Source: Croceivirga sp. (GTDB taxonomy: Bacteria > Bacteroidota > Bacteroidia > Flavobacteriales > Flavobacteriaceae). Taken from it: a stretch of DNA of 64,000 bases. The number at the start of each line of letters is the position of its first letter. The stretch's first letter is position 1. The notes beneath the pieces were generated by a model. The model made no database searches and was not told the origin of the DNA. It worked only from the letters and a program-made list of their open reading frames with translations. Below, one piece after another: positions 1 through 64,000 of this stretch. The position numbers were made by a program, and so were the translations under genes. Where the stretch lies: the NCBI GenBank assembly GCA_028284285.1, contig JANQSA010000047.1:1-64000 (forward strand), given 5' to 3'.

Positions 1-1284
1 GGTGATGGCGTTTCCAACGGTGATGAGGACACCAATGGGACAGATCCTTATTTGGTCTCCGGCGATACCGATGGCGATGGTATAGATGATGACAATGAGG
101 CGAACGACAGCACGGACCCCGCAGACCCCTGTGACCCGGTGCAGGCCACCGGTTACACGGGTTATGATGCCGGGAACGTTATATGGGCTGCTGCAGACTG
201 CGATGGTGATGGCGTTTCCAACGGAGATGAGGACACCAATGGGACAGATCCCTATTTGGTCTCTGGCGATACCGATGGCGATGGTATAGATGATGACAAT
301 GAGGTGAACGACGGCACGGACCTCGCAGACCCTTGCGAACCGGTTCAGGCCGCCGGTTACACGGGTTATGATGCAGGGAACGCCATATGGGCTGCTGCAG
401 ACTGTGATAATGATGGTATTACTAATGGAGATGAGGACACTAATGGTACGGACCCTTACTTAGCCGCTGGCGATACCGATGGCGATGGTATTGATGATGA
501 CACGGAGACCAATAACGGTACAGACCCATCGGACCCCTGTGACCCTGCCCAGGCTGCCGGTTACACAGGTTATGATGCCGGGAACGCACTATGGACCGCT
601 GGGGACTGTGATGGTGATGGGGTTACTAATGGGGAAGAGGACACCAATGGGACAGATCCCTATTTGGTCTCTGGCGATACCGATGGCGATGGTATAGATG
701 ATGACAATGAGACGAACGACGGCACAAACCCTTCAGACCCCTGCGATCCGGTACAAGCCTCGGGTTATACGGGCTACGATGCCGGAAATGCGATCTGGGC
801 CGCTGCGGACTGTGATGGGGACAGAGTGACGAACGGAGCTGAGGATACCAATGGTACGGACCCCTATTTGGTCTCTGGCGATACCGACGGCGATGGAATA
901 AACGATGACAATGAGGCGAACGACGGTACGGACCCAGCGGATGCTTGCGACCCTGTTCAGGCTGCAGGCTACACGGGTTATGATGCCGGAAATGCGATAT
1001 GGGCCGCTGCGGACTGTGATGGTGATGGTGTCACGAACGGAGCTGAGGATACCAATGGTACGGACCCCTATCAAGCCTCAGATGACACAGACGGTGATGG
1101 AGTGGACGACGATACGGAAACAAACAATGGCACGGATCCATCAGATCCCTGCGACCCAGCCCAGGCTGTGGGCTATACGGGCTATGATGCTGCGAATGCC
1201 CTATGGGCTGCTGCTGACTGTGACGGGGATAATTTGACCAATGGAGAAGAATTAATGTTGGGAACAGAAGTTTATAGTGCTGAT
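1..1284 (+). repeat. In-frame tandem repeat array, period 204 bp (68 aa)
   Basis: Unit starts at 61, 265, 469, 673, 877, 1081 (each +204); window begins inside a further unit. Confidence 0.95.
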
Positions 1285-1866
1285 ACCGATGGAGATACTA
1301 TAATTGATGGCCAAGAGGTTGCAGATGGAACCAATCCTTTCGATGATTGCGACTCTTTGGGTGGGACCCCACTTCCAGATACTCTCTGTGATAGAGATGA
1401 CGACGGTTTAAGTGATGATGATGAAGCAGCCCTGGGTACCGATCCCGACAACCCTGATACTGATGGAGATACCATTAATGATGGGCAGGAGATTTCTGAT
1501 AATACTGATCCACTGGATCCATGTGATTCTGATGGAGGTACTCCGCCGCAAGGTACAATTTGTGGTGTTGAAATTGCAAATACTATCATCACACCGGACG
1601 GAGATGGTGTCAATGATTTTTTTAGAATAGAGAATATTGAATTGTTTGCCGATAACAGCGTAGAAATTATCAATCGCTGGGGGGCTCCAGTTTTCAAGAC
1701 AGAAAACTACGACAACAATTCCAATGCTTTTGAAGGAATTGCAAATACAGGTGTTTCCCTTAATAAGGGAAATGTGCTGCCAGCCGGAGTGTACTTTTAC
1801 GTCATAAAATATATAGATGAAGGGGAATCCAGAAACGCCTCAGGGTATTTGTACATCAATCAATAA
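1..1866 (+). CDS. Calcium-binding (thrombospondin type 3-like) repeat surface protein with C-terminal T9SS type B sorting domain; 5'-truncated by window edge
   Basis: Frame is open from base 1 (the ORF track's TTG start at 52 is an artifact of the edge); repeated DTDGDGIDDDNE units; C-term ITPDGDGVNDFFRIENIE...NRWGAPVFKTENYDN...LPAGVYFYVIKY is typical of the gliding-motility-associated C-terminal domain. Confidence 0.9.
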   Translation, partial: GDGVSNGDEDTNGTDPYLVSGDTDGDGIDDDNEANDSTDPADPCDPVQATGYTGYDAGNVIWAAADCDGDGVSNGDEDTNGTDPYLVSGDTDGDGIDDDNEVNDGTDLADPCEPVQAAGYTGYDAGNAIWAAADCDNDGITNGDEDTNGTDPYLAAGDTDGDGIDDDTETNNGTDPSDPCDPAQAAGYTGYDAGNALWTAGDCDGDGVTNGEEDTNGTDPYLVSGDTDGDGIDDDNETNDGTNPSDPCDPVQASGYTGYDAGNAIWAAADCDGDRVTNGAEDTNGTDPYLVSGDTDGDGINDDNEANDGTDPADACDPVQAAGYTGYDAGNAIWAAADCDGDGVTNGAEDTNGTDPYQASDDTDGDGVDDDTETNNGTDPSDPCDPAQAVGYTGYDAANALWAAADCDGDNLTNGEELMLGTEVYSADTDGDTIIDGQEVADGTNPFDDCDSLGGTPLPDTLCDRDDDGLSDDDEAALGTDPDNPDTDGDTINDGQEISDNTDPLDPCDSDGGTPPQGTICGVEIANTIITPDGDGVNDFFRIENIELFADNSVEIINRWGAPVFKTENYDNNSNAFEGIANTGVSLNKGNVLPAGVYFYVIKYIDEGESRNASGYLYINQ

Positions 1867-1886
1867 AAACTTAAGACGATTTTACA

Positions 1887-2819
1887 ATGAAAAAATTCAT
1901 TTTTACAATAACAGTAATATTGGGCATGATGAAAATTACGACTGCCCAACAAGATCCGCAATACACCCAATATATGTTGAATACTATAGTGGTAAATCCA
2001 GCTTTTGCAGGTGCGGGAAATGTTTTAAGTGTTTCGGCATTACACCGATCTCAATGGATTGGTCTGGATGGCGCTCCTGTCACCCAAACGCTAAGTATAC
2101 AAAGCCCACTGTCCGAAAGATTCGGGGGAGGACTCTCTATTGTCAACGATAATATTGGAGATGGAACCGTACAAGAAACTTATTTTGATTTGGCATTTTC
2201 TTATACCATTCCAGTTTCGCAAAGTGGAAGCTTAGCTTTCGGTTTGAATGTAGGTGGAGATTTCCTGAATGTCGATTTTACTAATCTTACGAATTTTGGT
2301 GTAGAGACCAATTTGCCTAATATTGACAATAGATTTTCTCCTAATGTTGGAGTAGGGATTCACTACTATCAAGATAGGTTTTTCGCAGGGCTGTCAGTAC
2401 CAAGTCTTTTGGAAACGGAGCATTTTGACAACTCTTCCGAGGGCACTTCATTCCTTGCCAAGGAAAGAATGAATTATTATCTGATTTCTGGATACCGGTT
2501 TGATTTAAACCCGGATCTTGTATTGCAACCGGGATTTTTATTAAAGGCGGTGAGTAATGGCCCTGTTCAACTTGACCTAACCACAAACCTGACCTTCAAC
2601 GATAAGTTTTCCGTGGGCGCGGCTTACAGACTGAACTCGGCCGTAAGTGCCCTCTTCGGAGTTAAATTTGCAGAAAAGTTTCTTTTGGGCCTAGCGTATG
2701 ACTTTGAAACTACGGTACTAGGAAGTACCCAATTTAATGATGGTTCTTTTGAGGTCTTTTTAAGGTATGATTTTATCAATAGGTTGAATAGAAGAAATGT
2801 AACAGGACGCTTCTACTAA
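1887..2819 (+). CDS. PorP/SprF family type IX secretion system membrane protein
   Basis: QDPQYTQYMLNTIVVNPAFAGAGNVLSVSALHRSQWIGLDGAPVTQTLSIQSPL is the PorP/SprF N-terminal signature; beta-barrel-like remainder. Confidence 0.9.
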   Translation: MKKFIFTITVILGMMKITTAQQDPQYTQYMLNTIVVNPAFAGAGNVLSVSALHRSQWIGLDGAPVTQTLSIQSPLSERFGGGLSIVNDNIGDGTVQETYFDLAFSYTIPVSQSGSLAFGLNVGGDFLNVDFTNLTNFGVETNLPNIDNRFSPNVGVGIHYYQDRFFAGLSVPSLLETEHFDNSSEGTSFLAKERMNYYLISGYRFDLNPDLVLQPGFLLKAVSNGPVQLDLTTNLTFNDKFSVGAAYRLNSAVSALFGVKFAEKFLLGLAYDFETTVLGSTQFNDGSFEVFLRYDFINRLNRRNVTGRFY

Positions 2820-3240
2820 GTAATCAATGATAACAGCACATAAACTCCCTCTTCATGTCATATATTTTTCTTTAGGTTGAGTTAAGACTCAAAGCGGTGG
2901 GCTAGGATGTTTATGATTATAGGTTTTCAGAAAAGGATATCTTGGATTTAGCAAAGTGTTACATACTATCCGCTAACTGATTATATTTCACCACTCCTTG
3001 CATTATACCGAAGTAAATTTCATGTTTTGGAGGATAAGAGTAAGAATAGACAAACCCTTAACAGTAAAAGTTTTGGTAAAATCTATTTTTGTTATCAGTT
3101 AATTGTTTGTATTGAGAAGAACACTTTACCAAGATAGTTGGATTATTGGTACACTTGTCACGGAGGTTAATTTTACTCCTCCAACTCGAATGAAATAAAA
3201 TCAATCATTAAGCTTTTTTTAGTTGATAATTTCTACGGAC

Positions 3241-4218
3241 TTATTTACCGTTTTGTGCTTTTTTACCCTTAATGTAATCCGCTATGACCTTTGCGATCAG
3301 TTCTCTTCCATGATTGTTCCAGTGCCAATCATAAATTAGGGTGACGGGCTTAGTAGTACTTTCAAATGTGGGGGCAAAATCAATATATTTAAAGCCATTT
3401 TCATTACAATACGCCAAAAAGGAGGCCTTAGTTTTTCTTGAGTCTAGTAGTATTGTGGTTTTGCTTTTATCATATCCATACAGATTTACCAAACTCTTAA
3501 AATTTTCCAGATATTCCTGCTCCTTTCGTTGAGCAGCTTTTGATTGGTCAACATCAACTGTATTGTTTTCATATGCTTCGGTAGTATTTTGGAAAGCCTG
3601 ACCTGTAACCAACTTTTTAATGGGTTCCAGAATTCCAACTTTAGAGCCATAGGCCAAAAGCTTAACATTGTCCCGTATTTTAAAGACTGTTGAAGATAGC
3701 ATTGCAATTCGTTCCCTATTAGGCTCATAGACACCGCGTTCTAAATCGCTTTCATAATTGAGGTAAATGATTATTTCATCAATAAGATTAAATTGCTCTT
3801 TGTAGGCCTTGATCAAATGCATTTGGTTGGCCAAATCATAGCCTGCATAACCATATTGATATACTTCAACCGTGTCCAAGATTGTTTCTATTTTTTTTCC
3901 TGTCGAATCATAATAATCCTGGTGAAACCCTTCAATAAACGAGTCTCCTATCAGCGCTATTTCGAACTTTTCCTTTGTTGGAACAAATTCCCTATGGGAA
4001 TTAAATCCTGTGGTATTGATATTGAATTCGGAAAAATTCTGGTTTCTGTTGCCGGTTACAGCATAGCCATTATGCCCCGGCACACGCTTTTCAACAAGAT
4101 ATTCATCTATATAACGCGGTGGATCTTCCGTATACAGGTGAAAAACCCGCACGATGGTTTCAAGAAGCAAAAGAATCAGGAAGACGTACAGTACTGTTTT
4201 TAACAAAAACTTTTTCAT
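3241..4218 (-). CDS. SGNH/GDSL-like protein associated with MBOAT acyltransferase
   Basis: N-terminal TM, 'ALIGDSFIEG' GDS block, C-term 'YDWHWNNHGRELIAKVI' (D-x-x-H-like); preferred start MKKFLLK at 4218, 4 bp from upstream MBOAT. Confidence 0.7.
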   Translation of the reverse strand: MKKFLLKTVLYVFLILLLLETIVRVFHLYTEDPPRYIDEYLVEKRVPGHNGYAVTGNRNQNFSEFNINTTGFNSHREFVPTKEKFEIALIGDSFIEGFHQDYYDSTGKKIETILDTVEVYQYGYAGYDLANQMHLIKAYKEQFNLIDEIIIYLNYESDLERGVYEPNRERIAMLSSTVFKIRDNVKLLAYGSKVGILEPIKKLVTGQAFQNTTEAYENNTVDVDQSKAAQRKEQEYLENFKSLVNLYGYDKSKTTILLDSRKTKASFLAYCNENGFKYIDFAPTFESTTKPVTLIYDWHWNNHGRELIAKVIADYIKGKKAQNGK

Positions 4219-4222
4219 GCTG

Positions 4223-5677
4223 TTAAAATTGGAAATAGATGAAGGATCGGTTAACGCCATCGTCATAAAACAGAAGCATAGCCAATACTACTATGGTATA
4301 TAGTAAGATGCGAACCATTTTTGATTTGAATTTGAATGGACTGCGCTCATCTTTTCTTATCAAATATTCATAAAACACAAACAGGCCCAACAACACATAA
4401 AAATCGGACATTCTGTAGCCCATAGGATGAACATAAGGCTCGTATGCAAAGTTTGTAACTATTCCATTGATGTATTGAAAGGAATCTGTTAATGAGGGCG
4501 ATCTAAAGAAAATCCGTGAAAAAGTAACCAAAGTGAAGGTCAAAAGCACCTGCAACACTTCAATTGGAGTAGGAAAAAGACGGTTCTCCCCTATCACGTT
4601 GTGGGCATACATTCTATTGCGTCCCATTAAAAAGACAGGAATATAGAAGAGCGCGTGAAGCCCCCCCCAAAAAATAAAAGTCCAATTGGCCCCATGCCAA
4701 AAACCACTCACCAAAAAAATTACAATAATGTTTCTAACAGATTTCAGTTTGCTTACCCGCGATCCCCCCATAGGGATGTAGAGATAATGCCTGAACCAAG
4801 TGGATAGGGAAACGTGCCATCTTTGCCAATATTCAGCTACGTTTCTTGAAAAACTGGGAAACCTAAAATTGGACTTGAGCTCAATTCCAAAAAGCTTTGC
4901 CGTGCCAATTGCGATATCCGAATAACCACTGAAATCTCCGTATACCTGAAAACTGAACAAGCAAACACCAAGAATCAGTGTAGAAGCTGAGTAGGTATGA
5001 TAGTTGGCAAAAACATCATCAACAATTGGAGCAATAGAATCCGCTATCACCAGTTTTTTAAAAAACCCCCATAAAATAAGCTTTAAACCGGCAGAGGCCT
5101 GTGGATAACTAAAGGTTCGTCCCTTTCCAATTTGGGACAATAAATTTGAAGCTCTCTCAATAGGCCCTGCGACCAGTTGGGGGAAAAAGGATACAAAAGC
5201 CATAAACGCAACAAAGTTGTTAGTTGGTTTTAACTTTTTATAGTAGATGTCAAACGAATATGACATGGTCTGGAACGTATAAAATGAAATTCCCACCGGA
5301 AGAATTATCCGCAAAGTCCAGGTGCTTTTCATTTGATATCCAAATAGTTGGAAAAAATCGATAAAAGAGTCTAAAAAGAAGTTACAATATTTAAAAAATC
5401 CCAGCATCCCTATGTTGAACGCCATACTCACCCATAACCAATACCGCGCTTTTTTCCTGATATCAATATTTTGATAGATCTTTTGCCCTACAAAGAAATC
5501 CACCAGGGTACTTAGAAAAATTAAAGCTAAAAAGCGCCAATCCCACCAACCGTAGAACAAATAGCTGGCAAAAATCAAAAACAGGTTTTGGACAAGTGTT
5601 TTTTTATTAAAAAAGAACCAGTATAGAAAGAAAACAAGAGGTAGAAATAGTAAAAACTCAATGGAATTAAATAACAT
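4223..5677 (-). CDS. MBOAT family O-acyltransferase (AlgI/PatA-like)
   Basis: MLFNSIEFLLFLPLVFFLYW, LPVGISFYTFQTMSYSFDIY, EYWQRWHVSLSTWFRHYLYIPMGGSR, SGFWHGANWTFIFWG motifs. Confidence 0.93.
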   Translation of the reverse strand: MLFNSIEFLLFLPLVFFLYWFFFNKKTLVQNLFLIFASYLFYGWWDWRFLALIFLSTLVDFFVGQKIYQNIDIRKKARYWLWVSMAFNIGMLGFFKYCNFFLDSFIDFFQLFGYQMKSTWTLRIILPVGISFYTFQTMSYSFDIYYKKLKPTNNFVAFMAFVSFFPQLVAGPIERASNLLSQIGKGRTFSYPQASAGLKLILWGFFKKLVIADSIAPIVDDVFANYHTYSASTLILGVCLFSFQVYGDFSGYSDIAIGTAKLFGIELKSNFRFPSFSRNVAEYWQRWHVSLSTWFRHYLYIPMGGSRVSKLKSVRNIIVIFLVSGFWHGANWTFIFWGGLHALFYIPVFLMGRNRMYAHNVIGENRLFPTPIEVLQVLLTFTLVTFSRIFFRSPSLTDSFQYINGIVTNFAYEPYVHPMGYRMSDFYVLLGLFVFYEYLIRKDERSPFKFKSKMVRILLYTIVVLAMLLFYDDGVNRSFIYFQF

Positions 5678-6606
5678 ATACTAACTGTTTGTATTTTACC
5701 GGGATTTTTTTACCCCTTTCTTGCTGTTAAGAATACAAATGTCCCTGGTCCTGGAGTAATGAAGCGATATATGATCCGAATGCTCCTGAGTCAAAAAAAA
5801 ATCATTGATAATTTGTTTGTCAATCGGTAAGTTATTCTGCTTCAAGTTGATTTCTTTCAATGATTCTGTGGGCATTTCTGTTATTGTTTCAAACTTATAC
5901 AATGGGGTCAGATTTTGGTGCTTTATACCCTCCTTTTAGTTTTTTCTTGATTTATGACATCTTGTGTTGACCCTTTGGAAAACAAAAACGCCAAAATACT
6001 TGACTTGTTGCCTTTTTTAAGACATAAAAAAGACCGCTCATGGAAAACTTGGAATTAAGTATGCGATGGTTAAATTTAGGTATTTCATGGGGACATCTTT
6101 TTTAAGCGATAGCCAAAATGGTGCAAATGTTCATTGAATTCTTGATCCCTTAAACATTGCTTTAATTCAAAAAGAGTTTTATGATTAGGAGGGTGCACTT
6201 GGATAATGGTGATTATTTTAAAAAGTATAAGATAATGCAAATCATATCTTTTTTTTGACCATTGTGTTTTATAGTCAAAATGGCCTTCGGAGAGGAAAAA
6301 ATGACCAATGGGGGTAAGAATCGTTCAAAATATACAGAAAAGGAACTCAAGAACAGGAGCTCAGAATTTAGGAGATATTTTTTTGAAGGATTCGCAATAT
6401 CGTATGCTGGTTTAAGCACATCCAAAAGCGCCACTTCTGTAGGACATTTGCACGGGATAAAACTAAGGTGTTCTAGGTGTGTTTTTAAACCGTAAAGGGG
6501 GAATAAGGGCTATCTTTGCTTTTTAACGATAAAACCTATTCCTTCAGGGACAAAATCTTGACCTAAGAAGTAATAAGATTACTTTTATCCAGGCTTTATC
6601 ATCCAG

Positions 6607-7443
6607 ATGAATATTGTAAATGAAATATTAGAGCAAAGTACACCGATAGAGGAGTTAAAAGAAGTGGATGCCGCTACATTCAAAAAAAGGTATTTCAACG
6701 GTAAGCGCCCTGTTTTAATAAAGGGCTTTGCCAATGAGTGGGCTGCTAAAAAAAAGTGGAATCTTGATTACTTTTTGAGTCTTAAAGGCGATAGGGATAT
6801 CCTTCTTTTGTCGGAAAACTTTATTCAGAATGATAATCGATATAAGAAAGCCTCCTTCAAAGAATATATTCAAAAGCTCAAGGATTCAGAATCAGGCCAG
6901 AAAGAGGTCAAAGATTATTTGACCACATTGAATATATTTGAGTACTACCCAAACTTAAAAGAGGATATCGATTTTTCGCTTTTCGAAGACCTGACCAAGA
7001 CCAACGAGGTTACCGCTTGGATAGGGCCATCAGGAACGATTTCCGGTTTCCATGCAGATACCGCCAACAATATGTATGCCCAGATCAAGGGAAAAAAAAT
7101 GTTCATCATCTGTTCTGCAGATTTCAATAAACAGATGTACCCAAGCGATAAGCATATCTATGAGGCCGTGGCAAGTCAAGTGGACATCAATAATTTTGAC
7201 CCAGAACGTTTTCCAAGATTCAATGAGGTGGATTTTATCAAAGTAATTCTGGAACCCGGAGATGTGCTGTATCTTCCACAGAGATGGTGGCACTATGTAC
7301 AATCTCTTGATCCTTCAATAAGTATAAGCAATTTTGGCTATACCACGTTTGAATCATATACTTTGAAGTTTTTTGAACGGGTAAAACATTCACTGCACAA
7401 AAGAGGTTATTACAAAGCCGGAAATTGTTTTTGCTGCAATTGA
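6607..7443 (+). CDS. Cupin_8/JmjC-like domain protein (putative Fe(II)/2OG oxygenase)
   Basis: RPVLIKGFANEWAAKKKW; SGFHADTANNMYAQIKGKKMFI (HxD); PGDVLYLPQRWWHYVQSL; terminates in GNCFCCN. Confidence 0.8.
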   Translation: MNIVNEILEQSTPIEELKEVDAATFKKRYFNGKRPVLIKGFANEWAAKKKWNLDYFLSLKGDRDILLLSENFIQNDNRYKKASFKEYIQKLKDSESGQKEVKDYLTTLNIFEYYPNLKEDIDFSLFEDLTKTNEVTAWIGPSGTISGFHADTANNMYAQIKGKKMFIICSADFNKQMYPSDKHIYEAVASQVDINNFDPERFPRFNEVDFIKVILEPGDVLYLPQRWWHYVQSLDPSISISNFGYTTFESYTLKFFERVKHSLHKRGYYKAGNCFCCN

Positions 7444-7503
7444 ATGGTACTTGATTTTGTCAAATTACCTGCCCTAATGGCTTCCAATCAGAACTAGCTG
7501 ATG

Positions 7504-8670
7504 CTAGCTCTCTACAACGATTTTCTGAATTTGACTACTGCCAATAAAGCAATACTCTTTCTTGTTCGGTGCTTCATAAATTTCAATCGAAGATACCTTT
7601 TCAAGTTGTGCATAGGCAAAATCATACAAGGGTTTTCTTAAATGTTCATAGGAGGTGTTTGAGATGGGGTTTACCCGGGTGAAATTTGACAGCTCTTTCT
7701 TATCAAAACTGCCTTTTACAATGGTGTATTTGGGAGGTAAGCCCTTTTTCTTGCCCAGAAGGAAATTCTTAACTCGATGATAGATTACATTGATATTTTT
7801 GGCCAGCAAAAAGTTGATGAATTGTGTTTTAGTGGAAACATAACCTACCATCATTCGCGAAATGATTGAAGACTGTCTAAAGAACAAATGATGTTCAAAA
7901 TTGTACGTCGTATTGCACCACTTGATTTTATAGTCAAAAGCTCCATAACCCATATCTAGCATTACATAGGCATTTTCAATACACCATTCCAATAGTTTTT
8001 TAATGCCAAGGTTACCAAGTCCAAATTTTGCATAATCGATATCATAAGAGGGAATGGCCAAGAAAAAAATGTTAGCGTAATGATAGCTCAACGAAATCTG
8101 AATGGGTCTTGAATCATGGTAGATCACAAATAAAGAGGCACTTTTCTTGTTGATCATGGCAAAGGTATTTTGCTGGTAATCGTCCCACCTTTTGAGGACC
8201 ATGTTTTTGTCATTACGTTGATTAAACCGCCTGACCAACATGGCATGGAGGTTTTGCATGATGTATTCGTATTCCTTGCGTTCAATATGGCCATGGTACA
8301 TCGCATATCGCACATTAAAACAGGTTTCCAGCCCTTTGAATCTTCTTCTTAAGGATGTCCTGAAGTTGGGTTTGAAATGCGTGCTGAGATAGGTGTCTGC
8401 ACTATCTACCTTAATATCTATGGCAAACCCTTTTACCCGGAAGATTTTTTTTAACCGTAATTCCGGATGATGATTTCTTTCAAAATCCAAGTAGGAGGGA
8501 AATAACTTTATGTACCATTGAACAGCTTTCGTTTGAGAATCAAAAAGGGTGTTTTTGTAAATGGGCTCTTGGGCGTTCTTAAGGAATAAGGCCTGGTAGA
8601 TGTTCGGCACTGTTCTTTTTTCGAAAAACCCAAAATAAAAACCTGCTTTTTTAAATCTTTTTCTGCCCAT
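7504..8670 (-). CDS. GNAT/FemAB-like (BioF2-like acetyltransferase) paralog 1
   Basis: KSASLFVIYHDSRPIQISLSYHY...YDIDYAKFGLG...LLEWCIEN...DYKIKWCNTTYNFEHH shared with three neighbouring ORFs. Confidence 0.7.
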   Translation of the reverse strand: MGRKRFKKAGFYFGFFEKRTVPNIYQALFLKNAQEPIYKNTLFDSQTKAVQWYIKLFPSYLDFERNHHPELRLKKIFRVKGFAIDIKVDSADTYLSTHFKPNFRTSLRRRFKGLETCFNVRYAMYHGHIERKEYEYIMQNLHAMLVRRFNQRNDKNMVLKRWDDYQQNTFAMINKKSASLFVIYHDSRPIQISLSYHYANIFFLAIPSYDIDYAKFGLGNLGIKKLLEWCIENAYVMLDMGYGAFDYKIKWCNTTYNFEHHLFFRQSSIISRMMVGYVSTKTQFINFLLAKNINVIYHRVKNFLLGKKKGLPPKYTIVKGSFDKKELSNFTRVNPISNTSYEHLRKPLYDFAYAQLEKVSSIEIYEAPNKKEYCFIGSSQIQKIVVES

Positions 8671-8769
8671 TGGTGGTTACTTTAGATGGGGTTTTACCCA
8701 GATTAAACGGGTTTGTTTAAAGTATTGGAACTCCGTTCTTGATGGGTTTTCAATATAGCCCAAAGCGAA

Positions 8770-9960
8770 CTAATTTTTAAAAATAATGGTCTGAACATTC
8801 TTTTTCCCTCTAATCAGATAAGTATTTTGTTCGTTTATAACCTTTAATACCTCAATTGAATCTTTGGTCTCTTTTGTTGAATAAATAAAATCATTGACAA
8901 TGGCTTTAAAAGGAAGTGAGCACTGATCACGATAATTCACTTTTTCAAATTCTGTATGGGAATGGTTATGCCCTATATTGGATTTTTCATAGGTTATGGC
9001 TTTTCCCGTTGTCGAGATCTTGTTTTTTTTCAAACGCATTACCGTTCTAATTCTCCTGTATAGAATATCCACTTTTTTTGATTTAAGATATTCTTTGGCA
9101 TGAAGTTTTGCACCTTCCAATTTTGCAAGTAGGGTAGCGCCCAAAGACCTACGATCAAAACTGATTTCATATTTGAATTTATACACATAATTGCTCCAAT
9201 TGCTTTTGTAGTTTAAATCTCCATACCCAAAGTCGAGCAATTTGTAATTATTAGAATGACACCATTCCAATAATTTTACTTTTTCAATAAGCCCCAACCC
9301 AAACTTGTAGTAGTCAATATCGTATGAAGAAACCGCACCAAACATGATCGTCTTAAAATGGTAGTTTAAAGAAATATCTATAGGAATTGTATCATCATAA
9401 ATAACAAATAGCGAGGCTTTCTTTTCATTGATCTTTTGTTTTGTGACTTTCAATAGCTCATCCCATTCCTTTAGTTTTTCATGTATGTCTTGACGTTGCT
9501 CAAACCTCCTTGTTAACATAGTATACAAGCAATGCATCAAATACGAATACTTCTCAGGTGTTATGGCTCCGTGAAAAAAATCATAGTGTATTTTGTAACA
9601 ACTTTCCAGCCTAACTAACCTTTTCTTGACGCTCCGATAGTTGCTTTTCAGTTGTCGTTTCAAAAAATCCTCAACCTTAAAACCTTCGGTAATTTTTACA
9701 GCATAACCCAAATTAGTTTGATTATGAGCCTTTGATTTAATGTGTTTTGGAGCAATTACATCGAATTCAAGGTAATCGGGTATTAGGGCTACGGAATAGG
9801 CCAAATGACCATCATCCGAAGCATGATCTTGATTCTTTTCGCTTTGCGAAGTATGCAGAACATGGTCTCCTAATCGAATTCTAGAATATACTTTAGGGAT
9901 CTTTTGTTCAACAAAAAGATCCATAAAGAAATTAGGTGTACGGTGAATGTACTTTCTCAT
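8770..9960 (-). CDS. GNAT/FemAB-like paralog 2
   Basis: KKASLFVIYDDTIPIDISLNYHF...YDIDYYKFGLG...LLEWCHSN...NYKSNWSNYVYKF. Confidence 0.7.
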   Translation of the reverse strand: MRKYIHRTPNFFMDLFVEQKIPKVYSRIRLGDHVLHTSQSEKNQDHASDDGHLAYSVALIPDYLEFDVIAPKHIKSKAHNQTNLGYAVKITEGFKVEDFLKRQLKSNYRSVKKRLVRLESCYKIHYDFFHGAITPEKYSYLMHCLYTMLTRRFEQRQDIHEKLKEWDELLKVTKQKINEKKASLFVIYDDTIPIDISLNYHFKTIMFGAVSSYDIDYYKFGLGLIEKVKLLEWCHSNNYKLLDFGYGDLNYKSNWSNYVYKFKYEISFDRRSLGATLLAKLEGAKLHAKEYLKSKKVDILYRRIRTVMRLKKNKISTTGKAITYEKSNIGHNHSHTEFEKVNYRDQCSLPFKAIVNDFIYSTKETKDSIEVLKVINEQNTYLIRGKKNVQTIIFKN

Positions 9961-11165
9961 TTTACAAGGTCAGCTTGGTAAACCACTTTAAACCACTGTA
10001 TGTTATTCTTCCCTTTTACGAGATACACATCTTCTTCTTGGTCTACCTTATAAATTTTTATGTCTTTTGAGGTCTCCAAATAGGAATATTGAAAGTCGCA
10101 AACGGGTTTTCTAAGAAAGGAATTAGCCTCCTCCCTTAAATTCAAAAGTGTCAAACCTAGATCTATAGGATAGAATTGCCGAGGTAAAATTTCAAATCTT
10201 GGCCCCAAGTATTTGTTTTGTTGTTCTTCTTTTTTGTTGAACAATTTTCGAATGGAATAATATGTTTTGTGCAAATTCTTTTTCTTTAGAGACGCCTTAG
10301 CCCTATAGTAATAGACCAGACCCAGTGCTGTCACTTTCGATTCGAGGTTATTTTTTGAACAAATGACCTGATGTTCAAAATCATAAACCACATTACACCA
10401 ACGGCGCTTATATTCCATATCTCCCGGACCTAAATCAAACAATTGAAAATTGTTCCTTATGCACCATTCAATTTGTTTATAGATGTCAATTTGGCCTAAA
10501 CTAAATCTAGCGTAGTCAATATCGTAGGCAGCAATTGCATTGTGATGGATGTTTTGATAATGGTAACTTAGACAAATTACAATGGGTTCCTCGTTGTCGT
10601 AGACCGCAAAAAGGGAAGCCTTTTTGTTTGTTATCATTTCAAATGTTGTTTCCAATAGGAACTCCCAACTATCAAAAAGTTCATGCTCGACACCTTTTTG
10701 TTTAAAACGTTTGTCGAGGAACGAATGGAGTTTAGAGAATAGAAAGTCATACGTTTCTTTTGAAATATATCCGAAATAGAATTTATAATCAATTTCGAAA
10801 CAAGCTTCCAATTTTCGAATATACCGTCTTATCTTGCGGCCTTTAGTGCCCATTTTTTCCTTTATATATCCATCAATGTCGTGGAAGCCGTTTAGATCAA
10901 CCATAAAGCCCTCGTTCCCTGCCATGCGAAATGGAACGATGTGCAATGCATTTCGCTTTGTATCACTCATATGAGGCTTTAAAAAGGGGGGAATGTAATT
11001 GACCACATATATTTTCTTTCCTATTTGATTGCCATCATCTTTTGTCCCAGATTTAAGTAGTTGGCCATTGGTCGTATTAAGAACCCCAGAATAAAAAGGA
11101 TAGGTCTTTCTTAGTTGAAGAAAATCAAAAATAAACCGATATTTTTTTAATCTGGGAAAAACCAA
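9957..11165 (-). CDS. GNAT/FemAB-like paralog 3
   Basis: KKASLFAVYDNEEPIVICLSYHY...YDIDYARFSLG...IEWCIRN...EYKRRWCNVVYDFEHQ; 4-nt overlap with paralog 2. Confidence 0.7.
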   Translation of the reverse strand: MVFPRLKKYRFIFDFLQLRKTYPFYSGVLNTTNGQLLKSGTKDDGNQIGKKIYVVNYIPPFLKPHMSDTKRNALHIVPFRMAGNEGFMVDLNGFHDIDGYIKEKMGTKGRKIRRYIRKLEACFEIDYKFYFGYISKETYDFLFSKLHSFLDKRFKQKGVEHELFDSWEFLLETTFEMITNKKASLFAVYDNEEPIVICLSYHYQNIHHNAIAAYDIDYARFSLGQIDIYKQIEWCIRNNFQLFDLGPGDMEYKRRWCNVVYDFEHQVICSKNNLESKVTALGLVYYYRAKASLKKKNLHKTYYSIRKLFNKKEEQQNKYLGPRFEILPRQFYPIDLGLTLLNLREEANSFLRKPVCDFQYSYLETSKDIKIYKVDQEEDVYLVKGKNNIQWFKVVYQADLVK

Positions 11166-11183
11166 GGCTTTGGTTTAGGTTGT

Positions 11184-12431
11184 TTAGAGTATTTTAAGTT
11201 GTATCTTTTTCTCTTTTCCGGAAAGTACAAAGCTCGTGCTGTCTGATTCTTTCTCTCCAAATAATTCAAGTTGATAATAAGGCTCATTGTTCAGGTATAG
11301 AAAGTCAAAAATTGCTTTTTTTAAAAAAAGATTTTCTGATGCATCAAGATCCATTTTATGAAACTTTTTGGCCGAAAACCCCTCTTTCAACTCTGCAAAT
11401 TCATACTTCAAAGGCGGCTCTTTTTGACCAAATAAAGTTTTGACCCGAAAAGTGAATCGGTGTAATTTCTCATTTATTCTTTTGTCTCGCAGGTATTGTT
11501 TCAACATAAAGAAGTTTCTTAAGACAGTGGCTAATATCCTTGCGTTTAGCGATGTGGAGTCATAAATTACATGATAGTGGAAGTCGTATGCTTTATTTGC
11601 CCATCTTTTTTTGTAATCAAAATACCCCTTAGAAAAATCAAAGATTTTCACATCGTGTTGCAAGCACCATTCCAAAAGTTTCATAATGTTTATTGAGCCT
11701 AAATGAAATTTAGAGTAATCAATGTCAAAAACGGTAATGGCATCAAAAAGGACGTCTTCTGAAAAATAGTTCAACGTCACTGCAATTGGCTGATCATGGT
11801 CATAGATAACAAAAAGCCCTGCCTTTTTTTCCAAAATCATAGGGTAGGCCATTTCTTGATAAAAGTCCCATTCCTGCTTTTCCAAATTGTTATTGGTTAC
11901 CTTCTTATCTGCAAATCTTTTAACCAGGAGTTCTTTAAATCTTTTGAAAACAAAATCGTATTCATTTTTTGACATGTGTCCATAAAACATTTTGCTACTG
12001 ATATCAAAACAGGTCTCTAGTTTTTTCTTGTACTTTTTTAGCTTATATCGGCTACTCTTTTTAAAGGTGGCGGCCATAAAGTCATTTAAATCGCTATAAG
12101 GGGTCAAATCAATCAAGAACCCTGGGTATTGTTTGATTATATGTCTTTTTATCGTTGTGTCATAGAATTCAGATATTCCAATAGAAAAAGAGGGTACATC
12201 ATAAATTAGGAGCACTTTTCCCTTCAGATCTTCCGAATTTGTGTCATCTACCAAGTAACTTATACCTTTGGTGTGTGTTTTTCCAACATTGACGAAAAGA
12301 AATGGAAAATGGGTTTTAACAAAAAAAAGTCCTTTAATGATATCAAAAGTTCTGCCTGGTCGCGATTGATTAAAGTGTTTTGACCAAATCGCGGTAAAAG
12401 TTTTTGAGGTGAATGGGTTGGTCTTTATCAT
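11184..12431 (-). CDS. GNAT/FemAB-like paralog 4
   Basis: KKAGLFVIYDHDQPIAVTLNYF...FDIDYSKFHLG...LLEWCLQH...DYKKRWANKAYDFHYH. Confidence 0.7.
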   Translation of the reverse strand: MIKTNPFTSKTFTAIWSKHFNQSRPGRTFDIIKGLFFVKTHFPFLFVNVGKTHTKGISYLVDDTNSEDLKGKVLLIYDVPSFSIGISEFYDTTIKRHIIKQYPGFLIDLTPYSDLNDFMAATFKKSSRYKLKKYKKKLETCFDISSKMFYGHMSKNEYDFVFKRFKELLVKRFADKKVTNNNLEKQEWDFYQEMAYPMILEKKAGLFVIYDHDQPIAVTLNYFSEDVLFDAITVFDIDYSKFHLGSINIMKLLEWCLQHDVKIFDFSKGYFDYKKRWANKAYDFHYHVIYDSTSLNARILATVLRNFFMLKQYLRDKRINEKLHRFTFRVKTLFGQKEPPLKYEFAELKEGFSAKKFHKMDLDASENLFLKKAIFDFLYLNNEPYYQLELFGEKESDSTSFVLSGKEKKIQLKIL

Positions 12432-13462
12432 TTGGTATAATAATATTCGCTTTTATACCGATAGGGAGGAAAAAAATTTGCATTGGTAGGTTCTTTACAT
12501 TCTGCTATCATTTTTTGATAGACATTGGGATCTACAATTAATTTCCAGACATAAAAATCAACCATATTTTTTGAGAAAGACGACTTAAATTGAAGCAAGG
12601 TATCGTTGGCGCCTGAAAGCCCACCACCTAAATTAAAATAACTCAAACCGCGTTCGGTAGCCTTTATTCGCATATCATCAATTAAGAGCTTTATAGGCAT
12701 CAGTGGCAAGCTGTCTCCTCTTGTACCGGACAGGTGATAGTGAATAACAGAATTTTTGTAGATGAACATACCTGCACCAATAGTTTCACCGGTATCCTGG
12801 TGTTTGGCCAATAAGGTTTCGGTATGAAAACTATTACTCTTCGTGAGCACATTAAAATAGTGGTCATCAAAATAATACCTTGGTTTTGCATTGACCCTGT
12901 CCATGTTTTCGCGATAGAGTTTGTTGAAGTCTTGAAACTCATCATCATTGAAGGCCTTTTGAACATAACAATGCCTTCTTATTTTGTTCAGTTGCCCCTT
13001 AAGCCTTCTTCCGAACTCTTTTCGTTGTTGTCCAATGTTCTTTTTGAGATCGATACTAACAACCACCCCTTTTTTCTCCACACTTCCTATCTTCTCAAGG
13101 ACTTTATGTTGTTGTTGCATAAAAGGATTTAGTCTTGAAAAAACGGAAATAATATTGTGGTCTGAAAAGTATTCAAGTAGCGCTTTCGAATAGTGCTGGC
13201 TGTTAAAATCTACCGGTATGTTTTGACATAAGGGCCCGGGATATCCGTAAACTGAAGTAGCATCAAAAAAAGGGGTATTCGGAATATTTCGTATTAATAG
13301 GGGGAGACCAATCCTGGTATCCTCATGGGAATATTTCAACAGTACGGGCCTTCCATCACCCTTCGCAATCATATGGTAGTCAAAGGTGTGATAAAAGTCT
13401 GAATGGTCAAAGGTGGAAACGAAGTCATCCCAACCCTCTTTTTCTTTAATAATTTCAATCAT
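12428..13462 (-). CDS. FemAB/FemX-like GNAT protein
   Basis: FVSTFDHSDFYHTFDYHMIAKGDGRPVLLKY; GAGMFIYKNSVIHYHLSGTRGDSLPLMPIKLLIDDM; GLSYFNLGGGLSGANDTLLQFKSSFS. Confidence 0.8.
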   Translation of the reverse strand: MIEIIKEKEGWDDFVSTFDHSDFYHTFDYHMIAKGDGRPVLLKYSHEDTRIGLPLLIRNIPNTPFFDATSVYGYPGPLCQNIPVDFNSQHYSKALLEYFSDHNIISVFSRLNPFMQQQHKVLEKIGSVEKKGVVVSIDLKKNIGQQRKEFGRRLKGQLNKIRRHCYVQKAFNDDEFQDFNKLYRENMDRVNAKPRYYFDDHYFNVLTKSNSFHTETLLAKHQDTGETIGAGMFIYKNSVIHYHLSGTRGDSLPLMPIKLLIDDMRIKATERGLSYFNLGGGLSGANDTLLQFKSSFSKNMVDFYVWKLIVDPNVYQKMIAECKEPTNANFFPPYRYKSEYYYTK

Positions 13463-13586
13463 TTACATCAGGGTGATTTTCATTAGACCCTACACTTTTA
13501 TGTAGTAATATTTATAAAAACGATTGAGAGAAGGAAATATTTTTAAGGATAAAATTATCAGGAATATTCGATTTAATAGAATTCCC

Positions 13587-13601
13587 CGAGGCTCTGCCTC
13601 G
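13587..13601 (+). repeat. Left-end hairpin of IS200/IS605-like element
   Basis: CGAGGC-TCT-GCCTCG perfect 6-bp stem, just upstream of TnpA-like ORF. Confidence 0.7.
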
Positions 13602-13631
13602 AGTGTAGCGTGATGTTCTATTTTTGTGGGT

Positions 13632-14078
13632 ATGAGCGATCACATCCACAAGAGCCACAACAAGAGTCTGTTGATGTATCATTTTGTCTGTCCTATCAAG
13701 TACCGCCGCAACGCGCTGAGCGAGTAGGTCTTGAAGACCTTCCGTTCGGTGTGTTTGAAAATAGAGTAGTGGTACGAGATCCACTTTTTGGAGATTGGCC
13801 TTGATGGGGACCACGCCCATTTTCTTGTTCAGAGTGTCCCGATGCTCTCCCCTGGAAAAATCGTCAACGCTTTGAATAGCATCACGGCAAAGGAAATTTT
13901 CCGACTTCATCCCGAGGTCAAACGGCAACTTTGGGGCTGGGGATTCTGGACGATCGGCTACTATGTGAATACAGTGTGGTAGTACGCCAACGAGGATATG
14001 ATAAAGAAATATCTCCGGAATCAAGCAAAACAGGACAAGGGGGAAAAAGAGATACATAAGAATCAATTACGTTTGTTT
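13632..14078 (+). pseudogene. IS200/IS605 family TnpA-like transposase, interrupted by three in-frame TAG codons
   Basis: Single-frame translation MSDHIHKSHNKSLLMYHFVCPIKYRRNALSE*VLKTFRSVCLKIE*WYEIHFLEIGLDGDHAHFLVQSVPMLSPGKIVNALNSITAKEIFRLHPEVKRQLWGWGFWTIGYYVNTVW*YANEDMIKKYLRNQ...; HAH (HUH) motif. Confidence 0.85.
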
Positions 14079-14082
14079 TGAT

Positions 14083-14106
14083 ACCTCGCACGCTCTGCTT
14101 CGAGGT
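14083..14106 (+). repeat. Right-end hairpin of IS200/IS605-like element
   Basis: ACCTCG...CGAGGT imperfect hairpin after TnpA; shares GCTCTGC-type core with left hairpin. Confidence 0.65.
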
Positions 14107-14476
14107 AGTTCATTAAAGGAATATTGTATATTTTCCTATTGATAAAGTAGGATTATAAAGAGTAATTTAAAGTTACTCAATTCATTTGATATTGATGAAC
14201 AAGCAGACTGGATCAAAGGCCTGTTCTTTGATTACGATTTTTGAAAGTATCAAGGCTTCAACAAAGCTATGGGCTAATTTTGAGCTATCCCTTTCCTAAT
14301 AGTAAAAAGGACTCCAAAAGGAGCCCATTTTTGTCTGAAAGATCACTTCTGTTAGGGCCTGACGCCCCTTTTTTACCAAGTTCGCATAAAGTTATCAAAA
14401 CTATAGCTTTACAAATTAGGACTGAGGTTTTACAGTTCATTCAATGACCCTACAAAACTCAACAAAAATGAATGAT

Positions 14477-14971
14477 CTACGGAAATTGCTGAAACTTCTT
14501 ATACCTGTCAGGAACGGGAAATTCTGGAGTAACACCATGCCAGAACATGTTGATAATCCACCACCTATCCTGGTAGTAAGCTAGTTGAATACTTTTTACA
14601 TCTTGTTTATAAGGTTTGTTGTTAGCCATATCTTCCTTGCTATGGAAAGCTTCGCAGTGGCTAAAAGCATGACCTATATTTCCATAAGTTTCTACAACCC
14701 TACCTAATTCTCTTTCATAAAAAGCGGTTTCTCGAGTATTGTTAAACCAAAAACCAATACGTTCGATGTAGTCATTTGGGTGTATCCATTGAGGTCTAAA
14801 GTTTCGGTTGATGTCGTACTCATAACCAATTTTCATCCCTTGGGGGTGAAATAAAAATTTCATAAACTCCCAATCTCTTTTTTCACCTGGCTCACCACCC
14901 AGACTGGCGTAGAATGCCGTGATCAAATCATCAATCGTTTGAACCTTTTTTAAATATTCTTCTTTCATCAA
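14477..14971 (-). CDS. NTF2/SnoaL-like hypothetical protein
   Basis: TIDDLITAFYASLGG...C-terminal DVKSIQLAYYQDRWWIINMFWHG resembles NTF2-fold proteins. Confidence 0.55.
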   Translation of the reverse strand: MMKEEYLKKVQTIDDLITAFYASLGGEPGEKRDWEFMKFLFHPQGMKIGYEYDINRNFRPQWIHPNDYIERIGFWFNNTRETAFYERELGRVVETYGNIGHAFSHCEAFHSKEDMANNKPYKQDVKSIQLAYYQDRWWIINMFWHGVTPEFPVPDRYKKFQQFP

Positions 14972-15462
14972 TCTATATAGTTTTATTTGAATCTAATCTA
15001 TTCTGAAATGTCTCAACGCGAAGTAAAACTAATTATTTCAAAAATTTAAAAATTAGAATATTTTTTGGGTTATTTACTCCTTTGTGCCGCTGAATGGTAA
15101 TATATGGACATCAACTCATTTAGACTTTTTGGTTTTGAACTTTTGTAGTATCAATACGGTAAGTGCCAAAAAGTTGAACCCTTTCCAGCTTGTGGTTGTC
15201 GTATTGAATCTATTGCGAAGTTACCGGAAACTGTCCATCCATGCATTTGTGAAAACCTCTCTTATTTGCTCGTAATTTGATTCAAAATTATGCTTCTGAA
15301 TTGAAGGGTAATTGTTTCAATTTCTAACTGTTTAGAAGTTTGCACCACCTTTTTTAAATGCACTTCGGGCTAAAGGAATATTTGTTTTATTTTTGTTAAA
15401 ATTTGTATTTAGTTCACCTTAGGAGATAGGTGGTTCGCTTGTTTTGAAATTATTTAGAGTAA

Positions 15463-16293
15463 ATGAAAATACTTATTACCGGAGGGAATTCTAGCGTTTC
15501 AAGGCATCTAATGCCTTTGTTATCTGAAGATTATGAAATAATTACAGTGGGTCGTAGGGACTGTGATATTAATTTAGATCCTAATAGACCTTTTACTCAC
15601 CAGTTGCCCGATTACATAGACATTGTGATCCATACAGCGGCTGCATTTGGAAGACAAACAGATGAGCAGATATATGAAACTCAAAAGTTTAATGTATTGG
15701 ACACAATGGACTTGTGCTTTCATTTGAAAAAAATGAATGTGAAACACTATGTTTACATTTCAAGCATATTTGCCCATTTGGATGAAAGTTCGCCACTCTA
15801 CAGTATATATTCTATTTCAAAAAGACATTCAGAAGAGATTATACAATATTGTTTGAAAAGGGACAAAATTCCATACACCATTTTAAGGCCCTCTCAGTTA
15901 TATGGCAATGATTCTTCTTTTATACCTCATCATCCTTTTCTTTATCAAATTATAGAAATGGCATCTAAAGGTGAGAAAATCACCTTATTTGGAAAACATG
16001 GTGGAAGTGCGAACTATCTTCACATTAAGGATTTTACGGAAACCATTTCAAGGGTAGTCAAAAATGGAGTGTTCGGAGTATACGATTCTATTACAAGGAC
16101 TCCTAATACTTATTTGGAGATTGCTAGTATCGTCTATGAATTAACGAATAACCCTGTAAACATTGAATTTTTAAGAGATAGAAAAGAATCAGGGCAAGGA
16201 TTTACATTCGATGATACCATTTATAAAAAGATAAACTTTTTTCCCAAAATGTCGATAAAAGATGGTTTGTCCGAAATACTAAATGTAACGTGA
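15463..16293 (+). CDS. NAD-dependent epimerase/dehydratase (extended SDR)
   Basis: MKILITGGNSSVSRHL, YSISKRHSEE (YxxxK), TILRPSQLYG. Confidence 0.85.
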   Translation: MKILITGGNSSVSRHLMPLLSEDYEIITVGRRDCDINLDPNRPFTHQLPDYIDIVIHTAAAFGRQTDEQIYETQKFNVLDTMDLCFHLKKMNVKHYVYISSIFAHLDESSPLYSIYSISKRHSEEIIQYCLKRDKIPYTILRPSQLYGNDSSFIPHHPFLYQIIEMASKGEKITLFGKHGGSANYLHIKDFTETISRVVKNGVFGVYDSITRTPNTYLEIASIVYELTNNPVNIEFLRDRKESGQGFTFDDTIYKKINFFPKMSIKDGLSEILNVT

Positions 16294-16461
16294 GTTGGAT
16301 TTAAGAAGTCAATTCATTGTTCATCCTTGAAAAACCACCCGTATAGCCTTGGGCAATTATTCTGTTAGCGTCGGTAGAGCCGTCATCAAAATTTTTTGGC
16401 CACGTTACAAACCACCGAATTTTCTTTTTTGGTAATAGGGCTTATGCCCCTAAATAGCATG

Positions 16462-17232
16462 TCAACGACCCAAATACCCTCCATCCACTGGTATTATGGT
16501 TCCTGAGACATAATCACTGGCGGCAGAGGCAAGAAATACGGTAATACCCTTTAAATCATCACCAATCCCCCATCTTTTCATCGGTACCCTTAGCATGACT
16601 TCATCAGTTCTTTTTTTGTCATTGATCAAAGCGGTATTTAATTGGGTATCCATATAACCCGGTGCTATGGCATTCACACAAATTCCCTTAGAAGCCCAAT
16701 CATTGGATAGTGCTTTGGTCAATTGTCCTACTCCTCCTTTGGACGCTGCATAGGCAGGTATGGTAATGCCTCCCAAAAAGCTCATGAGCGAGGCCACGTT
16801 AATTATTTTACCACCCCCATTAGGTAGCATGATATTTGCGGCCATCTTACAGTAATAAAAAGTAGCGTCAAGATTTATGGCAATAACTCTTTGCCATTCG
16901 TCATCAGGAAAATCTTCGCTAGGATACCTTCGTTGAATCCCAGCGGTGTTTACTAAAACATCTATTTTTCCTTCCAGTAATTTTAAAGATTCTTTAAATG
17001 AGTGCTCAATGGCATCTTTATTGCTCACATCGGCTTGTACCGCAAACACCGAATATCCTTCATTTTGAAGTTGCTCACAGAATGAAAATACCCTTTGGTC
17101 CAAATCAATTACAATAACTTTTGATCCTGCCTCTGCCAAGGCTTTGACCATAGCTTGTCCTAAATCTCCCGCTCCGCCTACAACAACTGATTTTTTTCCT
17201 TCTAAGCTAAACTTTTCTAAGATGTTTTGCAT
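16462..17232 (-). CDS. SDR family oxidoreductase (gluconate dehydrogenase/KduD-like)
   Basis: VVVGGAGDLGQAMVKALAEAG, VNTAGIQRR, YAASKGGVGQLTKALSNDWASKGICVNAIAPGYM, YVSGTIIPVDGGY. Confidence 0.9.
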   Translation of the reverse strand: MQNILEKFSLEGKKSVVVGGAGDLGQAMVKALAEAGSKVIVIDLDQRVFSFCEQLQNEGYSVFAVQADVSNKDAIEHSFKESLKLLEGKIDVLVNTAGIQRRYPSEDFPDDEWQRVIAINLDATFYYCKMAANIMLPNGGGKIINVASLMSFLGGITIPAYAASKGGVGQLTKALSNDWASKGICVNAIAPGYMDTQLNTALINDKKRTDEVMLRVPMKRWGIGDDLKGITVFLASAASDYVSGTIIPVDGGYLGR

Positions 17233-17320
17233 GCTACTGTTTTTTTAAATTCTATTCTTTTTGAGTAGTCGAATTTTAGAAGGAAAAACGTTGGATGTTG
17301 GCCCCCTAAAAACTAAAATG

Positions 17321-18610
17321 TTAATTGAAAATATAATCTTCGGTTTTCCAAGGGTTCAACCACTCGATTACCATATCGTCACCGTTGGAATCAGTAACCT
17401 TAAGTGTTTTCTTTATGTCTTCGATGGTTTCATTGATTCCAAAGATGGAATCTGCTGCCGTATAAATTCTGAATAACACCTGTCTTTCTGTTCCAATCCA
17501 TTCATCCTTCACGGTATCCCCAACTTTAAATCGTTCAACGACGAAATTCACATTCTTGTGCGATTTTATGGTATCTAACCCTTCTATCGATTCGATTTTA
17601 CCACCCTTTAACAGTACCCAAACAGAGCAGGCGGCCCCTCCCTTTAACATATAATCGTTCCTCTCTGAAAAATCACTTTCTCCAAAAACGCCTGTGAGGG
17701 CATAGTTAATCAACATTTTGCGATGATCAAACCCATTGATATGGGCAAGGTGTATGTGTGGTGCCTCACCTTGCAATCGAAATCCTGGATCATAACTATA
17801 AAAAACATTATCCTCAACAAAGAATTGTACATTAAGAACACCCGTTTGTATTTCCAGTCCTTTGAACATTTCACATAGTTTGGGGTGAACATCTTTTACA
17901 AATAATTCGGTATACGTTGATGGATATACCGTGCCGATGGCAATTGGACTGGAATCGCCCTGGAGTCTGGTTAGATATCTATCATAGGTGGCAGAAAGAT
18001 ATGGGACACCGTCTTTGAATGTATAATAAACGGCCATATCATCACAATTGGAGTCCATGTATTTTTCTACCAAAACCACGCCTTTTTTTGAGAACCTTAA
18101 TACGTTCTGAACGGTTGCGATATAGTCTTCTTGATCTCTGCAAATCTTCATACCTACCCCTCCGCCACTATCAACAGGTTTAACCATCACTGGAAAATCC
18201 ACATTTGCGGGTTTTTTTACAGCGGTATCCCGAGTTAAATAAATCCCCGGAATATCTTGAACACCATATTCAGCACAGTACCGCTTGTAACCATCTTTAC
18301 TGCAAAAGGCCTCTATTGTTTTCTCATTGGCATAGCAATGCACACCTAATCTCTCACAAATTTCCCGATAAGGTTTGACCAATATATCGGCGACTCCCAC
18401 CAGGACCCCATCTACCTTTCTTTCTCTTGCAACCGCAACTATACCATCAATGTCGAAGCCATCGATATCATGGGTTTCAGCAGCATTCTTTTTCGCCGGT
18501 GCATTGGGGTTGGGGTCAATGACAATGGTATGAATTCCCATAGCGTTGGCTATATCCACTAAAACTCCTGTTTCAGGATTACCTCCTAATATTATAAGTT
18601 TTTTGGTCAT
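17321..18610 (-). CDS. ATP-grasp domain protein (carbamoyl-phosphate synthase/biotin carboxylase-like ligase)
   Basis: LIILGGNPETGVLVDIANAMG; FPVMVKPVDSGGGVGMKIC; VLVEKYMDS; VLNVQFFVEDNVFYSYDPGFRLQGE. Confidence 0.85.
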   Translation of the reverse strand: MTKKLIILGGNPETGVLVDIANAMGIHTIVIDPNPNAPAKKNAAETHDIDGFDIDGIVAVARERKVDGVLVGVADILVKPYREICERLGVHCYANEKTIEAFCSKDGYKRYCAEYGVQDIPGIYLTRDTAVKKPANVDFPVMVKPVDSGGGVGMKICRDQEDYIATVQNVLRFSKKGVVLVEKYMDSNCDDMAVYYTFKDGVPYLSATYDRYLTRLQGDSSPIAIGTVYPSTYTELFVKDVHPKLCEMFKGLEIQTGVLNVQFFVEDNVFYSYDPGFRLQGEAPHIHLAHINGFDHRKMLINYALTGVFGESDFSERNDYMLKGGAACSVWVLLKGGKIESIEGLDTIKSHKNVNFVVERFKVGDTVKDEWIGTERQVLFRIYTAADSIFGINETIEDIKKTLKVTDSNGDDMVIEWLNPWKTEDYIFN

Positions 18611-18640
18611 TTTTTTGATGGATTAAAGGATTTTTAAAAT

Positions 18641-19894
18641 CTAATTCGATTGGTTTTCTGTTTGATTCAAAAGGTAACTGAAGTCGTCTTTGAACCCCAA
18701 ATGTACCAAGAGTCCCTTGATTTGCTCTTCATCGGTAATGATTTTTACAATTTTCTTTTCATCAATACCCATGAGTATCAACTCCGATTTAATGGACTCA
18801 TAGCTCGATGGATTGATTGTTGCTATTATTAGGAAGTCAAACTCTTCATTGTCAATTGAGCTGAGCGGTCTAACAAAATTACCTCCCACGTTCAATTCGT
18901 GGTGGTCCACATCTATCCATTTGATTATCCGAAAAAAATTGGTTTTGGCATTGGTGGAAAGAATGTGCTGTCCAAATGAGCCAGAGCTATAAACAATAAC
19001 TTTTGCATTTTGTTCCACATTCAAAAAAGGGTTAAAAAAGACTTTTCCGGAATCATCATAAATTACCCCACCTGAACGCACTAAAATCTGGGAGTATAGA
19101 TAATACAAAAGTTGCTTGTTCAAGTTGCTCTCCTCAAGTATTCGGCCAAGTCTTATCTTTAGAAAGTTCATGAGGAGTCCCAACCTGTAGTATTCCATCG
19201 TTGGATTCTCAATGGACTTAACGATGGAATCGTGCCTTTGTCTATAATAGTAAAGTGGAATTTTACTGATGGTCAGTTTTTTTGACAGTGCTAGATAAGC
19301 ATAGGTTATCGCGGCATCCTCACCCATAATTATTTGGTTGGGTACGTCAAAAAGTACTTCCATAAGCAAGTCTTTTTTAAAAAGTTTGTTCCAGACGTAA
19401 GTTGATATCTCGTGTTCACAAAAATGACCATTGTAAATGACTTTTGGAAGTATTGAGGACCGTATTTCAGCTTCATTAAAAATACCAGTATAATGCGGTT
19501 TTATTGTCTCTATTTTGCCATCAAATTCCCGGAAATGTCCGGTTACTACTAAATCAGAAGAATTGGCTTCTGCCAGTTTGTATAAAACATCCAGGTAGTA
19601 TCTGTCTACCCAATCGTCTCCATCCACATAAGAAACATAATTTCCCTTGGCGTTTTCAAGACCTGCCTTCCTTGCGCTTAACAATCCCCCATTTTCTTTA
19701 TGGATTACTTTAATCCTTGGATCCTTTTTAGCATATACGTCACAGATATCAGGGCAATTATCTGGACTTCCGTCATCCACAAGAATTAATTCAAAGTCAT
19801 AAAAGGACTGATCTAATAGACTATCAATACACTTTGGTAGATAAGCCTCAATCCCATAAATAGGAACAATTACACTAACTAACGGTAGAGTCAT
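18641..19894 (-). CDS. Glycosyltransferase family 2 with C-terminal Rossmann-like extension
   Basis: LVSVIVPIYGIEAYLPKCIDSLLDQSFYDFELILVDDGSPDNC, VDGDDWVDRYY; C-term KVIVYSSGSFGQHILS...DFLIIATINPSSYESIKSEL. Confidence 0.9.
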   Translation of the reverse strand: MTLPLVSVIVPIYGIEAYLPKCIDSLLDQSFYDFELILVDDGSPDNCPDICDVYAKKDPRIKVIHKENGGLLSARKAGLENAKGNYVSYVDGDDWVDRYYLDVLYKLAEANSSDLVVTGHFREFDGKIETIKPHYTGIFNEAEIRSSILPKVIYNGHFCEHEISTYVWNKLFKKDLLMEVLFDVPNQIIMGEDAAITYAYLALSKKLTISKIPLYYYRQRHDSIVKSIENPTMEYYRLGLLMNFLKIRLGRILEESNLNKQLLYYLYSQILVRSGGVIYDDSGKVFFNPFLNVEQNAKVIVYSSGSFGQHILSTNAKTNFFRIIKWIDVDHHELNVGGNFVRPLSSIDNEEFDFLIIATINPSSYESIKSELILMGIDEKKIVKIITDEEQIKGLLVHLGFKDDFSYLLNQTENQSN

Positions 19895-20716
19895 TTACTG
19901 GAAATTATTGTTCTCAAAATAAAACAACCCTCCTCCTAAATTATTGTTTTGGTCATTAGATTTTGCTGTGGTTATATACATACCTCCTTTATCGTCAAAA
20001 GTACAGGAAGTGACATTTGGGCAGGGTAACTCCAAAACTCCCAGTTTTTTACCAGAGTAAGGATTCCAGAGGGATACGCAGGACCCTCCCCATTCTGCAA
20101 TCCAAAGATTTCCATTATTATCCATACACATTCCGTCAGGACTTCCATTTTCTTTGAACTCAATGACGTATGCTTCAAATTTGACATCACCACTGACTAT
20201 ATCGTAGGAATACCTTGCCACCTTTTTTGAAGGAGTATCGATAAAATAGAGCAATGAATTGTCTTTGGAGAACGCTAGGCCATTTGAAATGGTGGTATTT
20301 TCAATGATAGTCCTATATTTTCCTTTGTGAAATGAAAAAACCTTTCCTCGATTGGACAGCACTTGAGGATAACCCATGGTACCAATCAACAATCGACCTT
20401 TGGCATCTTCTATCCCGTCATTAAATCGGATATCATCATCAATTTCTATTGTAAAGGCGAGGGTTGCCTGCAAGGTATTAAAGTCTATCTCATAAAAACC
20501 ATTTTTGGATGCGGCAACGACTTTTTTATTGTCTTTTAGATAGATATTGCTAACCGGGGAATTTAGTTTTACACTCAGAATTCTTTTTGTAGCAGGGTCA
20601 TGGCAATAAACCAAGCCATCAAAAATTGATACAAAATAGAGTAAGCCATTGCCATGATCATAAATTGGACCCTCCAATAATTCGTTGTCAGCATAAAAAA
20701 CGAGTTGGGCTTTCAT
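19895..20716 (-). CDS. SMP-30/gluconolactonase/LRE family protein
   Basis: LLEGPIYDHGNGLLYFVSI, RFNDGIEDAKGRLLIGTM, ISNGLAFSKDNSLLYFIDT, SPDGMCMDNNGNLWIAEWGG. Confidence 0.88.
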   Translation of the reverse strand: MKAQLVFYADNELLEGPIYDHGNGLLYFVSIFDGLVYCHDPATKRILSVKLNSPVSNIYLKDNKKVVAASKNGFYEIDFNTLQATLAFTIEIDDDIRFNDGIEDAKGRLLIGTMGYPQVLSNRGKVFSFHKGKYRTIIENTTISNGLAFSKDNSLLYFIDTPSKKVARYSYDIVSGDVKFEAYVIEFKENGSPDGMCMDNNGNLWIAEWGGSCVSLWNPYSGKKLGVLELPCPNVTSCTFDDKGGMYITTAKSNDQNNNLGGGLFYFENNNFQ

Positions 20717-20722
20717 AAGTAA

Positions 20723-21475
20723 TCAAATATATTCACCTCCAGTAATTCTAATCAATGAACCTGTGGTCATTGCAGATTCATCAGAAATAAAGTATAGTAC
20801 TGCGGGTACGGGATCCGTTGGATTTAGCATTCGACCCATAGGGATGATACCTTTTGCTTTGTTTTTGAGGTCTTCTTCACCAATCCCTTCACTGGCCCTT
20901 AGTTCAACCTCACCTTCTGTATGGGTCCAACCCATGACAAGGTAATTGGACCGAATCCCATACTTCGCATAGTGATGGGCAATATGTGTTGATAGGGTAT
21001 AAAGCGTACTTTTTGTAAGAGCATAGGCTGCCCTGTCTTCTTGGCCATAATCCATATGTGCCGATCCAAAAAAAACTATGGATCCTGATTGAGCATTTAC
21101 CATAGTTTTTAAAACATGTTTTAAAAGGAAAAAAGGTGCCTTGAGATTGACGTTGAAAACACTATCATAAAGTTGTTCTTCAGTATCCAAAATAGATGCG
21201 ACCGGAGTAACCCCTGCATACAAAATCAAAGCATCAATTCTTCCAAACCTTTTTAGGGTTTCATCATGATAATTTTTGAGCTCATCAATTTTATTTAAGT
21301 CTAACTGGTGAAAATAAAGTTGATTTTTAGATTTTGAAGATGTTATGATTTCCTGACCAAGTTTTGCACTTCTTCCACAAAAGGAAACATTGTACCCTTT
21401 CTCTAAGCAGGAGTAAAGAATTTCTTTACCAACTCCCTTAACTCCCCCTAAAATCATTACTGTTTTCATTAACAA
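20723..21475 (-). CDS. SDR family oxidoreductase
   Basis: MILGGVKGVGKEILYSCLEKG, YAGVTPVAS, YALTKSTLYTLSTHIAHHYAKYGIRSNYLVMG. Confidence 0.85.
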   Translation of the reverse strand: MLMKTVMILGGVKGVGKEILYSCLEKGYNVSFCGRSAKLGQEIITSSKSKNQLYFHQLDLNKIDELKNYHDETLKRFGRIDALILYAGVTPVASILDTEEQLYDSVFNVNLKAPFFLLKHVLKTMVNAQSGSIVFFGSAHMDYGQEDRAAYALTKSTLYTLSTHIAHHYAKYGIRSNYLVMGWTHTEGEVELRASEGIGEEDLKNKAKGIIPMGRMLNPTDPVPAVLYFISDESAMTTGSLIRITGGEYI

Positions 21476-21893
21476 TGCTTTGACCTCTGTTTGATAATAT
21501 CAGTCTCAAATCTAGTTATTTATTCCATTGTAATATTTTTTCTTCTGCGTAAGTAAATTATTCTCGTTTAATTGGAAGAGATTTGCATTGCATTCGAAAG
21601 TTTTAAGGTAGTCTTGTGCCAGGTACCCAATGAATAGGACACGTTGCCTTGTGGTGTATTACCCGAATAACAAAGAATTTATTGAAGTGGCGAAAGCGCT
21701 AAGTCATGGCCTTCCTATGACTTGAAGTAGCCCCACAATAAGAATCATGGATTGAATGAAACAGTTTCTAAGTTGTTTATATTACACTTTTTTTAGTTAA
21801 AAGTTATCTGGTCCGAATTTGTTGTTTTTAGTCGATCAAACTCCAATGTGACAAATAATTGTTCTTTATCCGTTTCATCAAATAGATTGTTCC

Positions 21894-22682
21894 ATGTTGA
21901 CCTTCGTTGTCCCCGTTAAGAGTAAATTAGTAACTTCAGATTGGGATAAATTCAGTCAATTATATGAGAGAACCCTGAAGTCTATTTGCAATCAGACGGA
22001 TTCAAATTATAAAGTTATGGTAGTCTGTCATGAGATTCCGAAAACTACTTTCAGTCATCAAAACCTTCATTACGTACATGTTGATTTTGCCCCGCCCATT
22101 TCCAATGACTTAGAAAGCCCTGAGAGCGGTTATAAAGGAAAGAAAATATTGCTAGGAGTGGAGTATGCTTCCACGGAGTTCAGTACTGATTACATAGTGA
22201 CGGTAGATTCAGATGATTTTATAAGTAAAATATTTCAGCATTCGTAAATCAGTAGTGGACATATTCCTGGTTGGTACGTTAAAAATGGATATATCCATTT
22301 TGAAGGGAAAAAGTTTTTGGTTAAAACCTTGAAGTTTAACGAACTCTGTGGAAGTTCAATAATTGTTAAGCCCGAACTTGTAAAATATTGTATTGGGATT
22401 GATTCAACATTCTATTTTGATCACCGCTTAACAACTCTCGAACCAAATATAGAATTGAAGAGGGTTTCTTTTCCAGCGGGGATATATAACGTAGGAAATG
22501 GTGAGAATATTTATATGTCTTTCCAAAATGTAAAAAAGTTCAATGACCATGGGAATTGGATATCGGTGCTAAGTCTCAAACGGCTATATAGTGAATTCCA
22601 AAACTGCCGCTTTGGATTCATTACACCAGGATTACGAGAGGAATTCAATTTTTATCCGGTTACGGATGAACAATTAAATTGA
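21894..22682 (+). pseudogene. Glycosyltransferase (GT2-like) gene interrupted by a single in-frame TAA (22245-22247)
   Basis: The two ORFs 21894..22247 and 22317..22682 are in the same frame; linking segment reads *ISSGHIPGWYVKNGYIHFEGKKFLVKTLKF; IVTVDSDDF metal-binding-like motif before the stop. Confidence 0.75.
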
Positions 22683-22881
22683 CAAAATATGGAGTCTGCC
22701 TGGCATCGGTTCTTTTTTATTTCCTCCCCCCAACCGGATACCGGCTCTAGAATATTTGTTTTTTTTCTTGGTAGGGTAAACAGCCATGCATGACAGTTGG
22801 GCAGTACTGGCCTGCTTCAAATATCGATTTTGAAAATCAACTTGTAAATTTTCTTTAACGGGGTTATCTAACGTTTTTCTT

Positions 22882-23703
22882 TTAAGATAAAGAATTTCTT
22901 TCCTTAATTAAATTTGCGGTTAAAAGCTCGTATTCCGCGTCAATTGATTCGTTTTTATAAGAGAAGGCTCTGTTTGTTGCTGCGTTTTTCGAACGATCTT
23001 TGATTGTAGAAGTTTCATCGATCAAAGTCTCAACCAATGGCAAGTTGTTGTCTATTTCCTTGATCTTAATGTAAGTTACATTTTTTAACAAACTGGTTTT
23101 TTTAGTCCAGTCAAAATAATATTGAATCAATTTGTCGATTATTTCTTGGTTCTTTTTAGTTTCGACCCCAATTTGAAATTCACGTAAATCTATACCTACC
23201 TTTCTTTTCCAAAATAAATCAACGACAAAATCAAATTGGAAATGGAGTAGGGAATCTGATCTGTAATAGTAGTTTATCAAAGAGGTTACCCATGAAGAGG
23301 GAGGTCTTAGTGTCCAAATGTATTCCAAATCCTTAGCGATTTCATTTTCAGACAACTCACTGATGTAAGCACTCAAAAATCCGGAACATTCCAACTTGAG
23401 ATTTAGATAGTTCATTCGTTTTGCGAAAAAATCGTCAAAATTTTTATCGAGATATTTCAATGTTACATGATGAAGCGGTTCGTGTTGTGATATTTCTGGA
23501 CTAAAACAGCTTGCCAAATAGGTTGTGCCTGTTTTATATGGTGAAATGCAGTATACCGTTTTTCGTTTAACCTCTGATTTCAAAGGGGGTATGCCCGCAT
23601 ATAATATCCTTGCCTGAATATTTTTTACATTTTCGGCGAAAGGGGTTCGAACAATGTAACGTTTAATCGAATTGGTTATGCTCATGAATTTTGTATTTGC
23701 CAC
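22882..23703 (-). CDS. Sulfotransferase-like P-loop protein
   Basis: KTVYCISPYKTGTTYLASCF resembles the 5'-phosphosulfate-binding loop; ~50% similar by eye to 24092..24901. Confidence 0.7.
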   Translation of the reverse strand: MANTKFMSITNSIKRYIVRTPFAENVKNIQARILYAGIPPLKSEVKRKTVYCISPYKTGTTYLASCFSPEISQHEPLHHVTLKYLDKNFDDFFAKRMNYLNLKLECSGFLSAYISELSENEIAKDLEYIWTLRPPSSWVTSLINYYYRSDSLLHFQFDFVVDLFWKRKVGIDLREFQIGVETKKNQEIIDKLIQYYFDWTKKTSLLKNVTYIKIKEIDNNLPLVETLIDETSTIKDRSKNAATNRAFSYKNESIDAEYELLTANLIKERNSLS

Positions 23704-24091
23704 CTATCTTTTCCATATTTGATAGAGAGTCTAAAATTAATAAGGGAGTACCTATATTAGACTATATTAACGATGAAAGACTTTGAAAATTCGACTACTT
23801 TTAATAAAAACCAATTTCCCCTACTTTTGAAGCTAAACGAACTCCTTACAAATGACATATTCTTTATGAACTTCAGCTTTCCCTTCCGAATTTTGAAGGT
23901 GTGCTAAAATATCGCCACCAAATACAAATGTGTTCCTTTGAAAAGACAATTAGGGATCTCAAACGAGGCCATCACCAGAAATCAGAGGACAACATGCAAC
24001 TTGTAAAATATGCAAGACTTAATTCTTTGGGGCTAGCCCTAAAAGGGCTAAAAACAATAACTCTGTAGAAATTTTAGAAAAGTAAACAGTT

Positions 24092-24901
24092 CTAATTAGG
24101 GGAAACTTGCAATTTATCAATTAGTTCTTTGTATTCCTTGTCAATATTTTCATTTTTATAAATAAATTTCTTTTCATCGTTTATTTTCTTCCATCCATTC
24201 TCCGTGATTGTTTTCTCATTTATTAGTGATTCTATGAGCGGAAGGTTTTCGTTAATTTCTTTCAAATGTATATAAGTAATATTGTTCAATAATCTTGTTT
24301 TGTTTGTAAATTTGAAATAGAAGTCAATTAACTTATTTATTATTTGCTTATTTGTTTCTGTGTCTTCTTCAAAATTGAAAGAACGCAAATCGACGCCAAC
24401 TTTATTCTTCCAAAAAAATTCAATTGCAATTTGAAACTGAAACTCTAACAATGTTGGCTTATTCCAATAGTTTATTACAGACGTGATCCAGGATGAAGGG
24501 GGTCTTAAAATGCATATATATTCTAGGTCTTTTGCGACTTCATGGTTAGCTAATTGGTCGATATAAGCACTCCAACAACCAGAGCATTCTAGCTTTAGCC
24601 CTAAGTAATTCATTCTTTTTACAAAGTATTTATCAAAATCCTTGTCAAGAAGTTTATAAGTGATATAATGTATAGGTTCATGCATAGCAACTTCAGAACT
24701 GAAAACACTGGAAAGGTAAGTGGTCCCTGTTTTATATGGGGAAATACAATACACGGTTTTTTTCGAGGTATTGACTCCAGAACTATATCTGCTTAATTTT
24801 AGATATATCAATTTTCCCTGTATATATCTTAAGTGTCTTCCTAGAGGGGATTTCACTAAACGGAACTTTAATTTTTCAATGGCAGCCATTTTTAATAACA
24901 T
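24092..24901 (-). CDS. Sulfotransferase-like P-loop protein, paralog of 22882..23703
   Basis: KTVYCISPYKTGTTYLSSVFSSEVAMHEPIHYITYKLLDKDFDKYF... co-linear with paralog. Confidence 0.7.
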   Translation of the reverse strand: MLLKMAAIEKLKFRLVKSPLGRHLRYIQGKLIYLKLSRYSSGVNTSKKTVYCISPYKTGTTYLSSVFSSEVAMHEPIHYITYKLLDKDFDKYFVKRMNYLGLKLECSGCWSAYIDQLANHEVAKDLEYICILRPPSSWITSVINYWNKPTLLEFQFQIAIEFFWKNKVGVDLRSFNFEEDTETNKQIINKLIDFYFKFTNKTRLLNNITYIHLKEINENLPLIESLINEKTITENGWKKINDEKKFIYKNENIDKEYKELIDKLQVSPN

Positions 24902-24951
24902 TAAAAAGTTTTAATAGACTCATAAAAATACAAATTAGAATTATTAGTGTT

Positions 24952-25014
24952 CATCCCAACAGAGTAGTTTTCCTGTTCATCAGAAAATATGCCATCTTCA
25001 TCAGGTCCTCCTCT
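24952..25014 (-). pseudogene. Possible relic of asparagine synthase N-terminal region
   Basis: Minus-strand frame reads RGGPDEDGIFSDEQENYSVGM, resembling HRGPDEDGTFAQIKDKYGVGM of the intact AsnB at 27309..29210. Confidence 0.45.
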
Positions 25015-25090
25015 ACAAATGATTCCATCAAAAGACGATGGTTCGTGTCAAAATCCGGGTACACAAAACGGCCTTGGAACTCGGATGATC

Positions 25091-25113
25091 CCTGCCTGGT
25101 TCGGCAAGGCAGG
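25091..25113. repeat. Short hairpin CCTGCCT-N9-AGGCAGG
   Basis: Perfect 7-bp inverted repeat. Confidence 0.7.
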
Positions 25114-25144
25114 TTCGTATTTCTAATATCATCTGTAAAAGACA

Positions 25145-25184
25145 AAACCCCGTTTTTGGACGATATCGACCGATTTCGGGGTTT
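25145..25184. terminator. Long imperfect hairpin, bidirectional terminator-like
   Basis: AAACCCCG...CGGGGTTT outer stem (8 bp) plus inner GG-A-CGATATCG-A-CC stem. Confidence 0.55.
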
Positions 25185-25292
25185 GTTATAACTTAAAGTT
25201 ATGAAGTATTCGAATGTAAATCAATAGGTTACTTTACTCCTGAATACCCCTTCTTAGGTCGTACTCAGGGTTTTTATTACAAATTGATTCGT

Positions 25293-25910
25293 TCAAGTGT
25301 TGTTCCCCTTCCAACCGGCAAATGAGGCTTGTTCAATGGACGACATTGCCTCTCGGTTGAATATTTTTTGAATTGTTTTTAATAAAATTTTCAAATCGTT
25401 ATAAAAGCTTAAGTTGTCAACATACCATACGTCATGAGCGAATTTTTCCTCCCATGTTAAAGCAGTGCGACCATTTACCTGAGCCCATCCAGTGATGCCG
25501 GGTTTTACCAAATGCCTTTTTGCTTGTTCTTCATTATATAAGGGAAGATAATCAATTAATAAGGGCCTAGGGCCAATGAGCGACATATCGCCCTTCAAAA
25601 CATTGACCAGTTGCAAAAGTTCATCTAATGAAGTCTTTCGAATAATTGCACCAATTTTTGTGATTCGCTGCTCTTGATTGATTAATTCACTTTCGTCATT
25701 TTTCGGGTCCCTCATCGTCTTGAACTTTATGATGGTGAATATTTTTGTATTCTTTCCGGGTCTTTTTTGGAAGAAGAACGGTTTGCCGTTATTGGCAAAC
25801 ATTAACAGAATGATTAAGATAATAATTAAGGGAGAAAACAAAATCAGTGCTACCAGTGATGCGGAAAAGTCTAAAACTCTTTTAAAAAACTTTTTGTACA
25901 TAATAAACAA
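25293..25910 (-). CDS. Initiating sugar transferase (bacterial sugar transferase, PglC/WcaJ C-terminal type)
   Basis: KKFFKRVLDFSASLVALILFSPLIIILIILL, FFFQKRPGKNTKIFTIIKFKTMRD, LDELLQLVNVLKGDMSLIGPRPLL, KPGITGWAQVNGR. Confidence 0.95.
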   Translation of the reverse strand: MFIMYKKFFKRVLDFSASLVALILFSPLIIILIILLMFANNGKPFFFQKRPGKNTKIFTIIKFKTMRDPKNDESELINQEQRITKIGAIIRKTSLDELLQLVNVLKGDMSLIGPRPLLIDYLPLYNEEQAKRHLVKPGITGWAQVNGRTALTWEEKFAHDVWYVDNLSFYNDLKILLKTIQKIFNREAMSSIEQASFAGWKGNNT

Positions 25911-26170
25911 ATCATTTTACCAATCACTTTTTTATAAAACTTTCAAGTTTTTGGTCTTTAAAGCTTTATTAATAGATTTTAGATAACTAAATTATACTAA
26001 TTTTTTTTTCTAGGCTAACCAAGTGAAGCATTGACCGAAAAACAAACTCCTTTAAACTCTCTATATAATTTCCCTTTTCGATATACAAGCTAACGACGAT
26101 AAGATCTGACCGAACTGTTTTTTTGATCATCCCATTTCGCCGGATAGGTAATAAACAGCATTTAGTGAGG

Positions 26171-27301
26171 TCATATAACGGTTCTGATGTGCTGTATTAA
26201 TGAACTGTTTATGATATTCACATCAAATTTTCTCTCGGCCAAAAGCCTACTTTGTTTACCCATTTCCTCCACAGCAGAGGGGTTTTCAAGAAAATAGCGG
26301 CATGCTTCCAACAAGGGGTCAAAACTATTAGGTGGAATCAAAAATCCATTTTTCTTGGGAATAACCGTCTCCTTGCATCCCGGCATATCGGTAGTAATCA
26401 CAGGCATCCCAACGGACAATGCTTCCAAAATCGATCTTGGGACTCCTTCCCTATAAAAAGTGGGTAATACGAAAACATCCATCTCTTTCAAGAATTCGGG
26501 AACATTATCCTTGATGCCGTGAAAAACAATAATATTAGCCTCATCCAATTGCTTTAATATATCGACATTTATACCAGAAGGGGGATCTGCCTGTCCACCA
26601 ATAACATGAAATTCTGCGTTAGGAAAGTGCTTTTTAAGTGCTGTCGCCGAATCCATAAAAAGTTGAATGCCTTTCTCCTTAATCAATCTTGCCACAATGA
26701 TAAATTTTATGCTTGAAGCATTCGCTTTCTTGATGCGGAAGGGGTATCTGTTCAAATTTACCCCGGAACCATTTACAATTGAAGTCCTTTGATCTTTTGA
26801 AAGTATATTACTTTTTTTAAAAAGCTGCAAATCGTCTTCATTTTGAAAAATAACCAGTTTGTTACTTCGTAGAGCAAACCGATATAACCTTTTCGTTATT
26901 TGTTGCAAAAATTTAGCTTTCCTTGATGCCCCGCTGAAGGTAAATCCAAGACCGGTTATCAAGGATATTACTGGTACCCCGACCATTCTTGATGCTATTG
27001 AACCATAGACTACAGGTTTAATGGTATATGGAAATACCAAATCGATTTTGTGCTTAGATATAATTTTTTTTAGCTGTAATACTGATTTAAAATCACTTAG
27101 AGGATTAAGTCCTGTTCTGTCCAAATCAATGGCAATGGGATTTACCTGTAGTTTTTTCAAATTATCGGTTACTTCTTTTGAGATATCAGGTGCAGCAGCA
27201 AAAACAGTATAACCTTGTTTTACCAAAGCAGCCATAAAATCACCTCTAAAATGAATTAGGGATCCAGCCAAGGATGCCAGTAGTAATACATTTTTATTCA
27301 T
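26171..27301 (-). CDS. Glycosyltransferase family 4
   Basis: N-term LLLASLAGSLIHFRGDFMAALVKQGYTV; KFIIVARLIKEKGIQLFMDSA; VLPTFYREGVPRSILEALSVGMPVITTDMPGCKETV. Confidence 0.92.
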   Translation of the reverse strand: MNKNVLLLASLAGSLIHFRGDFMAALVKQGYTVFAAAPDISKEVTDNLKKLQVNPIAIDLDRTGLNPLSDFKSVLQLKKIISKHKIDLVFPYTIKPVVYGSIASRMVGVPVISLITGLGFTFSGASRKAKFLQQITKRLYRFALRSNKLVIFQNEDDLQLFKKSNILSKDQRTSIVNGSGVNLNRYPFRIKKANASSIKFIIVARLIKEKGIQLFMDSATALKKHFPNAEFHVIGGQADPPSGINVDILKQLDEANIIVFHGIKDNVPEFLKEMDVFVLPTFYREGVPRSILEALSVGMPVITTDMPGCKETVIPKKNGFLIPPNSFDPLLEACRYFLENPSAVEEMGKQSRLLAERKFDVNIINSSLIQHIRTVI

Positions 27302-27308
27302 GAACGAT

Positions 27309-29210
27309 TTAAATCTTAAGGTAGTTATACTTATACCATTTTTGAAAGCAGTAAAAGGCCCAAACCCTAAACGTATTATCTCGCTTTCTAGACAGATGAT
27401 TTTTAACTAGGGGCACTATGGTATCCGTGTTAAACAGTTCCTGCGATTTTAAAAATTTGATATCGATGTAAGATTCCAATTCTTTGCGCAAACTTGATCT
27501 TAACCAATCCCCTACAGGAGAACCAAAACCACTTTTGCTTCTTTCCAAAAACTGGTCAGGAAATTGATCTTTAAAGGCCTCTTTTAGAATATACTTTTTG
27601 CTCCAACCCTTCATAAGGTACTGTTCGGGAAGCGTGTTTGTAAATTCCCATAATTCCCTATTTAGAAAAGGCGCCCTACATTCCAGGGAGTTCATCATAC
27701 TTGTACGATCTACCTTGGGTAACATTCCTCCCTCCAGACTAATTATTTTATCGATTTGCCTAAAGTCAGTAAGAGAGGTAGCCTTATCTAAGTCAAGTAT
27801 TTTCTTGTATTCATCAAATAAACCAGTTTCAAGAATATGTGGTAATAGTATTTCAGCTAATTGACTTTCTGTATTGGCAAGTGAAACAATATTCCAGAAA
27901 AACTGCCCGTCATAGTCGATGCTATTAAGCAGTTTTCTAATTTGAAAGCGCCTACCTCTATGGTCGCGCTTTGTTGCCAGCATTGAATTGGCAAACCCCC
28001 TTATAGTGGTATGTAAAGTCTTAGGAATCCATTTTGTATATTGGCTGTTCATCTTGCCCACATAGTACTTGTTATAGCCCCCAAAAACTTCATCACCCCC
28101 GTCTCCGGTTAGCGCTACGGTAACATGCTCCCTTGTTTTTTTGGATACGAGATATGTAGGCAAGGCAGCGGTGTCCGAAAAGGGCTCATCAAAGTTTACC
28201 AATATTTCATGGATATCGTTCTTTAGATCATTTTCATCTATTTTGAATTCATGATGGTTGCTATTGATAAGTTTGGCAACAAGTTGCGATTTATCGGTTT
28301 CGTCAAATGGATTTTTTTTGAATCCAATGGAAAATGTTTCCACTTTTTTAGAGGAAACCTGTGATAAACACAAGGAAACTATTGAAGAGTCGACCCCACC
28401 TGATAGAAAAGTTCCTAAAGGAACATCGGATACGGAACGACTTTCCACGTTTCGCTCTACAATATCTTTAACTTTGAGTTTCGCTTGTTCAAAGGGAATT
28501 GAATTGGGAACTGGTCTTGGTTCATCATTAATTCTTTCCATATTGAAAGTATGTGTGACAAGATCATAGGTCAAAAAATGATTCGCTTCAAGCTTATGTA
28601 TCCCCTCATAGATGGTATGTGGTGCCGGAACGTAGGTAAGTCGAAGATATAGATTTAAGCCCTTGGAGGAGATTTTGGGTTTTGCTTCTAGTTCGCTCAC
28701 TATGGATTTGAGTTCTGAAGCCCATAAAAACTCATTTTCCGTCTGTGTAAAATATAGAGGCTTTTCACCAAAAAAATCTCTGGCAATATATACTTTTTTC
28801 TTGTGCTCATCATAGATGGCAAAAGCAAACATACCATCAAGCTTTGAAAAAGAACTTGAACCTTCTTTTTCGTAGAGCTTGAGTATAACCTCTGTGTCGC
28901 TACTGGTGTTGAAGTTGATATTCTTCGCTTCTAATTCAGCTTTTAACTCTCTATAGTTATAGATTTCACCATTAAAGGTTATAACGATTTTTTTATCGTC
29001 CGAATAGATGGGCTGTTGTCCTGAAGTAAGGTCGATAATGGAGAGCCTTCTCATAGCCATTCCCACTCCGTATTTATCTTTAATTTGCGCAAAAGTTCCG
29101 TCTTCATCCGGACCTCTGTGAAAAATCAAATCATTCATTCTTTTAAGAACATTGGGAATATCCTTTCCGAGAGCGCTTTGTTTTACTATTATTCCATTAA
29201 TCCCACACAT
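27309..29210 (-). CDS. asnB: Asparagine synthase (glutamine-hydrolyzing)
   Basis: MCGINGIIV N-terminal Cys nucleophile; HRGPDEDG; LGTFLSGGVDSSIVS; TGDGGDEVFGGYNKY; LPKVDRTSMMNSLECRAPFL. Confidence 0.95.
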   Translation of the reverse strand: MCGINGIIVKQSALGKDIPNVLKRMNDLIFHRGPDEDGTFAQIKDKYGVGMAMRRLSIIDLTSGQQPIYSDDKKIVITFNGEIYNYRELKAELEAKNINFNTSSDTEVILKLYEKEGSSSFSKLDGMFAFAIYDEHKKKVYIARDFFGEKPLYFTQTENEFLWASELKSIVSELEAKPKISSKGLNLYLRLTYVPAPHTIYEGIHKLEANHFLTYDLVTHTFNMERINDEPRPVPNSIPFEQAKLKVKDIVERNVESRSVSDVPLGTFLSGGVDSSIVSLCLSQVSSKKVETFSIGFKKNPFDETDKSQLVAKLINSNHHEFKIDENDLKNDIHEILVNFDEPFSDTAALPTYLVSKKTREHVTVALTGDGGDEVFGGYNKYYVGKMNSQYTKWIPKTLHTTIRGFANSMLATKRDHRGRRFQIRKLLNSIDYDGQFFWNIVSLANTESQLAEILLPHILETGLFDEYKKILDLDKATSLTDFRQIDKIISLEGGMLPKVDRTSMMNSLECRAPFLNRELWEFTNTLPEQYLMKGWSKKYILKEAFKDQFPDQFLERSKSGFGSPVGDWLRSSLRKELESYIDIKFLKSQELFNTDTIVPLVKNHLSRKRDNTFRVWAFYCFQKWYKYNYLKI

Positions 29211-29213
29211 TCT

Positions 29214-30362
29214 TTAAAGGAGCTTTTGATATAATTGTTGTAGTTTTTTGGCATTGGAATTTATGTCGTAGTTGCCTTCTACGATTAATTGATGGTTGTT
29301 GTTACGTGGGTATTCCAAATCCTCTAACATCAACTGTGCCCATCTTTCGGCAGTCTCATTCAGACTTGTAAATCTAATTTGATCTGTTAAGTCCACCTCT
29401 TTTGCAATGGTGCTTGAGGCGATAATTTTAAGGCCTGCTGCCTGGGCTTCTATAAGCGTTAATGGTAAGCCCTCATATAGCGATGGGAAAAGTAAATAGT
29501 CCATGGCTTGAAGCAAGTCGGGGATATCATTTCTAAGGCCAAGAAATTTTACTTTTTCCTTTAATGAATATTTGGAGGTTAAATTTTCAATTTTTGGCTT
29601 TAGGTTGCCATCTCCTATTAACATAAGTTGGGTGGAAGGTTTTCGCTTAACCAGTTCCCTGAAAATTTCTACAAGAAAAAAATGATTCTTTTGTTCATTA
29701 AATCGACCAACGTGACCAATTACTTTGGTGCCATCAGGGATTTGAAAATGGGATCTTACTTTTTCTCTTGTCTTTTGATTAAATGTAAACTTGTATGAGT
29801 CAATTGCATTATTGATGATTGTAACCTTATCCAGGTTTTTTTTACCATAAAGCCAAATACCTGCTTTAATTCCACATGCAAAATAATGATTGGCATATTT
29901 TCGTGTTCTTCGTCTTATCAAGGACTGAATGCTGTCTTTAACTGTGGCTGTAATGTCCGTGTTGGGAACAAAGATTTTTTTAAGTACAAAGGGTTCTACG
30001 GCAAGATGGCTATGGGCAATTCTAACCGGTATTTTTTTGCTTTTTGCCACTTGAAGAATAATACTGCTCAATGCGTTTAAATGGGAATGAACAATTTCAT
30101 ACTCAGGATGTTCTTCAAAGAATAGGAACAAAGTCTTTTTGTACCTAAAATAGTTTTTAGGTGAGATAGCGGGCATTCTATATATTTTACCTCCCAAAGA
30201 TTTTATTTCTTCATCAAAAAAACCTTCTGCTTGTCTATGCAATAGGAAATCAAATTGAACCTTAGTTCGATCGATATTTCGATAATAGTTCATAATCATC
30301 GTCTCAGCGCCACCACGATTCATAATCGTTAAGACTTGCAATATTCTCAAAGGTTGGTTCAT
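29214..30362 (-). CDS. Glycosyltransferase family 4 (group 1)
   Basis: RILQVLTIMNRGGAETMIMNYYRNID; VIGHVGRFNEQKNHFFLVEIF; LLFPSLYEGLPLTLIEAQAAGLKIIAS. Confidence 0.92.
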   Translation of the reverse strand: MNQPLRILQVLTIMNRGGAETMIMNYYRNIDRTKVQFDFLLHRQAEGFFDEEIKSLGGKIYRMPAISPKNYFRYKKTLFLFFEEHPEYEIVHSHLNALSSIILQVAKSKKIPVRIAHSHLAVEPFVLKKIFVPNTDITATVKDSIQSLIRRRTRKYANHYFACGIKAGIWLYGKKNLDKVTIINNAIDSYKFTFNQKTREKVRSHFQIPDGTKVIGHVGRFNEQKNHFFLVEIFRELVKRKPSTQLMLIGDGNLKPKIENLTSKYSLKEKVKFLGLRNDIPDLLQAMDYLLFPSLYEGLPLTLIEAQAAGLKIIASSTIAKEVDLTDQIRFTSLNETAERWAQLMLEDLEYPRNNNHQLIVEGNYDINSNAKKLQQLYQKLL

Positions 30363-31195
30363 CTATCTAAAAGCTTGTTAAATAGGTTTCATAAAGCCCA
30401 ACGATTTTTTTACTATTATATTTTTGTAAACCATGTTCCAAACTATTTTGGATCTCTTTTTATCTCATTTTAAACCGAATAATTATGCCATCCACGGCCA
30501 ATAAAACTGAAATAAATCAGAATTTCAATTTCATAATCTGATATGGCCTAAAGGGGGCAAAATTAAATAGTTTTTATTACTTTTCTTTTTTTTGTCTAAA
30601 GATTGTTATCTTTTTTTACTGGGACTTTTTCAGCTCTTTTTTTCGATGTTATTCGGGAAGGACTGCAATACCTGCGCATTCATTCTTTCGTTGTTTTCAT
30701 TGAACATCATATTGTATTTGTGTGCTACGAGAAAAATCATAGAGGAAAAGTAAAAGTGCTCTGTAAGGCGCTATGAAACCGAATTAATTTAGTTCCTTGC
30801 GAGGTTCAATTTTTATCGTTCCCACGCTGAATTCCATTAATTCTTTTTGTGTGAACATATTTGTTTTAAAGAGGTGGGTAAAGAAAAGGGGGATTTGTCC
30901 TATTCATATCATTAAAATGGTAAGCATAGGCTACCATATCTTGTAGTTTTAGCGGTATCATATCTACCAAACTCAGCTTTACTGAATTCAACGAGAAAGC
31001 TTTTGAACTTATGTACTATGATACCAAGTTCATTGGCTATTAGGGAGTTGCCCATTGCGCAGACCAATTATCTAATTGCAATCATAACCAAGGGAAGGTA
31101 CAATGCTCATTTGGAATTCCATCAAGAAGAATCCCTAATTAGTAAAGTATTCAAAAAAATATTGAAATTTAGAGCTGAAATTTCGCTAACCTGAT

Positions 31196-32992
31196 TTAAT
31201 CAAAATCTACCTGATTGAGGTATTCTTCAATATTTTCATAGCCATCACCATCAAAATCTTCAGTAGCATTTTGGCTCAAATCGCCAAACTGGGATATTTC
31301 CCAAGCATCAGCCATACCATCTTTATCAGTGTCAAAAGTAGCGGCACGCGTATTTTCAGGCAATGTCGGCTGCATCCATGACTTATTACCCAATACCCCT
31401 TGAACCCCGTTGATGGTTTCGTCAATTAAAGCGGTGTCATAGCTATCCAAATAAAATCCAACACTGCCATCAACGGTCAAATATTTGTTGGCACCTACAT
31501 CACTGGTTACTTTTGAAAAAGCATCCGCTGCAGATTCAATTTTTGGTGCGGCCCCTAGCAAAGGGTGCATGTTAGTTGTAAAGCGATCGCTTGGTACTGG
31601 TGGAGCTGGGTCAAATCCAAACTGTGACCATATTTCTTGGTCATTCAAAACGGGAGTTGTCCTTAACGTGTTGTGATAATTGTTTGCCGTGTAAATTGAA
31701 ACATTGCCGGGGCTTTGCACTTTGTTCGGCGGATAGATGGTGGAAGTTGACCCCATTCTAATCCAGTTGCCTATGTAATTCACGTCTTTGTTTCCTGTTT
31801 TATTGATGTTAACAACCCTTGAAGGAAAAGTGTCATGGATATTATTGATAATATCCACTTGACCTACACCACCGTAATTGGGCTGTCGGTGATATTCATT
31901 CTTCCAAAGATTTCTGTAAACTGTAACGTCGAATACATTTCCAGTTCCAGAACCATCTAAAATGACCGAAGTCGCATTTTCTGAAAACAAACTTCTCGAT
32001 ACCGTAATATTGTCAACACGCCCCCAGTTGCCATTCATGCTGATTGCCTGATCGTCATTAAATGAAAATGAGCAATGATCCAAAACTAGACCGTCCGTAC
32101 CCGTTGATATAAATCCGTTATGCAGGTAGGCATCGGCAACACCTGTATAACTACCATTTCTAAATCGTATATATCTCCAAATGGCATTATTACAAGGTTC
32201 CTGTGCGCGACCAAACCCACCTCCCAATTGAATAGGTCTACCACTTATGGTTATCCCTCCTCGAGGTGCCGTCTGCCCTGCTACCGTAAAGTTGCTGTTT
32301 TCGTTTATCAGTTCGATGATGGTATTTAGGGTTATGGTTCCGCTTACGTCAAATACTATGGTGCGGGGAACAGTCATCATCAAAGCCTCCCTTAAACTAC
32401 CTGGGCCACGATCATTTAAATTGGTCACGTGAACAACTACACCGCCTCTACCCCCAGTTGTGTATGCACCTGCACCTACTGCCGAGGGAAAGGCTTTTAA
32501 TTCTTCCGTGTTATCTTCTAGGGTATATTTGGTACTCACCAATACTGAGGCTTGTTTCTGTTGTGAGTCACCATGTCCTGAAATTTGAACATAATAAGTG
32601 AATTCATCGACAACAATTTCTTCATTTGCCTTGTTACTACTTAAATCCGGTGTATACGAAAAGGTATTGTCATTATTTTTTATCAAAGAACCTAGATTAG
32701 GTTCATTTATGATATCTATTTTAACATCTATACTATCGTTTTTTGGTACGCTGTCATTTTTCAGGACGTCCAAAATTGCCGGGGTATTCAAGGCAGGAAT
32801 AGTAAACTCGTCATCTATGACTTGAAATGATATCGGTTCAACACCAATACCGATTTCTCCAGCATTTGTTTGTTCTTGTGTTTGTTCTTGAATTATCTCA
32901 GAAAACAGGTCACTATCCTTATTACATGAAGTCAGAAATAAGATAAATAATAAAAACATAAATCTAAAAGTAATGGATTTGTGGGGAGCCAT
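31196..32992 (-). CDS. Pectate-lyase-like (right-handed beta-helix polysaccharide lyase) lipoprotein
   Basis: Lipobox-like LFLTSC; AFPSAVGAGAYTTGGRGGVVVHVTNLNDRGPGSLREAL; IVFDVSGTI; DHCSFSFNDDQAIS; C-term DTDKDGMADAWEISQFG...DFDGDGYENIEEYLN. Confidence 0.88.
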   Translation of the reverse strand: MAPHKSITFRFMFLLFILFLTSCNKDSDLFSEIIQEQTQEQTNAGEIGIGVEPISFQVIDDEFTIPALNTPAILDVLKNDSVPKNDSIDVKIDIINEPNLGSLIKNNDNTFSYTPDLSSNKANEEIVVDEFTYYVQISGHGDSQQKQASVLVSTKYTLEDNTEELKAFPSAVGAGAYTTGGRGGVVVHVTNLNDRGPGSLREALMMTVPRTIVFDVSGTITLNTIIELINENSNFTVAGQTAPRGGITISGRPIQLGGGFGRAQEPCNNAIWRYIRFRNGSYTGVADAYLHNGFISTGTDGLVLDHCSFSFNDDQAISMNGNWGRVDNITVSRSLFSENATSVILDGSGTGNVFDVTVYRNLWKNEYHRQPNYGGVGQVDIINNIHDTFPSRVVNINKTGNKDVNYIGNWIRMGSTSTIYPPNKVQSPGNVSIYTANNYHNTLRTTPVLNDQEIWSQFGFDPAPPVPSDRFTTNMHPLLGAAPKIESAADAFSKVTSDVGANKYLTVDGSVGFYLDSYDTALIDETINGVQGVLGNKSWMQPTLPENTRAATFDTDKDGMADAWEISQFGDLSQNATEDFDGDGYENIEEYLNQVDFD

Positions 32993-33060
32993 TTCTTATT
33001 GCGGTTAAGTGGTAAAATGAATTAAAATAGATTTGGAAAGCTAAATTAATCCAAAGGTAT

Positions 33061-33169
33061 TTTTTTTCGATGAAATTTGGCTTTTTTTCGATGAAATACA
33101 TTTTTTAACGCAACGTATACTGAAAAAATGGGTTTTGAGATTACAAAAATCAAATTTTTTTGATGAAAT
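33061..33169. promoter_or_regulatory. Three direct copies of T7(C)GATGAAAT upstream of the lyase gene
   Basis: GATGAAAT at 33069, 33090 and 33162, each preceded by a run of seven T. Confidence 0.45.
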
Positions 33170-33353
33170 ATGCTTATTTGGTCCAAATGGTTTTGGGACC
33201 TTACCCATTTTACGGAAGGTTTTTATTTTCCTCTAATTTGTTTACAAAATCAGAATATAAGGCAAACAACTATAAGCAGGATTAAGTGTAGCATTTGTTT
33301 TTACAATTCTGCATACTATCTCATGAGATGAATTACTTAGGATTTTTCATTCA

Positions 33354-33628
33354 TTATTTCAACACTAATGCTTTCAATAGCATGGTGTAGTGATTCCAAT
33401 TTCCATTTAAATGTTCGTTTACCAACTTAATTACTGCTTCTGGATGAATATTGTGAATGTCTTTTAAGTTGGTAAAAACCAGCTCATCCAACACTTTTTT
33501 TTAAACCCATTTCTAAACCACACTTAAAAAGGTGTTGTGAAACCTGATTTTTGTCGATTGGATATCACTTCAGGGTGGTATTGGCATGATCTATCTTTTG
33601 CAATAAGTTTTGTTTGTCTTTTTGTAAC
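33354..33628 (-). pseudogene. Decayed ORF of unknown family
   Basis: Minus strand reads LQKDKQNLLQKIDHANTTLK*YPIDKNQVSQHLFKCGLEMGLKK(frameshift in A8)VLDELVFTNLKDIHNIHPEAVIKLVNEHLNGNWNHYTMLLKALVLK*. Confidence 0.45.
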
Positions 33629-33818
33629 TAAAGTTATTTAGAAGATTTTGGGGAAATTCAATTACTCGGTTTTGTAGGAAATGGGGAGTGCGCCTCTAAA
33701 AAGTAAACCATTGTGGCACAATCTGCCCCTACATTAATATCCCAATGGAGATGGGTTCTTAGGTCAAAGTCACTAATACTAGAATAGAAATCCTTATAAT
33801 TATGCATGTGTATATTCA

Positions 33819-34886
33819 TCATAGACTGTATAATAAACGTTCCCATTTTTCGCCTACCGTATGCAAAGAAAATTTATCAAGGGATTTTGTTGCATTAGCC
33901 TTCAATGATGCTCGCATCTTTTCGTTGCCCATCAACTCCCCAAGTTTTTGAATCATTTCCTCCTTATTTTGATTACTTACAAGGATTCCGTTTTTCCCAT
34001 CATCAATAATTTCTGAAGGTCCTGAGACACAATCATAGGCGATACAGGCCATTTTTTGGGACATTGCTTCTATCAAGACCATCGGCAAACCTTCATATCT
34101 TGAAGTCAAAAGATATATTTCGGACTTGGCCATTATCTCTTTTACGTCTTTTCGAAAGCCAGAAAACCGAACTTGATTTTGGATTCCCAGTTTTTGGACT
34201 TTCTTCTTGAGCTCTGCCATACCAGTTTCTCCGCCACCCACGATATTAAGATTCCAATCTGGATTTGTTTTAAAGACTTCATAAACTATATCCAACAAAT
34301 TGTCGAACCCTTTATGCGCGTATCTGTCCAAATTACCTACAGCCATGATTGTTTTTTCTCTCTCTTGCGGCACATTTTCATTAATAATAAATGAGCATGG
34401 GTTTTCCATGACAACGGTGTTTGGATTGATTTTTTTGAAAAAGGGCAAATCGAACTTTGTTAATACTGTAATGGCATTGGGAAAACGGAATAAAACATGC
34501 CATAAAAACTTAATGGATAATGTTGAGGGCAGGTGTAAATGGTTCAAATGTACTGAAACCACTGATTTAATGCCGTAAATTTTAGCAGGTAATATTGTGG
34601 CATAACCCACCATACCGATATGTGTGCTTATATACTCTGGTCTATTTCTTTTTTTGAAATAAAAAACAAGTAATGAAAAAAAACCTCGAAACGAAGCATA
34701 ATTAATGATTGATTTTTTATGGAACCGTATGCGCTTAACTTTAGGATGAAGATCATAGGCGTCTTTCCCATAGAAAGTAATTACCCGCACTTGGTGACCG
34801 TTTTCAGCAAAATGGTTGGACAAAAGACTTACCACCCTTTCTGCGCCACCTCCCTGCATTGCGCCTATCACAAAATCTATTTTCAT
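33819..34886 (-). CDS. Glycosyltransferase family 4, paralog of 36070..37140
   Basis: IDFVIGAMQGGGAERVVSLLSNHFAENGHQV; IMAVGNLDRYAHKGFDNLLDIV; LLTSRYEGLPMVLIEAMSQKMACIAYDCVSGPSEII. Confidence 0.92.
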   Translation of the reverse strand: MKIDFVIGAMQGGGAERVVSLLSNHFAENGHQVRVITFYGKDAYDLHPKVKRIRFHKKSIINYASFRGFFSLLVFYFKKRNRPEYISTHIGMVGYATILPAKIYGIKSVVSVHLNHLHLPSTLSIKFLWHVLFRFPNAITVLTKFDLPFFKKINPNTVVMENPCSFIINENVPQEREKTIMAVGNLDRYAHKGFDNLLDIVYEVFKTNPDWNLNIVGGGETGMAELKKKVQKLGIQNQVRFSGFRKDVKEIMAKSEIYLLTSRYEGLPMVLIEAMSQKMACIAYDCVSGPSEIIDDGKNGILVSNQNKEEMIQKLGELMGNEKMRASLKANATKSLDKFSLHTVGEKWERLLYSL

Positions 34887-36073
34887 ATCACATTAGCCCT
34901 AAGCCTATTTTCAATTGAGTATTGATAGCCCATCCAAACAAAAACCACCAAAAGGTAGGGTTCCGTTATGATGGATTGCAAACTCAACATGTATATTGTT
35001 ATTATAAAGAATATGGATAATAAAAAGTACCGATTCTCAGAGGTTGATTTCATGGACATCAAAAAATGTCGAAAAAGCATGGTTAGAAAAAACAAAAAAG
35101 TAAAAATTCCAGCATCGGCCCAAACCCCCATGATTGTATTGTGACCGTGTATGCTAATCGAAAAATTTACGCCATTTCCTAATATCGGATTCTCATATAT
35201 ATAGTTCATCATGTTTTCCAAGAGCACGTTTCTCCCTGAATAATCAACTTTGTCCGTCTGAAATGTAAGTATGTTGGCGATACTTAAAATTCTTTCTTTC
35301 TGAACAGGCGACAAGAAATCACTTTGCATTAAGAATGTGAAAAGAGAGGTCAAACCAAAAATCAGTATTACTCCCGTAATTAGAATTCGCTTTGGATCAA
35401 ACATTTTATGGTAAATCAAACCCAGTACAATTAGAAAGATGACGAAGCCAGTCTTAGAAAACGTGAGAATCAATGCATAGAGCGTAATCATAAGGGCTGA
35501 AAACTTAAGAAGTTTTTGAAACTTATTGGTAGGTTGGAACAGATATTTAATAAATACAAATGTGAGCAGTGCAACCAATGCCGACTGATTGGCATCTCCA
35601 TAAACACCACCAGCCCTATCAAGGGAGTATTCGTAAATTGATCGGTGATCAAGATCAAAGTTTAATCTATTGAATATTATCAAAATGATGCAACCAGCGA
35701 AAAAAGTTGTAGCGATTACCTTACCCATGAGTTTGTGGTTATCTTCAATACTTAAAAAAATTGAAAAAGACAGAAGATAGGCCAATGGAATCGTATGTCT
35801 TAATAATTCTACAGGATTGCCATGGATAATATTCGCCAGGAGGCCAAATGTGTAATATAAGCCAAAGAACCAAAACCAGAGTATAACGGTATGTGAGGTC
35901 TTTTTTCTTTCTTTTAAGAAAAAAAACATACCCAAAATTACAAGGCCTAAATTTAGATAAGCAATGTTTCGAATGGTGGACTCCCCCAGATAGAGGGTAG
36001 CCAGGTTTTGAATATTCAGCGCACTTAAGATGAATGGAAGTAACAAGCAGATTTTTCCAATCAATTTGATCAT
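34883..36073 (-). CDS. O-antigen polymerase/ligase-like membrane protein (Wzy-like)
   Basis: Polytopic; YSLDRAGGVYGDANQSALVALL; YSGRNVLLENMMNYIYENPILGNGVNFSISIHGHNTIMGVWADAG. Confidence 0.8.
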   Translation of the reverse strand: MIKLIGKICLLLPFILSALNIQNLATLYLGESTIRNIAYLNLGLVILGMFFFLKERKKTSHTVILWFWFFGLYYTFGLLANIIHGNPVELLRHTIPLAYLLSFSIFLSIEDNHKLMGKVIATTFFAGCIILIIFNRLNFDLDHRSIYEYSLDRAGGVYGDANQSALVALLTFVFIKYLFQPTNKFQKLLKFSALMITLYALILTFSKTGFVIFLIVLGLIYHKMFDPKRILITGVILIFGLTSLFTFLMQSDFLSPVQKERILSIANILTFQTDKVDYSGRNVLLENMMNYIYENPILGNGVNFSISIHGHNTIMGVWADAGIFTFLFFLTMLFRHFLMSMKSTSENRYFLLSIFFIITIYMLSLQSIITEPYLLVVFVWMGYQYSIENRLRANVI

Positions 36074-37140
36074 AGCGGACTAATTGCATTCAACAAATCT
36101 TCCCATTTTCTCCCAACGTCAGCCAATGAATATTTATCAACTCCCTTGACGGCATTTTTCCTAATTTGATTTCTTATGGTAGGATCAGCTACGAGATTTT
36201 CCAATCCTTTAATCATGGCCTCCTTGTTTTGGTCTTCAATCAATAAACCGTTATAGCCATCAATAATCATATCTGAAGGACCTGTTTTGCAATCATAAGA
36301 AATACAGGTCATACCTTGCGACATGGCCTCAATTAGAACCATGGGTAACCCCTCAAATCGTGATGGCAATATGAAAATATCTGATTCTTGCATCAGCTTA
36401 TCCACGTCACTTCTGTAACCGGTCAGAATTATCTGTTCATTTATTTTATTTTTAAGGATTAGCTCCTCTAAATACCCTCGGCCTTCGTCCCCTGAACCAA
36501 CAATTTTCAACGTCCAATCTTTATTCTTTTTAAGAAACGGCGCCATCATTTCAATTAAGTTGTCAAACCCTTTATGATAATAACGGTTTAAACTGCCAAT
36601 GGCCAATATTACTTTTTTTCGAGGTCCGTCAGGGTTAGTCAATGGTTTAAATGTGCAAGGGTTGGGCATTACAATGGTATCTACGCCCCTTTCTTTGTAA
36701 TAGGGTACATCGAAAGCCGTTAGAATGGTAATTTTATGTGCATATCTATATAAATAGTTGCGAGTAAAATTAGCCGTAAAGTCTCTACTTCTCAAGTGGT
36801 TTATATGTTCGGAACAAATAATGGTGATTTTATATAGTTTAGCAACAAGCAAAGCTACAAAGCTCGCTGGCGGTAGAAACGAGATTACGACGTTTGGCCT
36901 ATGTTCCTTTTTTGAGTAGTACTTTCTAAGATTTAGAAGATTCCGAAGCTTGTAGGGTTTTATTATTCCTCCATGTAAACGAATTCTTTTAACATGGTCA
37001 GAGACTTCATAGTCTTCGCCTTCCATAAAGGTAATTATTGATACGTCGTACTTCCTATCGGCAAGATAATTGGCCACCAATAAAAGAACCCTTTCGGCCC
37101 CACCACCCTTTAATGTGTCTGCAATAAAATGAATTCTCAT
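36070..37140 (-). CDS. Glycosyltransferase family 4
   Basis: IHFIADTLKGGGAERVLLLVANYLADRKYDVSIITF; ILAIGSLNRYYHKGFDNLIEMM; ILPSRFEGLPMVLIEAMSQGMTCISYDCKTGPSDMI. Confidence 0.92.
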   Translation of the reverse strand: MRIHFIADTLKGGGAERVLLLVANYLADRKYDVSIITFMEGEDYEVSDHVKRIRLHGGIIKPYKLRNLLNLRKYYSKKEHRPNVVISFLPPASFVALLVAKLYKITIICSEHINHLRSRDFTANFTRNYLYRYAHKITILTAFDVPYYKERGVDTIVMPNPCTFKPLTNPDGPRKKVILAIGSLNRYYHKGFDNLIEMMAPFLKKNKDWTLKIVGSGDEGRGYLEELILKNKINEQIILTGYRSDVDKLMQESDIFILPSRFEGLPMVLIEAMSQGMTCISYDCKTGPSDMIIDGYNGLLIEDQNKEAMIKGLENLVADPTIRNQIRKNAVKGVDKYSLADVGRKWEDLLNAISPL

Positions 37141-37206
37141 AGAATCAAGCTTGTTTTAGGCCATTTTTATACAAAACTATATCTAATTTGTACATTTTTG
37201 GTGACT

Positions 37207-38553
37207 TTATAGATTAACCGTTGTTTTATATTGTTTATAAGTAAAACCTACGTAGATAAAGCTGCAAACAATATAAACCACAGTTGTGCTCATTACCAAC
37301 CCATAAACATCAAAAAAATGCATTAGAATAAAGTTCATTATGAGATTCAATATGAGGTTCCATAGAGAGACCCAGGCCATAAAACTATTTTTATTGATGG
37401 CGGTAAGAAAGTTTACACAAACCAAAGTGCAGAGATAAAATGGCACATAGACCAGTGCGATTCGTTGTAATTTTGAAACGACGACAGTATCTTCAGGGGT
37501 AAACGCATCGCGTTCAAACAACAATCGGATGATTTCGGGTGAAAAAATGAAGGCAAAAAGTATAATTATGGCACTAGCGGAAAAAATGATTTTTAAAATT
37601 TTGAAAAGTTGGTCATAGGCATTTGGCAAATCTTCATTGATGCTTTTAGAAAAGTGGGGGAGCAAGACACTGCCCAAAGCCATAATCAATATGGTAACGG
37701 TAAAACTGGGTATTTTACCACCATAACTTATTGCGGTAATAGATCCGGCTACTAGTTGTGCCGCAAAGAATTGATCAACAAAGGGACTCATACCTGTCAA
37801 TAACCCAGACACTATCTTAGGAGGATATTGTCTCAACATGACCAACATATTAGAATTTACAAGATACTTGCCAAAGTTAAGAGTGCCATACATCAAGTTC
37901 ATGGTGAGGTAATAAACAAAGGTCAAAAAACTTCCTATGGTTAAAGACCAAGCCAGGACCATATCCCCAACAATAGGTTTTAAAACAAAGAGACAGGTAA
38001 TTATGGAAATTGGGGTAATAAACTTTGAAAGTGTAGAGATTAGAAATTTATCTTCCAATTCAAGCATACCCGACATAAAATTGCTATATCCCCAAAAAAA
38101 CAAACAAGGCAACGCGATATAAAACTGTTTTCGTATAAGATTGTAAAACAAAGTGTCATGACCAGGAAAAACCATTTCCAGAAAAAAGGTAACAAACAGT
38201 ACGGACAACAACACCAATAAAAAGATCAGGGCAGTTATCAATAGAAATACAAAGGTTTGAAAACTCCCATTTTCACGGCTGGTCTTTTGTTCAATGACGT
38301 AATTGGGGATAAAGAGTTTTTTGAGTGAAGTGATAAATATATTTTGTATGATGGATGGAATCAAAATGGCTATCAAATAGGTGTCCATTAAAACCGATAG
38401 GCCAAAGAAGGACGCTATCAAAGTTTCCTTATAAAAAGAAACCAAAGACCCTAGAAGAGATATAAAGCCAACAATAAAAATATTTTTGGCTACACGATTT
38501 TTTGAGACCTGCCTAGCTTGAAACCAAATACTTTCTATAAGGGGCTTGATCAT
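37207..38553 (-). CDS. MurJ/MviN-like lipid-linked oligosaccharide flippase
   Basis: KNIFIVGFISLLGSLVSFYKETLIASFFGLSVLMDTYLIAILIPSI; VLLPHFSKSI; MOP-type topology. Confidence 0.85.
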   Translation of the reverse strand: MIKPLIESIWFQARQVSKNRVAKNIFIVGFISLLGSLVSFYKETLIASFFGLSVLMDTYLIAILIPSIIQNIFITSLKKLFIPNYVIEQKTSRENGSFQTFVFLLITALIFLLVLLSVLFVTFFLEMVFPGHDTLFYNLIRKQFYIALPCLFFWGYSNFMSGMLELEDKFLISTLSKFITPISIITCLFVLKPIVGDMVLAWSLTIGSFLTFVYYLTMNLMYGTLNFGKYLVNSNMLVMLRQYPPKIVSGLLTGMSPFVDQFFAAQLVAGSITAISYGGKIPSFTVTILIMALGSVLLPHFSKSINEDLPNAYDQLFKILKIIFSASAIIILFAFIFSPEIIRLLFERDAFTPEDTVVVSKLQRIALVYVPFYLCTLVCVNFLTAINKNSFMAWVSLWNLILNLIMNFILMHFFDVYGLVMSTTVVYIVCSFIYVGFTYKQYKTTVNL

Positions 38554-38691
38554 ATATTGAGTTTAAGCGAAGGGGTACTTTTGTATAAAAGCCTCAAATC
38601 ATCGTTGATTGTATGGCACTATAGGTCGCCGTTTTTATTTTTTAATTAAATACTAAGGTATTGATGGACGCCAGTAAAGCTTTAATTGAAC

Positions 38692-39465
38692 TCAAGATAA
38701 AAGGTGTTTAAATTCAGAAGAACCTATTTTCCTTACCAATTCGTCGTAATTTAGAATCAATTCTTTTAAACTTTCTGGATTTTGCCGTTTAAGATTGAAA
38801 TTGGATTCCTTCATTTTGTTATTCTCTATTCCTAAAAATGAGTAAATACGGCTTATTTGGTCTTCTCTGCTTTGGATAAGTTCTTCATAGGAAAGTTCAA
38901 GGTATTGATGATTTGGAAACCGAGTTTTACCGTATTGCGCTTCTAACGCTTTGGATTCCCTGAGCGCTTCTAAACAATGCTCTACATCAACTTTTACACG
39001 TTTATCCAAGACCTCTTTTTTTTCTCCTTCCTGCATACTATTCCAGGATCCAGTCTTAATGGCAATTAATTTGGAAACATAGACCCTCAAAATATTCTCA
39101 CGCTTTATGTGTATGATTTTCACGTCGGTATTAGCCGATAGGATTTCCCAAACTTCCCTGTCCTCGCTGTCATCGGGATGATTATAAAAAAGTTTAAATC
39201 CGGCGTATTGTATCCAAGGTAGTTTCTTAGAAAACAATTCTTCCCAAACGGTTCTACAACTTCTACCCTCCAATAATCGAAATACCTCACCCCGCATATC
39301 AATTTTAGGATGGTCATGAAGCAACATCATCAATAGACTTGATCCCGTTCGCTGTCGGCCAAGAATTACCAATTTTTTGTATTCCTTGTTTCCAAAAACT
39401 TGGCTAATAAAATGTTTGAGTGCCGCTTTTAGAAAAATATATGTTGAGGTTTTTGAATTTGCCAT
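38692..39465 (-). CDS. Sulfotransferase-family protein
   Basis: KKLVILGRQRTGSSLLMMLLHDHPKIDMRGEVF; DVKIIHIKRENILRVYVSKLIA; LSYEELIQSREDQISRIYSFLGI. Confidence 0.85.
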   Translation of the reverse strand: MANSKTSTYIFLKAALKHFISQVFGNKEYKKLVILGRQRTGSSLLMMLLHDHPKIDMRGEVFRLLEGRSCRTVWEELFSKKLPWIQYAGFKLFYNHPDDSEDREVWEILSANTDVKIIHIKRENILRVYVSKLIAIKTGSWNSMQEGEKKEVLDKRVKVDVEHCLEALRESKALEAQYGKTRFPNHQYLELSYEELIQSREDQISRIYSFLGIENNKMKESNFNLKRQNPESLKELILNYDELVRKIGSSEFKHLLS

Positions 39466-39825
39466 TTGATTTGCTTATCGATTGCCTACTATTTTAACTC
39501 GGTTTCTGAACAATCCCTATAACGTTTTGCATGAGGCAAAAGTGTAACTGATCACAATTAATTTGTTTGGTTCTTGTTATTTCTGAACCCTGGTTTTTAA
39601 TATTTTATTATTGCAATATCTTTTGGGGATAATCCTCTGGAGCAAGCACAATTGCGTCCACCCTGGAAGATGTTCTCAATGAACAGATAATTTTGAGTTG
39701 CAAAAATAGAGTGCAGGCACTGAAAAAATCAAAAATTAGATGAATTGCATGTTTATCCGGTTATCCTAAAACAAAATGAGGGAATTTTTGAATGCTCTCA
39801 TTAAATATTGAAGAAAACGATTTTT

Positions 39826-39915
39826 TTATTCAGCCAAAAAATGGGGATACTCTTCCAGGTTTGTGTATCCGTTGGAATTAACATCACCAGAAAACTGTAA
39901 AGCATTGTAGTGCAT
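39826..39915 (-). pseudogene. Possible C-terminal tail relic of an EF-hand/dockerin-tailed lyase, abutting the cysN stop codon
   Basis: MHYNALQFSGDVNSNGYTNLEEYPHFLAE*; compare FDGDGYENIEEYLNQ at the end of 31196..32992. Confidence 0.4.
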
Positions 39916-41172
39916 CTAAACTATCATCCCGGCTGCCACGGTTTCATTGGTATTTTCGTCGATTAGAATAATGCTACCAGTGGTCCTGTTTTCCCTATAA
40001 GAATCAACCATTAGCGGTTTGGTGGTACGAATTCTGACTTTGCTGATATCATTCATATTCAGTGTTGTATCATCTGCTTTTCTCCCAAGGGTGTTGATGT
40101 CAATCTTGTAAATGATTTCTTTAATCATAGCAGTCTGCTCATTTGAAGTATGTCTTATGGCGTATTTAGCTCTGGGTTTGGCCGATTCGTTGTTGAGCCA
40201 ACAAAGCATTACCTCGATATCCTGGGAGGTAGTAGGTTTATTGTTGGACCGAACGATCATATCGCCTCTACTAACGTCAATATCATCTTCCAATGTCATC
40301 GCTATAGAAATTGAAGCAAATGCCTCTTGCAATTCACCGGCGGGACCATGGATGGATTTGATTGTCGAGGTAAAGCCGGATGGCATCACTGTAATCTCGT
40401 CGCCAATTCTAAAAATCCCACTTGAGATCCTGCCGGCATACCCTCTGTAATCAATAAACCCCTCCCTTTGAGGACGGAGTACGGTTTGCACCGGAAATCT
40501 TGCATCAACCTTGTTCAGATCGCTGCTGATATGCATGGTTTCCAAAGTGTGCAATAAGGGGGCACCTTGATACCAAGACATGTTTTCTGAACGATTGACC
40601 ACATTATCACCCAAAAGTGCGCTTATGGGAATAAAGCGGATGTCAGTGACTAAAAGCTTGGATGAAAATTCTTCAAATTGCCTTGAAATGGTATCGTAGA
40701 CCGCTTCTTTAAAATCTACCAAATCCATTTTATTGATACAGACTATAATATGAGGTATTTGAAGTAAAGAAGCTATAAAGGCATGCCTCTTGGTTTGTTC
40801 TATTACTCCATGACGCGCATCTACCAAAATAATTGCCGCATTGGCTGTTGATGCACCGGTAACCATATTTCGGGTATATTGTATATGCCCGGGTGTGTCA
40901 GCAATAATAAACTTACGTTTAGGGGTTGTAAAATAGCGGTAAGCGACGTCAATGGTAATGCCCTGTTCCCTTTCATCACGAAGTCCGTCGGTGAACAGTG
41001 CAAGATCCAAGCTATCATGGCCTTTCTTTTTGCTGGTATCCGTAATGGCCTCGAGTTGATCTTCAAAAATTGATTTTGAGTCGTAAAGCAGCCTTCCTAT
41101 CAGTGTGCTTTTACCATCATCAACGCTTCCTGCGGTAGTAAATCGCAATAATTGATTGTTGTTTGTTACCAT
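39916..41172 (-). CDS. cysN: Sulfate adenylyltransferase subunit 1 (GTPase)
   Basis: RFTTAGSVDDGKSTLIGRLLYDSK, DTPGHIQYTRNMVTGAS, CINKMDLVDF; start taken at MVTNNNQ (41172). Confidence 0.95.
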   Translation of the reverse strand: MVTNNNQLLRFTTAGSVDDGKSTLIGRLLYDSKSIFEDQLEAITDTSKKKGHDSLDLALFTDGLRDEREQGITIDVAYRYFTTPKRKFIIADTPGHIQYTRNMVTGASTANAAIILVDARHGVIEQTKRHAFIASLLQIPHIIVCINKMDLVDFKEAVYDTISRQFEEFSSKLLVTDIRFIPISALLGDNVVNRSENMSWYQGAPLLHTLETMHISSDLNKVDARFPVQTVLRPQREGFIDYRGYAGRISSGIFRIGDEITVMPSGFTSTIKSIHGPAGELQEAFASISIAMTLEDDIDVSRGDMIVRSNNKPTTSQDIEVMLCWLNNESAKPRAKYAIRHTSNEQTAMIKEIIYKIDINTLGRKADDTTLNMNDISKVRIRTTKPLMVDSYRENRTTGSIILIDENTNETVAAGMIV

Positions 41173-41185
41173 GTTTCCAATTAGT

Positions 41186-42091
41186 TTAAAAATACCCTTG
41201 CTTTTTTCTATCCTCCATCGCCGTTTCTGATCTTTTGTCGTCACTTCGGTTACCGCGTTCGGTTTTTCGCATAGCCGATACCTCCTTTACAATTTTATCA
41301 ATAGTGTCGGCATCCGATTCAATACCTCCGGTTATGGTAATGTCTCCAAGGGTTCTAAACCGTATCTTTTTTGTTTCCACCGCTTCATCTTCCTCCAAAA
41401 TCAAAAACTCAGATTTCGGAATCCAGGAATCATTCCTCCAGACCACTTCGCGTTCATGGGCTAAATACAATGAAGGAATTTCTATTTTCTCTCTGGCAAT
41501 ATAATTCCAGACGTCCATTTCTGTCCAATTGCTTATAGGAAACGCCCTAAAATGTTCTCCTTCAAAGTGCCTTCCATTGAAGAGGTTCCATAGTTCGGGT
41601 CGTTGGTTCTTAGGGTCCCATTGTCCAAAATCGTCCCGATGCGAGAAAAATCGCTCTTTAGCTCTTGCCTTTTCTTCGTCTCGTCTACCACCTCCGATAG
41701 CGCAATCTACTTTATGGGATTCAATTGCATCGAGTAGCGTTGTGATCTGGAGTGCGTTTCTGGTAGCGTTCTTGCCTTTTTCTTCAGCCACCCTTCCCGT
41801 ATCTATTGACTCTTGAACAGAACCTACAATTAAACGGGCATCCAATTGTTTTATCAAGTCATCCCTAAATTTTATGGTTTCGGGAAAATTATGCCCGGTA
41901 TCCACATGCATTAAAGAAAAAGGGATCTTACTGGGGTGAAATGCCTTTTTGGCCAGATGGGTCACTACTATAGAATCTTTTCCTCCGGAAAAGAGAATAA
42001 CCGGATTCTGAAATTGCGCCCATACCTCGCGTAATACGTATATTGCCTCAGACTCGAGTTCATCGAGGTAATTTAAATAGTATTTACTCAT
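41186..42091 (-). CDS. cysD: Sulfate adenylyltransferase subunit 2
   Basis: YLDELESEAIYVLREVWAQFQNPVILFSGGKDSIVV; GGRRDEEKARAKERFFS; FPISNWTEMDVWNYI. Confidence 0.96.
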   Translation of the reverse strand: MSKYYLNYLDELESEAIYVLREVWAQFQNPVILFSGGKDSIVVTHLAKKAFHPSKIPFSLMHVDTGHNFPETIKFRDDLIKQLDARLIVGSVQESIDTGRVAEEKGKNATRNALQITTLLDAIESHKVDCAIGGGRRDEEKARAKERFFSHRDDFGQWDPKNQRPELWNLFNGRHFEGEHFRAFPISNWTEMDVWNYIAREKIEIPSLYLAHEREVVWRNDSWIPKSEFLILEEDEAVETKKIRFRTLGDITITGGIESDADTIDKIVKEVSAMRKTERGNRSDDKRSETAMEDRKKQGYF

Positions 42092-42686
42092 GTTCTTGGA
42101 GCCTTAGTTTATTTGTTATTCGATTATGGATCAGTTCTACAGACCCTTCCAAAGTATTCTTTTCGGTTACTTCCACATCAGGGGATTCGGGGGCTTCATA
42201 AGGCGCCGAAACACCGGTCATATTTTTAATTGTTCCCTCACGTGCTTTTTTGTACAATCCCTTTACATCTCTGCGCTCACATACTTCCAGACTGGTGTTG
42301 ACAAAAACTTCAAAATAATTGTCGGGTGCTACCGTATTTTTAATAAGATTCCGATCTTTTTTATAAGGGGCAACAAAAGCAGCAATCACTACCAGGCCCG
42401 CATCAATGAACAGCTTGGTTATCTCACCAATTCTTCGGTTATTTTCCGAACGATCTTCAGGGCTGAATCCCAGATCTTTGTTGATCCCTTTTCGCACATT
42501 ATCACCATCGAGAACATAGGTTTTGATTCCCTCCGAAACCAAACGCTGTTCCAGAGCATTAGCAATGGTGGATTTTCCCGAACCGGAAAGCCCCGTCAAA
42601 AATATTAAAAAAGAATTGTGCGAATTGTTTCTTCTTCTTTCCTTTCGGGTAATTCCGTAAGTGTGCGTTATGATATTTTTCGCCAT
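42084..42686 (-). CDS. cysC: Adenylylsulfate kinase
   Basis: FLTGLSGSGKSTIANALEQRL, VLDGDNVRKGINKDLGFSPEDRSENNRRIGE, GVSAPYEAPESPDV. Confidence 0.95.
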   Translation of the reverse strand: MAKNIITHTYGITRKERRRNNSHNSFLIFLTGLSGSGKSTIANALEQRLVSEGIKTYVLDGDNVRKGINKDLGFSPEDRSENNRRIGEITKLFIDAGLVVIAAFVAPYKKDRNLIKNTVAPDNYFEVFVNTSLEVCERRDVKGLYKKAREGTIKNMTGVSAPYEAPESPDVEVTEKNTLEGSVELIHNRITNKLRLQEHE

Positions 42687-43099
42687 TTTTTTAATTTTAT
42701 CCGTTTGTCAAGGCCAAAATTAATTCGATACCATGCCCTCTCATGAAGGTAATACAGGATCATTTTTGTAATAACCTCAGCGAAACCGATTTTCAATCCG
42801 GTAAACGGGTTTCCCGTTATTAACCAGGATAACAAAATGGTATCCAATGTTCCCACTGCCCGCCATGAAAATGTTTTTAAAATGTGTCGCCTTTGACTAT
42901 TCACAACCTCGACCTTAAGCCAGGCCCGCTCATGAAAATAATATAATACCATCTTAGAAACCAATTCCACGGCTCCGATCTGCAACCCCATAAACGGGTC
43001 TCCGGTAATGACCCAGGAAAGCAAGATAGTATCCAAAGTACCTACAAAGCGCCAGGTAATGGTCTTGGCTAAATGTCTTTTGTACGAAACTTTTCGCAT
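42668..43099 (-). CDS. DUF2061 protein with two tandem copies of the domain
   Basis: Repeats HLAKTITWRFVGTLDTILLSWVITGDPFMGLQIGAVELVSKMVLYYFHERAW / HILKTFSWRAVGTLDTILLSWLITGNPFTGLKIGFAEVITKMILYYLHERAW. Confidence 0.88.
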   Translation of the reverse strand: MRKVSYKRHLAKTITWRFVGTLDTILLSWVITGDPFMGLQIGAVELVSKMVLYYFHERAWLKVEVVNSQRRHILKTFSWRAVGTLDTILLSWLITGNPFTGLKIGFAEVITKMILYYLHERAWYRINFGLDKRIKLKKWRKIS

Positions 43100-43101
43100 T
43101 G

Positions 43102-43905
43102 TTATTGTACTACAAAATGGCTGTTTAGTAAGCTTTCTTTATTGTATTTCAGTTCCTTATTTGTCTCTTTTGATATTACCCTGAGACCAACTGCATTACA
43201 GATGGCGTGACCTGCAGCCGTATCCCATTCCATAGTTGGGGCCAACCTTGGGTAGATATCCGCTTTGCCTTCTGCAACCAGACAAAACTTTAACGAGCTA
43301 CCTTTTGAAACAATCTCCACATCATCATATTTTGTTTTCAGCGCTGTCACAAAATTGATAGTATCATCGTTCATATGAGATCGGCTGCCTACTATTCGTA
43401 TTTTGTTTTCATCGGAAACTGAGGGTCTAATTTCATCTGCTTTGTTGAAGAGGTCATTTCGTATTTCGTGACCTTCATCCAGTACCGTTTTGTATGCTAT
43501 GCCATCTTTGACCCTGGCATAATACAATTCTCGGGTAACCGGTGTATAGATTACCCCTAAAATGGGTGTTCCTTCATGGCAAAGGGCTACATTGACCGTA
43601 AATTCCCCATTTCGCTTAATAAACTCTTTGGTTCCATCAAGAGGATCCACAATCCAACAGGTGCTCCAGGACTGGCGAGTAGATGACTTCTCGGTTCTGA
43701 CTTCCTCGCTAATTATGGGAAATGGGGTAGGGTTCAAATAGTCATTGATAATTTCACTTGATGCTAAATCGGCCGCCGTCAAAGGTGAAGCATCCTCCTT
43801 TACGGACACTGAATAATCATCATCATGGTAAATATCCAATATCGCCTTACCGGCATCTATTGAGGCGGTAATAGCAAGTTTAAAAAAATCGTTTTCTAAC
43901 GCCAT
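43102..43905 (-). CDS. cysQ: 3'(2'),5'-bisphosphate nucleotidase
   Basis: LTAADLASSEIIND, IISEEVRTE, WIVDPLDGTKEFIKRNGEFTVNVALC, EWDTAAGHAI; likely start MALENDF. Confidence 0.93.
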   Translation of the reverse strand: MALENDFFKLAITASIDAGKAILDIYHDDDYSVSVKEDASPLTAADLASSEIINDYLNPTPFPIISEEVRTEKSSTRQSWSTCWIVDPLDGTKEFIKRNGEFTVNVALCHEGTPILGVIYTPVTRELYYARVKDGIAYKTVLDEGHEIRNDLFNKADEIRPSVSDENKIRIVGSRSHMNDDTINFVTALKTKYDDVEIVSKGSSLKFCLVAEGKADIYPRLAPTMEWDTAAGHAICNAVGLRVISKETNKELKYNKESLLNSHFVVQ

Positions 43906-44048
43906 AAAACTCTTTTTAAGTATAAAATTCGTAAAATTGAGTATCAAAATCCATTATACAGGTATAAATACGACATAACGATTAAATATGTCGACAACAA
44001 ATAGGTTACTTCCCAAAAAAGACGCAAATTTTAAACATTTATTGTGAA

Positions 44049-45074
44049 TTATTGTGCGTGGTAGTTTTTATACCAATTTATAAATTGGGCTATACCTTCT
44101 TCTACGGGGGTATTGGGTTTATAATCATAGTCTTGTATAAGGTCGTCAACATTGGCCCAAGTTCTTAGTACATCTCCCGGTTGCATGGGGAGCATATCTT
44201 TTTTTGCGTTAACCCCAAGACACGCTTCAATCGCTTTAATAAAATCCATGAGTTTAACGGATTGATTATTCCCAATGTTGTAGACCTTATAGAGGATATT
44301 TCCAATTTTCTTGCTTTTTGGATCGGATTCAATAATTTTTACCACACCTTCTACAATATCGTCAATGTAGGTAAAATCACGTTCCAGTTTCCCATGATTA
44401 AAAACCTTAATGGGTTTGCCATTCAAGATAGCATCCGTGAACAGAAACATGGCCATATCAGGTCTGCCCCATGGGCCGTAAACTGTAAAAAAACGCAGAC
44501 CCGTAGTAGGAAGATCAAACAAGTGACTATAGGTATGTGCCATCAGTTCATTACTTTTTTTAGTAGCTGCATACAGGCTTACCGGATTATCTACCCGATC
44601 GCTGGTTTCAAATGGAACCTTTTCATTTGTTCCATATACACTGGAACTACTGGCATATACCAGATGTTTGATGTTATGGTGACGACAGGCTTCCAAAATA
44701 TTAAGAAACCCTACTACATTGCTATCTACATAAGCTCCCGGATTTTCCAGACTATAACGTACCCCGGCCTGTGCAGCCAGATTGCAGACAATATCAAAAG
44801 AACACGTACTGAATAATTCAGGGACATTTTGACGGTCTTCCAATGACATTCTTACGAAACGGAAATTATCGTAGGATGCACTTTGCACCATTTCATTTGC
44901 ATTTTGAGCCTTGTCTTTAGGAATGCCAAGCTCTTCTAGTCTATCAAATTTCAGCCCGGGGTCATAATAATCATTAATATTATCAAGGCCCACAACCTCA
45001 TGCCCTTTTTCCAAGAGGTTTTTTGATACATGAAAACCTATGAATCCGGCGGCGCCTGTTACCAATATTTTCAT
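44049..45074 (-). CDS. NAD-dependent epimerase (UDP-glucuronate 4-epimerase-like)
   Basis: [91 protein letters not shown]. Confidence 0.93.
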
Positions 45075-46468
45075 GATTGTCCTATTTTGTAGTATTTAAA
45101 ACCAATCTCGTTCATCTTCTCGGTGTCTAACAAGCGTCTGCCATCAAAGACAAACGCAGGTTTTGACATATTCTCAAAGATTTTTTGCCAGTCAAATGTT
45201 TTAAACTCATCCCATTCGGTTAAGATAGCCACAGCATGTGCCGCTTTAGTCGCCTCAATCGGGTCATTGACCACTTTTACCAATTCCTTGTTTAAATTGG
45301 GATCTCGGGTATTTAGATAGTCAAGGTCTGCGTACACTTGCTTTCCAGACACTTTGGGATCGTAGACAACGATTTCCGCTTTTTCGTCCAGTAATGCATC
45401 AGCTATGTAAATAGCTGCGGATTCCCTAGTGTCGTTGGTGTCCTTTTTGAATGCCCAACCATAAAAGACAATTTTCTTTCCCGAAACCGTATTATAAAGT
45501 GTGTTTATAATGTTTTCGGCGAAGCGTTGCTTCTGATAGTCGTTCATTAAGATCACCTGCTCCCAATAGTTGGCTACTTCATGCAAGGCATAACTTCTTG
45601 CAATGTACACCAGGTTAAGGATGTCTTTTTGAAAACAGGAACCTCCGAAACCAACGGACGCTTGCAAGAATTTTGAACCAATTCTGCTATCAAAACCAAT
45701 GGCTTTGGATACCTCTTGGATATTAGCATCTGTTTTTTCACATAATGCCGAAATCGAGTTAATAGAGGAAACCCTTTGGGCCAAAAATGCATTTGCCACA
45801 AGTTTGGAAAGCTCTGAAGACCATACGTTGGTCTGCAATATTTTCTCTTTGGGAAGCCAATGTTCATAGATCTTGCTTAACGCATCTTTAGCTTCCTGGC
45901 CGGAAGGTGTATCATCTCCACCTATCAGGACCCGATCAGCCTTGAGAAGATCGTTGATCGCCGTGCCCTCCGCTAAAAACTCCGGATTTGAAAGTATCTC
46001 ATAGTGCACATCGTTCCCGGTATTCTCCAATATGTTTTTTATGGCCCGGGCAGTCCTTACTGGGAGGGTAGATTTTTCCACTACTATTTTGTCATCCTTG
46101 GCTACCTTAGCAATATTTCGGGCACACAGTTCAATGTATTTCAGATCTGCCGCTTGTCCCTTCCCTTTTCCATAGGTTTTGGTCGGGGTATTTACGGAAA
46201 TAAAAATCATTTGGGCCTTGTCTATGGCCTCATCAATTTCTGTAGAAAAGAAAAGGTTTTTGTTTCGGTTCTCCGCAACAATTTCCTTTAGTCCAGGTTC
46301 ATAAATAGGAAGGTTTTCCAGATCGGTGGCATTCCAGTCAGCGATTCTCTTCTCATTGATATCCACAACAGTAATGTTTATTTCAGGACACTTGTTGGCG
46401 ATAACTGCCATGGTTGGTCCTCCAACATATCCCGCTCCAATACAGCAGATTTCCGTAATTTTTCTCAT
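45071..46468 (-). CDS. ugd: UDP-glucose 6-dehydrogenase, eukaryote-like subtype
   Basis: [106 protein letters not shown]. Confidence 0.95.
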
Positions 46469-46733
46469 GGATTATTCTGATAATTTTGAGGTGCAAAGAT
46501 TAGTAAATAACTCTGCATTTAATAAAAAATTATCGACAAACTAATCTTTATTGAGCCAAAAGGTAAAGGTCACAACTTAATGGTCCTGACTTCCGACTTT
46601 TGAACCTGAAAAAGTCCTTTAGCCGATGTTTTTCAATTCTTAAACGAATTATCCTCAATTTTTGACTTTTAGAACAAAACTATGGCTAATTTGGCTTGGA
46701 ATTAGGGATCAAATCCTGTAGAACATTAACCTA

Positions 46734-47861
46734 GTGGAAACACAGACCAAGATTTGGCTTTCCTCCCCCCATATGGGAAGCAATGAACAAAATTATATTA
46801 ATGAAGCTTTTAGGACCAATTGGATAGCACCTTTGGGGCCTAATGTAACGGGCTTTGAAGATGCTATTGAAAAATACCTGGAAAATGAGGTATATGTTGC
46901 AGCATTGAGCTCTGGTACGGCAGCAATACATTTAGGTCTTAAAATTCTAGGCGTTGGTGCTGGGGACACGGTCCTATGTCAAAGTTTTACGTTCTCAGCT
47001 TCCGCCAACCCCATCCTGTATCTGGGGGCTCATCCGATATTTGTTGATAGTGAGCAGGAAACCTGGAATATTTCCCCCCAACTCTTGGAAGAAGCTGTTC
47101 AACAAAGTATACAGCGGGGAAAAAAACCTAAGGCCATAATTGCTGTACATCTTTATGGAATGCCTTACAAAGTACATGAAATCCATGCCATAGGCCAAAA
47201 ATATTCCATTCCAATATTGGAGGATAGTGCTGAAGCTCTGGGAAGTTCCTGGGAAGGAAGGAAATGTGGCACTTTTGGAGATATCGCTATACTTTCCTTC
47301 AACGGAAACAAAATTATTACTACTTCCGGTGGCGGAGCCCTGGTTTCCGCCAATAAAGCGTATAGTGATAAAGCGGTTTTTCTGGCTACTCAGGCAAGAG
47401 ACCATGCAGCACATTATCAACATTCTGAAATAGGGCATAACTATCGTATGAGCAACATCCTAGCTGGGATAGGCCGGGGCCAGATGGAAGTTTTGGAGGA
47501 TAGGGTCGCTGCTAGGCGCCGGAATTACGATTATTATATGGAACATCTCCAGAATCTGGAAGGGATATCCTTTATCCCGGAGTTGGAGGGAATGTTTTCC
47601 AATAGGTGGCTAAGTTGTATCCTAACGCCATCTTATGGAGCCAGGGAACAGATCCGTTTGGCGCTGGAAAACGAAAATATAGAATCAAGGCCTTTATGGA
47701 AACCCATGCATTTACAACCGGTCTTTGAAAAGGAAATACATTTTTCTGATGGAACATCTGAAGACCTATTTTCAAGAGGGCTATGTCTTCCCAGTGGTTC
47801 CAATCTAATATCCGATGATTTGGACCGAATAATTGAAATTATAAGATCTGTGGTAATATGA
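46734..47861 (+). CDS. DegT/DnrJ/EryC1/StrS family PLP-dependent aminotransferase (PglE-like); GTG start
   Basis: WLSSPHMGSNEQNYINEAFRTNWIAPLGPNVTGFEDAI; LSSGTAAIHLGLKILGV; LSFNGNKIITTSGGGAL; NYRMSNILAGIGRGQMEVL. Confidence 0.93.
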   Translation: METQTKIWLSSPHMGSNEQNYINEAFRTNWIAPLGPNVTGFEDAIEKYLENEVYVAALSSGTAAIHLGLKILGVGAGDTVLCQSFTFSASANPILYLGAHPIFVDSEQETWNISPQLLEEAVQQSIQRGKKPKAIIAVHLYGMPYKVHEIHAIGQKYSIPILEDSAEALGSSWEGRKCGTFGDIAILSFNGNKIITTSGGGALVSANKAYSDKAVFLATQARDHAAHYQHSEIGHNYRMSNILAGIGRGQMEVLEDRVAARRRNYDYYMEHLQNLEGISFIPELEGMFSNRWLSCILTPSYGAREQIRLALENENIESRPLWKPMHLQPVFEKEIHFSDGTSEDLFSRGLCLPSGSNLISDDLDRIIEIIRSVVI

Positions 47862-49798
47862 TTCAACATTACTTGACAAATACAGCTGAACGTTACGCTT
47901 CCAAATGGTTGGTGCTGGCCATTGATATCGCAATAGTGGCTTTTTCTTTTGTGCTGTCTTATTTCATTCGGTTCAATTTGACTTTTGACTTTGATGTTGA
48001 CAAGCTCTTTGTACAATTACCTTTAATTACACTGGTTGCATTGCTTTCTTTTCTGATAGTGGGTTCCTATAAAGGGGTAGTAAGGCATACGGGGGTGCGG
48101 GATGTATATAATATTTTCAATTCCATTTGTCTCGTAAGCATTCTTACGATCTTTTTGGTACTGGTTAACAGGAAATTGGCCATCGCTGATAATTTCACCA
48201 TTCCGTTATCCATAATTATCATCAATAGTTTAATTGCTTTTATAGCGTTGGTTTCTTCCCGATTTGTATTCAAATCGTTGTTTAAAAGTTTTGTCAACGA
48301 AAACGGATTCAATTCAACAAAAAATATTTTGATTTACGGTGCGGGAGAATCAGGAGTGCTGACCTATGGAGCTTTGACCAACCATACGAAAAGTAATGTA
48401 AAAGTAGTAGGGTATATTGATAAGGATAAAAAGAAGATTGGAAAGCTTATTAATGGTGTAAGGGTCTATGCTCCGGAGGATTTGAATGGGGATTTTATAC
48501 GTAAAAAGCGAATAGCAGAGGTAATTTTTTGTATCCAGAATATTGAACCCAAAAAGCTTAAGGAGCTTGTAGAAGGATTGGTAGATTTTCCGGTGCTGGC
48601 CAAAATTGTTCCTCCGGTAGAGGATTGGATAAATGGCGAATTACAAGCCTCGCAAATCAAAAATGTCCAGATTGAGGACCTTTTAAATAGAGCGCCGATA
48701 GCGATTGTAAATTCGAAAATTACGAAAGAAGTAAAGGGTAAGTGCATAGTTGTCACTGGAGGTGCAGGTTCAATAGGCAGTGAGATCGTCAGACAAATAT
48801 GTAACTATGAGTATCGCTCATTAGTAATTATTGATCAGGCAGAATCAGCATTGTATGACCTGCAACAAGAACTCAAGCAAAAGGGTTTTCATAATTTCAC
48901 ACCTATAGTTGGCGATGTTCGGGATAAAAAAAGGATGAATTTTCTTTTTGGAGAACACAAGCCTGACATGGTATTCCATGCAGCTGCTTACAAACATGTT
49001 CCTTTGATGGAATATAATTCATATGAAGCGATTAAAGTTAACATAGCGGGCACAAAAACTATTGCTGATTTATCTATTGCGCACGATGTGGAAAAATTTG
49101 TCCTTGTGTCCACAGACAAGGCGGTAAATCCGACCAATATTATGGGGGCCAGCAAGCGTATTGCAGAGATCTATGTGAGTTGTAAGCAGCGGGAGGGCAA
49201 TACCAAATTCATTATAACGCGTTTTGGCAATGTTTTAGGGTCTAATGGCTCGGTAATCCCCTTGTTTAGAAAACAAATTGAAAATGGTGGGCCACTTACG
49301 GTCACACATAAAGATATTACAAGGTATTTTATGACCATACCCGAAGCGTCTCAATTGGTGTTGGAAGCCGGAGCAATGGGTAAAGGAGGGGAGATTTTTA
49401 TTTTTGATATGGGCGAATCGGTTAAGATATATGATTTGGCACAAAACATGATAAAGTTATCCGGGTTAAAGTATCCGGATGACATTGATATTAAAATTAC
49501 TGGACTTAGACCGGGAGAAAAATTATATGAAGAATTGTTGGCAAATGGAGAAAATACATTACCGACATATCACAAAAAGATCAAAATTAGTAAAGCCAGA
49601 GAATTGAATTATGCAGAGTTGAGGTCGAAAATAGATGAGCTTTGTATCAGTAATATGTTTTTTAGTAAAGATACGGTTCGGCTTATGAAAAGCATAGTCC
49701 CTGAGTATATCTCCAAAAATTCCGAGCTTTGCAAATTGGATAAAAAAGAAAACACTAATTTTGAATCCGAATCTTCCTTAAAGGCCGTACAATCATAA
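47858..49798 (+). CDS. Membrane NDP-sugar 4,6-dehydratase (CapD/PglF/WbpM-like)
   Basis: N-terminal TMs; LIYGAGESGVLTYGAL; GKCIVVTGGAGSIGSEIVRQI; HAAAYKHVPLMEYNSYEAIKVNIAGT; STDKAVNPTNIMGASKR. Confidence 0.95.
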   Translation: MIQHYLTNTAERYASKWLVLAIDIAIVAFSFVLSYFIRFNLTFDFDVDKLFVQLPLITLVALLSFLIVGSYKGVVRHTGVRDVYNIFNSICLVSILTIFLVLVNRKLAIADNFTIPLSIIIINSLIAFIALVSSRFVFKSLFKSFVNENGFNSTKNILIYGAGESGVLTYGALTNHTKSNVKVVGYIDKDKKKIGKLINGVRVYAPEDLNGDFIRKKRIAEVIFCIQNIEPKKLKELVEGLVDFPVLAKIVPPVEDWINGELQASQIKNVQIEDLLNRAPIAIVNSKITKEVKGKCIVVTGGAGSIGSEIVRQICNYEYRSLVIIDQAESALYDLQQELKQKGFHNFTPIVGDVRDKKRMNFLFGEHKPDMVFHAAAYKHVPLMEYNSYEAIKVNIAGTKTIADLSIAHDVEKFVLVSTDKAVNPTNIMGASKRIAEIYVSCKQREGNTKFIITRFGNVLGSNGSVIPLFRKQIENGGPLTVTHKDITRYFMTIPEASQLVLEAGAMGKGGEIFIFDMGESVKIYDLAQNMIKLSGLKYPDDIDIKITGLRPGEKLYEELLANGENTLPTYHKKIKISKARELNYAELRSKIDELCISNMFFSKDTVRLMKSIVPEYISKNSELCKLDKKENTNFESESSLKAVQS

Positions 49799-49834
49799 AT
49801 TCTTTCAAGTTAAATTGTAAAATTTGTCCCCGGT

Positions 49835-50611
49835 ATGATAAGAGAAAACAGCGAATTGCGTTTATGTATATACCTTTTACTATGCCTCTTGATCCTTTCG
49901 TCCTGTGCTTCAAGAAAGGATGTGGTATACTTTCAGGATACCGGAGATTTTGAGACTTTGGTCAATGATAACGCATTTGTTTCAAAATTCAAGGTAGATG
50001 ATTTGGTGTCTATTCATGTATCTTCTCTAAATCCTGAGGCGAGCGCACCGTTTAACTTATTTAGAGGGGCTGCGGAAGGTGGGTTTCAAGCAGAACAAGT
50101 GGATTATTTGGTAGATCAAGCGGGGGAGATTGACTTTCCTGTTATCGGAAAATTAAAAATAGAAGGCTTGTCACCAGATGAATTACGTCAATTGCTACGA
50201 GAAAAATTATCTGAATATCTAAAAGATCCCATTATTAATATTAGATTACGAAATTTTACCGTAACAGTCTTAGGGGCGGTAAACAGTCCCGGAACTTACC
50301 CAGTGAATGGGGAACAGGTTACTATCCTAGAAGCCCTTGGGTTTGCCGGAGATCTTACCATTAGAGGTGTCCGTGAAAACGTTTTGGTAATTCGGGACTT
50401 TAATGGTACAAAAGTCTACACACGAATTGATTTAACGTCTAAAGATGTAATAAAATCACCGGTGTATTATCTCACCCAAAATGATGTGGTTTATGTGGAA
50501 CCCAACAAATCAGGAATAAAAGAAACTTCAATTGATGCCAGAGCGGGAATATACGTATCGCTGGTTTCGGTTCTAATTACATCTACTGCCATATTCCTAA
50601 CAAGACGCTAG
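49835..50611 (+). CDS. Polysaccharide export lipoprotein (Wza-like)
   Basis: LLILSSCASRKDVVYFQD; VDQAGEIDFPVIGKLKIEGLSPDELRQLLREKL; VTVLGAVNSPGTYPVNGEQVTILEALGFAGDLTIRG. Confidence 0.94.
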   Translation: MIRENSELRLCIYLLLCLLILSSCASRKDVVYFQDTGDFETLVNDNAFVSKFKVDDLVSIHVSSLNPEASAPFNLFRGAAEGGFQAEQVDYLVDQAGEIDFPVIGKLKIEGLSPDELRQLLREKLSEYLKDPIINIRLRNFTVTVLGAVNSPGTYPVNGEQVTILEALGFAGDLTIRGVRENVLVIRDFNGTKVYTRIDLTSKDVIKSPVYYLTQNDVVYVEPNKSGIKETSIDARAGIYVSLVSVLITSTAIFLTRR

Positions 50612-50632
50612 CCCTCAATTAAAGCTTAACCT

Positions 50633-53017
50633 ATGAATACTAAAGATTACGGGAATTCTGCAGTTGATTTTAATTTATTATTGAAACCTTATTTGAAAAA
50701 TTGGAAATGGTTCATGCTGTCTTCAATAATAGCCTTGGTTCTTGGTTATTTGAAGATTCGCTATTCAACTCCACAATACGCCATACAGGCAAAAATTCAG
50801 ATTTTAGATGAAAAGTCAACAGCTTCAGAACTAAATCCCTTCAAAGACTTACAGGTATTCACTGGGATAAAGAATAGCAGTATACAAGATGAGATTGAGG
50901 TTTTAAGTTCCAGGTCCAATGTATTGAGTGTGGTCAAAGAACTTGGCCTAAATAAGAGTATAACAGCCTTAGGCAATATTAAGGACACCGAAATTTACGG
51001 TAAATCACCTATTAACATCAACTTCCAATCACCAGACTCCATTGTTTATAAAACGAAAACCGCATTTTTTGTTACAATTACTTCAGATACTTCGTTTGAG
51101 GTGTTTGAGGAGGAGGATGAACCTTCTAAGACCTACTCTTTTGGTAAAATAATACCTTCCCCAGCAGGTGATATTGTCATCACCCCCAATGCCATTAGTC
51201 TAAAACCGTATCACGGCAAAAGTTATGAAATAGCGATAACGCCCATAAGTATGGTCGCTGAGATATATCAAGAGGCTATCAGTTTTACTTCGGGTGAGGA
51301 GTATTCAAACATCATTTATATTTCATTGGATGATGCTGTTATTCAGCGCGGAAGAGACGTTATCAATGCTTTAGTGGCCAATTACAATAAGAATGCCTTG
51401 GAGGACAAAAAGGCCATCGCAGATCGGACATCGAATTTTATAGACGATCGAATTGCAGACATTTATGGCAGTCTTTCCTCTGTTGATCAAAGTGCTGAAG
51501 ACTTCAAGGCAGGTAGGGGAATTGCCGATATTGCGGCGCAAACCAGTGTAAACCTCAATATTGGGGCTTCTAATCAACAAGAACTCCAAAATGCTTCGGT
51601 GCAATTGGACATTGCTACCTCGATGAAAGATATCGTTGATAATCAAGAAGCTTATGAGCTTCTTCCTACAAATATTGGTTTAGATGATGGTACCATTGCC
51701 AACACCACTGCGCGTTATAATGAATTGGCTTTGGAGCGAAAAAGACTTTTGGAAAGTTCAAACGAAAAGAATCCAATCATACTCAATCTTGATCAGCAAC
51801 TGGACGGATTAAAAAGAAGCATGCAATCGAGTCTGAACAGTATGACCAATAATTTGGAATTACAGGTGAATAGTTTAAGCCAGCAACTTTCAAGGATCAA
51901 TTCTAGAATTTATTCTGCACCAAAAAATGAACGCGCATTGCGAGACATCAGCAGGCAGCAACAAACTACAGAATCCTTATATTTATATCTGTTGCAAAAA
52001 AGAGAAGAGTCACAAATTACTTTCGCATCCGCATCGCCAAAATCTAAAATTATTGATGACGCCTATCTCGTTAGCGATATACCAGTTGCCCCTAGAAGGA
52101 GCGTCACTTTTTTGATTTCATTATTGTTAGGCCTTCTTATTCCTTTTTCGATAATCTATAGCAGGGACTTGTTTGACAATAAAATACATAACAAGGCCAA
52201 TTTAGAAAAATTAACAGGAGACGTGCCGGTTTTAGCAGAACTCCCAAAAATTTCTAAAAAGGAGGAAACCCTAATTAAAACGGATGAACGTACTGTATTG
52301 GCGGAGTCTTTACGAATTTTAAGGACAAATTTGGATTACGTGCTTAAATCCAAAATGGGAGGAAAGGATAACGTTGGAAAGACTATTTTTATTACGTCGA
52401 GTGTGCCTGGAGAAGGGAAAACCTTAGTGTCCTTCAACTTGTCGATGATTTGCGCCAACGCCAATAAGAAAGTGCTGCTTATAGGTGCGGATATCAGGAA
52501 CCCAAAGATCTACAACTTCTATCAAGGTAAAAATGTGGATAAATTGTTGAAATCGACACAAAATAAGGATAACCTTGGATTAACGGATTTTATATCTGAT
52601 GAGGACATTGAAACTAAAGATGTTATTTCGTCAATTCTGGTAAACAACCAAAGTATTGATATCATTTTTTCCGGAAAAATACCCCCCAATCCCACCGAGC
52701 TGTTGATGAGTGAAAGGGTTAACGATCTGTTTAGGGAGGTAAAACAAAAATACGACTACATCATCGTTGACACAGCCCCGTTAATGGTAGTGTCGGATAC
52801 GCTCCTGATCAGTGGAAATGCTAATCAAACCTTATATGTTACCAGGGCGGGAGTTACCGAAACCAGTGTTGTCCAATTTCCAATTCAATTGCAAAAAGAG
52901 GGGAAACTTAAAGGACTGTCTTTTATTGTAAACGGCGTAAAAAGTTCTAATTTGGGATATGGTGGAAAATATGGTTATGGTTATGGAAAGCCTGAAAAAA
53001 AATGGTGGAAGTTTTAA
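50633..53017 (+). CDS. Polysaccharide co-polymerase with tyrosine autokinase domain (Wzc-like)
   Basis: Wzz-like N-term; APRRSVTFLISLLLGLLIPFSIIYSRD; TIFITSSVPGEGKTLVSFNLSMICA; YDYIIVDTAPLMVVSDTLLI; C-terminal Tyr-rich GYGGKYGYGYGK. Confidence 0.95.
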   Translation: MNTKDYGNSAVDFNLLLKPYLKNWKWFMLSSIIALVLGYLKIRYSTPQYAIQAKIQILDEKSTASELNPFKDLQVFTGIKNSSIQDEIEVLSSRSNVLSVVKELGLNKSITALGNIKDTEIYGKSPININFQSPDSIVYKTKTAFFVTITSDTSFEVFEEEDEPSKTYSFGKIIPSPAGDIVITPNAISLKPYHGKSYEIAITPISMVAEIYQEAISFTSGEEYSNIIYISLDDAVIQRGRDVINALVANYNKNALEDKKAIADRTSNFIDDRIADIYGSLSSVDQSAEDFKAGRGIADIAAQTSVNLNIGASNQQELQNASVQLDIATSMKDIVDNQEAYELLPTNIGLDDGTIANTTARYNELALERKRLLESSNEKNPIILNLDQQLDGLKRSMQSSLNSMTNNLELQVNSLSQQLSRINSRIYSAPKNERALRDISRQQQTTESLYLYLLQKREESQITFASASPKSKIIDDAYLVSDIPVAPRRSVTFLISLLLGLLIPFSIIYSRDLFDNKIHNKANLEKLTGDVPVLAELPKISKKEETLIKTDERTVLAESLRILRTNLDYVLKSKMGGKDNVGKTIFITSSVPGEGKTLVSFNLSMICANANKKVLLIGADIRNPKIYNFYQGKNVDKLLKSTQNKDNLGLTDFISDEDIETKDVISSILVNNQSIDIIFSGKIPPNPTELLMSERVNDLFREVKQKYDYIIVDTAPLMVVSDTLLISGNANQTLYVTRAGVTETSVVQFPIQLQKEGKLKGLSFIVNGVKSSNLGYGGKYGYGYGKPEKKWWKF

Positions 53018-53252
53018 GTTGTATTCCTTTCTCTATTAATATGCCTCAGGATCAAAAGCTCAAAATAGAATTATCGATTATTCTTGCTTACTCCTTTTAA
53101 CGTTGCATTATAATGATGATGCTACATATTAGAAAATCTACCCTTACAGGGAATAGCACCCATTTCTATCTGTTTCAGTATGGGTAATTTGAGGGAATGG
53201 TGAAGAAAAAAACAAGAGGAATTATCGATAAAACGGTAATGAAGAAGAATTT

Positions 53253-53996
53253 TTAAGACTTAAATTCCTCTATGGTTTGGATGATCAGATTATTTAAAAC
53301 GTATACATCAGTGTGTTTCACTTTTCCGGATTTAAGGGCATTTATATGTCGTTGGCCATGTGTGTCTGTCGCTATAAAATCATAAAAATTGTCTGCTAAA
53401 AGTTTAAAGGCTACTTTTTGAATGTTTTTCCCGTAGTATCCGAATACGGAAAGGGCATTCAATTGAAATTTCAGCCCCATTTGCTTATACTCCCGGTATT
53501 TGTTCAAATCATTATGTAAATAAACATATCGTTCCGGATGTGCAAAAACAGGGAATAGTTGGAGGTTCAGTATTTTCTTTACTGCCACATCAAAATTAAT
53601 GCTGGGCTGCAGATAGGACATTTCTATTAAGAGATGGTTTTTTCCTAACGGAAGTATCTTTCCGTCCTCTAAAATATTTTCGAAATTATCATCTATCATG
53701 TGTTCTGCGGCAACATCTAAAGCTACATCCATAATACCCTGCGACGCCATTTCGTTTTTGAGTTGCTGAAAAGAATGGGTTATGGTTTCCGGAGTATTCT
53801 CATAATAATTATGCATGATATGGGGAGTACATATAAAATGGTTTACCCCAAATTCAGAAAAAGCTTTAATAAGTGCTATGGATTCTTCAACAGTTTTCGC
53901 GCCATCATCAATACCCGGTAAGATATGGTTATGTATGTCTACAAATCCATGAAGCAGATCTACCAAGAAGCGTTTCTTATGAAAAAAACTGAACAT
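53253..53996 (-). CDS. CpsB/CapC-type (PHP-domain) tyrosine-protein phosphatase
   Basis: FVDIHNHILPGIDDGAKTVEESIALIKAFSEFGVNHFICTPHIM; FPVFAHPERYVYL; FIATDTHG. Confidence 0.92.
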   Translation of the reverse strand: MFSFFHKKRFLVDLLHGFVDIHNHILPGIDDGAKTVEESIALIKAFSEFGVNHFICTPHIMHNYYENTPETITHSFQQLKNEMASQGIMDVALDVAAEHMIDDNFENILEDGKILPLGKNHLLIEMSYLQPSINFDVAVKKILNLQLFPVFAHPERYVYLHNDLNKYREYKQMGLKFQLNALSVFGYYGKNIQKVAFKLLADNFYDFIATDTHGQRHINALKSGKVKHTDVYVLNNLIIQTIEEFKS

Positions 53997-54340
53997 GTGT
54001 TTTTATTTTCCGTAGCAGTATTTTATAATGCCCCTAAAAAGTTGAGTAGGGGAGTGCGGAGTGGAGAAATCGGTGAAAGCCTTTTGGTCTCTTTTGATAT
54101 ATTGTTCAGATATTCTTCCAAGGCTACTTTCCTTGGGATGTACTCTTCCTTTTTTTTAGGTACCCTAATGTTCATTTTTCAAGCTTTGATAACATAAAGC
54201 TATTTGTTTTAGTGAGATGAAGCAAATATGGACCTACTTAATTACTATTTTGATACTGCGCCAAATCTTAGCAGGACTTTATGCTGTCTCTGAGCCATAC
54301 GGGTACGGAATTTCCTCTGCGTTGGGGAAGATAGATCGAT

Positions 54341-55042
54341 TTACTTCAAAACCCTTCGCATAAAATCTTCTTTGTAAGCACGACCAATGGGAAGCTTTGT
54401 TCCTCCCTTGAGGCAGACCTGATTACCTACTATTTTTTCGATTTTCTCCGTATTAATGATATGCGATTTGTGGATACGATAAAATCGATCACCGGGGAGT
54501 GTTTCAAGCCAGAGGCGAAGCGGTTCACCGGATACGTATCTTTTGTTGTCTGTTATGATTTCGGTATAGTCGGAATCTGAGGTGATATGATAGATGTCTT
54601 CAATGTTTACCTTGATATGTTCATAACCGGACTTGAAATAGATTTCTTTTCTTGGAAGAGAGTAGTCGTTAAAGCTGGGGTCCTTCTGTGTCGTCTTACG
54701 TTCAGAAGCCTTGGAGACCGCCTTCAAAAACCTTTGGAAGGAAAATGGCTTCAATAGATAATCCACAACATTGAACTCGTAACTTTCCAACGCATATTCG
54801 GAAAAAGCGGTAGTGAGTATCACGTTGGGTGGATGAGGAACTGTTTTTAAAAAGTCGATACCGGATAGTTTAGGGAGATGAATGTCAAGAAAAAGGAGGT
54901 CAACGGCTTCGTTTTTCAAGAACTCTATAGCCTGCAAGGCGTCCGAAAAAGTGCCTTTCAGCACAAGCGACCCCGTGTCCTGGATATATTTTTTAAGTAT
55001 ACGCTGTGCCGGGGGTTGATCTTCAACAATAATGCAGGTCAT
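54341..55042 (-). CDS. LytTR-family response regulator
   Basis: MTCIIVEDQPPAQRILKKYI; LLFLDIHLPKLSGIDFLKTV; FYRIHKSHIINTEKIEKI. Confidence 0.94.
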   Translation of the reverse strand: MTCIIVEDQPPAQRILKKYIQDTGSLVLKGTFSDALQAIEFLKNEAVDLLFLDIHLPKLSGIDFLKTVPHPPNVILTTAFSEYALESYEFNVVDYLLKPFSFQRFLKAVSKASERKTTQKDPSFNDYSLPRKEIYFKSGYEHIKVNIEDIYHITSDSDYTEIITDNKRYVSGEPLRLWLETLPGDRFYRIHKSHIINTEKIEKIVGNQVCLKGGTKLPIGRAYKEDFMRRVLK

Positions 55043-56049
55043 GAGCTATTCATTTTTTCCAGTTCCATGGATAGGTTCACTTCGTATCTGTTCCCCTCTT
55101 TATGGATTTTTAATCCATGCTTGTTTGGGTAGAGCAATTGCAGGCGTTTCCTAACATTTTTAAGCCCGATCCCGGTAGCTACGGTGTCCAGTCCTTCACT
55201 GGGCATGTAATTGTTGGCACTGTGAAAGTGCAAAACAGTGCCTTTCATTTCAAGGTCAATTTCAATTTCAATGTTTTCCGACTGACCTGCTTGACTATGT
55301 TTAAAAGCATTTTCAATAAAGACGATCAAAATCAGTGGAGCTATCCGGTACCCTGCTGCAATGCCTTTCACATTGAATCGTACAACGCCCCGATCCTCAA
55401 TCTGTAATTTATTTAGCTTTATAAAGTTATGCAACTGTTCCACTTCTTTCTCCAGTGGAACAAATTTTTCCTTGCATTCATACAGCATATAGCGTAACAA
55501 GCCACTGAGTTCAAGAATGATCTCCGGGGTTTTCGTGGAACCTTCCAGGGCATAGGAATACAGATTGTTCAGATTGTTGAACAGAAAATGAGGATTGATC
55601 TGCGAGCGCAGAAACTGTAATTCACCCTCCTGCACAGTACTTTTTAAAGCTTCGATCTGTTCCTGTTTTTGGAGGGCGTCCCATCCGAACTTAAAACCGG
55701 AAAGTATGGTAATGACAGGAAGAACTTCTATTAATGAGAAGATGATACCGGGAAAATTCTTGGCTCTTTTTGTACCGGGAAAGAAAACCTGTTCAAGGAA
55801 CAATTCCTCCAACCCGATGACCATTGCAATAATAAGGATTACATAGGCAAAAAAAGGCACGTATTTTTTGCGGTATAAAAAACGGGGCATCAGCCAATAC
55901 CCAATAAGCCATGCCGCTATGACATGGGTAGAAAAGAAAGCCACCTGGGACCAACGGAATTCGGGGTTCTGCCGGTCAAATGAATAGAACAGAAAAACCA
56001 GAACAATCAAAACTATCTGAAAGATGAGCTCCTTTCTTGAAATTGACAT
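55039..56049 (-). CDS. LytS/YehU-type sensor histidine kinase (His_kinase domain)
   Basis: ELQFLRSQINPHFLFNNLNNLYSYAL; LILIVFIENAFKHS; GIGLKNVRKRLQLLYP. Confidence 0.94.
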   Translation of the reverse strand: MSISRKELIFQIVLIVLVFLFYSFDRQNPEFRWSQVAFFSTHVIAAWLIGYWLMPRFLYRKKYVPFFAYVILIIAMVIGLEELFLEQVFFPGTKRAKNFPGIIFSLIEVLPVITILSGFKFGWDALQKQEQIEALKSTVQEGELQFLRSQINPHFLFNNLNNLYSYALEGSTKTPEIILELSGLLRYMLYECKEKFVPLEKEVEQLHNFIKLNKLQIEDRGVVRFNVKGIAAGYRIAPLILIVFIENAFKHSQAGQSENIEIEIDLEMKGTVLHFHSANNYMPSEGLDTVATGIGLKNVRKRLQLLYPNKHGLKIHKEGNRYEVNLSMELEKMNSS

Positions 56050-56234
56050 GATAGTTGTAAGGTTGGTCTAAAGGTATTCTTTACAAGGTAGTAAAAGAAA
56101 TGATATCCAGTGAACGACAGTTTTTGGAGGGTAAACCGCAAAGCTTTGTTCGTGTTTTCAACCTGCGTTGTTTGTCGTAAAAGGTCAGTCGTTCGCAGAA
56201 AAAGATTTTCTTTCCTTTTTTTTCTTGTTCATTT

Positions 56235-58640
56235 TTGAACCAAAATTGCATAACCATGAAAGTCCGGAAAGCCTTGCTTCCCATACCCCTTTTTTTCTTG
56301 TTTTTTTTCAGTGCACATACTATGGCACAATTAAATACGGTAACCTATATAGGCAAGGTAGTGGATAAGAGCTCAGGTCAGCCTGTTGCGTATGCTACGG
56401 TGATCATTGCCGACAATGCAACCCAACAACCCATAACGGGAAGCACAACGCTTGAGGATGGTAGTTTTTCCCTGGAAACCAGCGCCTCTAACTATTATAT
56501 AGAGATACGTTTTATGGGTTTTAAAAACAAAGTAGTACGTCCTTCCTTGTCAAACGCGAAAACTATTGATTTAGGTATTATTGAAGTGGAGGAGGATGCA
56601 CAGCAATTGAAGGAAGTGGTTGTTGAAGGCGAGGTGTCGCAGACGGTTTTTCAGCTGGATAAAAGAGTATTCAATGTGGGTAAGGATTTAAGTAGCACCG
56701 GGGCCAGTGCCCTGGAAGTGTTGAACAATGTCCCCTCTGTAAATGTGAATATTGAAGGGCAGATCAGTCTACGGGGCAGTCAGGGGGTGCAGGTACTTAT
56801 CAATGGCAAACCTTCCATATTAACCAGTGATGAGAACAATGCATTGGGTACTATTACAGCGGATATCATTGATCGGGTTGAAGTGATCACCAATCCATCG
56901 GCCAAGTATGATGCGGAAGGTACTTCGGGCATCATCAATATAGTACTGAAAAAAGAGGAGAAAAAGGGATTGAACGGATCTGTTTCCGTGAATACCGGAG
57001 CCCCCAATAACCACAGTGTTGGGATCAGCCTTAATCGCAGGACCGAAAAACTCAACCTGTTTACCCAAATAGGCTTGGGATACCGAGAACTGCCTAACGA
57101 AATTACGGTGCGCAATACAGACCTGACCACGGGGACCAGTATTCTTTCCAACGGGGATGAGTTCCGCAATGAAACGTTTTACAATTTTATCCTGGGAACG
57201 GACTATTATTTCAGTGCTACCAGCGTGGTAACCTTATCGGGAAATTTTGCTCTCGAAATTGAAGACCAGCCTTCCACCACTAATTTTGCAGCGCTGGACA
57301 GCTCGGGAAATTTTACTTCGGAATGGGAGCGCACGGAAGTAACGGATGCCAGAAACCCCAAGTTTCAATATGAGCTACAATACAAAAAGGACTTTGAGGA
57401 CGACGAGGACCACGATCTCCTCTTCAGCGCTTTGGGAAACTTTTTCGGGAAGGATCAGAATTCAGAATTTCTGGACACCACGCTTTCCGGGGAAGACCGT
57501 GATGCTGAACAGAACACGCGTACCAATTTTCAAGAAGCCATATTCACTTTCAAACTGGATTACACCAGGCCGTTTTCAGAGAAGTTTTCCGTAGAGACCG
57601 GGGCACAGTACATTCTCAATGATGTCAGCAATGATTTTGAAGTGCAGAATCTTGAGAATGGACAGTTTGTGACGGATCCGGGACTGACCAACATCTTTGA
57701 GTTTGACCAAAACGTACTGGGGGTCTATGGCACAGTGGCCTATGAAGGAAAAAAACTGGGGATAAAAGCCGGAATGCGGATGGAAAATACCGATTTGGGC
57801 ACCCTGCTGGTCAACACCAATGAGACAAATGACCAAAACTATACCAATTTGTTTCCAAGTGTACATACTTCGTATAAGTTTTCGGAAAAGATTTCGCTTC
57901 AGGCCGGGTATTCCAAAAGAATTTACAGACCAAGATTATGGGACCTGAATCCGTTTTTCAACATACGGAACAATTTCAACATTCGACAAGGGAATCCCAA
58001 TCTACTTCCGGAGTTCACAGATTCCTATGAAGTGACAGGGATCTTCTTTATTGGGAAAACCTCATTGAATCTTGGGGTCTATCACAGGTACACTACGGAT
58101 ATCATAGAACGAATATCCATTTTTGAAAACAATGTGAACATCACAAGACCGGAGAATATAGGAACCAACCAAACCTGGGGGGTGGAGTTTAACACAAAAT
58201 ACAGTCCATCCAATTGGCTCACCTTTAACCTGGATTTCAATTACAATACCTTTGCCCGGGAGGGTAGCCTGGAGGGCACCGTATTTGACTTCAGCGCCGA
58301 ACAGTGGTCATCAAAATTACTGACCAAACTGAAATTGCCCTGGGACATAGATTTTGAAACTACGGGGAATTACAGGTCTGCCTATCAAACCGTACAGGGA
58401 GAAATAAATGACATTGCCTTTTTAGACTTTGGACTGCGAAAGAAGATTATGAAGGGTAAGGCCGTTTTGAATATGAGTGTCCGCGACGCATTTGCCTCCC
58501 GAATACGTGAAAATCAAATTGTACAGAACGATTTTGAAGTGTTCAACCGAAGTTTCAGGGCAAGGTTTGTTGCCTTTGGCTTCAGTTATGGTTTTGGCAA
58601 GGGAGAAGCCATGCAATACTCCGGAGGGAGAAGAAGGTAG
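56235..58640 (+). CDS. Outer membrane beta-barrel / TonB-dependent receptor-like protein with carboxypeptidase-like regulatory domain (likely start 56256, MKVRKALL)
   Basis: GKVVDKSSGQPVAYATVIIAD; SALEVLNNVPSVNVNIEGQISLRGSQGVQVLINGKPS; IDRVEVITNPSAKYDAEGTSGIINIVLKK. Confidence 0.92.
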   Translation: MNQNCITMKVRKALLPIPLFFLFFFSAHTMAQLNTVTYIGKVVDKSSGQPVAYATVIIADNATQQPITGSTTLEDGSFSLETSASNYYIEIRFMGFKNKVVRPSLSNAKTIDLGIIEVEEDAQQLKEVVVEGEVSQTVFQLDKRVFNVGKDLSSTGASALEVLNNVPSVNVNIEGQISLRGSQGVQVLINGKPSILTSDENNALGTITADIIDRVEVITNPSAKYDAEGTSGIINIVLKKEEKKGLNGSVSVNTGAPNNHSVGISLNRRTEKLNLFTQIGLGYRELPNEITVRNTDLTTGTSILSNGDEFRNETFYNFILGTDYYFSATSVVTLSGNFALEIEDQPSTTNFAALDSSGNFTSEWERTEVTDARNPKFQYELQYKKDFEDDEDHDLLFSALGNFFGKDQNSEFLDTTLSGEDRDAEQNTRTNFQEAIFTFKLDYTRPFSEKFSVETGAQYILNDVSNDFEVQNLENGQFVTDPGLTNIFEFDQNVLGVYGTVAYEGKKLGIKAGMRMENTDLGTLLVNTNETNDQNYTNLFPSVHTSYKFSEKISLQAGYSKRIYRPRLWDLNPFFNIRNNFNIRQGNPNLLPEFTDSYEVTGIFFIGKTSLNLGVYHRYTTDIIERISIFENNVNITRPENIGTNQTWGVEFNTKYSPSNWLTFNLDFNYNTFAREGSLEGTVFDFSAEQWSSKLLTKLKLPWDIDFETTGNYRSAYQTVQGEINDIAFLDFGLRKKIMKGKAVLNMSVRDAFASRIRENQIVQNDFEVFNRSFRARFVAFGFSYGFGKGEAMQYSGGRRR

Positions 58641-58985
58641 TAATGATTGTACACCAGGAACCCCATTTCTATTTCACTTGCTCTAAAAAAACCCGCACCC
58701 GTAAATATACGTCTTTTTGGAATGATACGTTTTCTTCTTTTCGAAAGCCAAATGAATTATTGCGCCAAACCCGCCATTATTTTCCAGGATATTTAAAACG
58801 TTTAAAATGGGTACATACCCTCCTTCCAAATCAAAAATATAGGTTTTCGTTACGTTCTGTGCTGTTTGGATGCGGTGAGGGGCATTAAAATCAATAAAGA
58901 GCATCTCGTATAATTCGATTGTATTGTCAAATCTGCGTTTGAAGGTCTTATCTTTAGAGAACAATCAAATTAGTACAGATAAAAA

Positions 58986-60449
58986 ATGAATAGGTTTTAC
59001 TTGATCATATTAGTGGTATTTCTTCATATTGGGTGTAAGAAAAGCAACAAAACTTCGGAGAACAGTGTTGGATCGGAACCCGTTGGAACTGAAAACATGG
59101 CCTATAGATGGGGTCAAGTTGCCCTGACCGCAACGGCAAATGATACAGAACGATTTCAACCCAGACCAACAGTAACCTCCCGATATTTAGCATTGATTTT
59201 CGTTGCTGTTTTTGATGCCTGGTCGCGATATGATGAAAACGCAATTCCGGTTTACTTAAATGACGTTGAACGAAGACCAAAAAAGGAACATTCCTTAAAC
59301 AATAAGGAAGTAGCTATCAGTTATGCTGCATTTAGAACATTAAATGAATATTATTTCACCGATAAAAAGCAGTTCTCTGATTTTATGATAACCCTAGGTT
59401 TGGATCCAAACAACAAGAGCTTGGACCCAAACAGCCCGGAGGGCATTGGGAACCTGGCGGCCAGAGCAGTAATAGAAGCACGTAAGGGCGACGGTGCAAA
59501 TCAATATGGAGAGGAAAAGGGGTCAAATGGAGAGCCCTATTTCAACTATGTGGGATATGAACCCATTAATTCTGCAGACGATAATGTTGACCCAAATCGT
59601 TGGCAACCCAAGTATTTTTCGGACGGAAAGGGAGGAAAGTTTGCTCCGGGTTGTTTGACACCCTTTTGGGACAAAGTAAAACCAATTGCCCTAGCGTCCG
59701 CAGATCAGTTCAGACCTGGTCCTCCTCCTATGATCGGTTCTGAACAATTGGAAGGAGAAGTACAAGAAGTGGTGGAGATGCAGACCAATTTAACTGATTA
59801 TCAAAAAGCTTTGGTCGAGTTTATGAGGGATGGTCCGAAATCCGTCCAGCAGGCCGGACATTGGCTCATGTTTGCCCAGGATGTCTCAAAAAGGGATGAT
59901 CATACCCTTGACCAGGATGTCAAAATGTATTTCTACAATCAAGTGGTTGCCATGGATGCTTTTATCGCATCCTGGGATTCAAAAATGCATTATGATTATG
60001 CAAGACCATACGCTTTGGTCCACGAATACTATGGTAACAAAATAATAAAGGCATGGGGAGGAGAAGGCAAGGGAATGATAGAAATGAAAGGAAAACAATG
60101 GCGGCCCTACTCTCCTGAAACCTTTTTATGTCCCCCGTTTCCAAGCTATGTTTCAGGTCATAGCACCATTAGCGGGGGATGTGGAGAAGCTTTAAAAATC
60201 TGGACAGGCAATGATTACTTCGGCTCAGAGGCCCGATTGGTGGCAGGCGCCATGACCGAGCCTTATCATTTGGGAGATACGATAACCCTTAAATTTCCAA
60301 CCTTTACGGTAACCGCTGAAATGGCTGGGGTCTCAAGGGTTTTGGGTGGATACCATATCCAATCGGACAACGTTGCCGGATTAGAATTGGGCAGAAATGT
60401 GGCCAGGGAAGTCTGGAAGTTTTACCAGAGGCATTTAGGCGAAGAATAA
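58986..60449 (+). CDS. Vanadium-dependent haloperoxidase / PAP2-like lipoprotein
   Basis: HIGCKKSNK lipobox; ALIFVAVFDAWSRYD; PPFPSYVSGHSTISGGCGEAL; RVLGGYHIQSDNVAGLELGRNVA. Confidence 0.85.
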   Translation: MNRFYLIILVVFLHIGCKKSNKTSENSVGSEPVGTENMAYRWGQVALTATANDTERFQPRPTVTSRYLALIFVAVFDAWSRYDENAIPVYLNDVERRPKKEHSLNNKEVAISYAAFRTLNEYYFTDKKQFSDFMITLGLDPNNKSLDPNSPEGIGNLAARAVIEARKGDGANQYGEEKGSNGEPYFNYVGYEPINSADDNVDPNRWQPKYFSDGKGGKFAPGCLTPFWDKVKPIALASADQFRPGPPPMIGSEQLEGEVQEVVEMQTNLTDYQKALVEFMRDGPKSVQQAGHWLMFAQDVSKRDDHTLDQDVKMYFYNQVVAMDAFIASWDSKMHYDYARPYALVHEYYGNKIIKAWGGEGKGMIEMKGKQWRPYSPETFLCPPFPSYVSGHSTISGGCGEALKIWTGNDYFGSEARLVAGAMTEPYHLGDTITLKFPTFTVTAEMAGVSRVLGGYHIQSDNVAGLELGRNVAREVWKFYQRHLGEE

Positions 60450-60569
60450 CCTATCAAACTGTTTCCTATTCATATGGGAAGTCTTTGGCCGTACTACGTA
60501 TCCACTGGAGATGACTGGCAATTTTTTATACTTTATAAAACCTTCGATCTTTAAGACCCGGATAAGCAA

Positions 60570-61265
60570 TTATTTCCTATTTGAAAATCCAATACGTTCA
60601 AGAAAACTATCCTTGTAGGTCTCGCTAATGGGTATTCTTTTGTTTCCTATTTTGATTCTATTCCGCTCTACAAATTCTATTTGGGCAATAGATACTAAAT
60701 AGGATTTATGAACCCGGCAGAACCTATCCTTTGGTAGGTATTTCTCCAATTCTCCAAAGGTTTGCAAGGTCAAAATCTTTTTGCTTGGGGTCTGAATGTT
60801 TCGGTAATCCCCCATACCCTCTACAAACAAAATGTCAGCAAAGGATATCTTTTCCATCCTGTACTCTGTCTTTACAAACAAGTAATCCTTATCGTTAAGC
60901 CTATTGCTTTGAAGGCTGTTGTAGGTTTTTTCAATAGCCTGCAGAAATCGTTCGAAACTATAAGGTTTCAACAAATAATCCGAAATATCCAATTCATACC
61001 CTTGTAAAGCGTAATTTTCATACGCCGTGGTCATAATTACCTTTGGCGGGTTTTCCAAGGCTTTTAAAAACTCGATTCCTGTCAAATCATCCATTTCAAT
61101 GTCGAGAAAAATCAAGTCTACTTGATTTGATTTCATGAATGCAAGAGCGTTAAGGGCAGTATTAAATTCACCGATTAAATTGAGGTAAGCAATCTTTTGG
61201 ACATAGCTTTTTATGCGCTCCATGGCCAATGGTTCATCCTCAATTATAATACAATCCATAATCAT
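60570..61265 (-). CDS. LytTR-family response regulator
   Basis: DCIIIEDEPLAMERIKSYV; LIFLDIEMDDLTGIEFLKAL; FCRVHKSYLVSIAQIEFVERNRIKIGNKRIPISETYKDSF. Confidence 0.94.
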   Translation of the reverse strand: MIMDCIIIEDEPLAMERIKSYVQKIAYLNLIGEFNTALNALAFMKSNQVDLIFLDIEMDDLTGIEFLKALENPPKVIMTTAYENYALQGYELDISDYLLKPYSFERFLQAIEKTYNSLQSNRLNDKDYLFVKTEYRMEKISFADILFVEGMGDYRNIQTPSKKILTLQTFGELEKYLPKDRFCRVHKSYLVSIAQIEFVERNRIKIGNKRIPISETYKDSFLERIGFSNRK

Positions 61266-62323
61266 GGTAGTTCAATTTCAAGTGATGCTTCGTAATAGCC
61301 ACTATCTGAAGATATATTCAATTTATAGTTATCCCTATATATCAAATCTAATCTCCGTTTCACAGAAGTTAAACCCATTCCCCCTTCCCTGGTATGCGCA
61401 TGGACGGGTTTTTTCCCTATGATATTTCTACATCTAAAAAATAATTTGCGAGATGATATTTCCATGCAAAGTACAATTGCGCGATCTTCTTTTTTAGTAA
61501 CAACGTGCTTGAATGCATTTTCAACAAATACCACAAAAATCATGGGTGCAATCATTACGGACACCGGATTTCCTTTAATTGTAAAATCGACAAAATTCGG
61601 ATTAACCGATCGTATTTTTTGAAGATCAATATATTTTTTAAGGTACTCAATTTCATCTTTCAAAAGAATCCTATCCACTTCATTGACACGGTATAACATA
61701 AACCGAAGCAAGTCGCCAAGTTTTCTTAAGTAATCGGAAGCTACCTTGGGATTATTTTCAATCAAGACATCTATATTATTGATGGTATTAAATAAAAAAT
61801 GCGGATTGATTTGGGTTTTTAAAAGATGTAACTGGGTTTCCAGTGATTTTTGCTTTAGTCGAGCATTCTCTAAATCCCGGGTTCTACCATATTCCAAAAC
61901 ACGCAATAAGGCGCCAACAATAAAGAAAAAAATAAGAACTGGATAGGCAATGAAAAATGAGAGGTGGTCGACTTCTTTAAAGAAAAAGTCCAACACATAT
62001 ATAAAAATAACCGGTGCTAAAAGAAGAGTGCCAATGCCAAAAGCGATTTTCACAGTTTTTTCCCTATGAAGAAAATCAGATGCGATTGAATAATTGGCAG
62101 CATAAAATCCGAGTGCACCGCAAAAGACTATGATAAAGTTGTTAAGGATATTCCCCTTATCCGAAAATACCTCAAGAAAGCCTAAACTATCATTTTCTAT
62201 GGAGAAAACACTTCTGAAAAAGATCCAAACGACGAAAGACACCATAAAGGGCATGCATAACCAAATAACCAAGTGCCCCAGAATCGTTTTTGTTCTGTTC
62301 ATCGTTTGGATTCTATATTCCAT
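61262..62323 (-). CDS. LytS/YehU-type sensor histidine kinase
   Basis: TQLHLLKTQINPHFLFNTINNIDVLI; IFVVFVENAFKHVV; GMGLTSVKRRLDLIY. Confidence 0.94.
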   Translation of the reverse strand: MEYRIQTMNRTKTILGHLVIWLCMPFMVSFVVWIFFRSVFSIENDSLGFLEVFSDKGNILNNFIIVFCGALGFYAANYSIASDFLHREKTVKIAFGIGTLLLAPVIFIYVLDFFFKEVDHLSFFIAYPVLIFFFIVGALLRVLEYGRTRDLENARLKQKSLETQLHLLKTQINPHFLFNTINNIDVLIENNPKVASDYLRKLGDLLRFMLYRVNEVDRILLKDEIEYLKKYIDLQKIRSVNPNFVDFTIKGNPVSVMIAPMIFVVFVENAFKHVVTKKEDRAIVLCMEISSRKLFFRCRNIIGKKPVHAHTREGGMGLTSVKRRLDLIYRDNYKLNISSDSGYYEASLEIELP

Positions 62324-62332
62324 GAAAACTAT

Positions 62333-62848
62333 TTAAAGCTTTTTTAGCCAGAGATCCATAGAAGATAGCAAATCGTGTTCAAATTCAGTTTCACTTCCTT
62401 TTTTAACAAAGGTGTAGGTTATGGTTCCATTCGCATAATTATTGTAGGACTCATATTTGTGCGACAACTCCAAACTTTGGTCATCCATTTCTTCTATCTC
62501 AAGATGTATTGAAGAACCCTCTGTTGGGTAAAGAAAAAGTGTTTGCCCTTCTTTAGTCCAATGGCCTTCTGCAGTTGCATTTTTAAATAGACCCTCCTCC
62601 AATAACTGTAATTCATCCCCTAAAAAGGCTTCTAGCGTTTCAAGGCGCTGTGGAGTCCCGTTATCTGAATTGACTAGGGTAGCATCCAATCTGGAATAGT
62701 CCCCTATAATTGAACTTTCGCTAATGGCTTGATCCGTGGGTAATTCTTCATTTTTTTCACAGGATACGAAAAATGTCACAGTAGCTACCAATACCATACT
62801 GATAAAAGGTCGCAAAATTCTCTTTTTGTTTAGACTCGTTTTTTTCAT
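62333..62848 (-). CDS. Lipocalin-like lipoprotein, hypothetical
   Basis: Lipobox-like TFFVSCEKNEE; GHWTKEGQTLFLYP...LELSHKYESYNNYANGTITYTFVKKG. Confidence 0.55.
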   Translation of the reverse strand: MKKTSLNKKRILRPFISMVLVATVTFFVSCEKNEELPTDQAISESSIIGDYSRLDATLVNSDNGTPQRLETLEAFLGDELQLLEEGLFKNATAEGHWTKEGQTLFLYPTEGSSIHLEIEEMDDQSLELSHKYESYNNYANGTITYTFVKKGSETEFEHDLLSSMDLWLKKL

Positions 62849-63116
62849 GATCTTTAATTTTAATTGTTTTCCCAAAATTCTGAGAATAGTTTTCCATTGA
62901 AGAATACAATCTGTGAATCGGGAGATTGTGTCTGTGAAACAGGGAAGAAAAATCTAGCTACCTAAAATGGCGAGTTAATGGAACGGGTTGGAAAAAGGAG
63001 GCGGATCCCCAGGAAATGTTTGTTTTACAGGACCGCAAAAAAACGGGTAACGTCCGGTATAATCACCTCCTTTGCTTACATACCGGTCATAACTAGAGAA
63101 TCCGCACTAATTGTAT

Positions 63117-63638
63117 TTATTTCTCTTTTTTGGTGGTAATGACCACGGCTCCGTTGGGAGCATTATATTTTTCAATGGCTTGCTCATCTTTGAAAATCCT
63201 CATTTCTTTTATATTATCCGGGGATAATGTATTAAGGGCTTCTCTTGTTGAGACTTTACCATCTATGATAACCAAAGGAGCATTTTCACGGTAATCGGAT
63301 GTTGTGGAACCGATTACGGTTTTAGGATCCGTTGACTGGATTTTTCGTTTGGTTTTAACCAGGACAACTCCATTGGGGGCATTGTATTTTTCCATAGCCT
63401 GCTTGCCTTTAAGAATCTCTACCGATTCAATTTTACTTTGATCCAGTAAGTCCAATTCAAAATCAAATTTTTTTCCATCGACATAAATGTCAGGTTTTGC
63501 TTGTTCTGAAACCTCCTTTACCTTAATATGGACGTTTCCGGATTTTGGATCGTTACTGTGTTTTTGTTCGGTTTCCTGCGAATGGATAATAGCAGTAGAC
63601 AGTAACATTGCATAAAGGATCGGTAATACATTTTTCAT
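63117..63638 (-). CDS. Secreted protein with two TonB-plug-like motifs
   Basis: Signal peptide; IESVEILKGKQAMEKYNAPNGVVLVKTKRK and IKEMRIFKDEQAIEKYNAPNGAVVITTKKEK. Confidence 0.7.
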   Translation of the reverse strand: MKNVLPILYAMLLSTAIIHSQETEQKHSNDPKSGNVHIKVKEVSEQAKPDIYVDGKKFDFELDLLDQSKIESVEILKGKQAMEKYNAPNGVVLVKTKRKIQSTDPKTVIGSTTSDYRENAPLVIIDGKVSTREALNTLSPDNIKEMRIFKDEQAIEKYNAPNGAVVITTKKEK

Positions 63639-63680
63639 GATTTTTAGTTTTCAATTGTTAAATAATGTGGGTAGTGTCCA

Positions 63681-64000
63681 CTATTCCAAATGTGTATAAA
63701 TAATGATTTGTTCATCTTCATAAATAATACTTTCCCTGGCTATTTCCTGTTCATAATCAACAAACATATTCAGGGCTTCATTTAGCAATACTTCTTTCTC
63801 CTTATAGCTGAGTTGTTTTTGTTCCCGGAAGCCAATGAAAAATGCAATTAGGAGTAGGACCGATGCTGCGGCCGATAGTATTTTAATTTTTAACCTGCGT
63901 TTCCTGGTGGTTCTATTTTGAAAAGAGTCCCATAATCTATCATTTAAATTCCGGGGCACTTCTATTTTGTTTTGGTTGATGAAAGCAGCCCATGCATCCA
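63681..64000 (-). CDS. Single-TM hypothetical protein (anti-sigma-like position), truncated by window edge
   Basis: Frame stays open to base 64000 (DAWAAFINQNKIEVPRNLNDRLWDSFQNRTTRKRRLKIKILSAAASVLLLIAFFIGF); the GTG at 63959 is probably not the real start. Confidence 0.55.
   Translation of the reverse strand, partial: DAWAAFINQNKIEVPRNLNDRLWDSFQNRTTRKRRLKIKILSAAASVLLLIAFFIGFREQKQLSYKEKEVLLNEALNMFVDYEQEIARESIIYEDEQIIIYTHLE

Follow-up and report, generated by a model that had tools for sequence, protein, structure and literature searches.

We report that the window (the whole 64,000-nucleotide stretch of Croceivirga sp. DNA that was analysed) carries four tandem transferase paralogs headed by a FemX-like gene, that the order of such paralogs is held across 21 genera of Flavobacteriaceae, and that the genes are part of an exopolysaccharide cluster. 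We propose that the five proteins are cytosolic aminoacyl transferases of the tandem-GNAT type that use charged tRNAs to decorate exopolysaccharide precursors, and that one of the products is hydroxylated by a linked cupin oxygenase; we give this reading about an even chance. The features are:

3241..4266, minus strand: SGNH/AlgX-like MBOAT partner (PF16822, E 3.4e-4, below cut-off)
4223..5677, minus strand: MBOAT acyltransferase of the AlgI/DltB type (PF03062, E 2e-27)
5708..6061, minus strand: fragment of a second decayed paralog, interrupted by internal stops (tblastn against the third paralog of related locus L096: E 4e-16, 34% over 119 columns)
~6079..6300, minus strand: fragment of a decayed array paralog, slot-1-like (tblastn against slot 1 of L096: E 7e-14, 47% over 66 aa)
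6607..7443, plus strand: Cupin_8/JmjC-type Fe(II)/2-oxoglutarate oxygenase, 278 aa (PF13621, E 1.9e-46)
7504..8670, minus strand: array paralog slot 4 (paralog 1 of the first-pass annotation), 388 aa (PF13480)
8770..9960, minus strand: array paralog slot 3 (its paralog 2), 396 aa (PF13480)
9957..11165, minus strand: array paralog slot 2 (its paralog 3), 402 aa (PF13480; structure modelled)
11184..12431, minus strand: array paralog slot 1 (its paralog 4), 415 aa (PF13480)
12428..13462, minus strand: gene for a FemX-like aminoacyl transferase (344 aa), which opens the operon (PF02388)

The array and its neighbours

The first-pass annotation described four consecutive minus-strand paralogs of 388-415 aa with a shared core, and this array is real: approximately 50 alignment columns are invariant among the four (DIDY, F, LG, EWC, G, YK, W and N are examples), all four ORFs are intact, the identity to the first paralog (7504-8670) is 29-32%, and the genome has no other members of the array family. 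The coordinates agree with the two 4-nt overlaps noted there, one between the FemX-like and slot 1 genes and the other between slots 2 and 3, and the spacing of the five genes is operon-like. A C-terminal extension is also present, but to call it short and beta-like was too narrow; it comprises approximately 130 aa, is modelled confidently by AF2 and is integral to the protein. Moreover, the array proteins are strongly basic, with a median pI of 9.3 compared to 6.3 for their neighbours; binding to membranes or acidic glycans could be an alternative cause of the basic pI.

In the profile search that had been proposed as a check, PF13480 (Acetyltransf_6) was the sole family above cut-off in the four paralogs (E 2e-7 to 1e-13; 31.7-52.1 bits vs 22), none of which matched PF02388 (FemABX), while two showed weak ATE_C similarity. 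PF02388 matched the FemX-like protein (33.6 bits vs a cut-off of 24, with the profile covered partially, 297-380), which scored 22.4 bits with TIGR03019 (PEP-CTERM/XrtA-associated FemAB), far under the 260-bit cut-off. Pfam and the fold search thus place the paralogs in the broad GNAT/FemAB-type class and not in an unrelated characterised family, the outcome that had been named as counting against the original idea.

The cupin protein (domains PF13621/PF08007) has conserved C-terminal cysteines and an intact HxD...H iron triad, with H149, D151 and H229 invariant in 13/13 orthologs. Its gene was originally said to diverge from the array, which is wrong: it is convergent, tail-to-tail with slot 4, and divergent from the MBOAT gene. 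Between the cupin and MBOAT genes sit the two decayed copies (5708-6300), which had been overlooked. The MBOAT protein scored 137.7 bits with the NCBIfam DltB model (TIGR04091), under the cut-off of 375, and is best referred to as a general MBOAT. The Rfam scan of the window gave nothing. Neither the window nor any of 54 related loci yielded a tRNA gene, which counts against a tRNA-dependent reading, although such a reading needs none.

Conservation of order and neighbourhood

Relatives were called at E <= 1e-10 among 301 sampled Flavobacteriaceae genomes. The array family is present in 69 of these (so far in Flavobacteriaceae only), and the array is therefore far from a chance arrangement. 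Copy number varies between 1 and 7. The paralog phylogeny, as had been suggested, was computed and resolved the tandem paralogs into distinct orthogroups that keep their order across genera, with 335 concordant vs 39 discordant gene pairs (concordance 0.896 vs 0.50, SD 0.03, in shuffles). Specifically, the slot 1 orthogroup has 43 genes, of which 42 were placed and about 37 of these head their arrays, slots 2 and 3 of the window pair with Robiginitalea slots 2 (99/95) and 3 (100/99), and slot 4 forms a group (100/100) with Robiginitalea slot 4 and the gene that ends a Eudoraea array. Residues by the conserved lysine are slot specific and nearly fixed, e.g. DFSKG in slot 1 and DMG(Y/F)G in slot 4. 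The paralogs are ancient sister enzymes. A separate donor or acceptor for each would be in keeping with orthogroups that are old and ordered and with residues that differ from slot to slot.

The locus itself is an exopolysaccharide cluster with a flippase, Wzy-like protein, Wza, Wzc and an initiating transferase, and also has an aminotransferase/dehydratase pair for an amino sugar. Among 75 loci, the MBOAT cluster is found in 45, the SGNH/AlgX-like cluster in 36, an initiating sugar transferase in 43, and Wza and Wzc in 23. The cupin orthogroup is present in 23/301 genomes, all 23 of which carry the array family (P 7e-17). Hence the genes are not scattered single homologs, as the first-pass annotation had allowed for; the neighbourhood, including cupin and MBOAT genes in other flavobacteria, is kept across genera. 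In 36 of 43 cases the array is directly preceded by the FemX-like gene, with a median overlap of 4 nt. That 30 of the 78 genomes with a FemX-like gene lack the array family weighs against the function proposed below. As regards a module that modifies a surface polysaccharide and has an oxygenase linked to it, the original proposal is well supported by the genomic data.

Some neighbours were considered as parts and rejected. OmpA, GT4 and GH3 genes flank some arrays but have the look of a stable housekeeping neighbourhood. Next to some Aquimarina members lie small genes that were suspected to code for Dlt-like carriers; by eye, their sequences resemble a small protein of the antibiotic-monooxygenase type and an AraC-type regulator, and the idea was dropped. 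A defence or phage origin was likewise dropped, with no defence hit from PADLOC and nothing convincing from PHROGs.

Fold, motifs and probable donor

The AF2 model of slot 2 (pLDDT 93.3) was compared with the PDB using Foldseek, including the comparison with FemX that had been called for. The best matches were FemX, MprF/L-PGS/A-PGS, Sbb17/Sba18 and ATE1, i.e. aminoacyl-tRNA users, while acetyl-CoA tandem GNATs ranked lower. FemX was the top match (E 2.4e-8), but over the 263 columns compared TM reached no more than 0.39 (query) and 0.46 (target); the overall modest TM of array protein to FemX, 0.39-0.47, weighs against the tRNA reading. PDB sequence searches, one with a single paralog and one with the 130-row profile, gave no true relative and no FemX chain; the fold search alone succeeded. 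The FemX-like model (pLDDT 92.5) has the double-GNAT FemX fold, with TM 0.70-0.72 to FemX (4ii9/7z6a; 342-354 columns) and 0.75-0.77 to Sba18/Sbb17, compared to 0.3-0.5 for CoA users. Of "acyl or aminoacyl" transfer as originally written, the modelled folds thus favour an aminoacyl-tRNA rather than an acyl-CoA as the probable donor.

An FK motif matters for activity in FemX (Phe304-Lys305) and DhpH-C (Phe328-Lys329) (PMC12945691, PMC4964394), and the YK motif of the array proteins resembles it: K253 is invariant (130/130) and Y252 is present in 88%. As judged by motif, all four paralogs have a putative [FY]K catalytic lysine, and K293 of the FemX-like protein (invariant in 40/40; FK in the window protein) would correspond to Lys305 of FemX. 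The invariant lysine may be general to the superfamily. The acetyl-CoA loop [QR]xxGx[GA] is absent from the aligned region in 129 of 130 array proteins; one has it.

Proposed function and alternatives

Our reading draws on the fold ranking, the weak ATE_C similarity of two paralogs, the YK lysine, the missing CoA loop, the basic pI, the upstream FemX-like gene, the ordered slots, the co-occurrence of the cupin with the array family, and the exopolysaccharide cluster with its amino-sugar gene pair. The genes, their order and orthology, the fold similarity, the conserved lysine and the genomic linkage are observed; we infer the donor (tRNA), the acceptor (a sugar), the sequence in which the enzymes work, and the hydroxylation. 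In a probable Wzx/Wzy-type setting, amino acids would most likely be taken from charged tRNAs and, before export, joined by amide bonds to the amino groups that an activated or lipid-linked sugar precursor carries. The FemX-like enzyme would act first, and the slot-specific paralogs would then add residues or serve further amino groups; one product may be hydroxylated by the cupin_8 oxygenase, while MBOAT and SGNH would add acyl groups across the membrane as a decoration of their own. A precedent is Orf11, which converts streptothrisamine to glycylthricin using Gly-tRNA (PMC12945691). Against the reading, no polysaccharide structure that shows these substituents turned up for the strains concerned. 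A more specific version, which we consider rather unlikely, is a non-ribosomal, tRNA-dependent assembly line in which the FemX-like enzyme sets the first amino acid on the precursor amino sugar and each ordered paralog adds one more, so that array length (1 to 7) fixes side-chain length or pattern and the cupin hydroxylates the peptide. In that case, the surface would diversify as arrays gain and lose members.

The strongest competitor, to which we assign roughly one chance in three, has the paralogs as acyl-CoA- or acyl-ACP-dependent N-acyltransferases of the HfsK/PF13480 kind for different amino sugars, and the FemX-like protein as a related acylase, with no tRNA involved. PF13480 is annotated as acetyltransferase, many related loci have AMP-ligase genes (possible makers of acyl donors), some of them also contain PglD-type acetyltransferases and a FabH-like gene, and 3,5-dihydroxyhexanoyl and amide-linked malic acid are among the N-acyl groups of flavobacterial O-antigens (PMC3210612). 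HfsK itself is a Fem-like GNAT with paralogs of approximately 30% identity and a proposed holdfast polysaccharide modifier (PMC5362036). However, the CoA loop is missing in nearly all array proteins, the fold ranking prefers tRNA users, and the window is without an AMP-ligase near the array.

That the array acts on a membrane lipid or protein, as MprF and ATE1 do, and owes its place in the locus to chance or regulation, is improbable. Both enzymes are among the fold matches, and JmjC/cupin_8 enzymes whose function is known are often protein side-chain hydroxylases, but the arrays recur inside exopolysaccharide clusters of many genera. Less probable still are redundant tandem duplicates with no division of labour, maintained by gene dosage or drift; the variable copy number and the decayed copies agree with this, while the conserved slot order, the nearly fixed slot-specific residues and the low identity of merely ~30% argue against it.

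Comparison with known systems

Amino-acid-substituted bacterial polysaccharides are known chemically; in the open-licence literature we found neither a tRNA-dependent route to them nor a description of such arrays. The array, the FemX-like gene and the dedicated 2-oxoglutarate oxygenase together make a concrete candidate system, open to testing, in which a surface glycan would be decorated with amino acids or peptides in a genetically ordered manner, and the ordered cross-genus array could be a marker for spotting such decoration in flavobacterial genomes.

FemABX, BD-12 Orf11 and Caulobacter HfsK come nearest as precedents. The system was originally put forward as undescribed, but one of a similar kind has been described in Caulobacter, where HfsK and its paralogs are soluble Fem-like GNATs with distinct, additive effects and a functional C-terminal extension (PMC5362036). 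By description, both are Fem-like GNAT paralogs linked to exopolysaccharide genes; in Caulobacter, however, the three genes are scattered, HfsK binds c-di-GMP through its C terminus, and a FemX-like protein, a cupin and an ordered array are not reported (PMC5362036). The PEP-CTERM/XrtA-associated FemAB (TIGR03019) is likewise a FemAB protein in exopolysaccharide clusters. The aminoacyl-tRNA-dependent, streptothricin-type enzymes BD-12 Orf11 and Sbb17/Sba18, the latter similar in fold to the array and FemX-like proteins, are known or implied to aminoacylate an amino-sugar-containing acceptor, but they make small-molecule antibiotics and lack a polysaccharide locus. The window cupin shares PF13621/PF08007 and the intact HxD...H with the cupin_8/JmjC hydroxylases (FIH and JMJD-type; YcfD for JmjC_2), but belongs to a flavobacterial orthogroup tied to transferase arrays. 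Finally, FemABX (Weissella FemX; S. aureus FemX/A/B) has its fold in common with the FemX-like protein (TM 0.72), bears a looser resemblance to the paralogs, has the lysine in the same motif context, and employs several related enzymes sequentially in stepwise bridge building; it acts on peptidoglycan, whereas the genes reported here belong to an exopolysaccharide locus, and their PF13480 paralogs have the additional C-terminal region and are ordered in arrays of up to seven.

Gene organization of the array

The FemX-like gene (PF02388-type) heads a tight five-gene operon continued by the four array paralogs (slots 1 to 4, with slot 1 nearest the FemX-like gene), with 4-nt overlaps at two junctions and spacings of 18 and 99 nt at the remaining two. 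The paralogs share about 30% identity, all four match PF13480, and they are the only family members in their own genome. The genes of the region are:

3241-4266, SGNH gene, past MBOAT
4223-5677, MBOAT gene, past cupin_8
5708-6061 and 6079-6300, two decayed array-family fragments, between MBOAT and cupin_8
6607-7443, plus strand, cupin_8 gene (JmjC-type predicted oxygenase), tail to tail with the array
12431 down to 7504, minus strand, four array paralogs, downstream of the FemX-like gene
12428-13462, minus strand, FemX-like gene, first of the operon

The order array, MBOAT, SGNH is present in the loci of Flagellimonas algicola (L096), Muricauda lutisoli (L058) and Arenibacter amylolyticus (L056), and the fragments therefore look like relics of an older array that once preceded MBOAT; such decayed paralogs suggest array turnover at this site (5708-6300). 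Just upstream of the FemX-like gene, broken plus-strand frames (13580-13982; MSDHIHKSHNKS..., GLDGDHAHFLVQSVP...) look like a putative decayed IS200-like transposase.

Conserved order and distribution

The array matches that of Robiginitalea (L036) one-to-one and in order. In the IQ-TREE phylogeny the slot 2 genes of the two arrays pair at 99/95 and those of slot 3 at 100/99, while slot 4 falls within a trio (100/100) and slot 1 in a ten-gene clade (100/98) where every member is first in its array. Across 21 genera, order was kept in 335 of 374 reciprocal-best-hit comparisons (0.896; shuffles 0.502, SD 0.030), and about 37 of the 42 placed members of the slot-1 orthogroup occupy the first position. 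Thus, the array is an old, ordered set rather than the outcome of recent amplification. Residues specific to slot 1 (DFSKG) and slot 4 (DMG(Y/F)G) adjoin the conserved lysine. The conserved order supports distinct retained roles of the slots, short of proof, because common descent of the locus suffices to explain it.

The family was found in 69 of 301 sampled Flavobacteriaceae genomes, many with at least six members (four-row profile), and in 5 of 396 genomes drawn from the phylum, all five Flavobacteriaceae. From 84,980 species genomes we obtained 74 loci with 1 to 7 copies each (71 named Flavobacteriaceae, three without assigned family); these limits hinge on search sensitivity, distant PF13480 proteins being widespread, as the controls showed. 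Single-copy array genes in Aquimarina (L052-L090) lie within a larger conserved cluster encoding an AMP-ligase, a GNAT-like protein, PglD types and a PglD/NAD_binding_9 fusion, perhaps a separate acyl-amino-sugar pathway.

Linked genes and the oxygenase

In 36 of 43 cases the FemX-like gene immediately precedes the array on its own strand, with a median gap of -4 nt, and of the 78 genomes carrying this gene 48 have the array family (P 4e-19). Members of the cupin orthogroup (E <= 1e-50) occur in 23 of 301 genomes, all 23 with the array family (P 7e-17); both P values assume independent genomes, and the 23 span 20 genera. In 18 of these, cupin and array share a contig, at distances from 70 bp to 34 kb. 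An MBOAT cluster is present in 45 of 75 loci, although such genomes have only about two MBOAT genes each (144 in 69). Several loci (L037, L042, L045, L053, L061) have, next to cupin and array, a recurring gene pair that encodes an HTTM-domain protein and a 171-aa protein, the latter uncharacterised.

H149, D151, H229 and the C-terminal cysteines are kept in 13 cupin orthologs, a pattern expected of a catalytically active Fe(II)/2-oxoglutarate hydroxylase. The strict linkage of the cupin to the transferases suggests that it may hydroxylate a residue that they transfer, or the precursor of such a residue.

Fold and donor

An AlphaFold2 model of an array protein (130 family sequences) reached pLDDT 93.3 and pTM 0.91. 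Its top Foldseek match was FemX (E 2e-8), followed by MprF, lysyl/alanyl-phosphatidylglycerol synthases, the streptothricin synthases Sbb17/Sba18, ATE1 and FemA, with acetyl-CoA tandem GNATs ranking lower. The FemX-like protein is nearer still (TM 0.72 to FemX, 0.75-0.77 to Sba18/Sbb17), and hhalign aligned the second GNAT domain between the array and FemX-like profiles (probability 87%, E 4e-6). The YK-motif lysine is invariant in the array family (130/130); published work describes Lys305 with Phe304 in FemX, and Lys329 with Phe328 in DhpH-C, as important for activity (PMC4964394, PMC12945691). The array family lacks the CoA loop motif, and its members are strongly basic, with a median pI of 9.3. 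Together, fold ranking, lysine, absent CoA loop, pI and profile alignment favour aminoacyl-tRNA as donor, no single line being proof.

Exopolysaccharide setting

The window is an exopolysaccharide locus, with genes for a MurJ/MatE-type flippase, a Wzy-like protein, Wza (Poly_export), a Wzc-like kinase/Wzz, a CpsB/CapC phosphatase, an initiating sugar transferase, several GT4 enzymes, a UDP-sugar dehydrogenase and a Polysacc_synt_2 dehydratase/DegT aminotransferase pair, and with sulfation genes:

38692-39465, sulfotransferase
39916-43947, sulfate activation: GTPase, PAPS-reductase-domain protein, APS kinase, inositol-phosphatase-type

The polysaccharide is thus probably sulfated, and the acceptor polymer, judged from this gene content, probably acidic, sulfated and amino-sugar-containing. 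Two similar proteins (22882-23703 and 24092-24901) appear sulfotransferase-like by eye; the former had no Pfam match at 1e-5. A predicted surface protein starting outside the window carries long acidic calcium-binding-type repeats at 52-1866 (DTDGDGIDDDNE...).

Comparison with known systems

Searches of the openly accessible literature turned up no earlier account of an array of this kind. We do not claim that the four paralogs belong to FemABX proper, because they do not match PF02388 and the fold match is partial. FemABX enzymes build peptide bridges on peptidoglycan, Orf11 transfers tRNA-borne glycine to an amino-sugar antibiotic, and HfsK, which requires its C-terminal extension, adjusts a polysaccharide adhesin together with two paralogs of about 30% identity (PMC5362036). 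By analogy the array may work like these enzymes, and the present system unites their traits in an ordered array with a FemX-like protein and an oxygenase.
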